DNA of 64,000 nt from Halorubrum sp. BOL3-1 (GTDB lineage Archaea; Halobacteriota; Halobacteria; Halobacteriales; Haloferacaceae), in NCBI RefSeq assembly GCF_004114375.1, contig NZ_CP034692.1, positions 1,984,001-2,048,000 of the forward strand, in the 5' to 3' direction. Position 1 is the stretch's first letter, and the number at the start of each line of letters is the position of its first letter. The notes under the pieces were generated by a model. It saw only the letters and a list, made by a program, of their open reading frames with translations. It was not told where the DNA came from and made no database searches. Of the stretch, positions 1 through 64,000 are shown in pieces. The position numbers and the translations under genes are program-made.

Positions 1-1062
1 GAGCTGGTCGGCCTGGAGCTTGTGGTCCTCGCCGAGGACGGTGACGGCGCGGTCGTAGTTCTCGAACTTCCACTCGTGGTGCGCCAGGTCGCGGGTCGTG
101 TAGAGACCCGTGCCGTCCGAGCGCAGGAAGACGAGGTTCTTGTCGATCCCCCACTCGTCGAGTTCCAGCTGCCAGGCGTCCTCCTCGTAGACGGCCTGGT
201 CGGTCTCCTTGAGCCGGGCGGCGACGTCGTCGGTCGACCCGTCGCGCATGAACCGGGTCTCCTTGACGAACTCGTCGAACTCCGCCGGGAGTCGGGCGAG
301 ACAGTCTTTCATACCGCCGAGGACGGTGTCGACGACCTCCCCGACGCGCTCGTAGGTGTCCTCGTCGCCGGCCTCCAGTCCCTGGAGGATCGACTGGATC
401 TCGGATTCGGCCGCCTCGACGGCCGCCTCGTCGGCCTCCTCTAAGAACGCGTTCCCCTTCCGGTAGTAGCGCACGAGGTCGTACTCGACGCGGTCACGGG
501 CGGGGTCGTTCTCTAGGTCCGACTCGTCGAACCGCTCGTAGGCCCACGTGAACACCGCCATCTGCCGGCCGGCGTCGTTGACGTAGTAGTGGCGGTCGAC
601 GTCGTAGCCGGCGTACTCCAGGAGGTTCGCGACCGCGTCACCGACGATGGGGTTGCGCGCGCGGCCGACGTGGACCGGGCCGGTCGGGTTCGCGCTGGTG
701 TGCTCGACGACGACCGAGGTATCGCGGTCCGGGAGCACGCCGTAGTCGGCGTCGGGGGCGGCCGCGTCGAGGGTGTCCGCGAGGTAGCGCTCGTTCGCGT
801 GGAAGTTGACGTACGGGCCGGCTGTGTCGACCGATTCGACGTAGTCGGTCCCGCTCACGTCGACCGCGTCGGCAACCGTTTCCGCGACGTTCGGCGGCGC
901 GTCACCGACCTCGCCCGCGAGCCGGAAGGCGACGCTGGAGGCGAGCGTCGCGTCCATGTCGTCGGGCGGGCGTTCGATGCCGAGGTCGTCGGTCGGGAGG
1001 TTGAGCGAGGCGAGCGCGTCCGCGAGCGCCGGCTCGACCTCCGACCGGAACTGCCTGAACAT
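1..1062 (-). CDS. argS: Arginyl-tRNA synthetase, 5' part (3' end beyond window)
   Basis: Class I aminoacyl-tRNA synthetase that charges tRNA-Arg with arginine in the cytoplasm. The first 354 residues are visible, starting [17 protein letters not shown] at the ATG ending at 1062. They include the N-terminal additional domain, the HIGH-like signature in [18 protein letters not shown], and [13 protein letters not shown], all typical of ArgS. The frame stays open to the window edge, so the KMSK region and anticodon-binding domain lie outside. The upstream side contains one copy of the composite repeat described at 1146-1364. Family assignment is firm. Confidence 0.95.
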
Positions 1063-1145
1063 ACCGTCCGTTCGACGGGCGGGTTAAAAGGCCCTTCCGA
1101 AGCGCCTCGGTGTGGAACGACGGGGCGATACTGGACCGACCGATC

Positions 1146-1364
1146 CGCGGCGGCGCGTGCCTCCGAGCGTGCCGCCGAAGGCGGCCGCGAGGAGCGCGCG
1201 CGAGGGAGTCGGCGGCGACCAACGGGAGCCGTCGACGAGGCTGGGGAGGTGTGAGGTGCGAGGCTGTGCGGGGCGGGACTCTCGGCTGGGGCTTCGGCGG
1301 TCGTGTCCTCGGAAGGAGTCGCATCGTAGCAAGCGGCTGGGACTTCAGTGGTCTCGATCATGGA
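1146..1364 (+). repeat. Composite structured repeat, copy 1
   Basis: First of four related intergenic elements. The core has hairpin 1 (GCCGCC at 1171-1176 with GGCGGC at 1180-1185), the conserved box CGCGCGAGGGAGTC, hairpin 2 (GTCGGCGGC 1208-1216 with GCCGTCGAC 1228-1236) and the conserved box CTGGGGAGGTGTGAGG at about 1240-1255. Two shorter modules of the type GGCTGGGGCTTCGGCGG follow at about 1281-1308 and 1332-1360. ORFs crossing it are Arg/Pro-rich and show no protein family. It fills most of the 362-nt gap between argS and the epimerase gene; I see nothing else there. Confidence 0.75.
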
Positions 1365-1424
1365 GTCGATTTCGACAAAAACAGCCTCGAGAAAAACAGC
1401 CACATACAGCCAAGAAACAGCGTC

Positions 1425-2360
1425 TCAGTCGACGATCTCGTCGATCAGTTCGCGCGCGCTCCGCCGGACCGCCTCGTCGCTCTCGGTCGACGGCTCCCAG
1501 CCGAGGTCGGCGAGCTTCTCGATCGACAGCCGCATCTTCGGCACGTCGCCGGTCCACCCGCGGTCGCCGCCGGTGTAGCTGTACTCGGGGTCGACGCCCA
1601 GCTCCTCGCTGACGATGTCCGCGATCCGCGTCACCGAGGTGGTCGTCCGCGTCCCGAGGTTGTGCGTGTTCAGGTCGTCGTCCGCGGTCTCGACGACGTG
1701 CTGGATGGCGTCGACGCACTCGGAGACGTGCATGTACGACTTCTCCTGCCGGCCGTCACCGAGGACCTCCAGTTCCGTCGGGTCGGCGTCGAGCTTCTCG
1801 ATGAACTCGGGGATCACGTTCCCGCGCTGGCGCGGGCCGACGATGTTCGCGAAGCGGAACACCCACGACTGGATCCCGTACGAGTGCGCGAACGTCGAGA
1901 TCAGCGCCTCGTCCGCGAGCTTCGCGGAGCCGTACACGGAGATCGGTTCCATCGGCGCGTAGTCCTCGGGCGTCGGCCGCGACGCCTCGCCGTAGACGGT
2001 CGACGAGGAGGTGAACGCGAAGCGGTCGACCCCGACCTCGCGGGCGCGTTCCAAGACGTTGTACGTCATCGCGGTGTTGTCCTCGAACAGCGCGCGGTCG
2101 TCGTCGTAGTTCGTGTCGGTGTACGCCGCGAAGTGGAAGACGATGTCGAGGTCGTCGGTGACCGCGCGAGCGGCGGCGGCGGGATCGGTCAGGTCCGCCT
2201 CGACGAACTCGGCGCCGTCTGGGACGCGGTCGCGGGTCCCCTTCGAGAGGTCGTCGGCGACGCGGACGGTCGCGCCGTCGTCGAGGAGGCTGGCGGCGAG
2301 GTGGCTGCCGACGAGGCCGGCGCCGCCCGTGACGAGGACGCGCGAATCGGAGAGATTCAT
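1425..2360 (-). CDS. NAD-dependent nucleotide-sugar epimerase/dehydratase
   Basis: Extended short-chain dehydrogenase/reductase of the UDP-glucose 4-epimerase (GalE/WbpP) type, 311 aa, expected to make a nucleotide sugar in the cytoplasm. The N-terminal NAD-binding loop is VLVTGGAGLVGSHLA (residues 8-22), the acidic residue after strand 2 lies in VRVADDLSKG, and the catalytic pair is the YGSAK motif with the preceding SSSTVYGE serine. The sugar-binding half has the usual RFANIVGPRQRG segment. It lies 66 nt downstream of a GT2 gene on the same strand, probably in its operon, and so falls under the DtxR-type operator at 3258-3273. Exact substrate cannot be read from sequence. Confidence 0.88.
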   Translation of the reverse strand: MNLSDSRVLVTGGAGLVGSHLAASLLDDGATVRVADDLSKGTRDRVPDGAEFVEADLTDPAAAARAVTDDLDIVFHFAAYTDTNYDDDRALFEDNTAMTYNVLERAREVGVDRFAFTSSSTVYGEASRPTPEDYAPMEPISVYGSAKLADEALISTFAHSYGIQSWVFRFANIVGPRQRGNVIPEFIEKLDADPTELEVLGDGRQEKSYMHVSECVDAIQHVVETADDDLNTHNLGTRTTTSVTRIADIVSEELGVDPEYSYTGGDRGWTGDVPKMRLSIEKLADLGWEPSTESDEAVRRSARELIDEIVD

Positions 2361-2426
2361 ACCGACCTGTGGGCGGGTAGCCCGTAAGTACGTGCGGGAT
2401 CGGCGCGCGGTCGCGGTCCCGTCACC

Positions 2427-3224
2427 TCAGAGACCTCGCAGCCGCTCTTCGAGACAGACCGTCGCGATCGACTTCGCGATGGCGAGGCCGCCGCCGATCG
2501 GGTCGAGCTTCGTCTCACCGAGACGCTCGGCGTAACGGATCGGACGCTCGCGCACGTCGTGGCCGCGCATCAGCGGGCGGATCAGGAGCTCGGCCGAGAG
2601 CCCGGTGTTCTCGGTCCAGTCGATCGACTCGATGACCTCGCGTCGGTACGCCCGCATCCCGGTGGTAGTGTCGTGGACGCGCTCGCCCATCAGGAGGCTC
2701 GCGACGGCCGCGAACGCGTGGTTGCCGAAGCGGTTGAACGCGGGCATCGCGTCGGCGCCGTGGTAGAGCCGGTCGCCGCTGACTACGTCGGCGCCGTCGT
2801 TGATCGCCGCGAGGAACTCCGGGAGCGCCTGCATCGGGTAGGTGTCGTCGCAGTCGGTCGTGACGACCACGGGCCGGTCGGGGGTCGAGATCGCCTCTCG
2901 GACGGCGACCCCGTACCCCTGCGGCTCCTGCTCGACGACGCGCGCGCCGTGTTCGCGAGCGATCTGCGGAGTCCGGTCGGAGGAGCCGTCGACGCAGACG
3001 ACCTCGGCTTTCCCGTCGGTGACCTCGTCGGCGTCTTCGAGGACCGTCGCGATCGCCTCCTCCTCGTTGTACGTCCCCATCACGACGCTGAGGTCCTCGA
3101 AGGTGTACTGTCCCTCGGCGTGCTCGGCGGCGTCGGTCGCTGAGTCGTCGTCGATCGTGGTTGCTGCTCCGTTCTTCGTCTCGTCGACCTCGTCGGCCGA
3201 CCCGTTCGCGCTGAGTGAACTCAT
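2427..3224 (-). CDS. GT2 family glycosyltransferase, polyprenyl-phosphate sugar synthase-like
   Basis: A 265-aa GT-A fold transferase resembling dolichyl-phosphate mannose/glucose synthases (DPM1, AglJ type), which load a sugar from a nucleotide donor onto polyprenyl phosphate at the inner membrane face. The first 43 residues are a disordered acidic extension. Then come LSVVMGTYNEEEAIATVL, VVCVDGSSDRTPQIA and the metal-binding VVTTDCDDTYP, followed by DTTTGMRAYRREVI. No C-terminal membrane helices are present. The start codon lies 34 nt from a perfect 7+2+7 DtxR-type palindrome. It pairs logically with the neighbouring epimerase, the flippase-like protein at 12711 and the GT-C enzyme at 5477. 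Confidence 0.87.
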   Translation of the reverse strand: MSSLSANGSADEVDETKNGAATTIDDDSATDAAEHAEGQYTFEDLSVVMGTYNEEEAIATVLEDADEVTDGKAEVVCVDGSSDRTPQIAREHGARVVEQEPQGYGVAVREAISTPDRPVVVTTDCDDTYPMQALPEFLAAINDGADVVSGDRLYHGADAMPAFNRFGNHAFAAVASLLMGERVHDTTTGMRAYRREVIESIDWTENTGLSAELLIRPLMRGHDVRERPIRYAERLGETKLDPIGGGLAIAKSIATVCLEERLRGL

Positions 3225-3257
3225 TACCTCGAAGACGCCCCTCCACCTACTTGAGCT

Positions 3258-3273
3258 TTTAGGTTCACCTAAA
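3258..3273. promoter_or_regulatory. DtxR-type iron operator (site A)
   Basis: The palindrome TTTAGGT-TC-ACCTAAA (7+2+7, perfect arms) lies between the GMC gene end and the GT2 start codon. It matches the TTAGG...CCTAA pattern recognised by DtxR-family metal-dependent repressors. That haloarchaeal Idr/SirR-type proteins act here is inferred. Confidence 0.78.
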
Positions 3274-3280
3274 GTAATTG

Positions 3281-4918
3281 TTAAAGCTGCTCTCGAACGT
3301 CATCAGCGACGCGAAGCGCCAGCGCGGCGATGGTGAGCGTCGGGTTCATCGCACCGCTCGTGGGGAAGACGGAGCTGGATGCGACCCAGCAGTTGTCCAG
3401 GTCGTGGGTCCGGCAGTCGGCGTCGACGACGCCCCGGTCGGGGTCGTCGCTCATCCGCGTGGTTCCCATGTGGTGGTAGGCGGGACCGGTCGCGTCCGGG
3501 CCGGCGACCCGCTCGACGTCGGCGCCGAGTTCCTCTAAGATATCGACTTGGATCTCGTTCGCGCGCTCGATCGTGTCGAGCGCGCGGTCGTCCACGGCCC
3601 AGTCGATCTCGGGGACTGGGTTGCCGCGGTCGTCGGTGCGGTCGGCGGCGAGCGTGATCCGACTGTCTTCCTGCGGGCGCTGTTCGACCAGTCCGCCCAT
3701 CGCGACGTGGTTGCCGTAGCCGTCGCGCAGTCGCTCCAGGAGCGGGTCCCCCCAGTCGTCGCCCGACAACGCCATCCCGACCGGCGACGGGCCGGCGTAG
3801 TTGAAGAACTCCAGCTTGAACGGCGCTTGGCTCTCGTCGGCCTCGTCGTAGAACTGGTCGCACGCGCTGGTGTAGAAGCCGACGTGGTTCTGTCGAGTCG
3901 GCTCGTCGAGGGTTCCGCCCGCACCCGCGAACAGGTGGTCCATGAAGAACTCGCCCACGTGACCGCTGGAGTTCGCCAGCCCGTCGGGGTAGCGGTCCGA
4001 GGCGGAAAGCAGGAGGAGCCGCGGCGTCTCGACGCCGCCGCAGGCGACGACGAACGCGTCCGCCTCCTGCCTGTGGGTCTCGCCGTCGGGCGTCGCGTAG
4101 ACGGCGGCGGTGACCCGGTCGTTCCCGTCGTGGTCGAGGGACCGGACGGGCGCACGGTCGATCACGGTCGCCCCCTTCTCCTCCGCCCGGTCGACGTGGA
4201 CCGTCGCGTCGTACTTCGCGCCCGAGGGACAGACCGGCTGACAGGTGCCGTAGCCGACGCAGGGCGACCGCCCATCGTACGGCTCGGAGTTGCGCGCGTT
4301 CGGCACCGAGTGCATGTCGATCCCCAGTTCCTCGCAGGCCTCCGCGAACAGCGAGTCGCTGTAGGAGGGCTCGAACGGGGCCATCGGGTGCGGCTCCTCG
4401 CGCGGCGGCGCGTAGGGGTTGTCGGACGCGCCCGCGACGCCCAGCTCCCGCTCCGCCTCGGCGTAGTAGGGTCGGAGGTCCTCGTACTCGATGGGCCAGT
4501 CGACGCCCACCCCGCGCTCGCTCTGCGAGTTGAAGTCGTCCTCGTGGAGCCGCATCACCATTCCCTGCCAGTGGAGCGTCGAGCCACCGATCCCCTTCAC
4601 GCGGGCGTGATTCAGCGGGTAGCTCCACTCCGTCGGCTCGGCGTTCTCGTATGCGTCGCGGGCGCCGCCCACGTCCCAGACGCCGGGGCGATCGTAGTGG
4701 GGGCGGATCGCGCGCTCCTGTCTGGCCGGCCGGTCTTCGGGGTCGAACCGCGGGCCGGCGTCGAGGATCACGACCTCGCGGTCGGCCGCGAGGCGGTCGG
4801 CCACCAGCGCGCCGGCGGGTCCGGCGCCGACGACGCAGACATCCGCGTCCGAGACGGGTGTTCGGTCGACATCGCGTGCGGCGTCACCCCGGTCGCCAGC
4901 GGTCTCGGGGACGCTCAT
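3281..4918 (-). CDS. GMC-family oxidoreductase (gluconate 2-dehydrogenase flavoprotein-like)
   Basis: FAD-dependent alcohol/sugar oxidoreductase, 545 aa. The FAD-binding Rossmann motif VVGAGPAGALVADRLA sits near residues 30-45. The N-terminal GMC signature region contains GIGGSTLHWQGMVMRLH, and the C-terminal domain has YHHMGTTRMSDDPDRGVVD and FPTSGAMNPTLTIAALALR, including the conserved catalytic His and Asn positions. The gene overlaps the upstream subunit-3 gene by 4 nt (ATGA), indicating translational coupling. It has no signal peptide; in characterised gluconate dehydrogenases the flavoprotein is exported with its Tat-signal partner. The substrate is probably a sugar or sugar acid, but is not determined. 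Last gene of the six-gene unit starting at 11459. Confidence 0.9.
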   Translation of the reverse strand: MSVPETAGDRGDAARDVDRTPVSDADVCVVGAGPAGALVADRLAADREVVILDAGPRFDPEDRPARQERAIRPHYDRPGVWDVGGARDAYENAEPTEWSYPLNHARVKGIGGSTLHWQGMVMRLHEDDFNSQSERGVGVDWPIEYEDLRPYYAEAERELGVAGASDNPYAPPREEPHPMAPFEPSYSDSLFAEACEELGIDMHSVPNARNSEPYDGRSPCVGYGTCQPVCPSGAKYDATVHVDRAEEKGATVIDRAPVRSLDHDGNDRVTAAVYATPDGETHRQEADAFVVACGGVETPRLLLLSASDRYPDGLANSSGHVGEFFMDHLFAGAGGTLDEPTRQNHVGFYTSACDQFYDEADESQAPFKLEFFNYAGPSPVGMALSGDDWGDPLLERLRDGYGNHVAMGGLVEQRPQEDSRITLAADRTDDRGNPVPEIDWAVDDRALDTIERANEIQVDILEELGADVERVAGPDATGPAYHHMGTTRMSDDPDRGVVDADCRTHDLDNCWVASSSVFPTSGAMNPTLTIAALALRVADDVREQL

Positions 4919-5484
4919 TGCGGCCCCCGCGTGTAGCTGTCCGCGCCGCCGGGATGCCCCTGCGGGTTCTCGATGCCGACCAGTTCACCGCCGGTGGGCG
5001 AGGCGTACAACGCGAGGAGCAGTTCGTTGACCACGTAGTAGCGGACCCGCTCTGTGTCGGTCCCGCCCGGGTTCGGATCGGCCTCGCGGACGCCCATTCG
5101 GTCTAAGGCCGCCTCGCGGCGGTCCGGCGCCAGCTCCGCGAACTCCGCGTCGAACCACGACCGGGTCCACGTCCGGACGTGGCCGGCGGCGTCGGCGACG
5201 GCCGCGGCGTGCTCGGGGCGATCGCTCGCGCGACCGCGAACGAAGTCCACGACGAACCCTTCGATCCCGTCGACGGCGCTCGGGTAGACCACCTCCGCGG
5301 TCGCGGTGAGCACCGCGAGGTCGCGCTCCTCGATGGGACCGTACGGCGGTCCGCCGTTCGTTTCGTCGGTCTCGTCGCCGTCGGCGCGCGACAGCGCGAC
5401 CGCGCCCCCGCCGGCGATACCGACGGCAGCGAGCGCGGAAATCGCGTCGCGACGCGTCAGTTCGTGGTCGTGATTGTCAGTCAT
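4915..5484 (-). CDS. Gluconate 2-dehydrogenase subunit 3 family protein with Tat signal
   Basis: A 189-aa small subunit that partners GMC-type sugar dehydrogenases. The N-terminus carries a twin-arginine signal (LTRRDAISALAAVGIAGGG), so it is expected to cross the membrane folded, probably carrying the flavoprotein with it. The mature part has the family pattern LAVLTATAEVVYPSAVDGI and YYVVNELLLALYASPTGGEL near the C-terminus. It overlaps the upstream GT-C gene by 8 nt and the downstream GMC gene by 4 nt. No cytochrome subunit is encoded nearby, so the electron acceptor is unknown. The pairing with a GMC gene makes the assignment strong. Confidence 0.86.
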   Translation of the reverse strand: MTDNHDHELTRRDAISALAAVGIAGGGAVALSRADGDETDETNGGPPYGPIEERDLAVLTATAEVVYPSAVDGIEGFVVDFVRGRASDRPEHAAAVADAAGHVRTWTRSWFDAEFAELAPDRREAALDRMGVREADPNPGGTDTERVRYYVVNELLLALYASPTGGELVGIENPQGHPGGADSYTRGPQ

Positions 5485-7522
5485 AGCTGGTGAGGTTCGT
5501 CTCGACGGAGGCGCCGTCCGGTGCGGTCTCGGGAATGTAGGCCGCGGCGCCGCCGCAGGAGCGGACGCCGCGACAGAGTTCGACCCGCGGGGTGAGCGCG
5601 CGCACCCGGTCGTCCGTCGCGTCGACCGGGATTTCGAGGCGGTAGGCGAAGCTCCCGCCGGGGCCGTAGTCGACGAAGGCGCTCACGGTGACGGTCTCGC
5701 GACCGGCGACCGGGACCGTCTCGGTCGCTCGGTCTGAGGGTCCGTCGAGGGTCGCGCCGTCGTCGGTCACGACTACCCGAAACCGGAGCGGGTCGGTCCC
5801 GGCGTCGGCGACGTGGTAGGTACTCTCGGCGTCGGTACCGAGGCGGACGGTGACACTCTCGGCGCCGTCCGGCACGCCGACCGCGGCGTCTAGTGCGACC
5901 CGATCGCCGTCGGCCGCCTCAAGCCGGTGAAGACGAGCCGCCTGCGGCGATCCGGCGTAGGGGGCCCACTCGCTGCGGTGGGCGTATCGGTAGACGGTCC
6001 GGTCCGGGAACGCGTCGACGGTCTCGAACGGCCGCTCGTCGAGCGCGTAGACCGTCCGCCCGTCGTAGTCCGGACTGTTCCGGAGCGGCTGGAAGGGGTG
6101 GTTGAGCCAGTCGCCGTACGGGTCCGGCAGCAGGACCAGCGAGTCCGCGGGCGTCCCGTCCGCGAAGGGCTCGTAAGCGGCCTCGTAGGTCTCCGTCACC
6201 TCGGCGTTGCGCTCGATCGGCTCGCGGGCGACGTCGGCGGTGACGGCGCCGACCGCGACCGGGAGGACTAGTACCGCAACGGCCGCGAGGACGCGGGCGC
6301 GCCGGGCGTCGACTGCCGGGCGCGCCGCCGCCGCAGCCGCGCGAACGCGGCCGACCACCGCGAGCGCTCCGACGGCGCCGAACGCGGCGGTCGGGACCAG
6401 CAGGTCGAAGTGATAGTACGGGCCGAGCGCCGCGACCAGTCCGTCCCCCGCGACGTCGAGGTCGCCGAGGATGTTGAGGTTCCCCCAAAAGAGGACGTTC
6501 CCCAGCGAGATCGAGAGGAACAGTCCCCCGAAGGCCGCCCGCCGAGCCGAGAGACCGCGACGGACCGCGACGGCGACCCCGACCCCCGAAAGCGCCGTCC
6601 CGACGAGGCCGCCGGCGACCCACTGAGAAAAGAGGATCCACAGGACGCGGGCGTTCGCCCGCACGGCCAGCTCGGGCGTGTACGCGACCTCGTGGCCCAA
6701 GAGTCGGTGGCGGCCGAACCCGAGGCCGTCCAGCGGCGCGAACGCCTCGTAGGGGAACGTGAGCGGCGAGCCGGTCACGACGGCGTTGTACCCGAGCGCG
6801 ACCGCCACGCCCGCGAGCCCGAGTCCCGCGGTCGCCGCCTGGCGGACCAGCGCGTCCGGCGGGTCCGCGAGCGCGTGCCTCGGGTCTCGAAAGGTACCCC
6901 GCAGCGTCCACAGCGCGTGGACGATGAACGGCGCCGCGAACAGGACGGCGGTGTAAGGGCGCGCGAAAAAGGCGAGGCCGACGGCGGCGCCGGCGACCGC
7001 GGCCCACCGCCGGTCGCCGGTCCGGTCCGCCCGGAGGTAGGCGTAGGCGAACGCGAGGTTACACAGCGTCGTGGGCGCGTACGGCAGGAACACCGCCGAG
7101 TTGACGACGAAGAGCGGCGACGCGAGCAGGAGGACGACCGTTACGAGCGCCGTCCGGCGGTCGAAGAGCTCGCGGACGACGCCCGCCGCCAGCGCGAGGT
7201 TCCCGGCCGCTACGCCGGCCAGCGCCAGACGGAACCCCCCGAAGAGTTCGCCGAGCGCGAAGACCGCGGCCGGAACGGGCGAGTACTTCGAATAGAGCCC
7301 GTCCGCCGAGTCGACGAAGAACCACGGGCGGAACATCCCCTCGACGGGGGGCCGGAGGAAGAGCTGCCCGTCCAGCAGCATCGTCGCCTGCTGGAGGTAG
7401 ACGGCCTCGTCGTGGTTCAGCGAGTGGTACGGGAACAGACGGGCCGCGACGAGCCAGACGACGGCGGCGCCGAGCAGCACGACCGCGGCCGTCCCGAGGG
7501 TCGCGCTGCGTCGACCCGTCAT
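5477..7522 (-). CDS. Polytopic GT-C (GT39/ArnT-like) glycosyltransferase
   Basis: Large membrane protein, 681 aa from the ATG ending at 7522, which overlaps the upstream stop codon as ATGA; an ATG five codons further upstream (7537) is also possible. About ten hydrophobic helices occupy the first 420 residues, followed by a soluble C-terminal beta-rich domain. The first extracellular loop has FPYHSLNHDEAVYLQQATML, matching the acidic DE motif of GT-C enzymes that transfer sugars from polyprenyl phosphates on the outer membrane face (PMT, ArnT and AglS types). It is embedded between ABC transporter and GMC genes in one coupled operon. The acceptor is unknown: a lipid, protein or glycan. Confidence 0.8.
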   Translation of the reverse strand: MTGRRSATLGTAAVVLLGAAVVWLVAARLFPYHSLNHDEAVYLQQATMLLDGQLFLRPPVEGMFRPWFFVDSADGLYSKYSPVPAAVFALGELFGGFRLALAGVAAGNLALAAGVVRELFDRRTALVTVVLLLASPLFVVNSAVFLPYAPTTLCNLAFAYAYLRADRTGDRRWAAVAGAAVGLAFFARPYTAVLFAAPFIVHALWTLRGTFRDPRHALADPPDALVRQAATAGLGLAGVAVALGYNAVVTGSPLTFPYEAFAPLDGLGFGRHRLLGHEVAYTPELAVRANARVLWILFSQWVAGGLVGTALSGVGVAVAVRRGLSARRAAFGGLFLSISLGNVLFWGNLNILGDLDVAGDGLVAALGPYYHFDLLVPTAAFGAVGALAVVGRVRAAAAAARPAVDARRARVLAAVAVLVLPVAVGAVTADVAREPIERNAEVTETYEAAYEPFADGTPADSLVLLPDPYGDWLNHPFQPLRNSPDYDGRTVYALDERPFETVDAFPDRTVYRYAHRSEWAPYAGSPQAARLHRLEAADGDRVALDAAVGVPDGAESVTVRLGTDAESTYHVADAGTDPLRFRVVVTDDGATLDGPSDRATETVPVAGRETVTVSAFVDYGPGGSFAYRLEIPVDATDDRVRALTPRVELCRGVRSCGGAAAYIPETAPDGASVETNLTSYD

Positions 7523-8661
7523 CTTGCGGGGAACCACGCCAGCGGGTGGTCGACCTGGAGGTCGACCCGGACCCGCTGGTCTAAGACGAGGTCGTCTGCG
7601 TGGTTGTGCTCGCAGTACACCACGTCGCCGCCGTCGAGTTCGACCCCGTAGACGAACGACGGACCGGTGTACTGGCGGTAGACGATCTCGCCGTTGCCTG
7701 CCCGGCCGTCGCCGTCGATCGCTTCGGCGGGGACGGCCACGAGGTCGTCCGGGCGGACCATCACGTCGATCTCCGCGCCGCCGTACTCCGGGCCGAGTCC
7801 CTCGATCACGTCCGAAGGGAGCGTCCCCAGGTCGGTCTCGACGGAACCCGCGGCCAGCCGACCGGAGACGAACCCGGCCTGACCGAGGAACTCGGCGACG
7901 AACCGCGACTCGGGCTGCTCGAAGACGACCTCCGGTCGGCCGACCTGCTCGACGCTCCCGTCGTGAATGACCGCGACGCGGTCGCTGATCGAGAGCGCCT
8001 CCTCCTGGTCGTGAGTGACGGACACCGCGGTGACGCCGGTCTCCTTGATTATGTCTCTGACCTCCTCGCGCATCTCGGTCCGGAGGCTCACGTCCAAGTT
8101 CGAGAACGGCTCGTCAAGCAGGAGCACGTCCGGCTCGGGCGCCAGCGAGCGCGCGAGCGCGATCCGCTGGCGCTGGCCGCCGGAGAGGTCGTCCGGCGCG
8201 GCGTCTCGATAGTCGGTCAACCCGACGAGTTCGAGCAGGTCGGCGACGCGAGCCTCTCGCTCCTCGCCGGGCCAGTCGTCGATGCCGAAGGCGACGTTCT
8301 CTCCGACCGTGAGGTGGGGGAACAGGGCGAACGACTGGAATACCAGTCCCACGTCGCGGTCGTCGGGCGCGGCGAACGCGTCCGGACCGGCGACCACGTC
8401 GCCGTCGACGCGGATCCGGCCGGCGTCCGGCCGGTCCAGCCCGGCGAGCAGGCGTAGCGTCGTCGTCTTGCCACAGCCCGACGGTCCCAACAGCGTGAGT
8501 AGCTCCCCTTCACAGACCGAAAGCGAGAGGTCGTCGACGGCCGTCTCCGCGCCGAACCGGCGGGTCACGCCGTCGAGTTCGAGCACGACTGACTGGCCCT
8601 GACAGGCCCCGACCGACCCGATGCGGTCATCAGCTGCGGCCGGGACTGTTCGTTCGATCAT
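7519..8661 (-). CDS. fbpC: Fe(III)-type ABC transporter ATP-binding protein
   Basis: ATPase of a binding-protein-dependent importer, 380 aa. Motifs in order are Walker A GPSGCGKTTTLR, the Q-loop in GLVFQSFALFPHLTVGENVA, signature LSGGQRQRIALARSL, Walker B DVLLLDEPFSNLD and the H-loop VSVTHDQEEALSISDR, followed by a TOBE-like regulatory domain. This is the FbpC/PotA architecture. The start at 8661 is chosen because a GAGGT ribosome site lies about 8 nt upstream; the frame stays open further up but overlaps the permease gene in another frame. It is co-transcribed with permease and binding protein. Iron as substrate is inferred from the family and from the operator before the first gene. Confidence 0.92.
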   Translation of the reverse strand: MIERTVPAAADDRIGSVGACQGQSVVLELDGVTRRFGAETAVDDLSLSVCEGELLTLLGPSGCGKTTTLRLLAGLDRPDAGRIRVDGDVVAGPDAFAAPDDRDVGLVFQSFALFPHLTVGENVAFGIDDWPGEEREARVADLLELVGLTDYRDAAPDDLSGGQRQRIALARSLAPEPDVLLLDEPFSNLDVSLRTEMREEVRDIIKETGVTAVSVTHDQEEALSISDRVAVIHDGSVEQVGRPEVVFEQPESRFVAEFLGQAGFVSGRLAAGSVETDLGTLPSDVIEGLGPEYGGAEIDVMVRPDDLVAVPAEAIDGDGRAGNGEIVYRQYTGPSFVYGVELDGGDVVYCEHNHADDLVLDQRVRVDLQVDHPLAWFPAR

Positions 8662-8678
8662 CGTGAGTAACCTCTGTC

Positions 8679-10274
8679 TTACCGGTCGCCTTCCTGCGCC
8701 AAAAGCACGGCCATCGAGAGGCCGGAGACGAACACGAGCACGAACGCCGGGACCGCCGCCTGTCCGTACAGCCCGGTCTCCCTGGCGCGCCAGATGAACG
8801 TGACCAGCGTGTCGAACCCGAGCGGCCGTAACAGCAGCGTCGCCGGTAGCTCCTTCATCGAGGTGAGAAAGACCAGCGCGGCGCCGGTCACGATCCCGGG
8901 TACGATGAGCGGGAGGGTGACCGTGCGGAACGCCCCCGCCCGAGAACGACCCAGGGTGCGCGCGGCCTCGACGAGTCGGTCGTCGACCTGCATCGTCGAG
9001 GTCCGGATCGAGCCGATGGCCTGCGGCATAAAGCGGATCACGTAGGCGAACACCAGTAGCGGCACGGTCTTGTAGAGCCCGGGCACGGCGTCGAGGCTGA
9101 AGCTCACCAGGGCGATGGCGAGGACGATACCCGGCGTCGCGTACCCGACGTAGGGGATTCGGGCTGTCAGCGACGAGGCCGTCGAGCCGGTCGTCACCGA
9201 TCGCAGGGCGATCGGCAGCGCGACGAGGACCGACGCGACGGCGGCGAGCAGGGAGACCTTCAGCGAGTTCCAGCCGTAGCTCCAGGAGAACGACAGCTGC
9301 GTGAACTCGTAGCCGGGGCCGCCGCGGATCAGCCACATCGCGAAGATGCCGACCGGGAGCACGAGCGCGGCCACCGCGACCAGCACCGGTAGCGCCAGCG
9401 CGGGATACCGCCACGCGCCCAGGTCGAGTTCGGCGGCGCCGCGGTTCCCGCGGCTCGCGTAGGCGCCGGAGTCGTCGGCGCCGATGGCCGACTCGACGGC
9501 GAGGATGACGCCGGTCACGGCGAGCAGCTGCAGCGACAACAACGCCGCGTACCCGCCCATGTGCGCGTTGTGACGGGTGTAGATGAACTGCGTGTACACC
9601 TGGAGGTTCATGAAGTTCGGCGTCCCGAAGTCCGCGAGGGTGTACAGCGCGACCAGCAGCGCTCCCGCCGCGATACCCGGGACGATCTGTGGGAGCGTGA
9701 TCCGGCGGAACGACTCCAGTTGTCCGCAGTTGAGCGTCCGAGCGGCCTCGACGAGCGAGGCGTCCAGCGAGAGCAGCGACGCCCGCGTCGTGAGGAAGAC
9801 GTACGGGTACGTGTACAGCGTGAGGACGACCGCGGCGCCGGCGAATCCCTCAACGGCCGGCAGCGGGACCCCGAGCGCCGTCGAGAGCGGCCCGTCCGGG
9901 CCGAACGCCGAGAGCGCGGCGAAGGCGCCGAGGTAGCTCGGGACGGCTAGCGGGAGGGCGATCACGACCGTCCAGAACCGGCGAAACGGGAGCGCCGCCT
10001 GGACGGTCAGCACGGCCAGCGGGACACCGACGGAGACGGCGGCGGCGGTGACGACGCTCACGAGCGCGACGCTGCGGCCGAGGACCGCGAGGGTCTGGTC
10101 GGCGACGAGGAACTCGAACGCGCGGCTCCCGAGGCCGGCGGCGTCGATGACGAGCCAGGCCAGCGGGGCGATCAGCCCGACAGCGAGCAGCGTCGCGAGC
10201 GCGGCGTAGCCGGCGTCGACCCGGCTCTCCGAGAGCAGCTCTGTCCCCGGTACGACTCGATCTCGGACGCTCAT
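8679..10274 (-). CDS. fbpB: Fe(III)-type ABC transporter permease, fused double domain
   Basis: A 531-aa inner-membrane permease with two consecutive BPD_transp_1 domains in one chain, as in FbpB/SfuB iron permeases. It has about twelve hydrophobic helices. Each half has an EAA-like loop facing the ATPase: EAARTLNCGQLESFRRITLP in the first half and EAARTLGRSRAGAFRTVTLP in the second. Its start codon directly abuts the stop of the binding-protein gene, and the ATPase gene begins 17 nt after it ends, so the three are one transporter operon. Confidence 0.93.
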   Translation of the reverse strand: MSVRDRVVPGTELLSESRVDAGYAALATLLAVGLIAPLAWLVIDAAGLGSRAFEFLVADQTLAVLGRSVALVSVVTAAAVSVGVPLAVLTVQAALPFRRFWTVVIALPLAVPSYLGAFAALSAFGPDGPLSTALGVPLPAVEGFAGAAVVLTLYTYPYVFLTTRASLLSLDASLVEAARTLNCGQLESFRRITLPQIVPGIAAGALLVALYTLADFGTPNFMNLQVYTQFIYTRHNAHMGGYAALLSLQLLAVTGVILAVESAIGADDSGAYASRGNRGAAELDLGAWRYPALALPVLVAVAALVLPVGIFAMWLIRGGPGYEFTQLSFSWSYGWNSLKVSLLAAVASVLVALPIALRSVTTGSTASSLTARIPYVGYATPGIVLAIALVSFSLDAVPGLYKTVPLLVFAYVIRFMPQAIGSIRTSTMQVDDRLVEAARTLGRSRAGAFRTVTLPLIVPGIVTGAALVFLTSMKELPATLLLRPLGFDTLVTFIWRARETGLYGQAAVPAFVLVFVSGLSMAVLLAQEGDR

Positions 10275-11459
10275 CTACAGGACGCCGGCCTCACGCATCA
10301 GTTCGAGGGTCGGCTCGAGCTCGGCGAGCTCCGCAAGGTCAATGTCCGGCGGGCTGAGCTCGTCGATCGTCGGCAGACCGCCGACCGGCTGGACGCCGGG
10401 GATCATCGGGTAGGCGAAACTGACTGTGGCGAAGAACTCCTGTGCCTCCGCCGACAGCAGGTGGCGCACGAAGTCCGCGACCAGATCGGCCTTCTCGGTG
10501 CCCTTGACCGCGAGCGCGCCGGCGACGTTGACCAGCGCTCCGGCGTCGCCCTGCGTGAACGCCAGGTCGATCGGCGCGTCGGGCCGCTGGTTCAGCACGC
10601 GCATGGCGTAGTAGTGGTTCCCGAAGCCGGCCGAGAGCGCGCCGTCGGCCACCTGCTGGGCGATGACGTACTCGTTGCCGCGCTGGACGATCCCGGCGTC
10701 CACCATCGATTCGAGCCACTGACGGGTCTCGTCGGGGCCGCGCTGCAGCCGCATGGTCGTGACGAACGCCTGGAACGCGCCGTAGCTCGGCGCCCAGGCC
10801 ATCGAGTCTTGAAAGGCGTCTACCTCGGGGAAGTCGGCGACCGTGTCCGGGATATCGGACTCGCTCAGTTCGTCGGTGTTGTACGGGACGCTGCGCGCGC
10901 GGCCGGCGACGCCGACCCACGCGTTGTCGCCGCCGCGGAACGCCGACGGGACGGGGCCGACCGCCTCGTCCGACAGCGGCTCGTAGGCGTCGTTGTCCGC
11001 GACGTAGCCGAGCGAGCTCGCGTCGATCGACCAGAACACGTCCGCCTCGGCCGCCCCCGCGTCAACCTCGTCGACGACGGTCTGGGCCAGCGACGCCGAC
11101 CCGGCGTCCGAGGTGAGGACGGTGAAGTCGGGGTAGATCTCCTGGAGCATCTCGACGAACTGGTAGTAGATGCCGCCCTCGCCGCCGCCGATGTAGAGGT
11201 TGAGGTCGCCGGAGAGGTCGGGCAAGTCCTCGATGGAGGTACCGCCGGGCGCTGGGCGCCCGGACGCCAGCGTCCCGGACCCGCGGAACTCGGTCAGCGA
11301 GGGGATCTCGGCCGTAACCCCTGCGTCGTCATCTTCACCCTCGCCGTTACAGCCCGCGAGAGCGGTGATCCCGAGTCCGCCGGTCGCCGCAATGAAGCGG
11401 CGACGGTCGACGGCGTGAACTCCTCGCCCGGTACTATTCTCGTCGTTGTTGTCCGTCAT
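10275..11459 (-). CDS. fbpA: Fe(III)-type ABC transporter substrate-binding lipoprotein
   Basis: Extracytoplasmic solute-binding protein of 394 aa, anchored to the outer face of the membrane. The N-terminus is a Tat lipoprotein signal: RRRFIAATGGLGITALAGC, where the Cys would be lipidated. The mature protein has the periplasmic-binding-protein layout of FbpA/FutA ferric-ion proteins, with an adjacent tyrosine pair in GFGNHYYAMR near residue 280, the position used for Fe(III) in that family. It is first in a coupled six-gene run. A perfect DtxR-type operator begins 5 nt upstream of its start codon, so repression under iron sufficiency is likely. Confidence 0.9.
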   Translation of the reverse strand: MTDNNDENSTGRGVHAVDRRRFIAATGGLGITALAGCNGEGEDDDAGVTAEIPSLTEFRGSGTLASGRPAPGGTSIEDLPDLSGDLNLYIGGGEGGIYYQFVEMLQEIYPDFTVLTSDAGSASLAQTVVDEVDAGAAEADVFWSIDASSLGYVADNDAYEPLSDEAVGPVPSAFRGGDNAWVGVAGRARSVPYNTDELSESDIPDTVADFPEVDAFQDSMAWAPSYGAFQAFVTTMRLQRGPDETRQWLESMVDAGIVQRGNEYVIAQQVADGALSAGFGNHYYAMRVLNQRPDAPIDLAFTQGDAGALVNVAGALAVKGTEKADLVADFVRHLLSAEAQEFFATVSFAYPMIPGVQPVGGLPTIDELSPPDIDLAELAELEPTLELMREAGVL

Positions 11460-11463
11460 ACGT

Positions 11464-11479
11464 TTTAGGCTTGCCTAAA
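11464..11479. promoter_or_regulatory. DtxR-type iron operator (site B)
   Basis: TTTAGGC-TT-GCCTAAA, a perfect 7+2+7 palindrome immediately before the binding-protein start codon. A TATA-like GATTAAGA on the same strand lies at about 11483-11490, so a bound repressor would sit between the TATA box and the start. Confidence 0.85.
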
Positions 11480-11498
11480 CAGTCTTAATCGTGTCGGT

Positions 11499-12680
11499 TC
11501 AGTCGTCCGCGACCGCCGGCGCCCGACGGACCGCGTCAAGGCAGTCGAGCCAGTCGCGCATGTACTCGCCGCAGTGGTTGAGGAACGCGCCGCTGTTCCA
11601 CTCGGAGAAGTCGCCGTCCGCGAGCGCGTCGGCCATCTCTGCGAACGCCGCCTCGAAGGAGTCCGCGTCGGCGCCCGCCTCATCGACTACCTCCCAGACG
11701 TGTTCGTTCAGCTCCAAGCCCGCCACCTCGTTCGCGAGGTCGTCGAAGGTCGAGCGCGGGGCCTTGTTGTGCTCACAGAGGGGGCCGCCGTTGTACACCC
11801 GCTTGTCGAGGAGGTCGCAGGCGCGCTTCAGGAACAGTCCCGACCAGATGTCGTCGAACCGCCCCACGTCCCACTCGTTGTCGTCCATCGGGAGCTGGTA
11901 GAACGCGGGGATCACCTCGCGGCGGAACGCGAGGTTCATCGAGCAGACGGTGAGGTAGTCGCCGCGCCCGGCGACGAAGTCGCGCTCGAAGTCGTCGGCG
12001 GTCGTGCGAGTCTGGGCCTGTCCCTCCAAGTCGCCGTCCATCAGGATTCGGACGGCGTCGAGGTCGGGGACGTTCGTCCACAGTCCCTGCGAGGCGACGA
12101 CCTCGCCGGACTCGACCGCGACCGCGTCGGTCTCGACCGTCTCGTCCATCGCGGAGTACGGGTAGCCGCGGGGGTAGAGACCGTGATCGTCGGCGTTCTG
12201 ATAGAGGACGTTGACCCAGTTCTCGTCGGAGCGCACGCGCTCGATCTCACCGCCGAACGCGAGGTTCTCCATGTGACGGCCGAAGTAGTCCGTTCCGTCG
12301 TGCGGCAGCGTGTCGTCGTCGATGAACAGGCCGTATTCGAACGACTCGTCGGCCCACATGTACAGCAGGCCGAAGCTCGTCTCGGCGTGGCTCGCGGCCG
12401 GGACGACGTGGCTGTACGCCGCCGAGCCGTTCGCCGCGTACCACTCCCCGCGCCGGGTGCCGTCGAACACCTCGCCGGAGACGCCCAGGTCGTCGAGCAT
12501 GGCGCGCATCTCCGCGACGTCACAGAAGTCCTCGGTGACTAAGACGAAGTGGAGCCGCGAGACGTCGAAGTCGTGTTCGCGGGCGTTCTCGACGTACGCG
12601 CGGACGCACTCGTACTCCCGGATCGTCGGGACTATCACACAGATATCCGAGCCGGCCGCGTCGGGTGGGGTATCGACCAT
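11499..12680 (-). CDS. GT75-like reversibly glycosylated polypeptide / alpha-1,4-glucan-protein synthase family
   Basis: A 393-aa cytosolic protein of the RGP/UDP-arabinopyranose mutase superfamily. It begins with a nucleotide-sugar-binding fold (DICVIVPTIREYECVRAYVE). The DxD-type cluster GLFIDDDTLP sits near residue 140, and RTTADDFERDFVAGRGDYLT and FDDIWSGLFLKRACDLL follow. Plant members interconvert pyranose and furanose forms of UDP-sugars or become self-glycosylated; archaeal members are mostly uncharacterised. It has its own DtxR-type operator starting 12 nt upstream of the start codon. The context with a GT2, an epimerase and a flippase suggests a role in supplying sugar donors. Confidence 0.75.
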   Translation of the reverse strand: MVDTPPDAAGSDICVIVPTIREYECVRAYVENAREHDFDVSRLHFVLVTEDFCDVAEMRAMLDDLGVSGEVFDGTRRGEWYAANGSAAYSHVVPAASHAETSFGLLYMWADESFEYGLFIDDDTLPHDGTDYFGRHMENLAFGGEIERVRSDENWVNVLYQNADDHGLYPRGYPYSAMDETVETDAVAVESGEVVASQGLWTNVPDLDAVRILMDGDLEGQAQTRTTADDFERDFVAGRGDYLTVCSMNLAFRREVIPAFYQLPMDDNEWDVGRFDDIWSGLFLKRACDLLDKRVYNGGPLCEHNKAPRSTFDDLANEVAGLELNEHVWEVVDEAGADADSFEAAFAEMADALADGDFSEWNSGAFLNHCGEYMRDWLDCLDAVRRAPAVADD

Positions 12681-12691
12681 ACGCGTCTTTT

Positions 12692-12707
12692 TTTAGGCTT
12701 GCCTAAA
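12692..12707. promoter_or_regulatory. DtxR-type iron operator (site C)
   Basis: TTTAGGC-TT-GCCTAAA, identical to site B over all 16 positions and extendable by one base on each side. It lies between the stop of the flippase-like gene and the start of the GT75-like gene. Confidence 0.85.
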
Positions 12708-12710
12708 AGA

Positions 12711-13823
12711 TTAGCGGTCCGTCGCCGTCCGCGTCGCGGCCGCGTCGGGTTCCCCTTCGGACTCGTCCGGAGCGCGGAGCGCCGAGAGGTCGAACGCGGC
12801 CGCGGCGAGACCGCCGCCCGCGAGCGTGACGGCGTTTTTCAGCGCGTGGTCGAGCGCCGCCGCGGCGAGCGCGGTCTCGGCCGGAATCGGCGTTGTCGCG
12901 ACGACGATTCCGGTGAACGCCGCCTCGTAGAGTCCGATCCCGCCCTGCGAGAGCGGCAGCACCTTCGCGAGGTTCCCGGCCGAGACGGCGAGCGTGCCGA
13001 CGACGAGCAGCGTCGTCGGGTCGACCCCGCCGCCGAGTCCGCCCACGAGCGCCGCGAGGACGAAGACGGCCGTCAGGACATCGAGCGCCCACACGACCCC
13101 GCTCGCGAGGAACACCCGGACGACCGCGCGGCCGTCCGCGGCGACGACGCGAACGGCGGCGCCGAACCGGACCGCGGCGTCGACGACCCGCGAGAGCCGC
13201 GGACCGCCGAATCGGTCGCGGAGGACCGGACCGAACCGGCGGTCGCTCCGGGCGACCGCGACGACGCCGGCCGAGAAGGCGGCGGCCGCGAGGGCGATAC
13301 CCGCGGCGGCCGCGACCGCCCGCCCCGATCCGTCGGGGGCGACGGTTCGGCCGCCGACCAGCAGGGCCGCGAGCGCGGCGCCGCCGAGCGCGCCGAGCGC
13401 AACCAGATCAAAGGCGCGCTCGACCGCCAACGACGCGACCCCCGTCGGGTACGGGACCCCGCGCCGGCGCTTCAGGAGATAGGCGCGCGCCCCGTCGCCG
13501 GCCCGCGCGGGGACGATCAGGTTCGCGGTCTGGCTCGCGAACACGGTCGCCGTGAGGAAGCCGGTCCGACAGCGGTGTCCCATCGGCGCGAGGACGTCGC
13601 GGTACCGGCGGCCCCGGACCGGCCACGACAGCAGGTAGGCGGCGAGCGCCGCGAGGAGGTGCGCCGGGTCCGCCGCGGCCGCCGCCGAGACGACGGCACC
13701 GACGTCGAGCGTCCGCGTCAGCACCGCGCCGCCGACGGCGAGGACGAGAGCCGTCCCCGCGACCGCGAGGGATCCCTGCGGGAGACGCTCGCGGAGTCGA
13801 GCGACGGCGAGACGCGGGTTCAT
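12711..13823 (-). CDS. UPF0104 / lysylphosphatidylglycerol-synthase TM-region family protein (flippase-like)
   Basis: A 370-aa polytopic membrane protein with about eight hydrophobic segments. Diagnostic family segments include LLSWPVRGRRYRDVLAPMG, FLTATVFASQTANLIVPARA and, near the end, LAKVLPLSQGGIGLYEAAFT. This family includes AglD's C-terminal part and AglR of Haloferax, implicated in moving dolichyl-phosphate-linked sugars across the membrane. It starts 7 nt from DtxR-type site D and is the outermost gene of the iron-operator cluster. Flippase function is inferred from family and neighbours (GT2 making, GT-C using a lipid-linked sugar). Confidence 0.83.
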   Translation of the reverse strand: MNPRLAVARLRERLPQGSLAVAGTALVLAVGGAVLTRTLDVGAVVSAAAAADPAHLLAALAAYLLSWPVRGRRYRDVLAPMGHRCRTGFLTATVFASQTANLIVPARAGDGARAYLLKRRRGVPYPTGVASLAVERAFDLVALGALGGAALAALLVGGRTVAPDGSGRAVAAAAGIALAAAAFSAGVVAVARSDRRFGPVLRDRFGGPRLSRVVDAAVRFGAAVRVVAADGRAVVRVFLASGVVWALDVLTAVFVLAALVGGLGGGVDPTTLLVVGTLAVSAGNLAKVLPLSQGGIGLYEAAFTGIVVATTPIPAETALAAAALDHALKNAVTLAGGGLAAAAFDLSALRAPDESEGEPDAAATRTATDR

Positions 13824-13830
13824 CTGTTTA

Positions 13831-13846
13831 TTTAGGTCGCCCTAAA
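13831..13846. promoter_or_regulatory. DtxR-type iron operator (site D)
   Basis: TTTAGG-TCGC-CCTAAA (6+4+6), the least symmetric of the four sites but in the same place relative to its gene. It is followed on the upstream side by AT-rich promoter sequence ending at about 13857. Confidence 0.72.
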
Positions 13847-13933
13847 GAATATAATACTGGCGGTTCGCGGAGGCGAAGCGATGCGACCCGGCGCACCCAC
13901 CCGTTTTAAACGCGCGGCCCGAACGCACGCACG

Positions 13934-14536
13934 ATGCGCGCCACCCTCGAAACGCTCGCGATTACCCTCCTCGTCGGCGCCGCACAGGCCGCGCTCGGCG
14001 TCGTCGGTCTCGCGGGGCTGTTCGCGCTGTCGACCCCGCTGTCCGTCGCCCCGTGGACGCTCGTCACCAGCGTGTACGCGCACGGCTCCGCCGGCCACCT
14101 GCTGGCGAACGCCCTCGCGCTGCTGCTCGTCGGTCCGCTCGTCGAGCGCCGGACGACCCGCGGCCGTTTCCACGCGTTCGTGGTCGCGACGGGCGCGCTC
14201 GCGGGCGTCGCACAGGTGACCGCCGGCGGCCTGCTCGGTCCCCCGTCCGCCGTGTTGGGAATCAGCGGCGCGGTCTTCGCGCTCGGCGGCTACCTGCTCG
14301 CCGGCAACGTCGTGAGCGCGACGCTGTTCGACCGCCTGCGCCTCTCCCCGCGGGTCCAGATCCTCCTGTTGGGTCTCGTCGCCGTCGCCCTCACCGCGAC
14401 GACGGCCGCGCCGGGCGTCGCGCTGACCGCGCACGCGACCGGCGCGTTCTGCGGTCTCGTGGCCGGTCGCGTCGGCCTCCTCAACCCGCGTAAGCGAGAC
14501 GAAAGCGACGCGGCGGCGGGCCGCGAAGCGCGGTGA
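13934..14536 (+). CDS. Rhomboid family intramembrane serine protease
   Basis: A 200-aa protein with about six transmembrane helices. Rhomboid hallmarks are HGSAGHLLANALALLLVG (His/Asn before helix 2), the catalytic serine in LGISGAVFALGGY, and a membrane-embedded histidine in LTAHATGAFCGLVAGR that would complete the Ser-His dyad. The substrate is unknown. A TATA-like GTTTTAAAC lies about 25 nt before the ATG. It is transcribed away from the iron cluster and is probably independent of it. Confidence 0.87.
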   Translation: MRATLETLAITLLVGAAQAALGVVGLAGLFALSTPLSVAPWTLVTSVYAHGSAGHLLANALALLLVGPLVERRTTRGRFHAFVVATGALAGVAQVTAGGLLGPPSAVLGISGAVFALGGYLLAGNVVSATLFDRLRLSPRVQILLLGLVAVALTATTAAPGVALTAHATGAFCGLVAGRVGLLNPRKRDESDAAAGREAR

Positions 14537-14610
14537 GGAAGACCGAATCGGCGGCACCACCGCTGGGCGCGTCGAAAAACGAAAGGGATGAAAGAGAAAC
14601 GCCCTAGCGC

Positions 14611-14919
14611 TCAGTCTTCGAGAACGATCTCGATGCTGACGTCGTTCGGCACCTGGACGCGCATGAGCTGGCGGAGCGCGCGTTCGTCGGCATCGATGTC
14701 GATCAGACGCTTGTGGACGCGCATCTCCCAGTGCTCCCACGTCGCCGTCCCCTCACCGTCCGGGGACTTTCGCGACGGGATCTCGAGCGTCTTCGTCGGC
14801 AGCGGGATCGGGCCCGACAGGGCGACCCCCGTCGAGTCCGCGATCTCGCGGACGTCGGCGCAGATGTCGTCGAGGTCCTCGGGGCTCGTGCCGGCGAGGC
14901 GGACGCGTGCCTGCTGCAT
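14611..14919 (-). CDS. rpsJ: 30S ribosomal protein S10
   Basis: Ribosomal protein uS10, 102 aa, starting [20 protein letters not shown], with the conserved [20 protein letters not shown] and [20 protein letters not shown] segments that contact 16S rRNA in the head of the small subunit. It starts 3 nt after the EF-1 alpha stop codon, the archaeal tuf-rpsJ arrangement, and should be co-transcribed with it. Full family length. Confidence 0.97.
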
Positions 14920-14922
14920 CGA

Positions 14923-16188
14923 TTATCGCTCGTTGACTTCGAGCACCTTGCCGGCCGCGATGGTCTGCCCCATGTCGCGGATGGCGAAGCTGCCGAGCTC
15001 CGCGATGTCGGCGGACGCTTCGATGCTGAGCGGTTTCTGCGGTCGCACGGTGACGACCGCGGCGTCGCCGGACTTGATGAAGTCCGGGTTCTCCTCGGCG
15101 ATCTCGCCCGTGGACGGGTCGATCTTCTGGTCGATCGACTCGATCGTACAGGCGACCTGCGCCGTGTGGGCGTGGAAGACCGGGGTGTAGCCGGCCGTGA
15201 TGACCGACGGGTGCTGCATGACGACGACCTGCGCCTGGAACGTCTCGGCGACGCTCGGCGGCTCGTCGGCGGGACCGGCGACGTCGCCGCGGCGGATGTC
15301 GTCCTTGCCGATGCCGCGGACGTTGAACCCGACGTTGTCGCCGGGGCCGGCCTTGGGCACCTCCTCGTGGTGCATCTCGATCGTCTTCACTTCGCCGCCC
15401 ACGTCGGACGGCTGGAAGGTGACGTTGTCGCCGTCTTTCATGATGCCGGTCTCGACGCGTCCCACGGGGACGGTCCCGATGCCGGAGATCGTGTAGACGT
15501 CCTGGATCGGCAGGCGGAGCGGCGCGTCCGTCGGCGGCTCCGTCTCGGGCAGCTCGTTGAGGGCGTCCAGCAGGGTCGGCCCGTCGTACCAGGGCGTGTT
15601 CTCGGACTCGTCGGCGACGTTGTCGCCGTCGAACGCGGAGATCGGGATGAACTTCGCGTTGTCCGTCTGGAAGCGGACCTGTTTGAGGAGCTCTTTGACC
15701 TCCTCGACGACCTCGTTGAACTTGGACTCGTCGTGGTCGACGAGGTCCATCTTGTTGACCCCGATGATGAGCTCGTCGATACCCAGCGTGCGGGCCAGGA
15801 AGACGTGCTCTCGGGTCTGGGGCGCGACGCCGTCGTCGGCCGCGACGACGAGCACCGCGTTGTCGGCCTGCGAGGCGCCCGTGATCATGTTCTTCACGAA
15901 GTCACGGTGGCCCGGGCAGTCGACGATGGTGAAGTAGTACGTGTCCGTGTCGAACTCCTGGTGGGCGATGTCGATCGTGACGCCGCGCTCGCGCTCCTCA
16001 GCGAGGTTGTCCATCACGTAGGCGAACTCGAAGCCGCCCTTACCCTTCTCTTCGGCTTCCTCTCGGTGCTGCTCGATTACGTGCTCGGGGACGCTCCCCG
16101 TCTCGAAGAGGAGGCGACCCACGAGCGTACTCTTGCCGTGGTCGACGTGGCCGATGATGGCCAGATTCTGGTGCGGTTTGTCACTCAT
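14923..16188 (-). CDS. tuf: Translation elongation factor EF-1 alpha
   Basis: GTPase delivering aminoacyl-tRNA to the ribosome, 421 aa from [20 protein letters not shown]. The frame is open for 25 more codons upstream, but that part is not family-like. GTPase motifs are GHVDHGKST (G1), [12 protein letters not shown] (G3) and NKMDLVDHD (G4), followed by the two beta-barrel domains ([35 protein letters not shown]) and the usual C-terminal [16 protein letters not shown]. Operon with rpsJ. Confidence 0.97.
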
Positions 16189-16385
16189 GGGGTAATCACG
16201 CGCTAAGGCGCTCTGTGAGTAGGTTTCGGTTGATTCCACTAAAACGGTTTCGATACGGACCACAGACTATCTCGCCGCCGTCCAGCGATTCTCGGCAACG
16301 AGGGACACGGCACAGGGCCGCACGGCGGTGGTGGAGACCGCGGTCGACCGCCACAAACGGGGCGCCGCATGCGGTCCGCGACCGG

Positions 16386-17390
16386 CTACTCTAGTCGGCC
16401 GACGTCGCCCAGCACCGCACTCGCCGTCTCCGGACCGCCCGCGCCGCGCCCGGAGATGTTGAGCCGACCGGCGTGCGAGGTCTCGATCTGGACGATGTTC
16501 TGCGTGCCGGAGACCGCGAGCGTCCCGTTCTCGGGGACGAGCCGCGGCGCGACGCGGACCGTATCGCCCGTCGCCTCACCGATCAGCCGCACCGTCCGCC
16601 CGTCCTCGGCCGCGAGCCGGAGCGCGGAGCCGGGCGCGTCGCGGATGCCCTCGACGGCGGCGTCGTCGAGCGTGAACTCGCGGGCGTCGGCCGGGTCGTC
16701 GACCGCGCCGAAGGAGAGCACGTTCGCGAGGATAACGCACTTCAGCGCCGCGTCGGTGCCGTCCACGTCGAAGGACGGGTCCGCCTCCGCGACGCCGAGG
16801 TCCTGCGCCTCCGCGAGCACGTGGTCGTAGTCGAGGCCCTCCGCGGCCATCCGGGTGAGGATGAAGTTCGCCGTCCCGTTGAGCACGCCGCGGACCGCGG
16901 TGACGTGGCCCGGCTCGATGTCCTCGACCGTCGACACCGCCGGAATCGCGCCGCCGACGGTCGCCTCGAACCGGATCTCGCCGTCGCTGTCGTCGACGGC
17001 CGCCCGGAGGTCACCGAACCGCTCCGCGACCGGTCCTTTGTTCGCGAGGACGGCGTGGCGGTCGCGCTCCAGCGCGGTCGTCACGTGCGAGAAGCCGGGT
17101 TCGGCGTCGTCGAGCGTCGTCGGCGTCGCCTCGACGAGGACGTCATAGTCGGCCGCCAGCGCGTCGGCGGGGTCGCCGTCTCCGACGATTCCGCGTTCGG
17201 CCTTCCGGGCAACGACCGCATCGGAGTCGACGCCGATGCCGGAGTCGTCGGTACCGGGCGTCCCGCCCTCCCCGTCGGCGACGACCGCCGACGAGGAGTC
17301 CGCGACGGCGACGACCTCGTGGCCGTACCCCCCGGCCAGTTCGACGACCGAGCGGCCGACTGCGCCCGCGCCGATCACGGCGAGTTTCAC
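16386..17390 (-). CDS. hom: Homoserine dehydrogenase
   Basis: NAD(P)-dependent reduction of aspartate semialdehyde to homoserine in threonine/methionine synthesis. It is 334 aa from a GTG start: VKLAVIGAGAVGRSVVELAG. The catalytic domain includes VLANKGPVAERFGDL, FEATVGGAIPAVSTVEDI and GVLNGTANFILTRM, then DPSFDVDGTDAALKCVILAN. The GTG overlaps the stop of the upstream ACT-protein gene (GTGA), so the two are coupled. An upstream-open frame gives a spurious longer version. No C-terminal ACT domain is present; that function may be supplied by the neighbouring ACT protein. Confidence 0.95.
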   Translation of the reverse strand: MKLAVIGAGAVGRSVVELAGGYGHEVVAVADSSSAVVADGEGGTPGTDDSGIGVDSDAVVARKAERGIVGDGDPADALAADYDVLVEATPTTLDDAEPGFSHVTTALERDRHAVLANKGPVAERFGDLRAAVDDSDGEIRFEATVGGAIPAVSTVEDIEPGHVTAVRGVLNGTANFILTRMAAEGLDYDHVLAEAQDLGVAEADPSFDVDGTDAALKCVILANVLSFGAVDDPADAREFTLDDAAVEGIRDAPGSALRLAAEDGRTVRLIGEATGDTVRVAPRLVPENGTLAVSGTQNIVQIETSHAGRLNISGRGAGGPETASAVLGDVGRLE

Positions 17391-18007
17391 GCGTCCACCC
17401 CCGTGAGCGGCTCGACGACGCAGAACTCCTTCTCGGCGGCGAGTTCGCGGACCGCCGCGAGCGCCGCCTCGGTCTCGCCCGCGCGCGCCTCCAGTCGGAC
17501 CCGCGCGCTCGACACCTCCTCGGTGCCCTGCGGGGCCGCCAACGACACGTCGGCGACGGAGGCCGACTCGCAGGTCTCGATCCGCGAGAGCGTGTCGGAG
17601 AGGTCGGTGTCGACGAGGTGACCGAAGAGGAGGATGGTCACCTCCTCGGCGTACCGCTCCGTCCCGGCCTGCATCACGTTCACGCCCTCGGTCCGCAGCG
17701 CGTCGACGATCACCTCGAACCGTTCCGGGGTCGCCTCGAAGTCGACCTCGACCGGGATCCGACCGCGAGGCGTCTTGTTGCCCCGCTCGTGGTAGATCGA
17801 GAGGAGGTTCCCGCCGTTGTCCGCGATCGGGTGGAGCGCGGCGAGCAGCTGCCCCGGCTCGTCGACCAGCTCCAGCCGGACCGTGTGCGTCGACGGGGTC
17901 GTCGCGGCGTGGCCGCCGTCGGGAGAGGGGGCGGACTCCGCGTCGCCGTCGACCCCGTCGGCCCCGTCGAGCGCGGTCGCCGGCGTCCCGTCGCGACCGT
18001 CGCTCAC
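17387..18007 (-). CDS. ACT-domain amino-acid-binding protein upstream of homoserine dehydrogenase
   Basis: About 206 aa from a GTG at 18007 (VSDGRDGTPATALDG...); an ATG at 18067 would add a 20-residue Arg/Gly-rich extension that I doubt. After a low-complexity start come two ACT-like modules: TVRLELVDEPGQLLAALHPI with NGGNLLSIYHERG, and a second beta-alpha-beta unit ending VRLEARAGETEAALAAVREL. The GTGA overlap with hom suggests that it senses an end-product amino acid and controls homoserine dehydrogenase. This is inferred from the family and coupling. Confidence 0.85.
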   Translation of the reverse strand: MSDGRDGTPATALDGADGVDGDAESAPSPDGGHAATTPSTHTVRLELVDEPGQLLAALHPIADNGGNLLSIYHERGNKTPRGRIPVEVDFEATPERFEVIVDALRTEGVNVMQAGTERYAEEVTILLFGHLVDTDLSDTLSRIETCESASVADVSLAAPQGTEEVSSARVRLEARAGETEAALAAVRELAAEKEFCVVEPLTGVDA

Positions 18008-18350
18008 GCCGCCACCTCCGGCACCCCGTCGCGGGCGATTCGGTCGCGGTCGGGCGTCCGCGGACACGTTCCTGTTCCCGACGTGGAGCGGTCGCTCGGT
18101 GGCTCCGCCGCGGTGCGCCAGAGGGGAGTCGTGCCCGTCTGCATACCCGAACGGAGTCGGACGATCCTGTATAAGCCTTCGGCGGGGGCAGGCGTTGCCT
18201 CGCTCTCGTGTCTGCCAACGCGACGCACGATCGATGCCCAGCGGTCGAACGCCGTGGACGACGCCGTCGCTAACGGGACGAAGCGTCGAGAGTACTGGGG
18301 GAAACGGGAAAAACCGCAGAAAGCCCGCACCGCGAACCGCGTCGTCGACG

Positions 18351-20540
18351 TTAGAAGTAGTCGATCGACTGCGGCAGTTCGAGCTTCATCCCCTTGCGCT
18401 CGCGGATCTCCATGATCTTCTCGCGCTGGAGGTTGTCGACGAGCACGCGGAAGCCCGCGTTCTCGGTGTTCCACGAGGCGCGACCCTCGGTTGCCGAGCG
18501 GATGTCGGAGGAGAAGCCGATCATCTCCTCGACGGGCGCGATGCCCTCGACGACCATGAGGTCGCCCTCCTGGTACATGTCGTCGACGCGGCCGCGACGA
18601 CCCTGGATCTCGCCGGAAGCAGCGCCCATGTGTTCGCTGGGCACGTCGATCCGGACGTCCTGAATCGGCTCCAGCAGGCGGACCTCGCCGTCGATCAGCG
18701 AGCGGTGGACCGCGTCGCGGACCGCCGGGATGACCTGCGCGGGACCGCGGTGGATGGTGTCCTCGTGGAGCTTCGCGTCGTGGAGTCGGAACAGCGACCC
18801 CTGGACCGGCTCGGCGGCCAGCGGGCCGTCGTCGAGCGCTTCCTGAAGCCCCTCCAAGACGAGTTCCATCGTCTCGTTGAGGTGCTGGATCCCCTTCGTG
18901 TCGTCGATGAGGATGTTGGTCCGGTGGATGTCCTCAACGTTCTGCGAGGTGTCCTTGTCCATGCCGGCCTCCTGCAGCGCCTCGCGGCGCTCTAACTCGG
19001 GCATGTCCATCGAGATCTCACCGAGCTGGATGTCGTCGACGATGTCCTGGTCCATCGGCTCGACGGTGAGGTAGAACTTGTTGTGCCGGTTCGGTGACTG
19101 CCCCTCGACCTCGCGGGACGCCTCCTGGGGCTGCTCGCGGAACACGACGATCGGTTCGCCGGTGATGACCGGGATGCCCTGGTTGTCGCGGATCCGCTGG
19201 GTGATCACTTCGAGGTGGAGCTCCCCCTGCCCGCTGATGAGGTGCTCGCCCGTGTCCTCGTTGATCTCGATCTGGATCGTCGGGTCCTCCTTGGCGACCT
19301 GCTGGAGCGTCTCGATGAGCTTCGGCAGGTCGTCCATGTTCTGGGCCTCGACGGACTTCGTGATGACCGGCTCGGAGATGTGTTCGATCGACTCGAACGG
19401 CGTCATCTCCACGGAGGAGACGGTGGAGCCGGCGATGCCGTCGCGCAGGCCGGTGACCGACGCGATGTTCCCCGCCGGGACGCGGTCCACTTCCTCGCGC
19501 TCCGACCCCATGAACAGCCCGACGCTCTGGATGCGGTTCTTCCGGGCGGTCCCGGAGACGTACAGCTCCTGGCCCTTCTCCAAGGTGCCGGAGAAGACGC
19601 GACCCGTCGCGATCTCGCCCGCGTGCGGGTCCATGGAGATGTCGGTGACCATGAGGACGACCTCGCCGTCCTCGTCGACCAGCCGCATCGTGTCGGCCAG
19701 TTCGGACTCCGAATCACCGCGCCAGATGCGCGGGACGCGACGGGGCTGAGCGTCGACCGGGTTCGGGAAGTGCTCACAGACCATGTCGAGCACGACGTCC
19801 GACAGCGGCGTGCGCTCGTTGAGCTCCTGCCGCTTGTCGTTCTGCTCCATCTCCATGATGTCCGCGAAGTCCATTCCGGTCCGCTGCATCGACGGCATCG
19901 AGACGCCCCACTTGTACAGCGCGGAGCCGAACCCGACGGTCCCGTCCTCGACGGAGACCGTCCAGTCTTCGGGGATGTCGTCCATGTTCTCGGCCATCCC
20001 GCGGATGAGCTCGTTGACATCCGATATCACCGACAGGAGCCGCTGTTGCATCTCTTGGGGCCCCTCCTGGAGCTCCGAGATGAGGCGGTCGACCTTGTTG
20101 ATGAAAAGCGCCGGCTTCACGCCCTCGCGGAGCGCCTGCCGGAGCACCGTCTCGGTCTGGGGCATCGCGCCCTCGACGGCGTCGACGACCACCAGGGCGC
20201 CGTCGACCGCGCGCATCGCGCGGGTGACGTCGCCCCCGAAGTCAACGTGACCCGGAGTGTCGATGAGGTTGATGAGGTGGTTGGTGTCCTCGTACTCGTG
20301 GGTCATCGAGACGTTCGCCGCGTCGATGGTGATACCGCGCTCCTGTTCGTCCTCCTTCGTGTCCATCGCGAGCTGCTCGCCCGCGGTGTCCTGCGAGATC
20401 ATGCCGGCGCCGGCCAGCAGGTTGTCGGAGAGCGTCGTCTTCCCGTGGTCGACGTGGGCGGCGATGGCGATGTTCCGGATGTTCTCCGGGGTGTCCATCA
20501 GCCGCTCACATTCCTGAACTATCTTCTTGCGTCGGCCCAT
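18351..20540 (-). CDS. fusA: Translation elongation factor aEF-2
   Basis: Ribosomal translocase GTPase, 729 aa from [20 protein letters not shown]; ten further upstream codons are open but not family-like. G motifs are [33 protein letters not shown] and [13 protein letters not shown]. Domain IV contains [20 protein letters not shown], the loop with the histidine modified to diphthamide. The C-terminus [15 protein letters not shown] is typical. It appears monocistronic. The 343-nt gap beyond its 3' end, up to the ACT gene start at 18007, holds only that gene's promoter region with a TATA-like motif near 18170. Confidence 0.97.
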
Positions 20541-20758
20541 TATACCGAGTATTACCGAAAGGAGGGTCAAAAGGGTAGTGTTTCGTCGCGGGCGTTTCGC
20601 CGGGGATCACCCCTGATCCCCGCCGGTTTCGTGCCGATCGGTGCCACGGAGCGACCGTCGGGAGGACGCGTCACGCGGTCGTCGACGCGGCCGACGGCTA
20701 TCGGAACCGCACGCGAGCATCGGCGCGGTTTTAAGCCCCGACTCGGGAAACGAGAGGT

Positions 20759-21403
20759 ATGAACGAGACGCTCTCACGGCTCGTCGACAGCGGCGTCGTC
20801 GCGGTCCTGCGCGGAGTCGACGCCGACCAGCTCATCGGGATCACGGAGGCGCTACGCGAGGGCGGCGTCACCGCCGTCGAGATCACCGCGGACACCCCGA
20901 ACGTCGCGGAGAAGATCGGCGAGGTCGCCGACTCCTTCGACGACGAGGTCGTCGTGGGCACCGGGACCGTCCTCGACAGCGAGACGGCCCGGACCACGCT
21001 GCTGGCGGGCGCGGAGTTCGTCGTCTCCCCGAGCCTCCACGAGGACGTGATCGAGACGTGTAACCGCTACGGCGCCGTCACCGGGCCCGGCGTGATGACC
21101 CCGACCGAGGCGGTCCGCGGCTACGAGGCCGGCGCCGACTTCGTGAAGGTGTTCCCCGCCAAGACCGTCGGCCCCGCCCACCTCGGCGCGATGAAGGGGC
21201 CGCTCGGCCAGATCCCGATGATGCCCACCGGCGGCGTGAGCCCGGACAACGCCGGGGACTACGTCGACGCGGGCGCCTTCGCGGTCGGCGCCGGCGGCGC
21301 GCTCGTCGACTACGACGCCGCCGAGCGCGGCGACTACGAGGCCATCACCGAGACCGCCCGCGAGTTCACGCGCGTGGTCGAGGAGGCGCGGGCGGACGAC
21401 TGA
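20759..21403 (+). CDS. 2-dehydro-3-deoxy-(phospho)gluconate aldolase family protein
   Basis: KHG/KDPG class I aldolase, 214 aa. It cleaves 2-keto-3-deoxy-6-phosphogluconate or a related 2-keto-4-hydroxy acid to pyruvate plus an aldehyde, the last step of (semi-phosphorylated) Entner-Doudoroff catabolism. Motifs: VVAVLRGVDADQLIGITEAL, GGVTAVEITADTPN, GTGTVLDSETA, and GADFVKVFPAKTVGP with the Schiff-base lysine in FVKVFPA, then PTGGVSPDNAGDYVDAGAFA. A TATA-like TTTTAAG lies about 25 nt before the ATG. The substrate could be KDPG or KHG. Confidence 0.9.
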   Translation: MNETLSRLVDSGVVAVLRGVDADQLIGITEALREGGVTAVEITADTPNVAEKIGEVADSFDDEVVVGTGTVLDSETARTTLLAGAEFVVSPSLHEDVIETCNRYGAVTGPGVMTPTEAVRGYEAGADFVKVFPAKTVGPAHLGAMKGPLGQIPMMPTGGVSPDNAGDYVDAGAFAVGAGGALVDYDAAERGDYEAITETAREFTRVVEEARADD

Positions 21404-21456
21404 GCCGGGAGACCGGCGACCGTTTTTATCACCGGCGACCGACCGCTGACGCACCG

Positions 21457-21762
21457 ATGATCGTGTTACACGCCATTTTTCGGATCGACCCGGAGGATCT
21501 CGACGAGGCGCTCGACCACGCCCAGACCCTTGTGGAGGAGTCGAACCGCGAGGAGGGAACGATCGACTACCGCGCGGCGACGGACGTCGAGGACGAGGCG
21601 ACGATCCGATTCTTCGAGCAGTACGAGGACGAGGCGGCCTTCGAGGCGCACACGCAGACCGACCACTATCAGGCGTTCGAGGCGGCGCTGCCCGACCTGC
21701 TCGCCGGCGAGCCCGAGGTGCTGCGCTTCGAGGTCGACTCGGTCGAGGAGCTCGACCTGTAG
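21457..21762 (+). CDS. Antibiotic biosynthesis monooxygenase (ABM) domain protein
   Basis: A small 101-aa dimeric alpha/beta barrel protein of the ABM superfamily, starting MIVLHAIFRIDPEDLDEAL, with EESNREEGTIDYRAATDVED and FFEQYEDEAAFEAHTQTDHY, the typical E-Q-Y...H pattern. Members include quinol monooxygenases and stress-related proteins; no cofactor is needed by many. The substrate is unknown. It has its own TATA-like GTTTTTATC some 30 nt upstream, so it is likely expressed separately from the aldolase. Confidence 0.82.
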   Translation: MIVLHAIFRIDPEDLDEALDHAQTLVEESNREEGTIDYRAATDVEDEATIRFFEQYEDEAAFEAHTQTDHYQAFEAALPDLLAGEPEVLRFEVDSVEELDL

Positions 21763-21884
21763 CGTTCTCGGCCCGAGAAATCGAACAGCCGCTCTCGACG
21801 AGGGCGTCGTAGAACGGCTAGAGTGCGTGTGTTCTTTCGCGGAGACCGCTCAGTACAGACGAGGCGGTAGTTGATCTGTGGGAT

Positions 21885-22053
21885 CGGCGCGGTGGCGCGT
21901 ACCTACGAGCGGCCGCCCTTGGCGGCCGCGAGGCAGCACGCGCGAGGGAGTCGCTGACGGTCGGAGCGAAGCGGAGGCCGTTAGCGACGAGTCTGGGGAG
22001 GTGTGAGGTGTGGGGCGGTAGCGGTCGGGTGGGACTCGGAGGGGCAGTCGCGT
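21885..22053 (+). repeat. Composite structured repeat, copy 2 (short form)
   Basis: Core element only. Hairpin 1 is GCGGCCGCC (21909-21917) with GGCGGCCGC (21921-21929). Hairpin 2 is GTCGCTGACGG (21950-21960) with CCGTTAGCGAC (21978-21988), closing a 17-nt loop that contains GGAGCGAAGCGGAG. It is followed by CTGGGGAGGTGTGAGG and GGGTGGGACTCGGAGGGG. The GGCTTCGACGG-type modules seen after the other copies are absent. It sits in the 431-nt gap between the convergent ABM and polC genes; the rest of the gap (22054-22193) is lower in GC and shows no recognisable gene. Confidence 0.72.
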
Positions 22054-22193
22054 CAGAAACAACGCCACTCTCAGTACCCCTCTATCTTCGAAACAACCGT
22101 CCAACAAGCAGACTCGTTCTCGTCGGTGATCCACCGAAACGTCGATGAGATACCCGCGTGTGAACTGCCCTCCGACATCTTCATTCTCGACGT

Positions 22194-25100
22194 TCACATG
22201 AAGTCCGCAATGCCGGACTGCTTGTTGGTGTCGTCCTCGAAGATCGACTCCAGCGACTGGTCTAACACCTTCAGCCGCTGTTTCGTGTAGGGTCGACAGT
22301 CGAACCGCTCCGCGACCTCGATAGCGGTGTCGACGTACTTGCTCACCGACCCCTCGTGGACCGTGAGGTTCACGCGGCCGCCGCACTCGCGGCACTCGCC
22401 GGTCAGGGGCATCCGCCGGTACTTCTCGCCGCAGTCGAGACAGCGCGTCTCCTGCCGCGAGAAGGCGCGGAGGTTCCCGATGATGTCCGGCAGGAAGTGG
22501 TATTCGATCACGCGCTCGGCCACGTCCGTCTCGTCGACCGCGCGCAGCTTCCGGGCCAGCTCCAACTGCGCGTCCATCTTTTCCATCATGTCACCGAGCG
22601 TCTTGTACGCCGAGAGATCCGGCCCCATCGCGATGTCCGTCGTGTCGTGGGTGTGGTCGAACCCGTGGTACTCCTCGTCGGTCCCGAGCGTGTCCTCGCC
22701 GAGTTGGATCAGGTCCTCGACCTCCTCCGGGTCCGCCATCTCCGTCGTCGCCTCGTAGAACTCCCGCGGGTACTCCCGCGCGATGTCCATGTTGTGCGCC
22801 TCGTCGTCGATCTCTGAGGGATCGATACGGGAGGACATCACCAGGGGTGCGTCCATTTTTCCACCTCTCTGATCTGGCAAAAAAGTTTTTGAGAAGTTGA
22901 GAAGCCCGTCCATGAGAAGCATCACGCAGTCCTCGTCGCCGTCACACTGCTGGGTCCACAATCCGTTCGCAGCGAGCGTATGCGTCCCAGAAACCGTGAG
23001 ATTGTAGGTGTACTCAACGTCACTCTCGACGATCTCCGTTTCGACGATCTCGTCGGTATCGACCCCCCCGTCGGCACTAGCCGCCGAAGCGTCGGTCGCC
23101 CGCTCGCGGTCTCGGGGGTCCGCCTCGGGAACGCGGTCGCCGGCGGCCAGCTCACGGGCGGGCGTCTGGTGGATATCTCCGTCGGCGACTCGGAGCATCG
23201 TGTGACCCGGGGTAACCCGGATCGTTCGCCCGGAAGTCGTCCGGATCCGTACGAGATGGTCCTGAGTCGGATGTTTGGAGACTGCGGTCACCGACCGGGT
23301 CGTTGTGTTCCCGTGTTCGTCGATCGAGGGGACGCGAACGTCGCCGTCGAGTTCTTCGACGAGCGTCCCGAAGTCATCGGTTCGAGGATCTTCGAGCCGG
23401 GATTCGACGAACGTCTCGATTGAGACCTCTCGGCGCTCCCCGTCTTTCAAGTACGCGACCGTCGTCTCGGGGTGGAAGCAGTTCCGCCGTTTCGCGGCGT
23501 GGAAGTACGGATGCGCGTATCCCACGGCGGCCGACGTGAATCCTACCACTCTCCCGACAGTCGCGGCGCTCGTGTGGGGGGCCATCCCGAAGACGAGCTC
23601 GCCGACGAGGTCGTCGCGCTCGTTCACCTCGTAGAAGCGGTCGAGGCCGTAGAACTGATCGAGCAGGTCGTCGACGAAGTCCGCGGTCTTGAGCATGTGC
23701 TCGGCCGCGCCGTCCGAGAGGACGATGTCCTGGACGCGCAGCTCGACGACCTGGTCGTCGTGGCGCAGCGGCTCGCCGTCAACGTCGGTCTCGTACCCCA
23801 GCTCGCGGAAGTGGTCCGCGGTGACGTCCAGCTCCTCGGGCTTGACCGCCGTCACCGGGAGGTCGGTCATGTCGTACCGGACCGTCCCGTCCTTGAACGA
23901 GGTGACGCCGTTCTTCGCGCGGAGGACGCCCTTCTCCATCGGCTCGGGGGTCTTGTTCCGCGAGGTGAGCCCCTGAACGCCCTTCAGGATCTCGAAGGCC
24001 GACTCGCGCTCCCCGACGGTCTCTAACGCGGAGCGGTACGCGTCGTTGACATCGACCTCCTGGTAGGTCGCGGCCGTCACCTCCCACTCGCAGTTCGGGC
24101 ACTCGACGCGGCCGGCCTCGTCCGGCTCGCAGACCGTGCCGCAGTCGCCGCACTCGTAGTGCGGCTCGGTGTGGACGTCGCAGTCCGGACACCGCGCCTC
24201 GTAGGTGTGCTCGCCGCAGTCGGGACAGACGCGGTCCGAGACCTCCAGCTCGTGCCGCCCGCGGTGGCCGGTGTCGTCCATCACGTTCGCGGCCTCGGAG
24301 ACGTCGCGCTGGGGACCGCCCGCCTCGTTGATCGGGAAGAGCGTGTGGACCGCCGGGGAGAGGTCGCGGCTCTCCGACTTCTCCGGGCGACCCATCCGGT
24401 TGCCGATCCGGGTCGGCGCGCGCTCGCGCACCTCGAAGGGAGCGACCTCGTCGACCGCCTCGATCGCGTTCTCGCCGTTGGCGTAGCCGCGGGCGGCCGC
24501 GGAGAGGTCGTCGGCGTCCCACGTCTTCCGCAGTCCGTCGTCAATCCCGAGCGACCGGGCGAGCGGCCGCCACGTCGAGATTCGGAGCGCGTCCGGCGTC
24601 GCGGCGTGTTCGACCAGCAGCGATTCCAGCGCGTCCTGAACCCGGTCCGTGCGCTCGATAGCGAGGACGCCCTCGACGACCTCGCCCGCGGCGACCGCGT
24701 CGGCGAGCGCCGCGAACGCGTCGACCGACGCGTCGTGCCAGAGGTAGGTGTACTCGGGGTGGAGCGGGCAGTCGTACTCGTTCGCCCACGCGAGCGCCCG
24801 CTCGGCGGTCGGGCGCTCGAGGTCGACGTGGGGGTCGTCGCGCAGCGCCTCGACGTCCGCGCCGGCCGCCTCGAACTCCTGAACCCACCACTCGGGGGCG
24901 TACGACGCCGGCGCAAGCGGGTGGTTGTTCTCGACGAACTCCCCGTAATTAACGAGGTACTCGCCTAAATCGAGCACCTTCTCGACCCCGTTTCGAACCG
25001 CTTTCGCCTCCTCGGGGTCGTCGATCCGACGGACCTCGCCGTTCGCGAGCCGGACCGTCGGTCCCTCGATGGAGTCGACGGGAACGACGCCGTGGGCCTT

Positions 25101-26282
25101 CCCGGGTCGCTCCGTCTTGATCTGCGTCCCGGCGGCGAGGAAGTCGTCGACGATGTGCATCGTCGCGGGGTGGACCCCGCCGGTCGCGAACCCGTGGTTG
25201 CGCGCGCGACCGTACCGGAGCCGGAACCCGCCCGCCTCGCTCGGATGCGTGAACACGGGTCGGCCCGCGATGAGGTCGCGGAGGAACTTCTGAGAGGAGT
25301 CGGCCCGGAGCGCCCCGGCCGGTTTGTCTCCGTCGGTCGAGCCGTCGTCGGGGTCCGCCGCCGCGTCGCTTTCGGCGTCGTCGCCCTCCGCGGCGCCGCC
25401 CTCCGCGTCTCCCGCCTCGTCATCGTCGCCGGCGCCGTCTTCCCCGATCGTCCCGTCGATCAGGTCCTGAAGCCACGGCCAGTCGACCTCGTCGAGATCG
25501 CGGGTATACCGCTGGATCTTCGGGGCCTTCAGCGCGATCCCCTCGGCGGTGACGAGACACATCCCGCCGCGCGCGGAGTTCGTGTCGACCCGTTCGAGGT
25601 CGCGGAACCCCGAGACCTCTTCGTCGCCCGTGGCCTCCCCGTCGAGCATGACGGGGATGTGCTTGGCGATGAACTTCGACTCCTTGTCCTTCGGCGTGTA
25701 CTGGAGGCCGGTCTCCTTGTCGTATAAGGCGATCTCCTCGGCGTACCGCTCGACCTCCGCGTCGCGGGGCTTGTACTCGTCGACGCCGAGCAGCGACCGG
25801 GCGTAGTCGGCGACGAGCACGGACAGCGCCTGCGCGGTCCCGCCCGCCGACCGGATCGGGCCGGCGTAATAGACGTTGACGAACTCGGTGCCGTCGTCGT
25901 TCTCCAGCAACTCGACCCGGTCGATCCCCTCGATCGGCGCGGCGACGACCCCCTCGGTCAGCAGCGCGACCGCGGTCCGGACGGCTCCTTCGATCTTCCC
26001 CTCGCGGGAGTCGTAGTCGCCGACGTTGCCGTCGACGAAGTCGGTGACCAACTCCAAGGCCGCCTCCTCGCGCGACATCTCCCCCTCAAGTTCGCGGACG
26101 CGCTCCGCGACCCCGTCGATCCCGAGGATGTTCTCGACGCGGTCGGCCATGTCGCGGGCGACCGGAATCTCGATTTCCGGCTCCGGGTCCCGGCCCTGCT
26201 CTTTGGCCGTCTCCGCGACCGACCAAGCCTCGTCGAGGCGCTCTTCGATCTGCGCGAAGTAGCGCTCGTCGTCCGGTCTCAT
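22194..26282 (-). CDS. polC: DNA polymerase II (PolD) large subunit DP2 with an in-frame intein
   Basis: Catalytic subunit of archaeal replicative polymerase D. The precursor is 1362 aa, 1184 after removal of a 178-residue intein. The start MRPDDERYFAQIEERLDEAW is chosen because 123 further open codons upstream are Arg-rich and overlap the PPC gene. Features are EFVNVYYAGPIRSAGGTAQA near the N-terminus, an acidic low-complexity insert at about residues 280-325, and zinc-binding clusters (CPDCGEHTYEARC, CGDCGTVC, later CLDCGEKYRRMPLTGECREC). The catalytic NCDGDEDC motif is split by the intein after KRRN. The end SGIADFM is typical. Confidence 0.96.
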   Translation of the reverse strand: MRPDDERYFAQIEERLDEAWSVAETAKEQGRDPEPEIEIPVARDMADRVENILGIDGVAERVRELEGEMSREEAALELVTDFVDGNVGDYDSREGKIEGAVRTAVALLTEGVVAAPIEGIDRVELLENDDGTEFVNVYYAGPIRSAGGTAQALSVLVADYARSLLGVDEYKPRDAEVERYAEEIALYDKETGLQYTPKDKESKFIAKHIPVMLDGEATGDEEVSGFRDLERVDTNSARGGMCLVTAEGIALKAPKIQRYTRDLDEVDWPWLQDLIDGTIGEDGAGDDDEAGDAEGGAAEGDDAESDAAADPDDGSTDGDKPAGALRADSSQKFLRDLIAGRPVFTHPSEAGGFRLRYGRARNHGFATGGVHPATMHIVDDFLAAGTQIKTERPGKAHGVVPVDSIEGPTVRLANGEVRRIDDPEEAKAVRNGVEKVLDLGEYLVNYGEFVENNHPLAPASYAPEWWVQEFEAAGADVEALRDDPHVDLERPTAERALAWANEYDCPLHPEYTYLWHDASVDAFAALADAVAAGEVVEGVLAIERTDRVQDALESLLVEHAATPDALRISTWRPLARSLGIDDGLRKTWDADDLSAAARGYANGENAIEAVDEVAPFEVRERAPTRIGNRMGRPEKSESRDLSPAVHTLFPINEAGGPQRDVSEAANVMDDTGHRGRHELEVSDRVCPDCGEHTYEARCPDCDVHTEPHYECGDCGTVCEPDEAGRVECPNCEWEVTAATYQEVDVNDAYRSALETVGERESAFEILKGVQGLTSRNKTPEPMEKGVLRAKNGVTSFKDGTVRYDMTDLPVTAVKPEELDVTADHFRELGYETDVDGEPLRHDDQVVELRVQDIVLSDGAAEHMLKTADFVDDLLDQFYGLDRFYEVNERDDLVGELVFGMAPHTSAATVGRVVGFTSAAVGYAHPYFHAAKRRNCFHPETTVAYLKDGERREVSIETFVESRLEDPRTDDFGTLVEELDGDVRVPSIDEHGNTTTRSVTAVSKHPTQDHLVRIRTTSGRTIRVTPGHTMLRVADGDIHQTPARELAAGDRVPEADPRDRERATDASAASADGGVDTDEIVETEIVESDVEYTYNLTVSGTHTLAANGLWTQQCDGDEDCVMLLMDGLLNFSKTFLPDQRGGKMDAPLVMSSRIDPSEIDDEAHNMDIAREYPREFYEATTEMADPEEVEDLIQLGEDTLGTDEEYHGFDHTHDTTDIAMGPDLSAYKTLGDMMEKMDAQLELARKLRAVDETDVAERVIEYHFLPDIIGNLRAFSRQETRCLDCGEKYRRMPLTGECRECGGRVNLTVHEGSVSKYVDTAIEVAERFDCRPYTKQRLKVLDQSLESIFEDDTNKQSGIADFM
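22947..23480 (-). mobile_element. Mini-intein in the DP2 catalytic motif (178 aa)
   Basis: Protein-splicing element at precursor residues 935-1112, between KRRN and CDGDEDC. It begins CFHPETTVAYLKDGERREV (block A, Cys1). Block B is TIRVTPGHTMLRV with the TxxH pattern. It ends EYTYNLTVSGTHTLAANG (block F) then GLWTQQ before Cys+1. There is no room for a homing endonuclease, so it is a mini-intein. The last residue is Gln rather than the usual Asn and the penultimate residue is Gln rather than His. Terminal Gln occurs in some inteins, but the combination deserves testing. It was found because the family motif NCDGDED is interrupted. Confidence 0.93.
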
Positions 26283-26322
26283 CGGGCGTCGAGCGCGGGA
26301 ACCGCGCGGGGTCCGCTTCTGG

Positions 26323-26742
26323 TCACAGCCACAGGTCGAGGTCCGTGACCTCGTCGTGGGAGCGTTCGAGCGGCTCCGCGAACGCGCGCAGGTGACACTC
26401 GCCGGCCCAGACGGTCGCCGAGTCGAGGTGTCCCGCGAGCGCCTGCCCGCTCGGCCGCGAGAGCACGACGTGGGTGTGCGCGAACGCGTCCCCCTCCAAA
26501 AGCGAGACGTTACCCACGCAGGCGGCCACCTCCAGCGGCTCGTCGAAGGTGACCGAGCGGTACTCAGTGTCCTCCTGGTCGTAGAACCAGACCTCCGCGT
26601 CCTGAACCGCGCCGAGCGCCGTGAACCAGCCGGCCTCGACGTCCTCCTCACGGGCGAGAGACTCGATCTCCTCGCGCCAGTCGGCGCCCGTCTCGAACCG
26701 GGCGACGTACTCCGCCGTGGGTTCGACCTCGCGATGGTACAT
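26323..26742 (-). CDS. PPC-domain (DUF296) DNA-binding-like protein
   Basis: A 139-aa protein with a complete PPC/DUF296 fold. It starts MYHREVEPTAEYVARFETG, followed by EDVEAGWFTALGAVQDAEVW, LEVAACVGNVSLLEGDAFAH and THVVLSRPSGQALAGHL. Histidines in AHTHVV and GHL resemble the metal-binding set of archaeal members. Plant relatives bind AT-rich DNA; the archaeal role is unknown. It ends 40 nt before the polC start codon on the same strand, so co-expression with polC is possible. Confidence 0.85.
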   Translation of the reverse strand: MYHREVEPTAEYVARFETGADWREEIESLAREEDVEAGWFTALGAVQDAEVWFYDQEDTEYRSVTFDEPLEVAACVGNVSLLEGDAFAHTHVVLSRPSGQALAGHLDSATVWAGECHLRAFAEPLERSHDEVTDLDLWL

Positions 26743-26814
26743 AGAGGTTCTCCACGGGTGCCGGGGGCAAAAAGGCTTCAGTCGGACCGGTATTGGTCGA
26801 CGAAGCCAATTTGA

Positions 26815-26826
26815 TATAGCGCTATA
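26815..26826. other. Perfect AT-rich palindrome TATAGCGCTATA
   Basis: A 12-bp perfect palindrome in the 226-nt gap between the nifU-like gene and the PPC gene, within an AT-rich patch (about 26808-26840) in otherwise GC-rich DNA. It resembles the patch at 27864-27899. It may be an operator or promoter; no other gene is visible in the gap. Confidence 0.4.
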
Positions 26827-26940
26827 AAATTTATATTTGAGGCGGCTGTCGGACCACTACGAGCGGGCACGTCGAGAGAGAAACGGATTTCTCCCCGGCT
26901 AAGCGTCGGCCTTTGCCGAAAACAGCGTCAGCTCGAAAGC

Positions 26941-26949
26941 AAAAAAAAA
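26941..26949 (-). terminator. Poly-T terminator after the nifU-like gene
   Basis: A run of nine A on the + strand, i.e. nine T on the coding strand, 20 nt past the stop of the nifU-like gene. Archaeal transcription commonly ends at such T-runs without a hairpin. Confidence 0.65.
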
Positions 26950-26968
26950 GACAGTCGCGATCGACGAC

Positions 26969-27346
26969 TCAGAACGGGGCCTGCGGGCCTTCGTCGCCGC
27001 CGTCGTCGTCGGTGGTCTCCCCAGGGAAGGAGGGAGACGTCCCGCCGCTGCCGGTTCCGCCGAGGTCCCCGTCAGCGCCGGCGGCCGCGCCGGTGTCGGC
27101 GTGGACTGTCTCGATCTCGGGGATCTCCTTGACCATCCGGGACTTGATCGCTTGGATCGTCATCGGAGAGATACCGCAGCCGGAACAGGCGCCGCCGAGC
27201 TGGATCGTCACCTCGCCCTTCTCGCGGTCGAGGTGGTTGATGGCGGCGCTGCCGCCGTGCATCTGGATCTGCGGGAAGTTGCGCCGCAGGAAGTTCGTGA
27301 TCCGCTCGCGGAGATCGTTGTCCGCGTCAGTCGCGTCGGTACTCAT
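26969..27346 (-). CDS. NifU C-terminal domain (Nfu-type) iron-sulfur protein
   Basis: A 125-aa protein with the NifU C-terminal fold: RITNFLRRNFPQIQMHGG, VTIQLGGACSGCGISPMTIQ with the CxxC that binds an iron-sulfur cluster, then RMVKEIPEIETV. Such proteins receive and pass on Fe-S clusters. The C-terminal 35 residues are Gly/Asp-rich and disordered. It is monocistronic and followed by a T9 terminator. No DtxR-type site lies upstream. Confidence 0.92.
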   Translation of the reverse strand: MSTDATDADNDLRERITNFLRRNFPQIQMHGGSAAINHLDREKGEVTIQLGGACSGCGISPMTIQAIKSRMVKEIPEIETVHADTGAAAGADGDLGGTGSGGTSPSFPGETTDDDGGDEGPQAPF

Positions 27347-27424
27347 ACGTCCGAGTTGGCGGTCGGCGGTCTTATGCTTTTGGTTCGGTCAGATCCGGAC
27401 GGGCAGCATCTCTTCTCGCACCGC

Positions 27425-27754
27425 TCACTCAGGGCGATCGACGCCGAAAGTCCGGTACAGTTCGGACTCGATCCGGTCGACGTACTCGTCGAGCGTCTCC
27501 TCGAACGTCTCGTCGTCGACCCCGACGGCGCCGCGGATGCGCTCGCGGGGGTTCTCGGGGAGTTCGATGCGGAACTCGCCGTCCTCGTAGAACGGCTCCG
27601 ACTCGTTGAGCACGGTCTGGTCGATCCCGTGGATCAGCTCCGAGTCGTGCCGGTCGTTCATCTGGTTGAACGCGTTCTTGTACGCCCGCTGAAGCTCGTT
27701 GAAGTAGTGGGCGTACTTGTCCTCGAACTTCTCCGGGTCGAACTCGTCGGCCAT
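27425..27754 (-). CDS. DUF5783-type haloarchaeal protein
   Basis: A 109-aa acidic protein, MADEFDPEKFEDKYAHYFNE..., with HDSELIHGIDQTVLNESEPF, ELPENPRERIRGAVGVDD and EYVDRIESELYRTFGV. I recognise it as the conserved haloarchaeal family DUF5783; its function is unknown. It is mostly helical with no membrane segment or metal motif. It stands alone between the nifU-like gene and katG. Confidence 0.75.
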   Translation of the reverse strand: MADEFDPEKFEDKYAHYFNELQRAYKNAFNQMNDRHDSELIHGIDQTVLNESEPFYEDGEFRIELPENPRERIRGAVGVDDETFEETLDEYVDRIESELYRTFGVDRPE

Positions 27755-28055
27755 GTCGCGAGCGAGGGTCCGGCGGGAAAAAAGGCGGTCGATCGCCGCC
27801 GAGACGCCGAAACGAACGGAAAGACATGGGTGACGGCAGGCCAGGACACTCCGTCTCTACCGACTCAATAAATTGTATATCGCAATATAAAATATTGAGC
27901 CCGCTTCGCTAGCCGGTGAATCTGAGTCGGCTCGCGGGTCGGACAGTCGAGACTCGACGGCGGAGTCCGCGGCGGAAAGCGACAGAAAAGCGTCTCTCGG
28001 TCGGCGAGGCGACTCGAAAGGGGAAATCGACCGCCGTGACCGCGGCGACCGCGGA
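27755..28055. other. 301-nt intergenic region with AT-rich inverted repeat
   Basis: No gene is visible. At 27864-27899 an AT-rich segment is flanked by the 7-nt inverted repeats CTCAATA and TATTGAG, with an inner ATTG...CAAT pair, so it could fold as a hairpin or act as an operator or promoter. The rest, towards the katG stop, is ordinary GC-rich sequence. Confidence 0.5.
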
Positions 28056-30227
<2,172 letters not shown>

Positions 30228-30240
30228 CTAATCTGTGGAG

Positions 30241-30268
30241 AGAATCATTTTTATAATATAGAGATTCT
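30241..30268. promoter_or_regulatory. AT-rich katG upstream region with inverted repeat
   Basis: AGAATC (30241-30246) and GATTCT (30263-30268) flank an AT-rich centre containing TTATAATATA, about 47-75 nt before the katG start. The position is suitable for an operator or upstream promoter element; the binding protein is unknown. Confidence 0.4.
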
Positions 30269-30413
30269 TCAAAAATAATAAAATTCTATTTCCGATCTTC
30301 GAAGTTACCGTCGATGGCCGCGGCGACGCGGGACCGCGGTCGGACCGCCGCGCGAGTGCGACGGTCCCGGCGCGCCGGGACTGCGCCCGCTCGGCGGTTC
30401 AAGTGCGCCCCAC

Positions 30414-31841
30414 TCAGCGGTTCAGCGTGTGGATCGCCTGTCCGCGCGCGTTCTCGGCCGCCTCCATCACGGCCTCCGCGAGCGTCGGATGGGTGTGGAC
30501 GGTGGCGGCCACGTCTTCGAGGGTCGCGCCCATCTCGATCGCGAGCGCGACCTCCGCGATCAGCTCCGAGGCCTCGGGACCGACGATCTGCGCGCCGAGC
30601 ACGAAGCCGGTCTCGGCGGCGGCGACGATCCGAACGAACCCCTCGGTGTGGCCGGTCGTCATCGCCCGCCCGGAGGCGTTGAAGGGCATCTCACCGACGA
30701 CGGGGTCGAATCCGGCGTCTTCGGCCTCCGACTCGGTCATCCCCACCGTACCGATCTCGGGATCGGTGAACACCGCGGCCGGGACCGCCTGCCGGTCGAG
30801 CGCCGCCGGCTCGCCCGCTATCACCTCGGCTGCGACGATCCCCTCGTTGGAGGCCGCGTGCGCGAGCATCGGGTCGCCGGCGACGTCGCCGACGGCGTGG
30901 ACGCCCTCGACCGCGGTGCGGGTGCGGTCGTCCGTCTCGACGAAGCCGCGGTCGTCCGTCTCGATCCCGACGTTCTCGACGTCGAGCGCGCCCGTGACCG
31001 GCTGTCGACCGACCGCGACGAGGATCTTGTCGGCCGAGTACGACGACTCCTCGCCCCCCTCGGTCTCCGTGTGGAGGAGGTAGCCGTCGTCCGGTCCCTC
31101 CGTCCACTCGCTCGCCCCCTCTCCGAAGCGGAACTCAACGCCCAACTCCTCGGCGCGTGTGCGGACGATACGTTTCACGTCGTCCTCGTAGGGGTTGAGG
31201 ACGTCGTCGAGCATCTCGATCACCGTCACGTCGGCGCCGAGCTTGGCGTACGTCGTCGCCAGCTCCATGCCGATGTAACCGGCGCCGACGATCCCGAGCC
31301 GGTCCGGGACGGTGTCGGCGTCGAGCGCCTCTTCCGAGCTCCAGACGTGGTCCTCGGAGAACTCGAAGCCGGGGATCTGGATCGGCCGCGAGCCGGTGGC
31401 GATTATCGCGTGCTCGAACGACAGCGTCTCGGACCCCTGCCCGTCGCCGCCATGAGCGACCCGGACGGTGTTCTCGTCGACGAACGACGCCTCGCCCTCG
31501 ATCAGGTTCACGCCGTTCGCCTTACACAGCTTCTCGACGCCGCTCGTCAGCCGGTCGACGACGCCGTCCTTCCACTCGATCATCTTCCCCATGTCGACGG
31601 CGGGGTCCGCGTGGACGCCCATGAACTCCGCGTTGCCCGCCTCGTGGGCGAGTCCGCTGCCCGTGATCAGCGCCTTCGAGGGGATACAGCCCCGGTTCAG
31701 GCAGGCGCCCCCGTAAGCGTCCCTCTCGACGAGCGTCGTGTCGAGTCCCTCCTGTGCGGCGCGGATGGCGGCGACGTAGCCGCCCGGTCCCGCGCCGATG
31801 ACCAGTACCTCAGTTCCCGTGGTGACATCTCCGACTACCAT
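30414..31841 (-). CDS. lpdA: Dihydrolipoyl dehydrogenase (E3)
   Basis: FAD flavoprotein, 475 aa, that reoxidises dihydrolipoamide on E2 using NAD+. The FAD-binding motif is VLVIGAGPGGYVAAIRA, the redox-active disulfide lies in GGACLNRGCIPSKALI, the NAD-binding motif in LGIVGAGYIGMELATTYAKL, and the FAD 3' motif in GVHAVGDVAGDPMLAHAAS. The C-terminal interface ends with THPTLAEAVMEAAENARGQA, giving the catalytic His-Glu pair. Its ATG shares one base with the E2 stop codon. Last gene of the E1 alpha-E1 beta-E2-E3 operon. Confidence 0.97.
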   Translation of the reverse strand: MVVGDVTTGTEVLVIGAGPGGYVAAIRAAQEGLDTTLVERDAYGGACLNRGCIPSKALITGSGLAHEAGNAEFMGVHADPAVDMGKMIEWKDGVVDRLTSGVEKLCKANGVNLIEGEASFVDENTVRVAHGGDGQGSETLSFEHAIIATGSRPIQIPGFEFSEDHVWSSEEALDADTVPDRLGIVGAGYIGMELATTYAKLGADVTVIEMLDDVLNPYEDDVKRIVRTRAEELGVEFRFGEGASEWTEGPDDGYLLHTETEGGEESSYSADKILVAVGRQPVTGALDVENVGIETDDRGFVETDDRTRTAVEGVHAVGDVAGDPMLAHAASNEGIVAAEVIAGEPAALDRQAVPAAVFTDPEIGTVGMTESEAEDAGFDPVVGEMPFNASGRAMTTGHTEGFVRIVAAAETGFVLGAQIVGPEASELIAEVALAIEMGATLEDVAATVHTHPTLAEAVMEAAENARGQAIHTLNR

Positions 31842-33535
31842 TATTCGTTGAGTAGTAACAGCGGATTTTCCAGGCGTTCCATGACGGTGTTCGCGAACTC
31901 GGCCGCGATCGCGCCGTCGACGACCCGGTGGTCGATCGACAGGGACAGCGGGAGCGTCGGCGCCGGGACGACCTCGCTGCCGCCGTCCCCGTCACGCACG
32001 ACGGGGCGCTCCTCGATGGCGCCCAGGCCCAAGATCGCGGTCTCGGGGTAGTTGATGATCGGCGTGGCGTACTCGCCGCCGATGGCGCCGAAGTTGGTGA
32101 TGCTGAACGTGCCGCCCTTCATCTCCGCGGGTTTGAGCTTGCGCTCTCTGGCGCGCGACGCCAGGTCGTTCACCTCCTCGGCCAGTTCGAAGAGGCCCTT
32201 CCCGTCGACGCCCTTGACGACCGGAACCATCAGTCCCGCGTCGGTCGCGACCGCGATTCCGAGGTTGTACTCGCCTTTCAACACGATCTCCTCGTCGTCC
32301 TCGCGGAGTTCGCTGTTGAGGTACGGGTGTTGTTTCAGGCCGGCGACGATGGCCTTCATCACGAACGGCATGTAGGTGAGCTTCACTCCCTCGGCCTCTG
32401 CCGTCGGCTTCAGCTCCGCTCGCGCTTCGACGAGCGAGTCGACCTCGGCGGTGTCGTGGTGAGTGACGTGCGGCGCCGTGAACTTCGACCGCTCCATCTG
32501 CTTCCCGATGGTCCGCCTGACGCCCCGGTAGGGGACGGTCTCGTCGCCGGCGACGGTCTCGCTCCGCGCGTCCGTCGCGGCGGCATCGGCGTCCCCGGTG
32601 TCAGCCGGCTTCGGCTCTGTCGGTACCGCCTCGTCCGGTTCGACCGGTTCCGGCTCGACCGCCGGCGTCGACTCCGCTGCCGACTCCAGCGCGTCGGCGT
32701 ACGCCCGAACGCGGGCGGCCGTGACGAACGCCTCGCCGTCGCGGGTCTCGTCGGTCGGGACGTCGTCGAGGTCGACGCCGCGGTCGCGCGCGACCTTCCG
32801 CGTCGCGGGCGTCGCGAGCGTCGCGTCTCGGCCGGCCGGCTCGGGAGCGTCGGCCGCGGCCGCCGCCGAAGCGCCGGCGGATCCGTCGGCGCCGCGCTTG
32901 CTGACCGCGGACTTCCGCTCGTCGGAGCCGGTGTCGGTCGGCGTCGGCGCCGGCCGCGGTTCGGGACCGTCCGCGTCGGCGGATTCGGCGTCGCCCGCCG
33001 CGTGCGCCCGGACGTCGGCCTCGCTCACGCGACCGCCGGGACCGCTCCCGTCGACGGCCGCGACATCGACGCCGAGTTCGCGGGCGAGCCGGCGGGCCGA
33101 CGGCGGCGCGAACGTCCGGCCCGAGGGGGTGTCGGGTTCGGCGTCGGACTCGTCGATGCCGGCGTCCGGCTCGGCGTCGGACGCGTTCTCCGCGCTCGGT
33201 TCCGGCTCCGTCTCGTCGCTCGCGGGAGAGTCCGGTTCCGCGGCGGCCGGTCCGGCGTCGGTCGCCTCGTCGGCGGGTTCGTCATCGCCCTCCCCGTCGA
33301 CGCGGAACGAGATGATCACGTCGCCGACGGGGACCATCTCCCCCTCCTCGACGAACAGCTCCTCGACGACGCCGTCGTAGCTCGACGGCACCTCGACGAG
33401 CGCCTTGTCGGTCTCGACCTCGGCGACGGGCTGGTCCTCCTCGACCCCGTCGCCGGGCGCGACCAGCCACGAGACCAGTTCGCCCTCCGCGACGCCCTCG
33501 CCGACGTCCGGCAGCTTGAACTCCTCGACGGTCAT
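31841..33535 (-). CDS. pdhC: 2-oxoacid dehydrogenase E2, lipoyl acyltransferase, with two subunit-binding domains
   Basis: Core of the 2-oxoacid dehydrogenase complex, 564 aa. The lipoyl domain is residues 1-78 with lipoylated Lys44 in ETDKALVEVP. A long acidic Ala/Pro/Asp linker follows. A first peripheral-subunit-binding-like domain is at about 142-180 (PPSARRLARELGVDVAAVDG) and a second similar one at about 240-283 (TPATRKVARDRGVDLDDV). The catalytic domain covers about 335-564 with the active-site motif SIDHRVVDGAIAAEFANTV. Two binding domains in one archaeal E2 are unusual. Whether it acts on pyruvate or branched-chain acids is unclear. Confidence 0.93.
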   Translation of the reverse strand: MTVEEFKLPDVGEGVAEGELVSWLVAPGDGVEEDQPVAEVETDKALVEVPSSYDGVVEELFVEEGEMVPVGDVIISFRVDGEGDDEPADEATDAGPAAAEPDSPASDETEPEPSAENASDAEPDAGIDESDAEPDTPSGRTFAPPSARRLARELGVDVAAVDGSGPGGRVSEADVRAHAAGDAESADADGPEPRPAPTPTDTGSDERKSAVSKRGADGSAGASAAAAADAPEPAGRDATLATPATRKVARDRGVDLDDVPTDETRDGEAFVTAARVRAYADALESAAESTPAVEPEPVEPDEAVPTEPKPADTGDADAAATDARSETVAGDETVPYRGVRRTIGKQMERSKFTAPHVTHHDTAEVDSLVEARAELKPTAEAEGVKLTYMPFVMKAIVAGLKQHPYLNSELREDDEEIVLKGEYNLGIAVATDAGLMVPVVKGVDGKGLFELAEEVNDLASRARERKLKPAEMKGGTFSITNFGAIGGEYATPIINYPETAILGLGAIEERPVVRDGDGGSEVVPAPTLPLSLSIDHRVVDGAIAAEFANTVMERLENPLLLLNE

Positions 33536-33600
33536 GGGTCTGTCTCCTCGACGGTCGTGCGTCGGTTCTCGACGGTCATGGGTGTATCTCCGGCGGTCAT
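33532..33600 (-). other. 22-codon leader ORF coupled to E2
   Basis: Between the E1 beta stop and the E2 start, ATG at 33600 opens a 22-codon frame (MTAGDTPMTVENRRTTVEE...) whose TGA overlaps the E2 ATG. It contains imperfect duplications of the E2 start sequence (ATGACCGTCGAG and ACGACCGTCGAGGAG), so it may be a duplication scar or a coupling leader. Confidence 0.35.
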
Positions 33601-33601
33601 G

Positions 33602-34588
33602 TTAAAATTCGACCGCCTCCAGGATTCCCTCCTCGATACGCGCCGCGGACGGGAGGTAGTAGTCCTCCAGCGCGTACAGCGGGTACGGCACGTCGAACCC
33701 GGCGACGCGGCCGATCGGCGCCTCCTGGTGCAACAGCGCCTCCTCCTGGAGGATCGCCGTTATTTCGCCGCCGAGTCCGCCCGTCTTGGGCGCCTCGTGG
33801 ACGACGACCGCGCGGCCCGTCTTCTCGAACGCCTCCACGATCGCCTCCCGGTCGAGCGGCGAGACCGTCCGGAGGTCGACGACCTCACACTCGATCCCCT
33901 CCTGGCCGAGCGTCTCGGCCGCCTCCAGCGTGGGGCGCGTCATCGCGCCGTAGGTGAACACGGCGACGTCGTCTCCCTCCCGGCGCGTGGCCGCCTCCCC
34001 GATCGGAACCGTGTACGGTTCGTCCGGGACCTCCTCGCGGAACGCCCGGTAGATCAGCTTCGGTTCGAGGAAGACTACCGGGTCGGGGTCGCGTATCGAC
34101 GCCGCGAGCAGCCCCTTCGCCTCGTAGGGCGTCGAGGGGACGACGACCTTCAGGCCGGCCTCGTGGGCGTAGAACGCCTCCTTCGACTCGGAGTGGTGTT
34201 CCGGGGCGCGGATACCGCCGCCGTAGGGCGCCCGAAGCGTCATCGGGAGCGTGAACTGTCCGCGGCTCCGGGTCCGGAACCGGGCCATGTGCGAGACGAT
34301 CTGGTCGAAGCCGGGGTACATGAACCCCGAGAACTGGATCTCGGGCACCGGTCGCATCCCCATCGCGGCCATGCCGACCGCGGTGCCGACGATACCGGAC
34401 TCGGCCAGCGGGGTGTCGATCACCCGGTCGCCGCCGAACTCGTCGAACAGCCCCTCGGTCGCGCGGAAGACCCCGCCGTTCTTGCCGACGTCTTGGCCCA
34501 TCACCACGACGTCGTCGTCCTCGCGCAGTTCGGTGTGTAGTCCGTCCCGTACCGCCTGTACCAGCGTGAGGTTCTGTGTCTCGGTCAT
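33602..34588 (-). CDS. pdhB: 2-oxoacid dehydrogenase E1 component, beta subunit
   Basis: Thiamine-diphosphate-dependent E1 beta, 328 aa, forming a heterotetramer with E1 alpha. Conserved segments are VRDGLHTELREDDDVVVMGQ, GKNGGVFRATEGLFDEFG, TPLAESGIVGTAVGMAAMG and the C-terminal transketolase-type domain with EGIECEVVDLRTVSPLDREA and GRAVVVHEAPKTGGLGGEI. It begins 1 nt after the E1 alpha stop codon. The E1 alpha/beta sequences fit the pyruvate/branched-chain 2-oxoacid class; substrate not resolved. Confidence 0.95.
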   Translation of the reverse strand: MTETQNLTLVQAVRDGLHTELREDDDVVVMGQDVGKNGGVFRATEGLFDEFGGDRVIDTPLAESGIVGTAVGMAAMGMRPVPEIQFSGFMYPGFDQIVSHMARFRTRSRGQFTLPMTLRAPYGGGIRAPEHHSESKEAFYAHEAGLKVVVPSTPYEAKGLLAASIRDPDPVVFLEPKLIYRAFREEVPDEPYTVPIGEAATRREGDDVAVFTYGAMTRPTLEAAETLGQEGIECEVVDLRTVSPLDREAIVEAFEKTGRAVVVHEAPKTGGLGGEITAILQEEALLHQEAPIGRVAGFDVPYPLYALEDYYLPSAARIEEGILEAVEF

Positions 34589-35704
34589 TCAATCCTCCAG
34601 GAACGCCGCGTCGCCGCGGTCGTCGCGCAGCGCAGCGAGTTCTTCGTACTGCCGCTCCAGTTCGGGCGGAAGCTCCGCGTAGGCGTGTTCGAACAGCTCC
34701 CGAAGGTCGGGACGCGCCATCGACTCCGCCTCGTCGATGGCGTCCGCGACCCGTGACTCGACCGCCGATTCGACCTCCGCGACGCGCTCGTCGTCGAGGA
34801 TTCCCTCGTCGCGGAGGTACGACTCCAGCCGGTCGATCGGGTCCTTCGCCTTCCAGCGCTCGACCTCGTCGTCGTCGCGGTAGACGGTCGGGTCGTCGGC
34901 GGTCGTGTGCGCGCCGAACCGGTACTGGACCGCCTCGATGAGCGTCGGTCGCGGCCGGTCGGTATCGGGGTCGCGCGCTTTCTCCAAGGCCGCCGTCGTG
35001 ACGCTGTACACCGCGAGCGGATCCATCCCGTCGACCTGGACGCCGTCGATGCCGTACGCCTCGGCTTTCTGTGCCAGCGTCGCGCTCCGGGTCTGCCGCT
35101 CGCGGGGGACGGAGATCGCCCACTGGTTGTTGTTACAAAAGAAGACGGTCGGCGTGTCGAACACGCCCGCGAAGTTGACCCCCTCGTGGAAGTCGCCCTC
35201 GCTGGTCGCGCCGTCGCCGAAGTAGCAGATGAACGCGTCGTTCTCGCCGCGGAGCTTCGAGGCCCACGCCGCGCCCGTGGCGTGCGGCACCTGCGACGCG
35301 ATGGGGACGGCGACGGGAAAGACGTTGACGCCCGGCGGCGCGTTGTTGCCGTCCCCGTGACCCATCCAGTAGAGCAGCGTCTGTTTCAGCGGGAGCCCGT
35401 GGACCAAGGCGGCGCCGTGTTCGCGGTACGACGGGACCATCCAGTCGTCGTCGTCGAGCGCGTACGCCGAGCCGATCTGGGCGCCCTCCTGGCCGCAGAG
35501 CGGGGGATACGTCCCCATCCGGCCCTGTCGCTGGAGGCTCACCGCGCGGCCGTCGAAGTGACGCGCCACCCGCATATGCCTGTACATGTCGACGAGCGAC
35601 TCGTCGTCGAGGTCGGGGACGTCACCGACGACCTCGCCGTCCTCGTCGAGGACGCGAACCGTATCGTCGTACGCCCTATCGAACACGGTCACGGTCGGAC
35701 CCAC
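34589..35704 (-). CDS. pdhA: 2-oxoacid dehydrogenase E1 component, alpha subunit
   Basis: Thiamine-diphosphate-dependent decarboxylating subunit, 371 aa, first gene of the operon. The ThDP/Mg motif is GDGATSEGDFHEGVNFAGVF followed by the FFCNNNQWAIS segment. The phosphorylation-loop-like region has YRFGAHTTADDPTVYRDDDE. The start is MGPTVTVFDRAYDD. A possible TATA (GATATTAC on this strand, about 35731-35738) lies about 27 nt upstream. Family length and motifs are complete. Confidence 0.95.
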   Translation of the reverse strand: MGPTVTVFDRAYDDTVRVLDEDGEVVGDVPDLDDESLVDMYRHMRVARHFDGRAVSLQRQGRMGTYPPLCGQEGAQIGSAYALDDDDWMVPSYREHGAALVHGLPLKQTLLYWMGHGDGNNAPPGVNVFPVAVPIASQVPHATGAAWASKLRGENDAFICYFGDGATSEGDFHEGVNFAGVFDTPTVFFCNNNQWAISVPRERQTRSATLAQKAEAYGIDGVQVDGMDPLAVYSVTTAALEKARDPDTDRPRPTLIEAVQYRFGAHTTADDPTVYRDDDEVERWKAKDPIDRLESYLRDEGILDDERVAEVESAVESRVADAIDEAESMARPDLRELFEHAYAELPPELERQYEELAALRDDRGDAAFLED

Positions 35705-36021
35705 CTTCGCATGTCAGATACGTTCACCGCCCGGGTAATATCGTTTTCGTAAATAATTTAGTATAATCAGAAATAGCGGCCTCGGGATGAGAGACCGTCC
35801 ATCAGACGGGTAGAGAATCGGACGTTTCTGAACAAACTACGAGCGATTTGGCAATATTTTCGTCAACATGGGCGTTTCAGCGGTCAGTAACGGACGAACA
35901 GGAAGGTTTTCGCGAGGGGCCGCCCGCGAAAGGGAAGGCGGCGAGTCGCGGCCCCGCGGCTCGGCGGTCAAGCGCGGGAGGGGAGAACAGACGAAAGAGC
36001 GTTCGCGGCCGATGAGAGGCG
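35705..36021. other. 317-nt intergenic region: E1 alpha promoter
   Basis: The part next to E1 alpha (35705-35780) is AT-rich, with TATA-like stretches near 35731 and 35760. The remainder is ordinary sequence up to the end of the ribbon-helix-helix gene. Short open frames here are Arg/Gly-rich and not gene-like; I see nothing else. Confidence 0.5.
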
Positions 36022-36426
36022 TTAGCCGAGCCGGAAGGAGGGTTCGTCGGGCTCGCCGTCGAGGTCCTCCAACTGGATCACCTCGTCGTCGCCGTCATCG
36101 AGCTGCTCGCGGAGGTAGTTGACGTACCGCTTGTGCTCTTCAAGCTGCTCGCGGAGATGTTCGGTCTCTAACTCCAGCCGCTCGTGTTCGCGGACGAAGC
36201 TCTTCGGCACCTCGATTTTCGGGGGGAACGACTCGCCGCCGTTACCCATCCCCTCCAGTTCGGCCTCCGGGACGACCCGGACCTGGCCGTCGTGGGCAAC
36301 GAGCGTATCCACGTAGTCCCGGAAGACCGCCGACAGGGAGATGTCTCGCTCCTCGGCGATGTCGCGGAGGCTCTCGAACGCGTCCTCGTTGACGCGAAAG
36401 GAGATCGTCTTGTTCTTGTTGCCCAT
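36022..36426 (-). CDS. Ribbon-helix-helix (CopG-like) protein with coiled coil
   Basis: 134 aa from MGNKNKTISFRVNEDAFESL; nine more open codons upstream are not family-like. Residues 5-45 have the MetJ/CopG ribbon-helix-helix pattern (basic beta strand, then DAFESLRDIAEERDISLSAV), a DNA-binding fold. Residues 80-115 (FVREHERLELETEHLREQLE and the following YVNYLREQ) should form a coiled coil, and the tail is acidic. Probably a small transcription regulator; target unknown. Located downstream of the RPA pair on the same strand. Confidence 0.78.
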   Translation of the reverse strand: MGNKNKTISFRVNEDAFESLRDIAEERDISLSAVFRDYVDTLVAHDGQVRVVPEAELEGMGNGGESFPPKIEVPKSFVREHERLELETEHLREQLEEHKRYVNYLREQLDDGDDEVIQLEDLDGEPDEPSFRLG

Positions 36427-36517
36427 TACCGGACCGTTCGTTCCGGGTCTCACTTAAGCGTTTGTCAGACGGTCGCAAGATCGGTCCCGGGAGCCGAGGC
36501 GAGTCGCGTCGACCGCT

Positions 36518-37213
36518 TCAGGGCTCCGGCGTGCCGGCCGGATCCGTCTCGTCCGAGACGGCGCTGTCGGGGCCAGACTCGTCGGCGTCGGGCGCGGCGG
36601 CATCGCCCGCGTCCGAGTCCCCGGCGAGTTCGTCGCCGCTCTCGTCGAGGTCTTCGAGCGCCGACAGCGCGGCGGCCTTGTACGTCTCGGGGTCCAGATC
36701 GTACTCCTCGCGGGCCATCCGCGCGTACTCGTTGCCCTCGTCGTCGAACGCGGCGACGCGCTCGACGGTGCGGCGGGCGGTCTCCGCGACCCAGCGGTCG
36801 CGGGTAGCGGCGTCGGTCTCGGTGATCGACTCGGGGCGAACGGAGACCCGGACCGTGCCGTCGTCGGTCTCGTAGGTCCGGGGCTTCCCCACGACTGCGA
36901 CGTAGGCGGGCGGCTCCAGGTCGCGGAGCTTGGAAGCGGCCTCCGGCTGATACTGGCCGGCGTACACGAAGAACGTGCCCGTCGGGTCGACGATGCGGCC
37001 GCGCCAGTACTCGCTGTCGTCGCCGACGTCCTCCTTCTCCGTGAGCGTGCCCACGAAGAACACGCGGTTCGAGGACTCGCCGGTCGGGAGCAACGCGTAG
37101 ACGGGGGCGCGCTCGTCGTCGGACTCGGTGAACGTGTAGCCGGCGTCGTTGAACTCGCTCGCGAACGCGCGCCGGGCGACCTCTCGGCTGGGGGTGGACT
37201 GGTTCTGACTCAT
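36518..37213 (-). CDS. rpap: RPA-associated protein (COG3390 type)
   Basis: A 231-aa partner of archaeal single-strand DNA-binding RPA. It starts with REVARRAFASEFNDAGYTF, then has an OB-fold-like region (SNRVFFVGTLTEKEDVGDD, WRGRIVDPTGTFFVYAGQY, PPAYVAVVGKPRTYETDDG) and a disordered acidic C-terminal tail after about residue 190. The gene begins 1 nt after the RPA stop codon, as in the rpa3-rpap3 pair of Haloferax. Its role is in DNA replication and repair alongside RPA. Confidence 0.88.
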   Translation of the reverse strand: MSQNQSTPSREVARRAFASEFNDAGYTFTESDDERAPVYALLPTGESSNRVFFVGTLTEKEDVGDDSEYWRGRIVDPTGTFFVYAGQYQPEAASKLRDLEPPAYVAVVGKPRTYETDDGTVRVSVRPESITETDAATRDRWVAETARRTVERVAAFDDEGNEYARMAREEYDLDPETYKAAALSALEDLDESGDELAGDSDAGDAAAPDADESGPDSAVSDETDPAGTPEP

Positions 37214-37214
37214 C

Positions 37215-38141
37215 TCAGATCGACCTCGCTTCGATCAGCGCGGCTTCAACGTCGACTTTTCCGGGGTTCTCCATCTCGTCGACCAGGACGTACCGGCCGA
37301 AGGTGGGACCGGTGACGCGGTAGTAGCGCCCGAGGACGTCCTCGCCCATCTCCTCGGCGACGACCGTGGTGTCGAGCGCGTCCATCGCCATGTCCTTGGC
37401 CGCTTCGAGGGTCATGCCGGTGAGGTCCTCGGTGGCCTCGCGGTCGAAGATGACCTCGGTGACGGTCTCGCCGTCGTCCAACACGCCCTTGATCCGGAGG
37501 TCGAACTCGCCGTCGACCTGGCCGTGTTCCGAGCAGCGGCCGTTCTGCAGGACGCGCGTACAGTCCTCCTCGGGGCAGCGCTTGATCAGGCCGGAGCCGG
37601 ACTGGATGTCGACGAGGGCGCCCTCGACGGTGTCGGCGTTGTCCCCGACCTCGATCTCCTCGCCGACCTCGGAGATCCCGGTGGTCCGGTTGAGCTTCAC
37701 CGAGTAGCTGCCCTCGTACTCGTCGGTGACGACGTTCGTCAGCTCGTACGCCCGTCCCTCGGTCAGCTCGGGGAGGTCCGAGGTCTCGAAGGCGACGAAC
37801 TTGGTCGTGCCCGACTCGTCTCCGAGGAGGCCGACCTGCGAGATGGAGTCGCTGCGCGGCTCCCAGAGGTCGACCAGCTTCACGCGCAGGTCGATCCACT
37901 GCTCGTCCTCGTCGATGTCGTTGACGAGGACCTCCTCGCTGCCGCCGCGGCCGAGCTCGTCGCGCTCCATCCCGGCGTCTTCGAGGTAGCTGTTGGTGAC
38001 GCTCCGGCTCGCCTCGTCGAGGGGCACGCGGTACTCGTCGACGAGCGTCTCCAGCCGCTCTTCGGCGTCGTCGGGATCGACGTCCGTGTGGTCCGAGAAC
38101 TGTTCCGCTATCGCTTCCGCTTCCTGTCGCAGTTCGCTCAT
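37215..38141 (-). CDS. rpa: Replication protein A (RPA3-like, OB fold plus zinc finger)
   Basis: Single-stranded DNA-binding protein of 308 aa. An N-terminal helical part is followed by an OB fold (QWIDLRVKLVDLWEPRSDSI, TKFVAFETSDLPELTEGRAY, SYSVKLNRTTGISEVGEEIE) and then a second OB-like module interrupted by a zinc finger, CPEEDCTRVLQNGRCSEHG (CxxxxC...CxxH). The length and single zinc finger resemble Haloferax RPA3. It is translated just before the associated-protein gene. Upstream lies composite repeat copy 3. Confidence 0.92.
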   Translation of the reverse strand: MSELRQEAEAIAEQFSDHTDVDPDDAEERLETLVDEYRVPLDEASRSVTNSYLEDAGMERDELGRGGSEEVLVNDIDEDEQWIDLRVKLVDLWEPRSDSISQVGLLGDESGTTKFVAFETSDLPELTEGRAYELTNVVTDEYEGSYSVKLNRTTGISEVGEEIEVGDNADTVEGALVDIQSGSGLIKRCPEEDCTRVLQNGRCSEHGQVDGEFDLRIKGVLDDGETVTEVIFDREATEDLTGMTLEAAKDMAMDALDTTVVAEEMGEDVLGRYYRVTGPTFGRYVLVDEMENPGKVDVEAALIEARSI

Positions 38142-38416
38142 GGGGTGTCTCCGCCTCCGGTCTTGTTTCAGTGGGAGGCGTACGGCGGTTGGTTCCAGAT
38201 GGTATTAAAATGTACGTGACCGCGGTGAAAGTGAAGTTAAATCGGTGTCTGAAGGCGTCTGCGTGATGTTCTCTCGATCCGCCGAGACCAGACAACGCGT
38301 CGGCCGCGACCGCGTCAGACATTTGTCAGCCACGCGCGGGCTTCGTTTCGAGTGGAACGGTCACACGGTTCGCGGCCACACGGAGCGAGGATTCGACGAG
38401 CGCGACGAGACGAAGC

Positions 38417-38860
38417 AGTGGCGCGCGCCTGCGAGCGGTCGCCCCCGGCGACCGCGAGACAGGACGCGCGAGGGAGTCGGCGGCGACCGACGGGAGCCGC
38501 CGACGAGGCTGGGGAGGCGTGAGGCTGCGGTGTGGTCGCCGGGTGGGACTCGAAGGGGCAGCCGCGAGGACGGCACAGGCGACGCGAGCACCGCAGGGAG
38601 CGAGTGAAACGAGCGACCGAGGAGCGTGGTTCGAGAGAGCTCCGCTCTCTCGTCATCACGAGACGCCGGAGGCGTCTCGAACGACGGCGAGCGTGCGTCG
38701 TCCTCGCGGCTGGGGCTTCGACGGTGTTCGTGTCGATCAGCGATTTATAAGTGAAAACGTACGGCCGAGCGGCTTGGGCTTCGACGGTGTTCGTGTCCTC
38801 AGCAGCAACTACATCGTATCGATCGGCTTGGGCTTCAGTGGTCTCGGTCACGAGATCGGC
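38417..38860 (+). repeat. Composite structured repeat, copy 3 (long form)
   Basis: The fullest same-strand copy, in the 755-nt gap between rnz and rpa. Hairpin 1 is GCGGTCGCC (38435-38443) with GGCGACCGC (38447-38455). Hairpin 2 is GTCGGCGGC (38476-38484) with GCCGCCGAC (38496-38504). The CTGGGGAGGCGTGAGG box follows. Next come variable hairpins (GAGAGAG...CTCTCTC and GAGACGCC...GGCGTCTC around 38633-38680) and three GGCTTGGGCTTCGACGG-type modules starting at about 38705, 38767 and 38821. The remainder of the gap (38142-38416 and 38861-38896) shows no gene. Confidence 0.78.
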
Positions 38861-38896
38861 CGTCGAAGGTCGGTTCGCCCCCGCGTACTCGCCGTA

Positions 38897-39829
38897 TCAG
38901 TCGTCCGCGTCGGGGAACGGCACCTCGACCAAGTCGCCGTCGTCGGGGAGCAGGCACTCGCCGTCGAACGCCTCGCGAGCCTCCTCGCGGATCGGTCGCG
39001 CATCGCCGGCGTACCGCGAGGAGATGTGAACCAAGGCGAGCCGCTTCGCGTTCGCGCGGGCCGCGACCGAGCCGGCCTCGCGGCCGGTAGCGTGGGCCGT
39101 GTCGCGGGCGCGGTCGGCCATGTCGTCTGCGAAGGTCGCGTCGTGGATCAGCAGGTCGGCGTCTTCGGCCGCCTCCACGGTGGCCTCCCGCGGGCGCGTG
39201 TCCGCGGTGTACACGAGTCTGCGACCCGGGCGCGCCGGGCCGACGACCTGCTCGGGTTCGACGACCGTGCCGTCCGGGGTCTCGACCGATTCGCCCTCGT
39301 GGAGGCGCCCGAACTTCGGCCCGACCGGGACGCCGAGCTCCTCCGCCTTCGGGCGGTCGAACCGGCCGGGGCGGTCGTTCTCCGTCAAGACGTACCCCTG
39401 CGAGTTCGTCCGGTGTTCCGTCTCGAAGGCGCGCACGGCGTACTCGTCGGCCTCGTAGGCGACTTCGCCGGGGGGGACGGGGTCGATCCGGACGGGGAAC
39501 GCCGGGTCGTGGCCGACCGCGTGGACGAGGTCGCGGAGGTGGTCGCGGGTCCCCGGGGGACAGTGGATCGTCAGCGGGTCGGTGCGGTCGTTGAACCCGA
39601 GCGTCTGGACGAGTCCGGGGATGCCGAGGACGTGGTCGCCGTGGAGGTGCGAGACGAATATCCGGTCGACGGTGAACCCGGTCCCGCCGCGCATCATCTC
39701 GCGTTGGGTGCCCTCGCCGCAGTCGAAGAGGAAGCGGTCGCCCTCGCGGTTGACGAAGACGCCGCTCGCCGCGCGCTCGACGGTCGGGACGGCCCCGCCC
39801 GTCCCGAGGAAGGTGACGCGAAGAGACAT
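38897..39829 (-). CDS. rnz: Ribonuclease Z (tRNase Z)
   Basis: Metallo-beta-lactamase-fold endonuclease that removes the 3' trailer of tRNA precursors; 310 aa. It starts MSLRVTFLGTGGAVPTVERA. The zinc-binding motif is FVSHLHGDHVLGIPGL, further metal ligands are in LLIHDATFADDMADRA and ALVHISSRYA, and the GEGTQREMMRGG segment is typical of the family. It probably has its own promoter. The gene ends next to composite repeat copy 3. Confidence 0.95.
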   Translation of the reverse strand: MSLRVTFLGTGGAVPTVERAASGVFVNREGDRFLFDCGEGTQREMMRGGTGFTVDRIFVSHLHGDHVLGIPGLVQTLGFNDRTDPLTIHCPPGTRDHLRDLVHAVGHDPAFPVRIDPVPPGEVAYEADEYAVRAFETEHRTNSQGYVLTENDRPGRFDRPKAEELGVPVGPKFGRLHEGESVETPDGTVVEPEQVVGPARPGRRLVYTADTRPREATVEAAEDADLLIHDATFADDMADRARDTAHATGREAGSVAARANAKRLALVHISSRYAGDARPIREEAREAFDGECLLPDDGDLVEVPFPDADD

Positions 39830-39945
39830 AACGATTTATTCGGGCGGCCGTTGTAAACCGATGTCGATGCCGTCGGACGCGAGAAGCGGCAGCTGGGGCA
39901 GACGCACAGCGACACCCACATGCGTCCGGGGACCCGACGCCGGCC

Positions 39946-40224
39946 ATGGACGACTCGATCGCCGCCTTGGTCCGGCAGGAGGGATGGCGCGCGGAGGGAG
40001 CCGCCGCCCGCGTCCACTACGAGGGCGGCCGCGACCGGTTCGCGGTGGAGTTCTACGCCGAGACGGGCCGCGTCCTCTACTGGACCGTTCCGACCGACGA
40101 GGACGAGGGCGGCACGGCGGCGCCGGTCCCGCGCGAGCGCATTCCGGACCCGCTCCGGCGTCGCGTCCGTGAGGACCTCGACGCGGCCGACATCGACCCC
40201 GAAATCGAGCGGCGCGACCTCTGA
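39946..40224 (+). CDS. Small conserved haloarchaeal-type protein, function unknown
   Basis: 92 aa, MDDSIAALVRQEGWRAEGAA..., with RVHYEGGRDRFAVEFYAETG and a charged C-terminus (RVREDLDAADIDPEIERRDL). The composition and codon use fit the genome, and no overlapping frame is better. I do not recognise a domain with certainty; the alternating pattern suggests a small beta-sheet protein. It runs towards the ABC exporter gene but is separated from it by 224 nt. Confidence 0.62.
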   Translation: MDDSIAALVRQEGWRAEGAAARVHYEGGRDRFAVEFYAETGRVLYWTVPTDEDEGGTAAPVPRERIPDPLRRRVREDLDAADIDPEIERRDL

Positions 40225-40234
40225 GTCACCCGGT

Positions 40235-40294
40235 CGGTCGCGGGCCGGTGATCGACGTGCGCACCGGTCGTGGGCCGGTGGCCGATGTACGCAC
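40235..40294 (+). repeat. Two tandem copies of a 30-nt unit
   Basis: Imperfect duplication with units at 40235-40264 and 40265-40294, each beginning CGGTCG and ending GCAC, with a partial third start at 40295. It lies just downstream of the 92-aa protein gene and upstream of the ABC exporter. Confidence 0.6.
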
Positions 40295-40448
40295 CGGTCG
40301 GAAAGGCGGCCGAATCGGAGACCTCGCCGCTTCGCGGCGAACGCGGCGGACGAAATCCGCCGAACGACCGCCTGTTACCGGACTTTTCTGCCGATGTATT
40401 TCGGTTCGAAGGAAACCTATTTGCCGCGGTACACGATAGGAGGAGTCG

Positions 40449-42419
40449 ATGAGTGGTGTCGACTGGGAGGAAGACGATCCCTTCGAGGAGCAGCGGGACA
40501 AGATCGAGAATCCGATGAAGCGGCTGTTCGTCGAGTACGGCCGCGACTACGTCCCGCAGGTGACGGTGGGGGTGTTCGCGAGCGTCTTCGCGCGGCTGCT
40601 GGACCTCCTGCCGCCGCTAATGTTGGGGATCGCCGTCGACGCCATCTTCTACACCGGCGCGCAGCAGACGGCCGGCGAAGTGCCCGCGTTCAGCGAGCAG
40701 ATCCCGCTCGTCGTCCTGCCCGACGCGTGGCTGCCGACGGCCCAGACGGGACAGTTCTGGTTCACCATCGCCGTCATCGGCGGCGCGTTCGGTATCGGCG
40801 CCGGGTTCCACTGGGTCCGCAACTGGGGGTTCAACGCCTTCGCCCAGAACATCCAGCACGACGTCCGGACGGACACCTACGACAAGATGCAGCGGCTGAA
40901 CATGGAGTTCTTCTCCGACAAGCAGACCGGGGAGATGATGTCTATCCTCTCGAACGACGTGAACCGGCTCGAACGGTTCTTGAACGACGGGATGAACTCC
41001 CTGTTCCGGCTGTCGGTGATGGTCGTCGGCATCGGCGTCCTCCTCTTCTGGATCAACTGGCAGCTCGCCTTGGTCGCGCTGCTGCCGGTCCCGGTCATCG
41101 GCGGGTTCACCTACCTGTTCATTAGGATCATCCAGCCGAAGTACGCCGAGGTGCGCTCGTCGGTCGGGAAGATGAACTCCCGGCTGGAGAACAACCTCGG
41201 CGGCATCCAGGTGATCAAGTCGTCGAACACCGAACCGCACGAGTCCGACCGCGTCGACGACGTCTCGATGGACTACTTCGACGCCAACTGGGACGCGATC
41301 ACCACTCGGATCAAGTTCTTCCCGGCGCTCCGCGTGCTCGCCGGTATCGGGTTCGTGGTCACGTTCGCCGTCGGCGGCCTCTGGGTGTTCCAGGAGACGC
41401 CGCCGGGACCGTTCACCGGCGACCTCTCGGTCGGGATGTTCGTCGTCTTCATCCTCTACACCCAGCGGTTCATCTGGCCGATGGCGCAGTTCGGACAGAT
41501 CATCAACATGTACCAGCGCGCCCGCGCCTCCTCCGCGCGGATCTTCGGCCTGATGGACGAGCCCTCCCGCCTGGCTGAGGACCCGGACGCCGAGGACCTG
41601 ACCGTCGGCGACGGCGACGTGGTCTACGACGACGTCTCCTTCGGCTACGACGAGGAGACGATAATCGGGGACGTCGACTTCGCGGTCGAGGGCGGCGAGA
41701 CGCTCGCCCTGGTCGGACCGACCGGCGCCGGGAAGTCGACGGTCCTCAAGCTCCTGCTCCGGATGTACGACGTCGACGAGGGAGCGATCGAGATCGACGG
41801 ACAGAGCGTCCGCGACGTGACGCTCAAGTCGCTCCGGCGGTCGATCGGCTACGTCGGACAGTCATCGTACCTGTTCTACGGCACCGTCCGCGAGAACATC
41901 ACGTACGGCACCTTCGACGCGACCGACGAGGAGGTCGAGGAGGCGGCGCGGGCGGCCGAGGCCCACGAGTTCATCGAGAACCTCCCCGACGGCTACGACA
42001 CGATGGTCGGAGAGCGCGGAGTGAAGCTCTCCGGCGGCCAGCGCCAGCGCGTCACCATCGCCCGGGCCGTCCTCAAGGACCCCGACATCCTCGTCCTCGA
42101 CGAGGCGACCTCCGATGTCGACACGGAGACGGAGATGCTGATCCAGCGCTCGCTCGACCGGCTCACGACCGACCGGACGACGTTCGCGATCGCCCACCGG
42201 CTCTCGACGATCAAGGACGCGGACACCATCCTCGTGCTGGAGGGCGGGGAGATCGCCGAGCGCGGCACCCACGACGAACTGCTCGAAAACGACGGGCTGT
42301 ACGCGCACCTCTGGGGCGTTCAGGCCGGCGAAATAGACGAGCTCCCCCAGGAGTTCATCGACCGCGCACAGGAGCGCACCGCGCGGATCGTCGAGGACGC
42401 CGAGAGCGACGACGACTGA
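40449..42419 (+). CDS. ABC transporter, fused permease/ATPase (MsbA-like exporter)
   Basis: A 656-aa half-transporter expected to form a homodimer. Residues about 35-340 form a six-helix ABC transmembrane domain (DYVPQVTVGVFASVFARLLD through FVVFILYTQRFIWPMAQFGQ). The nucleotide-binding domain has Walker A VGPTGAGKSTVLKLLLRMYD, signature KLSGGQRQRVTIARAVLKD, Walker B ILVLDEATSDVDTETE and the H-loop AIAHRLSTIKDAD. It is of the lipid/drug exporter class; the substrate is unknown. No partner half-transporter is adjacent. Confidence 0.92.
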   Translation: MSGVDWEEDDPFEEQRDKIENPMKRLFVEYGRDYVPQVTVGVFASVFARLLDLLPPLMLGIAVDAIFYTGAQQTAGEVPAFSEQIPLVVLPDAWLPTAQTGQFWFTIAVIGGAFGIGAGFHWVRNWGFNAFAQNIQHDVRTDTYDKMQRLNMEFFSDKQTGEMMSILSNDVNRLERFLNDGMNSLFRLSVMVVGIGVLLFWINWQLALVALLPVPVIGGFTYLFIRIIQPKYAEVRSSVGKMNSRLENNLGGIQVIKSSNTEPHESDRVDDVSMDYFDANWDAITTRIKFFPALRVLAGIGFVVTFAVGGLWVFQETPPGPFTGDLSVGMFVVFILYTQRFIWPMAQFGQIINMYQRARASSARIFGLMDEPSRLAEDPDAEDLTVGDGDVVYDDVSFGYDEETIIGDVDFAVEGGETLALVGPTGAGKSTVLKLLLRMYDVDEGAIEIDGQSVRDVTLKSLRRSIGYVGQSSYLFYGTVRENITYGTFDATDEEVEEAARAAEAHEFIENLPDGYDTMVGERGVKLSGGQRQRVTIARAVLKDPDILVLDEATSDVDTETEMLIQRSLDRLTTDRTTFAIAHRLSTIKDADTILVLEGGEIAERGTHDELLENDGLYAHLWGVQAGEIDELPQEFIDRAQERTARIVEDAESDDD

Positions 42420-42491
42420 TCGGGACCCCCGCCGAGTCAGGGGACACGGCGGCGCCGCGGAGTCGAACGACGCGGCGACGCGACCGAGGCG

Positions 42492-42803
42492 TCACCGCGG
42501 GAGGGAGCTCCAGTCCTCCGCGGTCGTCTCCGGGGGCGGGTCGTCGTAGCCGAGCGCGTCGAAGACCGCCTGCCGGACGTCCGACGGCTCCCGGAACCGC
42601 GTCTCCGCGTAATCTTCGAGGAGGCGGCCGAACCGCTCGGTCTCCGTCGGCGTCTCCAGTTCGGCGGCGCCGTACTGCTCTATCAGCTCCGCGGCCGTCA
42701 CCGGGTATCGGTGTTCGCGGAGCGCTCGCTTCAGCGGGCCGAACGTCACGACTGGGGCCGGATCGCGCGCTTCCGAGTCGCGCGCCGCGTTATCACCGCT
42801 CAT
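42492..42803 (-). CDS. DUF5789-like small protein
   Basis: 103 aa from MSGDNAARDSEARDPAPVV; nine further open codons upstream are not gene-like. The core FGPLKRALREHRYPVTAAEL, IEQYGAAELETPTETERFGR and DVRQAVFDALGYDD resembles the haloarchaeal DUF5789/DUF2795-like helical family. The function is unknown. A TATA-like TATTATG on its strand lies about 26-32 nt upstream (about 42828-42836). It is divergent from the creatininase-family gene with a perfect hairpin between them. Confidence 0.72.
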   Translation of the reverse strand: MSGDNAARDSEARDPAPVVTFGPLKRALREHRYPVTAAELIEQYGAAELETPTETERFGRLLEDYAETRFREPSDVRQAVFDALGYDDPPPETTAEDWSSLPR

Positions 42804-42843
42804 ACGGCCGGGATCGACGGGGAGCGGCATAATACCCCGGGAG

Positions 42844-42892
42844 CGTTCGGCCGCACACCCGGTCGCGGCGCGACCGGGTGTGCGGCCGAACG
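42844..42892. repeat. Perfect 23-bp inverted repeat with 3-nt loop
   Basis: Arms 42844-42866 and 42870-42892 are exact reverse complements (CGTTCGGCCGCACACCC... and its mirror) around a GGC loop. It lies between the inferred TATA boxes of the divergent DUF5789 and creatininase genes, upstream of both promoters, so it would not be in either mRNA. It could be an operator, a cruciform or a mobile hairpin. Confidence 0.85.
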
Positions 42893-42944
42893 CGGGGTCG
42901 CCGGTGACCGCCGGCTATACGGCGACGGGCGCCGACATGTCGGT

Positions 42945-43742
42945 ATGCGCCTCAGCGAGGCCGCCTGGACAGACGTTCGCGACGCCGACATCGACGTCGC
43001 GTTCCTCCCGGTCGGCAGCACGGAACAACACGGACCGCACGCGCCGCTCGGCACCGACACGCTGAACGCCGTCGCGGTCGCGGAAGCCGGCGCCGACGCG
43101 TACGGGGAGAGAGAATCGAACGGCGCGGGCGACGCGGCCGAGGCGGGCGGCGCCGACCGCGAGGCGTCGCCCGGCGAGGTCACGGTCGCGCCGCCGATCC
43201 CGGTCGGCGTCGCGGAGGAGCACCGCGCGTTCGACGGGACAATGTGGGTATCCCCGGGGACGTTCCGCGCGTACGTCCGGGAGTCCGCCGAGTCGCTCGT
43301 CGCCCGCGGCGTCGACCGCGTCGTGTTCGTCAACGGGCACGGCGGGAACGCGGAGGCGCTCGCCGAGGTCGCCCGCCGGTTCTCCCGCGATCCCGACCAC
43401 GAGGGGTACGGCGTCGCGTTCACGTGGTTCGAGGCGGTCGGTGACCACGCGGGCGACATGGGCCACGCCGGGCCGCTGGAGACGGCGCTTCTGCGCGCGA
43501 CGAACCCGGAGTTGGTCCGCGAAGACCGGATCGACGGGGCGAGCGCGGGCGCCGCCGACCGGTGGGGCGAGTGGGTCTCCGGCGTGAACCTCGCGCACGA
43601 CTCCGACGAGTTCACCGACAACGGCGTCGTCGGAGACCCGCGGGATGGCGACGCCGAGCGCGGCGAGCTCCTGCTCGACCGCGCGAGCGCCGCGCTCGCG
43701 GGGCTGGCGGCGGCGGTCGTCGAGCGGAACGCGGAGCGGTAG
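42945..43742 (+). CDS. Creatininase family protein (possible ArfB-type formamide hydrolase)
   Basis: Metal-dependent amidohydrolase, 265 aa from MRLSEAAWTDVRDADIDVAF; an upstream-open frame is disregarded because the TATA-like CTATACGG at 42913-42920 fits this start. Signature motifs: LPVGSTEQHGPHAPLGTDT with Glu, His and Asp metal ligands, VEEHRAFDGTMWVSPGTFRA, and VFVNGHGGNAEALAEVARR. In archaea, members include ArfB, which deformylates an intermediate of flavin/F420 synthesis. That is possible here but not demonstrated. It contains a short Gly/Ala/Asp-rich insert at about residues 50-75. Confidence 0.88.
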   Translation: MRLSEAAWTDVRDADIDVAFLPVGSTEQHGPHAPLGTDTLNAVAVAEAGADAYGERESNGAGDAAEAGGADREASPGEVTVAPPIPVGVAEEHRAFDGTMWVSPGTFRAYVRESAESLVARGVDRVVFVNGHGGNAEALAEVARRFSRDPDHEGYGVAFTWFEAVGDHAGDMGHAGPLETALLRATNPELVREDRIDGASAGAADRWGEWVSGVNLAHDSDEFTDNGVVGDPRDGDAERGELLLDRASAALAGLAAAVVERNAER

Positions 43743-43748
43743 GGCACG

Positions 43749-43798
43749 GAGTAGCGGGGCGCGGAGCGAGAGGGCAGTGAGTAGCGGGGCGCGGAGCG
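43749..43798 (+). repeat. 20-bp direct repeat, 30-nt period
   Basis: Two identical 20-bp copies (GAGTAGCGGGGCGCGGAGCG) at 43749-43768 and 43779-43798, in the short gap between the convergent creatininase and DUF5790 genes. Confidence 0.8.
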
Positions 43799-43802
43799 GC
43801 GG

Positions 43803-44204
43803 CTACTCCTCGTCGTCGGCCGCGTCCTGAAGCGCCCCGCGGATCGCGGGGACGGTACCGGTGAGGGAGGCCACCTCGTCGGCGGCGCTCTCGATGTCCG
43901 CGACGAGCGACTCGACCTCCTCGATCTCGTCGTTCAGGTCCGCGGCGTCCTCGAACGCGTCGGCGCGCTCACCGAGGACGTACGCCTTCTTCGCCGAGCG
44001 CACGCTGTCGACCGCGTCGCCGGCGTCGAGCGCGGACTTCAGCCCGTTGAGCGCGCCGAGCACGTTGTCCGCGTCCGTCTCCCACACCGCGTCCGGGTCG
44101 GGGAGCTGCTCGCGCGCCGCCGCGAGGTGTTCCTCGACCTCGGCGCGGGTCTCCTCGGCCGCCTCACCGAACAGGTCGTCGTCGTCGAACGTGGACTGGG
44201 CCAT
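43803..44204 (-). CDS. DUF5790-like haloarchaeal protein
   Basis: 133 aa from MAQSTFDDDDLFGEAAEE; a longer open frame upstream is Arg/Gly-rich and unlikely. The middle NVLGALNGLKSALDAGDAVD and SVRSAKKAYVLGERADAFED is the recognisable core of haloarchaeal DUF5790, predicted helical; the C-terminal half suggests a coiled coil. The function is unknown. No neighbours on the same strand suggest a pathway. Confidence 0.75.
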   Translation of the reverse strand: MAQSTFDDDDLFGEAAEETRAEVEEHLAAAREQLPDPDAVWETDADNVLGALNGLKSALDAGDAVDSVRSAKKAYVLGERADAFEDAADLNDEIEEVESLVADIESAADEVASLTGTVPAIRGALQDAADDEE

Positions 44205-44229
44205 GTCCGGACCGTCGTGCCCGTACCTT

Positions 44230-44595
44230 TTAAAAACGCGCCCGAAAGCGGAAGTGAAACCGGCGGTACGGAGAGGTCCGCCGCCGGATCGGGCGGCTCT
44301 CGCGTTCAGTTCCGGTCCGGCCGCGACCCGATCGGATCCGGACGAGCAGTTCCGCCGCAATCAGCGCTACGAGGGGACCGAGGACGCCGGCGAGGACCGC
44401 GAGCGTCCGGATCCGATCGACGACGGTCTCCGCGTCGGGCGTCGCCGCGAGCAGGACCGGACGGTCGCGGCCGACGGAGTCACGCTGTGCGGGAGCGGAG
44501 CGGCCGGGGTCACGCTGTGCGGCAGCGGGGCAGCCGGGATCGCGCTCTGCGGGAGCGGAGCCGCCGGGGTCGCCGTCGGGGTTCCGTTCGGTCAC
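44230..44595 (-). CDS. Doubtful small membrane protein with 10-residue repeats
   Basis: 121 aa if started at the GTG at 44595 (VTERNPDGDPGGSAPAER...). Residues about 10-40 are three imperfect 10-residue repeats (DPGGSAPAER, DPGCPAAAQR, DPGRSAPAQR) produced by the DNA tandem repeat. Then one clear transmembrane helix, LAVLAGVLGPLVALIAAELL, follows, and a basic tail. The hydrophobic helix in this frame argues that it may be real; the repeats and lack of family argue against. It occupies most of the 464-nt gap between DUF5790 and the aldo/keto reductase. Confidence 0.33.
   Translation of the reverse strand: MTERNPDGDPGGSAPAERDPGCPAAAQRDPGRSAPAQRDSVGRDRPVLLAATPDAETVVDRIRTLAVLAGVLGPLVALIAAELLVRIRSGRGRTGTERESRPIRRRTSPYRRFHFRFRARF
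44479..44568. repeat. Three tandem copies of a 30-nt unit
   Basis: Units at 44479-44508, 44509-44538 and 44539-44568, sharing CTGTGCGGGAGCGG-like cores, with decreasing similarity in the third and a degenerate fourth. It is in frame with the doubtful membrane protein on the minus strand. Confidence 0.82.
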
Positions 44596-44668
44596 GGCTC
44601 GTCGTTCGGACCGGAACCAGGTCAAATCGACTATTAGGGACCCGTACCGGTATTGAGCGCTCCGGAGA

Positions 44669-45475
44669 TCAGCCCTGATTCCACGAGGCCTCCTCGAAGT
44701 CGACGACCCGCTCGCCGCGGTCAAGGGAGTCGATCCGGGCGATCTCGTCGTCGCTCAGGTCGATCTCGCGGGCGGCCCAGTTGTCCGCGACGTGGTCGAA
44801 GTCGGCCGCCTTCGGGATCGGCGCGACGCGCTCCTTCGAGAGCAGCCACGCGAGGCTCACCTGCGCGGGACTCGCGTCGTGGTTCGCGGCGACATCTCGG
44901 AGCGCGTCGACGTCCGCCACGCGGTTCCGGGCGATGGGCGAGTAGGCGACGAGCCAGTGGTCGTGTTCGACGGCGTACTCGCGGAGCGCCTCCTGCTGGA
45001 GCAACGGGTGACACTCGACCTGATGTGCGAACACGTCGTGGTCGAGTCGGTCGATCGCCTCGTCGAGCTGGTCCGGCCGGAAGTTCGAGAGCCCGATCCG
45101 GTCGATCACCCCGTCGTCGACGAGGTCGTCGAGCGCGGGCAGCGTCTCCTCGGGGTCGTAGCTGTTGATCGGCCAGTGGACGTACAGGAGGTCGATCGAG
45201 TCGACGCCGAGCCGGTCGCGGCTCACCCGCGCGGTCGCGGTCGCGTCGTCGTACGAGAGGTTGTCCGTCGAGAGCTTCGTCGCGACGAACAGGTCCTCGC
45301 GGTCGACGTCGGTGCGGTCGATCCCCGCCGACACCGACGCCTCGTTGTCGTACCCCTGTGCGGTGTCGACGTGGCGGTAGCCGGTGTCGAGCGCGTGCGC
45401 AACGCCGGAGACGCACTCCTCGCCGTCCGCCAGCTTGTACGTCCCGTAGCCGAGCCTGTCGAAGGCGGTCGTCAT
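44669..45475 (-). CDS. Aldo/keto reductase
   Basis: NAD(P)H-dependent reductase of the AKR superfamily, 268 aa from MTTAFDRLGYGTYKLADGEE. The catalytic tetrad is visible: Asp in YRHVDTAQGYDNE, Tyr in AQGYDNE, Lys in LFVATKLSTDN and His in LLYVHWPINSY. The cofactor-binding end shows VAPIPKAADFDHVADNW. It resembles 2,5-diketo-gluconate reductase-like AKRs; the substrate is unknown. The ATG preceded by a short leader is chosen over one ten codons upstream. Confidence 0.92.
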   Translation of the reverse strand: MTTAFDRLGYGTYKLADGEECVSGVAHALDTGYRHVDTAQGYDNEASVSAGIDRTDVDREDLFVATKLSTDNLSYDDATATARVSRDRLGVDSIDLLYVHWPINSYDPEETLPALDDLVDDGVIDRIGLSNFRPDQLDEAIDRLDHDVFAHQVECHPLLQQEALREYAVEHDHWLVAYSPIARNRVADVDALRDVAANHDASPAQVSLAWLLSKERVAPIPKAADFDHVADNWAAREIDLSDDEIARIDSLDRGERVVDFEEASWNQG

Positions 45476-45692
45476 GGTTTTTCGCGGGGACGGCAGCGTC
45501 CTCAACGTACCGGTCTCGGGCGGGGCGACCGTACCGGTCCCGAGCGAATCGTACCGTGCCCGCCGCCGAGCGCGTCGCCCCCCGAGAATCCTCCTCTTTT
45601 TTAATCGCTCAGGGGAGAGGTGCCCTCCGATCTGCCGCTGACGACGGTCTCGACGACGAACGCGGTTATCACTTTTGATACCCAGGAGGCAG

Positions 45693-45700
45693 TTATTATA
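45693..45700 (+). promoter_or_regulatory. TATA box of the transducer-rhodopsin operon
   Basis: TTATTATA centred about 32 nt before the ATG at 45729. This spacing fits a near-leaderless transcript starting at that ATG and is too far from the next in-frame ATG at 45801. Confidence 0.55.
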
Positions 45701-45728
45701 TCGATACGGCCCGTGTCGATCAGTACAG

Positions 45729-45800
45729 ATGCAAGAGGAATCGCCTTCCGGGGTCTGATCGAGCTACGGCGCGAAGCTCGCGCTGTCGCTCGTCGGGGTC
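45729..45800 (+). other. Apparent true 5' end of the transducer gene, interrupted by TGA
   Basis: ATG at 45729 is in frame with the long transducer frame. After MQEESPSGV comes TGA (45756-45758), then [14 protein letters not shown] leading directly into the first transmembrane helix. Other haloarchaeal transducers have a basic residue and Tyr just before this helix, so one C-to-T change of a CGA Arg codon would explain the TGA. It is either a real nonsense mutation, a recoding event or a sequence error. Confidence 0.6.
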
Positions 45801-47399
45801 ATGGGGGTCTCAGTTTCGTACGGGGTCATCGTCTACCTCCGCGCGGAGGAGGCCGGGGGCGCTGGCGCGGAAGTGCGCTCCGGGCTCGTGGGGATAACGC
45901 TGTTGACGGTGATCGGGCTCGCGCTCATCGGCGTCACGGTCGGGTCGAACACGGTCATCTCCTTACGCCAGCTCACGGCAAAGGCCGATCGGATGGCCGA
46001 GGGAGACCTCGACGTGACGCTACGGACGGGGCGAACGGACGAGATCGGGCGGCTGTTCCGGGCGTTCGACGAGATGCGCGGCTCCCTTCGGTCGGAGATC
46101 GACGACGCCGAGACGGCCCGCGAGGAGGCCGAGCGGGCCCGACGGGACGCGAACGCGCGCGCCGAGACGGTCGAGCAGAAGGCGACGGAGTACGAGGCCG
46201 CCATGCGCGCGCTCGCCGACGGCGACCTGACGCAACGGGTCGACCCGGACGGCGACAACGAGGCGATGGCGCGGGTCGGTACCGCGTTCAACGAGATGGC
46301 CGCAGAGCTGGAGGGGACCGTCGCCTCGGTCGCGACCGTCGCGGAGGACACCGCCGACGTCGCCGGCACGGTCGACGACCGCACCGACAGCCTGCGGGCG
46401 ACGACCGGCACCGTCTCCGAGGCGGTCACGGAGATCGCCGAGGGCGCGCGCACCCAGCGCGACGACCTCCGGGCGGCGACCGACGAGGCCGAGAGCCTCG
46501 CCTCCTCCGCCGAGGAGGTGGCCTCGACTGTCACGGACGTGGCCGAGACGGCCGAACACGCGGCCGCGGTCGGTGAGGAGGGCCGCGAGGCCGCCGAAGA
46601 GGCGCTGACGGAGATGGACGCCGTCGAGGAGTCGACCGCGGAGACGACCGAGGAGATCGAGGCGCTCGCCGCGGAGGTCGAGGAGATCGGCGAGGTGGTC
46701 GACGCCATCTCGGAGATCGCGGAGCAGACGAACCTGCTGGCGCTGAACGCGTCGATCGAGGCGGCGCGCTCCGGGGCCGACGGCGCCGGCTTCGCGGTCG
46801 TCGCCGAGGAAGTGAAGTCGCTCGCGGAGGAGACCCAGGAGTCCGCGGGCGAGATCGAAGCCCGGATCCACGCGGTCCAGGAGCGCGCCGAGACGGGTGC
46901 CGCGGCGATGGCCCGCACCGAAGAGCGGATCTCCGCCGGCGTCGACACCGTCGAGACCTCGATCGACGCGCTCGAACGCCTCGCGGAGGCCTCCGAGCGG
47001 ACCGACACGAGCATGGACGAGATCACCGACGCGACCGAGACGCAGGCGGACTCCGTCGACGCGGTCGTCGGCCACGTCGAGGACGTCTCCTCGATCAGCG
47101 CCCAGACAGCGAGCGCCGCCGGCGACGTCACCGGGGCGGTCGACGAGCAGGAGGAGACGCTCTCCGCGGTCGAGACCGCCGCCGGGTCGCTGTCCGAGCG
47201 GGCGCGAGCGCTCAGGGGCGCCGTCGACGACTTCTCGTTCGACGCGGCCGAGACCGACGTTTTGGGGGCGGTCGGTGCCGAGGCCGCGACGGCGTCCGGG
47301 ACCGTCGTCTCCGACGGCGGCGGGTTCGAGTTCGCCGAGGGGGAAACGGACGCCGGAGACTACCGTCCGAACCCGGCCGACGGGGAGGAGGTGAACTGA
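45801..47399 (+). CDS. htr: Sensory rhodopsin transducer (Htr, methyl-accepting protein); 5' end damaged
   Basis: The uninterrupted frame gives 532 aa from an internal ATG that would cut the first membrane helix in half. A second helix follows ([20 protein letters not shown]), then a HAMP domain ([20 protein letters not shown]) with a second HAMP-like unit near residue 145, and the signalling hairpin with [20 protein letters not shown] and [20 protein letters not shown]. There is no large extracellular domain, as in transducers that bind a rhodopsin. It is coupled to the rhodopsin gene one nucleotide downstream. It should control CheA and flagellar switching in response to light. Confidence 0.88.
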
Positions 47400-47400
47400 G

Positions 47401-48153
47401 ATGCTCGTCGACACCGCCGTCTGGGCGTGGATCGGCCTGCTCGCGATGGGCGCCGGTACCGTCCCCCCGCTGTGGGCGTGGTACTCTCGGTCCTCGGAGG
47501 CGGGCGAGTCGCACGCGGTCTACTACGCCACGCTCGCCGGGGTCACCGGCGTCGCGGCGCTCGCGTATCTCTCGATGGCGCTCGGGTTCAGCACGGTGGC
47601 GACGCCCGGCGGCGACCTCCCGCTCTCCCGGTACCTCGACTGGCTGATCACGACCCCGCTGCTGCTTCTGTACCTCGGCCTGCTCGCTCAACCGTCGCGC
47701 CGCGTGCTCGGCGGGCTGATCGCGGTCGACGTGGTGATCATCGCCGGCGGGATCGCCGCAGTCGTCACGACGGGAACGCTCTCGTGGGGCCTGTTCGGGA
47801 CCGCTTCGGCGGCGTACGCGGTCCTCGTTTACGGGCTCCTCGTTTCGCTCTCACGGTCGGCCTCGGCCGAGGGAGGTCGGGTCCGGGCCGTCTTCGGGAC
47901 GCTCCGGAACATCACCGTCGTCCTCTGGACGCTGTACCCGGTCGTGTGGCTGCTCGCCCCGACCGGATTCGGAGTCCTGACGCCCGCGACGGAGATGCTC
48001 GTGTTCGTCTACCTCGACATCGTCTCGAAGGTTGGATTCGTCGTCGTCGCGGTCGCGGGCGCGGACGCGCTCGACCAACTCGACCTCGGTGAGGCGGAGG
48101 GCTCGACGGCGTTCGAGCCGTCGGGCGCAGCCGCAGAGCCGAGCGACGACTGA
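47401..48153 (+). CDS. sop: Sensory rhodopsin (SRII-like)
   Basis: Seven-helix retinal protein of 250 aa. The retinal Schiff-base Lys210 is in VYLDIVSKVGF with the second counterion Asp206. Helix C has Arg77 and Asp80 (RYLDWLITTPLLLLYLG). The position of the proton-pump donor Asp of bacteriorhodopsin is Tyr91, as in sensory rather than pumping rhodopsins. The segments TLRNITVVLWTLYPVVWLLA and VYLDIVSK, with Tyr204 at the transducer-binding Tyr position, look SRII-like, although GTLSWGLFG recalls SRI. The transducer gene ends 2 nt before its ATG. It should signal phototaxis. Confidence 0.9.
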   Translation: MLVDTAVWAWIGLLAMGAGTVPPLWAWYSRSSEAGESHAVYYATLAGVTGVAALAYLSMALGFSTVATPGGDLPLSRYLDWLITTPLLLLYLGLLAQPSRRVLGGLIAVDVVIIAGGIAAVVTTGTLSWGLFGTASAAYAVLVYGLLVSLSRSASAEGGRVRAVFGTLRNITVVLWTLYPVVWLLAPTGFGVLTPATEMLVFVYLDIVSKVGFVVVAVAGADALDQLDLGEAEGSTAFEPSGAAAEPSDD

Positions 48154-48177
48154 GCGAAACCCGCGGCCGTTTTCGAG

Positions 48178-49302
48178 TCACTCGGGTTCGGAGTCGGCGA
48201 CGAGGTCCGCGTACCGCGCGCCGGTCTGTTTCAGCGTCTCCGTCGAGTAGAGCCGTTCGTGCGAGACGGGGAGGTGGTCCGCTGCCAGCTCGTCGATCTT
48301 CGCGTCGACGGCCTCGGCCTCGCGGCCGTGGATCATCGTGAACAGGTTGTACTCCCACCCCTGGTCGGGGCGTCGCGGCCGGTGGTAACAGAGGGTGACG
48401 TACGGGAGGCTCCCGACCGCCTCGCCGCGCTCGTCGAGCTCGTCGTCCGGCACGTCCCAGACCACCATACAGTTGTTCGTGAACCCGGTGACGACGTGGT
48501 TGACGACACAGCCGATCCGCTTGATACAGCCGTCCGCGAGCAGGCGCTCGACCCCCGCGAGGACGTCGTCGACGGGGGCGTCGACCGCGCTCGCCACGTC
48601 GGCGTAGGGAGTCGCGGACAGCGGGAAGCCGTCCTGGATCGCCAAGAGGAGGTCGGCTTCGAGGTCGGTGAGGCCCCCGCGGGCGCTCTCGGAGATGCGG
48701 GTGGCTGAGACGTCCGTCTCGGACGCTCGCGGGTCGCTTCGCCCCCCGCTCGCGGATTCCGAGGCGCTTCGCGCCTCGCCCGACTCCCTCGCGAACCGGT
48801 CGCCGTTGACGACCGAAAACTCCAGGTCGATGTAGTAGTCCGTGAGCATCGGGAGCGCCAGCACCGCACGGCCCGTGCGCTCCTCGATCTCCGCGAGGAT
48901 CGCGTCGCGCCGCTCCCGCGATCCCGCGGTGACGACGAACCACTGGTTCCACTCGTGGTCCCGGCGGTAGTTGTGGTTCACCTGCCGGTAGCCATTGATC
49001 ACGTCCGCGATCTCGTCGAATCGGTCCTCTGGCGCGCGCATGGCCGCGAGCGTCGAGGAGCCGATGACGGGCGGGTTGAGGACCGCTCCGAACCGTCGGA
49101 ACACGCCGCGCTCGCGGAGGTCGCGGACGCGGTCGAGGACCGCGTCGGCGTCGACGTCGACACCCGCTTCGGCCGCGATCTCGTTGGCGACCCGTTCGAA
49201 CGGACGGCACTCGACGGGGAAGCCGCTCTGGTACTCGTCGACGAGGACGGCGTCGACCGCGTCGAGGTCGGCGCGCCAGTCGGCGTCCAGACTCATTACC
49301 AT
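48178..49302 (-). CDS. Siroheme decarboxylase-like AhbA-AhbB fusion (Lrp/AsnC-related)
   Basis: 374 aa with two tandem Lrp/AsnC-like halves joined by a Ser/Ala/Arg-rich linker at about residues 178-210. The N-terminal half has RERGVFRRFGAVLNPPVIGS and QVNHNYRRDHEWNQWFVVTA; the C-terminal half has DGCIKRIGCVVNHVVTGFTN and YVTLCYHRPRRPDQGWEYNL. These are the siroheme decarboxylase (AhbA/AhbB, NirD/L/G/H) signatures, including the YRxxH and CYHRP segments. It would convert siroheme to didecarboxysiroheme in the archaeal alternative haem pathway. Regulator function is the older, less likely annotation. Confidence 0.88.
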   Translation of the reverse strand: MVMSLDADWRADLDAVDAVLVDEYQSGFPVECRPFERVANEIAAEAGVDVDADAVLDRVRDLRERGVFRRFGAVLNPPVIGSSTLAAMRAPEDRFDEIADVINGYRQVNHNYRRDHEWNQWFVVTAGSRERRDAILAEIEERTGRAVLALPMLTDYYIDLEFSVVNGDRFARESGEARSASESASGGRSDPRASETDVSATRISESARGGLTDLEADLLLAIQDGFPLSATPYADVASAVDAPVDDVLAGVERLLADGCIKRIGCVVNHVVTGFTNNCMVVWDVPDDELDERGEAVGSLPYVTLCYHRPRRPDQGWEYNLFTMIHGREAEAVDAKIDELAADHLPVSHERLYSTETLKQTGARYADLVADSEPE

Positions 49303-49413
49303 CGGTAGGGCCTCGGGGTATCTACGGGTTTCGGAGGCGGTTCGGAGAGTAGAGGGGATCGGACGGGCCGGTCGTCAGCGGAGACGAGAGGGCGGCCGAG
49401 GGCGACGGCGGAG

Positions 49414-49572
49414 TCAGTCGTCGGCGGGGGCCTCGCTCGGCGTCGGGGCGAACGCCCGGGCGCTCTCCTCCAACTGTGCCGTCGAGCAGCCGCCGACGGT
49501 CGCGGCCTGTTCGAGCGTTAGGGTACGGGAACGGTACAGCGTGAGTGCGGTGGACACGGATTTGGACGTCAT
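49414..49572 (-). CDS. 52-aa haloarchaeal small protein (DUF7317-like)
   Basis: Short gene reading MTSKSVSTALTLYRSRTLTL, then EQAATVGGCSTAQLEESARA and a short acidic tail ending in TGA. The LYRxxxLTLEQAA pattern matches small haloarchaeal helix-turn-helix-like proteins often annotated DUF7317; the exact family number is from memory. The upstream 145 nt are strongly AT-rich, consistent with a promoter region. The function is unknown. Confidence 0.6.
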   Translation of the reverse strand: MTSKSVSTALTLYRSRTLTLEQAATVGGCSTAQLEESARAFAPTPSEAPADD

Positions 49573-49787
49573 CGGGTACGCTTCACTATAATATGGACGA
49601 ATATATAACTGTATCGGGTTTTAGAATCGACTACGGAGTATCTATTGCGTATACTGTTGTGTTCTTGTACTTTTTCTCTCTAGAATTGTACGGTCCGACG
49701 GTCCTTATTTGATAATTAGTGGCACGGTCCGAGGTTCCGACATCCCTCGCCGCGTCGCGCGCGCTTCCCGCTGTCCGCGTGATATTG

Positions 49788-50120
49788 ACTCGACCGAGAC
49801 CGCCGAAGCCCCAGCCGCTCGGCTGGACGAGCGTGGATCCGTTTATAAATAGCTGATCGACACGAACACCGCCGAAGCCCCAGCCGCGAGGCAGTCGGAC
49901 ACTCGCTGCGCTCCTCGTCGCTCACTTCGTTCGCTCCTGCGGTGCTTACGTCGTCTCCGACTGCCTCGCGACTGCCCCTTCGAGCCCCGCCCCGGACCGC
50001 CCCGCACCTCACGCCTCCCCATCCTCGTCGACTGGTCTCCGCTTCGCTCCGACCGGTCGACTCCCTCGCGCGGCGCTCCTCGGCCGCGACGCGGCCTCGG
50101 AGGCGCGCACCACCGCGCGA
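49788..50120 (-). repeat. Composite structured repeat, copy 4 (long form)
   Basis: The same element on the opposite strand, in the 633-nt gap between the 52-aa gene and hisG. Hairpin 1 is GGCCGCG (50082-50088) with CGCGGCC (50090-50096). Hairpin 2 is GTCGACTGGT (50027-50036) with ACCGGTCGAC (50052-50061), its loop again containing the GGAGCGAAGCGGAG motif. A further perfect 15-bp pair joins 49885-49899 and 49956-49970. Two GGCTGGGGCTTCGGCGG modules lie at about 49839-49887 and 49790-49820. The rest of the gap is an AT-rich stretch (49573-49730) and the hisG upstream region. Confidence 0.78.
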
Positions 50121-50205
50121 GGTTGTTAATAAATAGACTCGTGCCGGCGCCCGCCACCGCTCGCCGGACGAAAACGTTTCCCGGCCTCCCTGCGACGCTC
50201 TCCGT

Positions 50206-51096
50206 ATGCGCATCGCCGTCCCCAACAAGGGCCGCCTACACGAGCCGACGCTCTCGCTGTTAGAGCGCGCGGGACTCCACGTCGAGGAGACCGCCGACCG
50301 CCAGCTGTACGCCGACACCGTCGACCCCGACGTGTCGGTCCTCTTCGCGCGCGCCGCGGACATTCCGGAGTACGTCCGCGACGGCGCGGCCGACCTCGGC
50401 GTCACCGGTCTCGACCAGGCCGCCGAGTCCGGCGGGGTCGCGGACGCCGCGAGCGATACGGCCGACGGCGACCTCGTCGACCTGCTCGACTTAGGCTACG
50501 GCTCCTGTAAGCTCGTCCTCGCGGCGCCCGAGGACGGCGGCGTCTCGGCCGTCGAGGACGTCGCCGGGCGGACGGTCGCCACCGAGTTCCCGAACGTCAC
50601 GCGCGACTACCTCGACCGCGTGGGCGTCGACGCCGACGTGGTCACCGTGACGGGCGCGACGGAGCTGACCCCGCACGTCGACATGGCCGACGCCATCGTC
50701 GACATCACCTCGACGGGGACGACGCTGAAGGTGAACCGGCTAGCCGTGATCGACGACGTGCTCAACTCCTCCGTGCGGCTGTTCGCGCGGCCGGACGTGA
50801 TCGACGACGCGAAGGTCGGGCAGGTGGAGACCGCCTTCGAGTCCGTCCTCGCGGCGGACGGCCGGCGCTACCTGATGATGAACGCGCCGACGGCGCGGCT
50901 CGACGAGGTGAAGGACGTGATCCCCGGGCTGGGCGGCCCGACCGTGATGGACGTGGAGGCCGACGAGAACGGCAACGGGGTGGTCGCGGTCCACGCGGTC
51001 GTCGACAAGCGGGACGTGTTCGAGACCATCTCGGAGCTGCGGTCCGTCGGCGCGACCGGCATCCTCGTCACGGAGATCGAGCGGCTCGTGGAGTGA
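50206..51096 (+). CDS. hisG: ATP phosphoribosyltransferase (long form)
   Basis: First enzyme of histidine synthesis, 296 aa. The N-terminus [20 protein letters not shown] is the family signature. The catalytic domains contain [40 protein letters not shown] and the PRPP-binding loop in [17 protein letters not shown]. The C-terminal regulatory domain ([20 protein letters not shown]) shows the long, HisZ-independent form that is feedback-inhibited by histidine. It stands alone. Confidence 0.96.
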
Positions 51097-51111
51097 GACC
51101 GCGCGTCCCAC

Positions 51112-51360
51112 TCACTCTCCGTCGATCAGCCGCTCTTTTTCCGCGCGCGACAGCGACTTGACCGCGTACTCCCGGGACATCGCCGCCGACTTCGAGTCGA
51201 ACGACTCGACGTGCCGCAGGGCAACGGGGGTCCGCCCGCGGGTGTACTTCGCGCCCTCGCCGGCGTCGTGTTCCGCGACCCGGCGCTCCACGTCGGTCGT
51301 GTACCCGGTGTAGAGGGTGCCGTCGGCGCACTCGATCACGTACACGTGATGGTCGGCCAC
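51112..51360 (-). CDS. GIY-YIG domain nuclease family protein
   Basis: An 82-aa single-domain protein of the UvrC/YhbQ group. The two-strand motif appears as [20 protein letters not shown] (Y-V ... Y-T-G), followed by [20 protein letters not shown] with the catalytic Arg and the GAKYTRGR motif, and Glu in SREYAVKSL. Such small proteins may act in DNA repair or RNA/DNA cleavage; the role in haloarchaea is not known. It converges with hisG. Confidence 0.9.
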
Positions 51361-51494
51361 GAGTCATCGTGCGGGCGCGAGCGCAAAGTGCGTGCGGATG
51401 TGCCCGAACTGTGCGCGCGGACGTGTGTCCGAACCGTCGGAGGGGCGGAACCGCCGCTCTCCGTGCGCTCGGCCTCCGATCGGCGTTTCGCCGG

Positions 51495-51647
51495 TCAGTC
51501 TCCGGTTTGCGTCCGCTCGCGGGACACCTCTGCGATGCCCGCGTTCGCGGAGCACTTCGGGCACGCGTTCAGGTCGCCGCGCTCGTCCGTGAAGACGCGA
51601 GCGAAGCGGTCCGAGACGTGCGACCCGCAGTGGTCACAGCATGGCAT
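51495..51647 (-). CDS. 50-aa zinc-ribbon protein (DUF7563-like)
   Basis: Short gene MPCCDHCGSHVSDRFARVFT, followed by DERGDLNACPKCSANAGI. Two CxxC pairs (CDHC and CPKC), 20 or so residues apart, form a clear zinc ribbon. It resembles the small haloarchaeal zinc-finger family DUF7563; I am not certain of the number. Possible roles are nucleic-acid binding or protein contact. Stop at 51495. Confidence 0.65.
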   Translation of the reverse strand: MPCCDHCGSHVSDRFARVFTDERGDLNACPKCSANAGIAEVSRERTQTGD

Positions 51648-51749
51648 GTGATGCCGACGTGCGTCGGCAACTGCCGTACGGACTCGACGAACAAATACCC
51701 TTTTTCGACCCCGTCGGCTGCCGGTATTCGCCCGGTTACTCCGGTCCGA

Positions 51750-52571
51750 CTACTCGTCGCGCGCCGCGTCGACCGCACGGGCTATCAGCCCGGCCTGGGC
51801 GCCGGCGACGAAGCCGGCGTCGACGTTGACGGTCGTGAGCACGGAGCACGACTGGAGGGCGCCCTCCAAGGCCGCGACCCCCTCGCCGCCGACGCCGTAG
51901 CCGGTCGAGACGGGGACCGCGATCACGGGGGCGTCGACCAGCCCGGCGACGACGGTCGGGAGCGCGCCCTCGCGGCCCGCCGCGACGACGACGACGTCGG
52001 CGCCGCGGATCCGATCGACCTGATCTAAGATCCGGTCGAGGTTGGCGACGCCGACGTCGTCGACCCGGTCGACCGTCGCGCCGACCTCGCGGGCGACGAC
52101 CGCCGCCTCGCCGGCGACCGGCGCGTCCGCGGTACCGGCGGCCACGACCGCGACCGCCGCGTCGAGCGACGGCGGCTCGAAGTCCGCTGCGTGCGCGACG
52201 ACGGTTCCGGTCCGGTCGTCGCGGTCGACCGTCGCGCCCGGGTCGCCGCCGCCGACCGTCTCCTCCCGGTCGCCGCCGCCGACCGTCTCCTCCCGGTCGC
52301 CGCCGCCGACCGCCGACGCGACCACCGACGCGGTCGCTTCGTCCGCGCGCGTTACAAGCGCGCGGCCGGTGGTTTCGAGCGCCGTCGTCGCCAGCGCGGC
52401 GACCTCCGCCGGCGTCTTCCCCTCCGCGAGGATCGCCTCCGGGATCCCGCGCCGTCGCTCGCGGGCGGCGTCGAACCGGCCCGCGTCCGTGGTCGCGTAT
52501 CCTGCGAGCCGCGACTCCGCCTCCCCGACGCCGATCTCGCCCGCTTCGAGCGCCGCTAACGTCTCTCGCAT
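51750..52571 (-). CDS. larB: LarB-like protein, nickel-pincer cofactor biosynthesis
   Basis: A 273-aa carboxylase related to PurE. In the lactate racemase pathway LarB carboxylates and hydrolyses nicotinic acid adenine dinucleotide to start the nickel-pincer cofactor. Recognisable parts: FDAARERRRGIPEAILAEGK, then AIR-carboxylase-like AVVAAGTADAPVAGEAAVVA, DVVVVAAGREGALPTVVAGL and VIAVPVSTGYGVGGEGVAAL. An insert at about residues 88-125 is made of 9-residue repeats. larC and larE are not in the window, so the assignment rests on sequence alone. Confidence 0.9.
   Translation of the reverse strand: MRETLAALEAGEIGVGEAESRLAGYATTDAGRFDAARERRRGIPEAILAEGKTPAEVAALATTALETTGRALVTRADEATASVVASAVGGGDREETVGGGDREETVGGGDPGATVDRDDRTGTVVAHAADFEPPSLDAAVAVVAAGTADAPVAGEAAVVAREVGATVDRVDDVGVANLDRILDQVDRIRGADVVVVAAGREGALPTVVAGLVDAPVIAVPVSTGYGVGGEGVAALEGALQSCSVLTTVNVDAGFVAGAQAGLIARAVDAARDE
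52241..52311. repeat. 27-nt tandem repeat inside larB
   Basis: Two exact units (52241-52267, 52268-52294) and a partial third to 52311, coding on the minus strand for repeated GGGDREETV. It expands a surface loop between the N-terminal and PurE-like parts without shifting the frame. Confidence 0.88.
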
Positions 52572-52894
52572 GAGCGACCGTGCGGGGCGGACCGGGTCGA
52601 ACCTGTCGGTTCGGCATCCGTCGACGAGGCGCGTCGCGTACTCGACGCCGAGACGAGAGAGACCGAGAGGCGAGCGGCACGCGGGACGCGCGCGAGGCGG
52701 TCGAGCGGCGTTCGCGGCGGGCCCGGGTCGCGTTCGAACCGCGTTCGGAACTGCCTTCGAGTCGACGCGGAGATGAGAATCTCACAAGATTTATAAGTGC
52801 TTGCGTTCGCGACCTTCCGCGAACCGGCGGCACGGCGCCCCTCGCGGTCGAATTCAGGAACTCTTATTAACTATCACCGGATAGGACCGATCGC
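52572..52894. other. 323-nt intergenic region, divergent promoters
   Basis: Between larB (minus) and the DUF1931 gene (plus). TATA-like motifs are seen at about 52788 (ATTTATAAG) and 52863 (TTATTAAC, about 27 nt before the DUF1931 ATG). No gene or repeat is visible. Confidence 0.5.
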
Positions 52895-53062
52895 ATGGCA
52901 GACCTTATTGTCAAAGCGGCCGTCAAGGAAGCCCTGGACGACAAGAACGTCGCTTCGGACTTCTACGACGCGCTGGACGACGAAGTGGACGAGCTGCTCG
53001 AAGACGCCGCGCGCCGCGCCGAGGCCAACGACCGGAAGACGGTCCAGCCTCGCGACCTCTAA
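52895..53062 (+). CDS. DUF1931 small histone-fold-like protein
   Basis: A 55-aa protein, MADLIVKAAVKEALDDKNVA, then SDFYDALDDEVDELLEDAAR and a TVQPRDL end. This is the haloarchaeal short form of DUF1931, whose longer relatives have a histone-like fold; the ending RAEANDRKTVQPRDL resembles the histone motif. The exact role (DNA binding or otherwise) is unsettled. It has a TATA box 25-30 nt upstream and a T6 terminator shortly after the stop. It is too short for most gene finders. Confidence 0.85.
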   Translation: MADLIVKAAVKEALDDKNVASDFYDALDDEVDELLEDAARRAEANDRKTVQPRDL

Positions 53063-53086
53063 GACGGACGCGCTTTCCGCTCTTCA

Positions 53087-53092
53087 TTTTTT
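53087..53092 (+). terminator. T6 terminator after DUF1931 gene
   Basis: A run of six T about 25 nt downstream of the stop codon, in a GC-rich setting, typical of archaeal termination. Confidence 0.5.
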
Positions 53093-53170
53093 GGCGAGTG
53101 CCGACCGACGAGCGACGCGTCCGCCGGGAGAGCGTCGAACGGCTGTCACCGCCTCGCGGCCCGGGGACAG

Positions 53171-53896
53171 TCACCGCCTCGCGACCCGGACGCCCGACTC
53201 GGTACCGACGTGGACCTCGTCCGCGAGACCGACGAAGATCCCGTGTTCGACGACCCCGGGCGTCGTCGAGAGCGCCGTCGAAAGCGAGTCCGGATCGTCG
53301 ATCCGGCCGAACGAGGCGTCGACCACGAGGTTCCCGTTGTCCGTGACGACCGGCCCGTCCTTCCCTTCCGCGCGCCGCAGGGTCGGCTCGCCCCCGACCG
53401 CCCGAACGGCGGCGGCGACCGCGGACCGAGCCGGGGGGAGGACCTCCACCGGGACGGACCCGTCGAGGACCGGTATCTCCTTCGATGGGTCGACGACGAC
53501 GAGGAAGCGGTCGGCCGCCGCGTCGACCAGTTTTTCCCTGGCGTGGGCGGCCCCGCCTCCCTTTATCAGGGGACCGACGGTCGGTTCGTCGCCGCGACCG
53601 ACCGCGACCTGGTCGGCGCCGTCGACGGCGAGGTCGATCCCCGGCCCGTCGGGACCGACCGCCTCGGGCAGATCGAGGCAGGGGATCCCCCGTTCGACCG
53701 CGAGTTCGCGGCTCGCGAAGGAGGTGGGGACCCCGCGCACGTCGAGACCGGCGTCGACCCGGTCACCGAGCCGCCGGATCGCGTGGGCCGCCGTCGACCC
53801 CGTTCCCAATCCGACCACGTCGCCGTCGGTCACCGCCTCGGCCGCCGATTCGCCGGCGCGTCGCTTCGCCGCGTCGCTCCCGCCGCTCGTCTTCAT
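53171..53896 (-). CDS. rpiA: Ribose-5-phosphate isomerase A
   Basis: Interconverts ribulose-5-phosphate and ribose-5-phosphate; 241 aa. Motifs: DGDVVGLGTGSTAAHAIRRL (phosphate-binding GTGST), GIDLAVDGADQVAVGRGDE with the catalytic Asp residues, LIKGGGAAHAREKLVDAAA with the catalytic Lys and the GGGAA loop, and VVTDNGNLVVDASFG. It supplies ribose phosphate for nucleotides and for HisG (PRPP). It is convergent with the DUF1931 gene. Confidence 0.96.
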   Translation of the reverse strand: MKTSGGSDAAKRRAGESAAEAVTDGDVVGLGTGSTAAHAIRRLGDRVDAGLDVRGVPTSFASRELAVERGIPCLDLPEAVGPDGPGIDLAVDGADQVAVGRGDEPTVGPLIKGGGAAHAREKLVDAAADRFLVVVDPSKEIPVLDGSVPVEVLPPARSAVAAAVRAVGGEPTLRRAEGKDGPVVTDNGNLVVDASFGRIDDPDSLSTALSTTPGVVEHGIFVGLADEVHVGTESGVRVARR

Positions 53897-53971
53897 AGGG
53901 CGAGGTGCGGACGGAGTCGTTGAAAAGGCGTCGGCGGGACGACCAGGCGAGCCGGAGCCGCTGGGACGGCC

Positions 53972-55096
53972 TCACTCCAGCCGGTCTAACACCGCCTCCG
54001 CGTCGTAGGCCAAGGAGAGCTCGCGGGAGCGGCCGCGGCCGTCGACGTCGGCGTACTCCGCGTCGATCACGCCGAGCTGGTCGAGCTTGTTGATGATTTC
54101 CGAGTAGCGGGTGTACCCCAGCCCGGTCTCGTCGTTGAACGCGTCGTACACGGTTCCCGCGCGCTCCCCGTCGTGTTCGGCGAGGACGCGCACGAGGTCG
54201 CGCTCGGACTCCGAGAGCCCGCGGAGCGACCGCGAGAGGTGGACGTGCTTCGATTTGTCGTACGCGTCCTCGACGTCCTCGTCGGAGATCGTCTTCGAGG
54301 CGCGCATCTCGGCGTTCAGCCCGGCCCGGCGCAGGAGGTCGATTCCGACCCGGAGGTCGCCGCTGTCGGCGGTGAGGTCCGCGACGCGCTCCAGCTCGGT
54401 GTCACCGATAACGCCTTCGTGGAAGCCGCGCCTGGCGCGCTCCGCGAGGATGTCGTAGATCTCCGTCGCGTCGTAGACGGGGAAGTACACCTCCTCGGGG
54501 CGGAAGACCGACTGGACCCGGGTGTCGAGGTCGTCGATCACGTCGAGTCCGAGGTCCGAGGAGACGACGATCACGCCGATCTTCGCCCCCGAGTGCGCCT
54601 CGTGGGCGCGAAGCAGCGAGTAGAGCGTGTCCGAGGCCTCGTTCTCGTAGAAGAGGTAGTTCACGTCGTCCAAGGCGACGACGAGCACCTCGTCCTCCTC
54701 GACGAGCCGGTCGGTGATCTGGCCGAACAGCTTCTTGAAGGAGATGCCCGACGAGGGCGGCTCGTACTCGAAGATCCCCTCGAACAGCCGGGAGAAGACG
54801 GCGTAGCGCGTCGAGTCGACCTGACAGTTGACGCGCACCGTCCGCACCTCGGTGCGGGCGCCCAGCTCGCCGAACAGCTTCTGGACCGCGGTGGTCTTAC
54901 CGGTCCCGGGCGGGCCGCGGACCATCGTGTTGAGCGGGCGGGAGCCGCGGACGGCGGGGCGAAGCGCGTACTTGAGGTTCTCCAGTTGGCTCTCGCGGTG
55001 GCGGAACGTCTCGGGAACGTGGTCGATCTCGAACACGGACTCGTCGCGGAACACCGACTCGTCCCACGAGAGCATGTCCCCGGCGTCCCCGGTCAT
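53972..55096 (-). CDS. orc: Orc1/Cdc6 family replication initiator
   Basis: AAA+ ATPase, 374 aa. Walker A is MVRGPPGTGKTTAVQKLFGE, Walker B VLVVALDDVNYLFYE, sensor 1 in VIVVSSDLGLD, and sensor 2 region GDLRVGIDLLRRAGLNAE. A winged-helix domain follows (AEHDGERAGTVYDAFNDETG, YSEIINKLDQLGVIDAEY), which binds origin DNA. Haloarchaea carry many paralogues. I saw no origin-recognition repeats in the 105-nt gap upstream or in the 75-nt gap downstream, so it may not mark an active origin. Confidence 0.93.
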   Translation of the reverse strand: MTGDAGDMLSWDESVFRDESVFEIDHVPETFRHRESQLENLKYALRPAVRGSRPLNTMVRGPPGTGKTTAVQKLFGELGARTEVRTVRVNCQVDSTRYAVFSRLFEGIFEYEPPSSGISFKKLFGQITDRLVEEDEVLVVALDDVNYLFYENEASDTLYSLLRAHEAHSGAKIGVIVVSSDLGLDVIDDLDTRVQSVFRPEEVYFPVYDATEIYDILAERARRGFHEGVIGDTELERVADLTADSGDLRVGIDLLRRAGLNAEMRASKTISDEDVEDAYDKSKHVHLSRSLRGLSESERDLVRVLAEHDGERAGTVYDAFNDETGLGYTRYSEIINKLDQLGVIDAEYADVDGRGRSRELSLAYDAEAVLDRLE

Positions 55097-55201
55097 GCGA
55101 GTACCACGAGAGGCCGCGTACTTAATCGTTGCCCGGCGGCGGAGCGAAACTGAAACTTGTCGCGCGAGCGCCCGATAGGAGCGATTCCGCCGATCGGTCG
55201 T

Positions 55202-56272
55202 TCACTCTCGGTCCGCCGAGATGTCGGTCGCACCTCCCCGGCACAACACCAGCACGTGTCGCGTCAGCGAGCGGTGGACCCGACGCTCGAACGCCGCGTC
55301 GACGGTCCAGCCGGCCTCGCGGGCGGGGGCGCGCCAGTCGCGGTCGGAGACCAGCACCGCGCGCGGCGCGACCCGGGCGGCCTCGGCGAGTGCGCCCGCG
55401 ACGAGGTCCGCGAGCTCGTGGCGCGCGATTTTGGACTGCCGGCCGTAGGGGGCGTCGAACGCGACCCCGTCGACGGCGTCGTCGGGGAACGGAAGCGCGG
55501 TCGCGTCGCCGCGCGCGACGTGCCAGTCCGGCGAGCCGTCCGTGGCGGGGTCATCCAAGTACTCGCGGAAGTTCTCGCGCGCGCCGCGGACCATCTTCGC
55601 CTGCGCGTCGCAGGCGACGGCGTCGGCGCCGACGAGACCGGCCTCCAAGGGGAGACCGCCGGTGCCGCACATCGGGTCGAGCAGGGTCCGACCGGGAGCG
55701 GCGCCCGCGAGGTTGGCGTAGGCGCGAGCGTCCGCCGGGGCCATGCTTCCCGGCTGGAAAAATGGGCGGTCGGTCGGCTTGGGCGCGAAGTCGCGGGCGG
55801 CCTCGACCGCCGTCCAGCCGAGCGCGCAGCAGTCCGCGTCGCCGCCGTCAGCGCCGGCCACCGCGTCGTGGTCGACCCGCGGACCGACCGCGAACAGCGC
55901 GCGGAGGACGTGGTCGGGGTCGTCGAGATCGACGTCGAACCCGCGGTCGACGAGGACGCTCCCCAGCTCGCGCTCGGCCGTCGCGGTCGAGACATCCGCC
56001 GTTCCCCGGACGTTCCGGGCGCGGACCGCGACGCTTCCGGACCGGTCGAGCGACGCCGCCCGGAGCGCGGCGACCGCGGCGTCGACGTCGGCGTCGGTCC
56101 GGGCGACCGCCTCGTGCGCGGCGCGAGTGTACGCGAGACAGCGGACGCGGGAGCGGTCGACCCCGCCGGTGTGCGCGATCCCCGGCGCGAGGAGGTCGAC
56201 GCCGGTGGCGGTGGTCGCGGCCTCGCGGGCGGCGAAGGCGTCGGTCTCGCCGGCGAGTTCGAGCCAGTACAC
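55202..56272 (-). CDS. tRNA (guanine-10-N2) dimethyltransferase, Trm-G10 type
   Basis: THUMP plus SAM-methyltransferase protein, 356 aa from the GTG at 56272 (VYWLELAGETDAFAARE). The longer open frame would run into tbp on the other strand, so this start is preferred. The THUMP part is residues 45-150. The SAM motifs are LLDPMCGTGGLPLEAGLVGA, ACDAQAKMVRGARENF and the catalytic FDAPYGRQSKIAR (a D-P-P-Y variant, here DAPY). It methylates G10 of some tRNAs. It is divergent from tbp. Confidence 0.9.
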   Translation of the reverse strand: MYWLELAGETDAFAAREAATTATGVDLLAPGIAHTGGVDRSRVRCLAYTRAAHEAVARTDADVDAAVAALRAASLDRSGSVAVRARNVRGTADVSTATAERELGSVLVDRGFDVDLDDPDHVLRALFAVGPRVDHDAVAGADGGDADCCALGWTAVEAARDFAPKPTDRPFFQPGSMAPADARAYANLAGAAPGRTLLDPMCGTGGLPLEAGLVGADAVACDAQAKMVRGARENFREYLDDPATDGSPDWHVARGDATALPFPDDAVDGVAFDAPYGRQSKIARHELADLVAGALAEAARVAPRAVLVSDRDWRAPAREAGWTVDAAFERRVHRSLTRHVLVLCRGGATDISADRE

Positions 56273-56356
56273 GCCGACGGCTCCGCGCGGCGACGGGAAT
56301 AGCGTGGCGGTTCCGACCAGCCACCTTTTTAGGACGTTCGGGCGAGAAGGAAGGTA

Positions 56357-56917
56357 ATGACGGCCGATCCGAAGGAGACGATCACCGTAGAGAACGTCGT
56401 TGCCTCCACGGGGATCGGACAGGAGCTCGATCTCCAGAGCGTCGCGATGGACTTGGAGGGCGCCGATTACGATCCCGAGCAGTTCCCCGGGCTCGTTTAC
56501 CGCACCGCGGACCCGAAATCGGCCGCGCTGATCTTCCGGTCGGGGAAGATCGTCTGTACCGGCGCGAACTCGATCGAGGCGGTCCACGGTAGCCTCGACA
56601 TCGTCTTCGAGGCGCTCCGTGCGCTCCAGATCCCGATCGAGGACCCGGAGATAACGGTCCAGAACATCGTTACCTCGGCCGATCTCGGAACGAGCCTGAA
56701 CCTGAACGCGATCGCGATCGGTCTCGGCTTAGAACACATCGAGTACGAGCCGGAGCAGTTCCCCGGACTCGTCTACCGGCTCGACGAACCGGACGTCGTC
56801 GCGCTGCTGTTCGGCAGCGGCAAGGTGGTCGTCACGGGCGGCACCAGCCCCGCCGACGCCGGGGCCGCCGTCGACGTGATAATCGAGGAGCTGAACGGAC
56901 TGGGACTGTTGGACTGA
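56357..56917 (+). CDS. tbp: TATA-box-binding protein
   Basis: General transcription factor, 186 aa, made of two direct repeats of the saddle fold: ITVENVVASTGIGQELDLQS with QFPGLVYRTADPKSAALIFR, and ITVQNIVTSADLGTSLNLNA with QFPGLVYRLDEPDVVALLFG. The phenylalanine/leucine positions that intercalate TATA DNA are present. A TATA-like TTTTTAGG lies some 30 nt upstream. It is full length and acidic like other haloarchaeal TBPs. Confidence 0.97.
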   Translation: MTADPKETITVENVVASTGIGQELDLQSVAMDLEGADYDPEQFPGLVYRTADPKSAALIFRSGKIVCTGANSIEAVHGSLDIVFEALRALQIPIEDPEITVQNIVTSADLGTSLNLNAIAIGLGLEHIEYEPEQFPGLVYRLDEPDVVALLFGSGKVVVTGGTSPADAGAAVDVIIEELNGLGLLD

Positions 56918-57008
56918 CGCGGGGGACCGGCCGGAGCCGCGCGCCGGAACGGTCGGACCGACGGCGGCGTTCCGCGGCCGCTTTTACCCCTCGCCCCCTA
57001 GACCGACC

Positions 57009-57368
57009 ATGCTCTTACAGACGGTGACGCCGCGGGCCGTGCTCGGGACGACCGTCCTGTTGGCGCTGTTCCTCTCGCTGACGGCGCACGTCGCGGCCCG
57101 GAACGTCCTCGGCGACGTCGACCCGCGCCGCGCCCTCTACGTCGGTCCGCTCCCGGCGGTGATCAGCGTCGTCGGCAACGCGCTCGACGCCCCCGGGGCG
57201 CTCATCGTCCTCGCCGCGCTCGTCGTCGACGGGACGATGTTCCGGTGGAGCTACGAGCAGCCGCGGCGAGCGGTGGCCGCGATGACGCTGATCCACGGGG
57301 TGGTCACGACGCTGCTCGTCGGGGTCCTGCTCTTGGCCTCCGTCCTGCTCGCGTCGATGCCGGGGTGA
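57009..57368 (+). CDS. Small multi-pass membrane protein, function unknown
   Basis: 119 aa with about four hydrophobic helices: AVLGTTVLLALFLSLTAHVA, GPLPAVISVVGNALDA, ALIVLAALVVDGTMFRWSYE and TLIHGVVTTLLVGVLLLASV. Similar small membrane proteins are conserved near tbp in haloarchaea (possibly DUF7473), but I do not recognise a function. A TATA-like CTTTTAC lies about 25 nt upstream of the ATG. Confidence 0.72.
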   Translation: MLLQTVTPRAVLGTTVLLALFLSLTAHVAARNVLGDVDPRRALYVGPLPAVISVVGNALDAPGALIVLAALVVDGTMFRWSYEQPRRAVAAMTLIHGVVTTLLVGVLLLASVLLASMPG

Positions 57369-57397
57369 GACCACCGGGGGGCGCTCGCGCGTCCGCC

Positions 57398-59635
57398 TCA
57401 CGGCGACGGCGGCGCCCCGTCGTAGGCGTCGTGGTCCCGATAGAAGTTCAGCATCGCGAACTTCAGCTTCTCGGGGTCGATGTCGAGGAGCTCCTCGCGC
57501 TCCTCGGGCGGGAACGCGGACCGGACCGAGTACTTCCCCATGTCGGCGGTCGTGTAGCGGCGGTCCGCGAGGATGCGAACGCCGAAGTCCTCCGGACCGC
57601 GGATCACCCGCCCGACCGCCTGCCGGGTCTTGCGGATCGTCGGGATCTCGACCGCGTACAGCCACCCCGGATCGCGGGAGCGGTCGCGGTCGGAGAACGC
57701 CCGATTGTAAGCGTCTTGGACCGCCTGAGTCCGGTCCGAGAGGTGCGGATACGGGACGCCGACCACGACGACCGTTCGGGCGTCGTCGCCGTCGAAGCTC
57801 ACGCCCTCACCGAGCGTCCCCCACAGCGACGTGAACAGCGCGGCGCCGTCGTCCGCGACGAACTCGCTGCGGAGCCGCTCCTCGTCCTCGCCGGGACCGT
57901 CGAGGTGGATCGGGCCGAGGTCGGCGTCCGCTCCCGCGCCGTCCCCGGCGTCGACGCCACTCCCGCGGCTCGCGCCGGCGAGCCGCTCGTGGTAGCGCTC
58001 CGCCTCCGCGTACGACGGGAAGAAGGCCAGCGTGTTACCGGGCGTAAAGCGGATCGCGTCGCGGAGCAGCGACGACACCGCCGCCTGGGTCTCCGGGTCG
58101 TTGCGGTCGGCGGCGAAGAGCGGCGGCACGTCGGCGGCGAACGTCCGGCGGTTCGCCTCGGGGTAGCCCATCCCGTAGGCCATCGACGCGACGTCCTCCA
58201 GGCCCAGTACGTCCTCGGTCACGTCGAACGGGCGCAGCGTCGCGCTCATCAGGACCGAGGCCGCCACCTCGTCGAACAGCTCGCTGGTGACGTTCCGCGG
58301 GATACAGGTGTACAGCTCCGCCCGACCGTACACCTCGTCGGTGCCGGCGTCGCGCCGGACGGAGACCACCGGGTACTGTCCGAACTCCGTCCCCTCGTCC
58401 ACCCACGTCGAGACGAATCGAGCGGCCGCGAGCGTCTGCGACTCCGACCGGGTCGTCGCCTCCCCGTCGCGGTAGCGGCGCTCGTACTCCTCGTCTATCG
58501 CCTGCCCGAGCTGGACGGCGAGCTCGGTCTCCGTGTCGATCCCCTTCCCCTCGTAGTTGCGGAGGAACGCCAGCGTGAGGTCGTCGCGCCGGTCGTCGTT
58601 GGCGACCGAGACGTCCTCCCAGCCCTCGTCGACCCCGCCGAACCCGAGCGCGTCCTCGTACGTCTCGACGAGGGCGTCGCGGAACGCCCGGAGGACGTTC
58701 TCGGCCGGCTCCGCGCGGGAGTCGTCGCTGTCGGCCAGCTCGTCGAGCGCGGCGTCGAGGGTGTTCTCCGTCAGCGTCCGGGTGGCGTGGTCGCGGGCGG
58801 CGTCCTCGACGTTGTGCGCCTCGTCCAAGACGGTGACTATCTCGCTCGGGTCGCGGTCGATCCACCGAAAGAACTGCTCGCGGATGTTCGGGTCGAGCAG
58901 GTGGTGGTAGTTACAGACGACCAGGTCGACGCCCTCCATCCCCTCCTTCAACAGCTCGTAGCCGCACAGCTCGCGCTCGTCGGCGTACGCGTACACGTCC
59001 TCCGGGGTCCGGACGTCCTCGAAGAGCCACCCGAAGAACTCGTCGGTGTCGCGGGTGAGGTTGTTGCGGTAGTGTTCACAGACGTTCGCGGCCTCGTAGT
59101 CGTCGACCTCGCCCTCCAACTCGTCGAGCTCGTCCATGACCGCCTCGCGGGCCTCGGCGGCGCTCGCGTCGCCCTCGCGGCTCTCGGCCAGCAGCTCGCG
59201 CTGGCGGGACTCCAGCTCGCGGACCTCGTTTTCCGTCTCCACCATCTCGCGGGTGGTGTCCCGGAGGGTCTGACACTCCTGGTAGTCGACGTCGATGTGA
59301 CACATCGACGACTTTCCCTTGAAGACGACCGCGCGGATCGGCTCCTCGTCGGTGATCGCGCGAGCGTCCTCGACGAACTGCCGCATCTGCTGGTGGACGT
59401 TGGTCGTGATGACGACCGTACGGTCGTGCTCGCGGGCGTGTTCGAGCGCGGGCACGACCGCGGAGAGGGTCTTCCCCGTCCCGGGCGCGCCCTCGAACAG
59501 CACGTCCTGTCCGCGGTCCAGCGCGTTGGCGATCCTGTCCATCGCCTCGCGCTGGTTCGGGTACGGCTCCTCGTACGGGAAGAACCGCAGGTGCGGCGAC
59601 TCTGACACGGGGTGGAGTTCGGCGTCACCGGGCAA
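57398..59635 (-). CDS. XPD/DinG-type ATP-dependent DNA helicase (DEAD_2)
   Basis: Superfamily 2 5'-3' helicase, 745 aa. Motif I is LFEGAPGTGKTLSAVVPALE, motif II VTVLDEAHNVEDAARD, the C-terminal motifs include LFTSLWGTLGEGVSFDGDD and KTRQAVGRVIRGPEDFGVRI (motif VI with the Arg finger). Cysteines spaced in SSMCHIDVDYQECQTL, ANVCEHYRNN and RELCGYELL would form the 4Fe-4S cluster of XPD-like helicases. Role in DNA repair. The start MPGDAELHPVSESPHL could instead be the GTG nine codons in. Confidence 0.93.
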   Translation of the reverse strand: MPGDAELHPVSESPHLRFFPYEEPYPNQREAMDRIANALDRGQDVLFEGAPGTGKTLSAVVPALEHAREHDRTVVITTNVHQQMRQFVEDARAITDEEPIRAVVFKGKSSMCHIDVDYQECQTLRDTTREMVETENEVRELESRQRELLAESREGDASAAEAREAVMDELDELEGEVDDYEAANVCEHYRNNLTRDTDEFFGWLFEDVRTPEDVYAYADERELCGYELLKEGMEGVDLVVCNYHHLLDPNIREQFFRWIDRDPSEIVTVLDEAHNVEDAARDHATRTLTENTLDAALDELADSDDSRAEPAENVLRAFRDALVETYEDALGFGGVDEGWEDVSVANDDRRDDLTLAFLRNYEGKGIDTETELAVQLGQAIDEEYERRYRDGEATTRSESQTLAAARFVSTWVDEGTEFGQYPVVSVRRDAGTDEVYGRAELYTCIPRNVTSELFDEVAASVLMSATLRPFDVTEDVLGLEDVASMAYGMGYPEANRRTFAADVPPLFAADRNDPETQAAVSSLLRDAIRFTPGNTLAFFPSYAEAERYHERLAGASRGSGVDAGDGAGADADLGPIHLDGPGEDEERLRSEFVADDGAALFTSLWGTLGEGVSFDGDDARTVVVVGVPYPHLSDRTQAVQDAYNRAFSDRDRSRDPGWLYAVEIPTIRKTRQAVGRVIRGPEDFGVRILADRRYTTADMGKYSVRSAFPPEEREELLDIDPEKLKFAMLNFYRDHDAYDGAPPSP

Positions 59636-59762
59636 AAGGAGTCGGGTGGCGAGGCGGAAGTGGTTCGCGCCGAACGGACGGCGCAGTTCGCGCCGGCGGA
59701 GCCGGCGGACGCCCGCGACACACCCGCCAATTTAACAGCACACGGCGAGCATCGGGAGACGA

Positions 59763-60263
59763 ATGTTCGACGAGATCCTCGAGAAGTTCGAGGGGTCACC
59801 CAGCCAGCAGGCGGTGATCCGGCTGTTCTTAGAGCGCGGCTTCTCGGTCAACGAGGAGGGGCGGGTCGTCTCCGGCGGGATCGAGATCCCCTACACGGGC
59901 ATCGCGCGCGAACTCGACGTCGACCGACGCGTGGTGGACTCGACGACCGACGCGATCCTGACCGATCCCGAACTGAAGCGCATCTTCACCAACATCTCGT
60001 CGATCCCGAGCCTGATGGACCTCGCTCCGGTCTTGGATCTCACGGTGCTGACCATCGAAGTCGCGGCCGCCGACGAGGCCGGGATCGTCGCGGAGGTCAC
60101 GTCCATCCTGGCCGACCGCGGCGTCTCGATCCGGCAGGTGTTGAGCGAGGACCCCGAGTTCACCGACGACCCGAAACTGTACGTGATCACCGACGCCGAG
60201 CTGCCCGGCGACCTGCTCGTGGAGGTCCGCGACCTCGACTACGTCCATCGCGTGGGCTTTTGA
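59763..60263 (+). CDS. ACT-domain regulator with N-terminal winged helix (COG2150 type)
   Basis: 166 aa. Residues 1-75 have a helix-turn-helix-like part (SPSQQAVIRLFLERGFSVNE, TGIARELDVDRRVVDSTTDA). Residues 92-166 form an ACT domain (LTVLTIEVAAADEAGIVAEV, TSILADRGVSIRQVLSEDPE). This matches the archaeal predicted regulators of amino acid metabolism. The ligand is not known. Divergent from the helicase gene and 179 nt from radA. Confidence 0.85.
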   Translation: MFDEILEKFEGSPSQQAVIRLFLERGFSVNEEGRVVSGGIEIPYTGIARELDVDRRVVDSTTDAILTDPELKRIFTNISSIPSLMDLAPVLDLTVLTIEVAAADEAGIVAEVTSILADRGVSIRQVLSEDPEFTDDPKLYVITDAELPGDLLVEVRDLDYVHRVGF

Positions 60264-60442
60264 ACGGCCGGCAGCCGGTTTTCGGGGCCGACAACCAGTT
60301 TCACCGTCCGGTAGAGCCGATCGCCCCGGCGAGCGCTTTTGAGAGATGACGAGCCACGACCGAGCGCCGGAACCGTCCGATTTTTACTTTCACTAAGGTG
60401 TAAACCAGTATTTATACCCGATGGCGAACAAGGGTCGTATAC

Positions 60443-61474
60443 ATGCCTGAAGACGAACTCGAGGACCTCCCCGGCGTCGGCCCGGCGACCTCGGACAAGC
60501 TCGTGGACAACGGATTCGAGAGCTACCAGTCGATCGCGGTCGCCAGCCCCGGCGAGATGTCAAACACCGCTGACATCGGCGAGTCGTCCGCCAGCGACAT
60601 CATCAACGCCGCCCGCGAGGCCGCCGACGTCGGCGGCTTCGAGACCGGCGCGGCCGTGCTCGAACGCCGCCAAGAGATCGGCAAGCTCTCCTGGCAGATC
60701 GACGAGGTCGACGACCTGCTCGGCGGTGGGATGGAGACGCAGTCGATCACGGAAGTGTACGGCGAGTTCGGCGCCGGCAAGTCCCAGGTCACCCACCAGA
60801 TGGCCGTCAACGTCCAGCTCTCGGAGGAGAACGGCGGGCTGGAGGGCGGCTGTATCTTCGTCGACTCCGAGGACACGTTCCGGCCGGAGCGGATCGACGA
60901 CATGGTCCGCGGACTCGACGACGAGATCCTCGCCGACGAGATGGAGCGCCGCGAGGTCGAGGGTACCCCGAGCGACGAGGAGGCCTTAGAGGACCTGGTC
61001 GATGCGTTCTTAGACCAGATCCACGTCGCGAAGGCGTTCAACTCCAATCACCAGATCCTGCTGGCCGAGAAGGCGAAGGAGCTGGCCGGCGAACACGAGG
61101 AGACGGAGTGGCCGATCCGGATCGTCTGTATCGACTCGCTCACCGCGCACTTCCGCGCGGAGTACGTCGGTCGGGGCGAACTCGCGGAGCGACAGCAGAA
61201 GCTCAACAAACACCTCCACGACCTGATGCGGCTCGGTGACCTGTACAACACCGCGATCCTCGTCACCAACCAGGTCGCGTCGAACCCCGACTCCTACTTC
61301 GGAGACCCGACCCAAGCGATCGGCGGCAACATCCTGGGCCACGCCTCCACGTTCCGGATCTACCTCCGCAAGTCGAAGGCCGACAAGCGGATCGTGCGCC
61401 TCGTCGACGCACCGAATCTCGCCGACGGCGAGGGCGTGATGCGCGTTCAAAACGAGGGGCTGAAGCCGGAGTAA
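60443..61474 (+). CDS. radA: DNA repair and recombination protein RadA
   Basis: Archaeal RecA/Rad51 recombinase, 343 aa. The N-terminal helix-hairpin-helix DNA-binding domain is [20 protein letters not shown]. The ATPase has Walker [21 protein letters not shown], Walker [17 protein letters not shown], and the L1/L2 region with [19 protein letters not shown]. The polymerisation segment lies before the core ([17 protein letters not shown]). A TATA-like TATTTATAC sits about 30 nt before the ATG, giving a near-leaderless transcript. No intein is present. Confidence 0.97.
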
Positions 61475-61912
61475 CCGGCGGTTCTCCGTTCGTGACGGCC
61501 GCGAAACCAACGGAGGTCGACACAGGTCGCGCGGTCGAATCGCCTGATTGCGAAGGCGGTTGACGAACGTCAATTTATCCACGCATGCCCTGAAACACCC
61601 GATACCGAGCGGTACAGCGATTAACACCGGCTGTCGCTGAACTTCGGCGTGTCAATACTCGCCACGGACGGGCGCGGGCCGCGTCGAGACGCCGAATCAC
61701 GGCCGATCGCGACACACCATACGGTCGGTTGACACAACGATCGTCCGTTTCGGTCGCAACGCTTGCCGAGAAATCCGACAATAAACGTCCTTATATTCCG
61801 CATGGTTGTCCTTATATCTGACAGCCGCCGTATTATCAAGAAAATTTTTTGTGAAACCTAACTCAAACATTTATATATAGTCGTTCCCGGTAGTCAAAAC
61901 GTGATTCAATAC
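61475..61912. other. Long intergenic region with amt promoter
   Basis: No gene is visible. It contains a TTGACG-AA-CGTCAA palindrome at about 61560-61573, two GTCCTTATAT direct repeats near 61787 and 61808, and an AT-rich stretch with TTTATATATAG at about 61869-61880, which is the likely TATA box of the amt transcript (starting about 61900). Longer open frames here are Arg-rich and not gene-like. Confidence 0.55.
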
Positions 61913-61975
61913 ATGAACACGAGTGAAGTGCGGTTTGAATCAGACGTGCGTTCAGTAGAGGTGGTGTCGGCGTGA
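61913..61975 (+). other. 20-codon leader ORF overlapping the amt start
   Basis: ATG at 61913 opens [20 protein letters not shown] with a TGA that overlaps the GTG start of amt (GTGA). The amt ribosome site AGAGGTGGT lies inside it. It lies within the expected mRNA, so it may couple or regulate translation of amt. The peptide is not known. Confidence 0.4.
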
Positions 61976-63657
61976 CGGGTGGCGTACTCGCCTCGATCGA
62001 CCCGAGCGTCCTCGTCGAGGGCGTGAACCTGATGTGGGTCGCGGTGGTCTGTTTCCTGATCTTCTTCATGCACGCCGGCTTCGCGATGCTCGAAGCGGGG
62101 CAGGTGCGCGCGAAGAACGTCGCCAACCAGCTCACCAAGAATCTGCTGACGTGGAGCGTCGGCATCCTGATCTACTTCCTCGTCGGCTTCGGCGTCGAGG
62201 GACTCTCCACCGGCGGCGGCTTCTCGGCGGCCTCCGCTCTTGCCGACGGCGGCTGGGTCGACAGCTGGCTGTTCGGGGCCGTCTTCGCGATGACCGCCGC
62301 GACGATCGTCTCCGGCGCTGTCGCCGGTCGCGCGAAGCTCCGCGCGTACGTGGCGTACACGATCGCCATCTCCGCGGTCATCTACCCGGTCGTCGCGGGG
62401 ATCACCTGGGGCGGCGGCTTCCTCGGTGGAAGCGGCCTCGGCTTCACCGACTTCGCGGGCGGCATGATCGTCCACGGGATGGGTGGCATCGCGGGTCTCA
62501 CTGCGGCGTACGTGCTCGGTCCGCGGATGGACCGCTACGCCGAGGACGGCTCCTCGAACGTCATCCCCGGTCACTCGATGACGTTCGCGGTGCTCGGCAC
62601 GCTCATCCTGGCGTTCGGCTGGTACGGCTTCAACGTCGGCACGACCGCGACGGTGTTCGCGGTCGACGGCGGCGAACTCGTACTTGACGGCTACGCTTCC
62701 GTCGGACGCGTCGCACTCGGGACGACGCTCGGTATGGCCGCCGGCGGCGTGGGCGCCGCCGCGGCCTCGCTGGCGCTCTCGAAGAAGGTCGACACGCTGT
62801 ACGTCGCGAACGGGCTGCTCGCCGGGCTGGTCGGCGTGACCGGAATCGCGAACCTCGCCACGTGGTGGGGCGCGGTCGCGGTCGGCCTCCTCTGCGGTCT
62901 CCAGCTCCCGCTGGTCTTCGAGTTCGTCTCGGACACTATGAAGATCGACGACGTCTGCGCGGTGTTCCCGGTCCACGGGTCCGCCGGAGTCCTCGGCGTG
63001 CTCGCGCTGCCGTTCGTCAGCATCAACGGCTTCTCGGTCGACCTACTCGTCTCGCAGGTGATCGGCGTGGTCGTCATCGGCGCGTGGACCGTCGTCGCGA
63101 CCGCGGTCGTCTTCGGCGCGTTCAAGGCTGCCGGACAGGCCCGCGTCACCCCCGAACACGAACGCGACGGGCTCGACGTCAGCGAGCACGGCGTCGAGAC
63201 GTACCCCGAGTTCGGCCGCGCGAACGTGGCGACCGACGGCGGCTCGTCGGTCGTCGACACGACCGACACGACCGACGACTCGCCGCGCGCCGACGGCGGC
63301 GAGGAAACGGGCGCAGAGATCAAGATGGTCACCGCGGTCGTCCGCCCCGACAAGCTCGGGGCCATCAAGCAGGCGCTCGCGGAGGTCAACGCGCCCTCGC
63401 TCACGGTGACGAACGTCTCCGGCCGCGGCAGCCAGCCCGCGAAGAAGGGCCAGTGGCGCGGCGAGGAGTTCACCGTCGACCTCCACCAGAAGGTGAAGGT
63501 CGAGGTCGTCGTCGCCGACATCCCGGCCGACGAGGTCGCGGAGGCCATCGCCGACGCCGCCGAGACCGGCGAACCGGGCGACGGCAAGGTGTTCGTCCTC
63601 CCGGTCGAGGACGCGCTTCAGGTCCGCACGGGCGCGACCGGTCCGGAGGCGGTGTAG
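61972..63657 (+). CDS. amt: Ammonium transporter fused to a PII signalling domain
   Basis: 561 aa from GTG. Residues about 15-400 are an Amt/MEP channel with eleven helices ([60 protein letters not shown]). After a disordered Asp/Thr linker, residues 449-561 are a complete PII domain: [21 protein letters not shown]-loop [20 protein letters not shown], and C-terminal [20 protein letters not shown]. The T-loop has Phe where uridylylated Tyr51 usually stands. PII normally plugs Amt; here they are one chain, presumably permanently linked gating by ATP/2-oxoglutarate. Confidence 0.95.
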
Positions 63658-63755
63658 GCGCGTAGCGCGCGAACCGATAGTCACCGTTTTTCTCGAATCG
63701 GCCGCGCGCGGTCGGTTCGGCAACTACTTTCAGCCCGCCGGCCCAACTATCGCGC

Positions 63756-64000
63756 ATGAACCACGAGCGCTCGCGCGGGCTGTACGACCGCGCGCTGTCG
63801 GTCATGCCGGGCGGCGTCAACTCCTCGGTCCGGGCGACGATGCCGCACCCGTTCTTCGTCGAGCGCGGCGACGGCGGCCACGTGATCGACGCCGACGGCA
63901 ACCGGTATATCGACTGGGTGATGGGGTACGGACCCCTGCTGTACGGCCACGACCTCCCGGACCCGGTCGAGGCGGCGGTCCGGTCGCACGTCGCGGAGGG
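63756..64000 (+). CDS. hemL: Glutamate-1-semialdehyde 2,1-aminomutase, 5' part
   Basis: PLP-dependent enzyme forming 5-aminolevulinate for haem and sirohaem synthesis. The first 81 residues are visible: [40 protein letters not shown] and [20 protein letters not shown], unmistakable for HemL. It continues past the window edge, so the PLP lysine is not seen. It relates functionally to the siroheme decarboxylase-like gene at 48178 but is not adjacent. Confidence 0.93.

Follow-up and report, generated by a model that had tools for sequence, protein, structure and literature searches.

Does Halorubrum sp. BOL3-1 still make the transducer of its sensory rhodopsin II (SRII)? The gene of the htrII type that precedes the SRII gene carries an in-frame stop at codon 10, read as TGA at 45756-45758 of the window, the whole 64,000-nucleotide stretch of DNA analysed here. 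In genome coordinates the stop is C3:2029756-2029758. The sequence-only reading of this DNA had described the TGA and the continuation of its frame, correctly; after the stop the same frame remains open for 546 codons, to position 47396. We hold with good confidence that this is a very recent, private nonsense allele which leaves SRII without its transducer. The alternatives are an error in the sequence, a start downstream of the stop and readthrough.

Structure of the locus

The comparison set was the sequence preceding the SRII gene in 35 other Halorubrum genomes. The frame from 45729 is not a chance open reading frame, because all 36 genomes have an ATG ten codons before SSYGAKL, and Arg occupies codon 10 in every genome but that of BOL3-1. 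The ATG is therefore well placed, as had been proposed from its sequence context. The TATA box that had been noted 32 nt upstream also holds up; the TATA-like TTATTATA is located about 32 nt 5' of the ATG and is kept in seven aligned relatives. The coordinates of the locus are given in Table 1.

Table 1. Features of the htrII-SRII locus of Halorubrum sp. BOL3-1, in window positions
Feature	Position	Strand	Evidence
Promoter region 5' of the gene, with the GTTATCAC element and the TATA-like TTATTATA at 45693-45700	45665-45700	+	Kept in 7 aligned relatives
ATG and first nine codons (MQEESPSGV) of the htrII-type transducer gene	45729-45755	+	Same start position in 36/36 genomes
Premature TGA, codon 10	45756-45758	+	Arg in 35/35 relatives
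Remaining transducer frame, 546 codons and normal TGA stop (47397-47399)	45759-47399	+	No stop in frame; HAMP and MCPsignal in Pfam; N. pharaonis HtrII as top PDB match
First membrane helix, about codons 17-37	45777-45839	+	Hydropathy; alignment to N. pharaonis HtrII
Following ATG in frame (codon 25), within the first membrane helix; sole reinitiation candidate	45801-45803	+	Met in 30/36 genomes, Thr in 6
Second membrane helix, about codons 49-71	45873-45941	+	Hydropathy
HAMP domain	45963-46091	+	Pfam PF00672, E 7e-17
MCP signalling domain	46578-47096	+	Pfam PF00015, E 8e-38
Intact SRII gene, separated from the transducer stop by 1 nt	47401-48153	+	PF01036 in Pfam; N. pharaonis SRII as top PDB match

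The transducer frame has the properties of an HtrII. A sensory rhodopsin gene adjoins it with a gap of 1 nt, two membrane helices are followed by a HAMP and an MCP signalling domain, and among solved structures the transducer of SRII from Natronomonas pharaonis (2f95_B) is the nearest. Both domains are found by Pfam in the frame lacking the first ten codons, and 2f95_B is matched with E 4e-24 when the N-terminus is left out. Reading through the stop extends this alignment toward the N-terminus and improves the score to E 2e-26; the stop is then aligned with an Arg in N. pharaonis HtrII (NpHtrII). The frame from the conserved start is interrupted by the TGA, and the gene is therefore an HtrII by ancestry whose present allele is broken.

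The rhodopsin gene downstream is intact, in agreement with the first reading of the locus. The codon for the retinal Lys210 is located at 48028-48030. In N. pharaonis SRII (NpSRII) Lys205 binds retinal while Tyr199 and Thr189 serve transducer binding (PMC3274258), and in an alignment to 8pwg_A the BOL3-1 protein shares equivalents of all three. The retinal Lys and the Tyr199 equivalent are invariant among the 35 SRII sequences of the genus that were read, from BOL3-1 and 34 relatives. Thr204 is required for signalling in NpSRII (PMC3274258), whereas its equivalent is Ser in all 35 Halorubrum sequences; the Ser is therefore a trait of the genus and not a sign of decay.

Comparison with other Halorubrum genomes

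All 35 relatives encode Arg at codon 10 (CGG, CGA or AGA) and have an open frame with no stop. TGA at this codon is restricted to BOL3-1 among the 36 genomes; the residue is otherwise invariant and the segment flanking it is nearly so across the genomes compared. The expectation of an Arg at this site, drawn earlier from known transducers, agrees with the relatives and with the aligned residue of NpHtrII. The proposed conversion of an Arg codon to TGA is likewise supported by the 35 relatives, and a single transition from CGA would most simply account for it.

Age of the probable mutation

Branch values were obtained as three-point distances from pairwise distances only. The terminal branch of the transducer has a dN of 0.047 and a dS of 0.17, and the resulting ratio of 0.27 lies within the range of 0.10-0.32 seen among the 28 branches whose dS exceeds 0.08, although it is higher than their median, 0.21. 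Besides the stop, one private change (M56I) was found at a column that is invariant in the rest. If the transducer had been free of constraint along the entire branch, about 5-7 nonsense changes would be expected, and one is seen. The dN/dS within range, the few private changes and the number of nonsense changes together argue that any inactivation is recent, and relative to the divergence of the species it would be very recent. A long-standing pseudogene was rejected on the same grounds, the rest of the gene being without the marks of long decay. The well-kept rest of the gene fits a recent mutation, and it fits a sequence error or a rescue of translation equally.

Sequence quality

A sequencing or assembly error, in which the true codon at 45756 is Arg and the transducer is functional, is unlikely, though it is the alternative that deserves the most weight. 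The rest of the gene looks functional, with its promoter, its start, 546 open codons and constrained evolution, and a single substitution is how an error is expected to appear. On the other side, when conserved genes of the window were set against six relatives, leaving shadow frames and alternative upstream starts aside, no internal break was found in about 32 conserved genes other than the transducer, which alone is broken. This favours good sequence quality in the window, which does not by itself settle a single base. An error or deamination specific to CGATCG was tested and found no support. This motif is depleted and TGATCG is enriched in the BOL3-1 sequence compared with shuffles, but the depletion reaches a similar degree in the relatives, and differences of CGATCG to TGATCG are not in excess at aligned sites. 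Because the stop is found in none of the 35 related species, it probably arose by an ordinary mutation of recent date that severed the sensor, though conceivably it is only a sequencing error.

A separate pattern was seen for CTCGAG, which is strongly depleted in the window (0.14 of expected) as well as in the relatives G045, G048 and G022 (0.09-0.18) and, to a lesser degree, in G027, G036 and G016 (0.38-0.49). TTCGAG is enriched about 1.5-1.7 fold alongside it, and CTAG is depleted too. The pattern looks as if a site of restriction or methylation were avoided or had been lost across the genus.

Alternative starts and readthrough

Reinitiation or an internal start at the ATG at 45801 would give a shortened transducer that works fully or partly. 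We regard this as improbable. The ATG is in frame, 14 codons past the stop, and Met25 is conserved in 30 of 36 genomes. Against this, Met25 is replaced by Thr in six intact relatives and is therefore not a conserved start, and initiation here would remove the N-terminus together with about 8 of the 21 residues of helix 1, leaving about 13 as judged by hydropathy. It had been claimed that half of the helix would be deleted; the truncation stands, and its extent is slightly less than half. A start elsewhere that yields a full helix was looked for and not found, since neither GTG nor TTG occurs in frame between the stop and 45801, and in-frame starts further upstream still meet the TGA. This lack of a GTG or TTG alternative sets the gene apart from the GTG-started transducer of Haloarcula marismortui. 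The earlier suggestion of reinitiation, possible only at 45801 within helix 1, thus gained no support.

Programmed readthrough, or recoding of the TGA as an amino acid, is very improbable. The frame after the stop does stay open and constrained, but TGA is the normal and commonest stop in this DNA, ending 21 of 32 conserved genes in the 64-kb window, htrII and SRII among them. It occurs at codon 10 in 0 of 35 homologues, so there is no conserved recoding programme. No suppressor tRNA was found among the tRNAs recovered, which do not include tRNA-Trp. From 52 tRNA matches in the genome, none of the tRNAs named by ARAGORN has a UCA anticodon; one tRNA reported without a full anticodon resembles, by our own inspection, a tRNA for Ala(UGC), and another match, unrecognised, looks to us like an intron-bearing Glu tRNA. 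Haloarchaeal tRNA-Trp carries a long intron, and this tRNA, absent from those recovered, falls outside the anticodon survey. For tRNA-Sec there was no match over the cut-off, and the sub-threshold matches mostly coincide with ordinary tRNAs. Recoding, which the sequence-only reading had put forward, was rejected as unlikely on stop usage and the tRNA survey. That readthrough at a useful rate gives a little full-length HtrII, with the stop codon tuning the ratio of transducer to receptor, is hardly credible.

The tRNA survey also found a tight array of nine genes (Gln, Asp, Pro, three Ser, two Leu and Tyr) on contig C3 at about 891288-892635 (L139:1789-3136). Several of them duplicate tRNAs located elsewhere in the genome, and the array resembles the tRNA cluster of a phage or mobile element.

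Motility, chemotaxis and rhodopsin genes in the genome

Genome-wide statements rest on searches of the 4 contigs, 3.67 Mb in all, that make up the genome. Three rhodopsin genes were found, and SRII is the only one among them recognised as sensory. The other two score closer to ion-pump rhodopsins in a genus-wide comparison and are probably pumps. The taxis genes include three archaellin matches, CheA, CheB, CheR and CheW, and twelve MCP domains score over the cut-off, that of the htrII-type transducer included. General decay of motility was rejected on the presence of these archaellins, Che proteins and MCP domains; a TGA that had been flagged in the CheW match is the normal end of cheA. Outside this gene, no transducer in the genome exceeds 43% identity to the N-terminal region of HtrII, a value that the nearest one reaches over 106 residues.

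Predicted consequences for the sensor

The favoured reading, a recent nonsense allele, can be described as a short series of steps. In the BOL3-1 lineage only, the Arg codon at position 10 would have become TGA. Translation from the conserved start would then give a peptide of nine residues, and so no full-length transducer would be expected. Because the SRII gene is intact, SRII may still be produced, provided that the operon message is translated from SRII's own start. SRII signals via HtrII to CheA (PMC3274258), and by this mechanism a cell without HtrII would lose the SRII response. With SRII the only sensory rhodopsin found and the taxis system otherwise complete, the stop, if real, disconnects that sensor, and a strain otherwise equipped for chemotaxis and motility would no longer avoid light by way of SRII. 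The comparison points, as had been suggested, to a receptor that lacks a working transducer, with Arg in 35 of 35 relatives and an intact SRII gene downstream.

A limited literature search found no published accounts of broken htr genes. If the stop is real, the strain is a natural transducer knock-out, in which the sole sensory rhodopsin is intact and its sole cognate transducer is cut at codon 10, and it could serve directly for studying how SRII behaves in a native cell when its transducer is missing. The locus is also a caution that one annotated 'phototaxis' need not be functional. What is known of phototaxis and of the genetic code is unchanged. The case is ordinary in kind.

Comparison with known systems

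The transducer of Haloarcula marismortui reportedly starts with GTG (Fu et al. 2013, cited in PMC6450946). The BOL3-1 gene is like it in having a start that needs re-examination, and unlike it in that no GTG or TTG bypasses the stop.

The locus resembles the SRII-HtrII pair of N. pharaonis (PDB 2f95, 1h2s and 5jje) in its two membrane helices, its HAMP and MCP signalling domains and the lack of a large outer domain. It is unlike N. pharaonis HtrII in the premature TGA at codon 10, where NpHtrII has Arg. In the alignment the equivalents of Asn74 and Glu43 of NpHtrII are Gly and Arg in the HtrII of BOL3-1, and with the Ser at the Thr204 position throughout the genus the contact between receptor and transducer may differ in Halorubrum from that in N. 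pharaonis.

The closest likeness is to the intact htrII-SRII loci of the 35 other Halorubrum genomes, for example those of H. kocurii, H. saccharovorum and H. trapanicum, which agree with it in promoter elements, in gene order and in where the start lies. Their transducers are 75-91% identical to that of BOL3-1 over the aligned part, and they differ from it in the Arg at codon 10 and the open frame.
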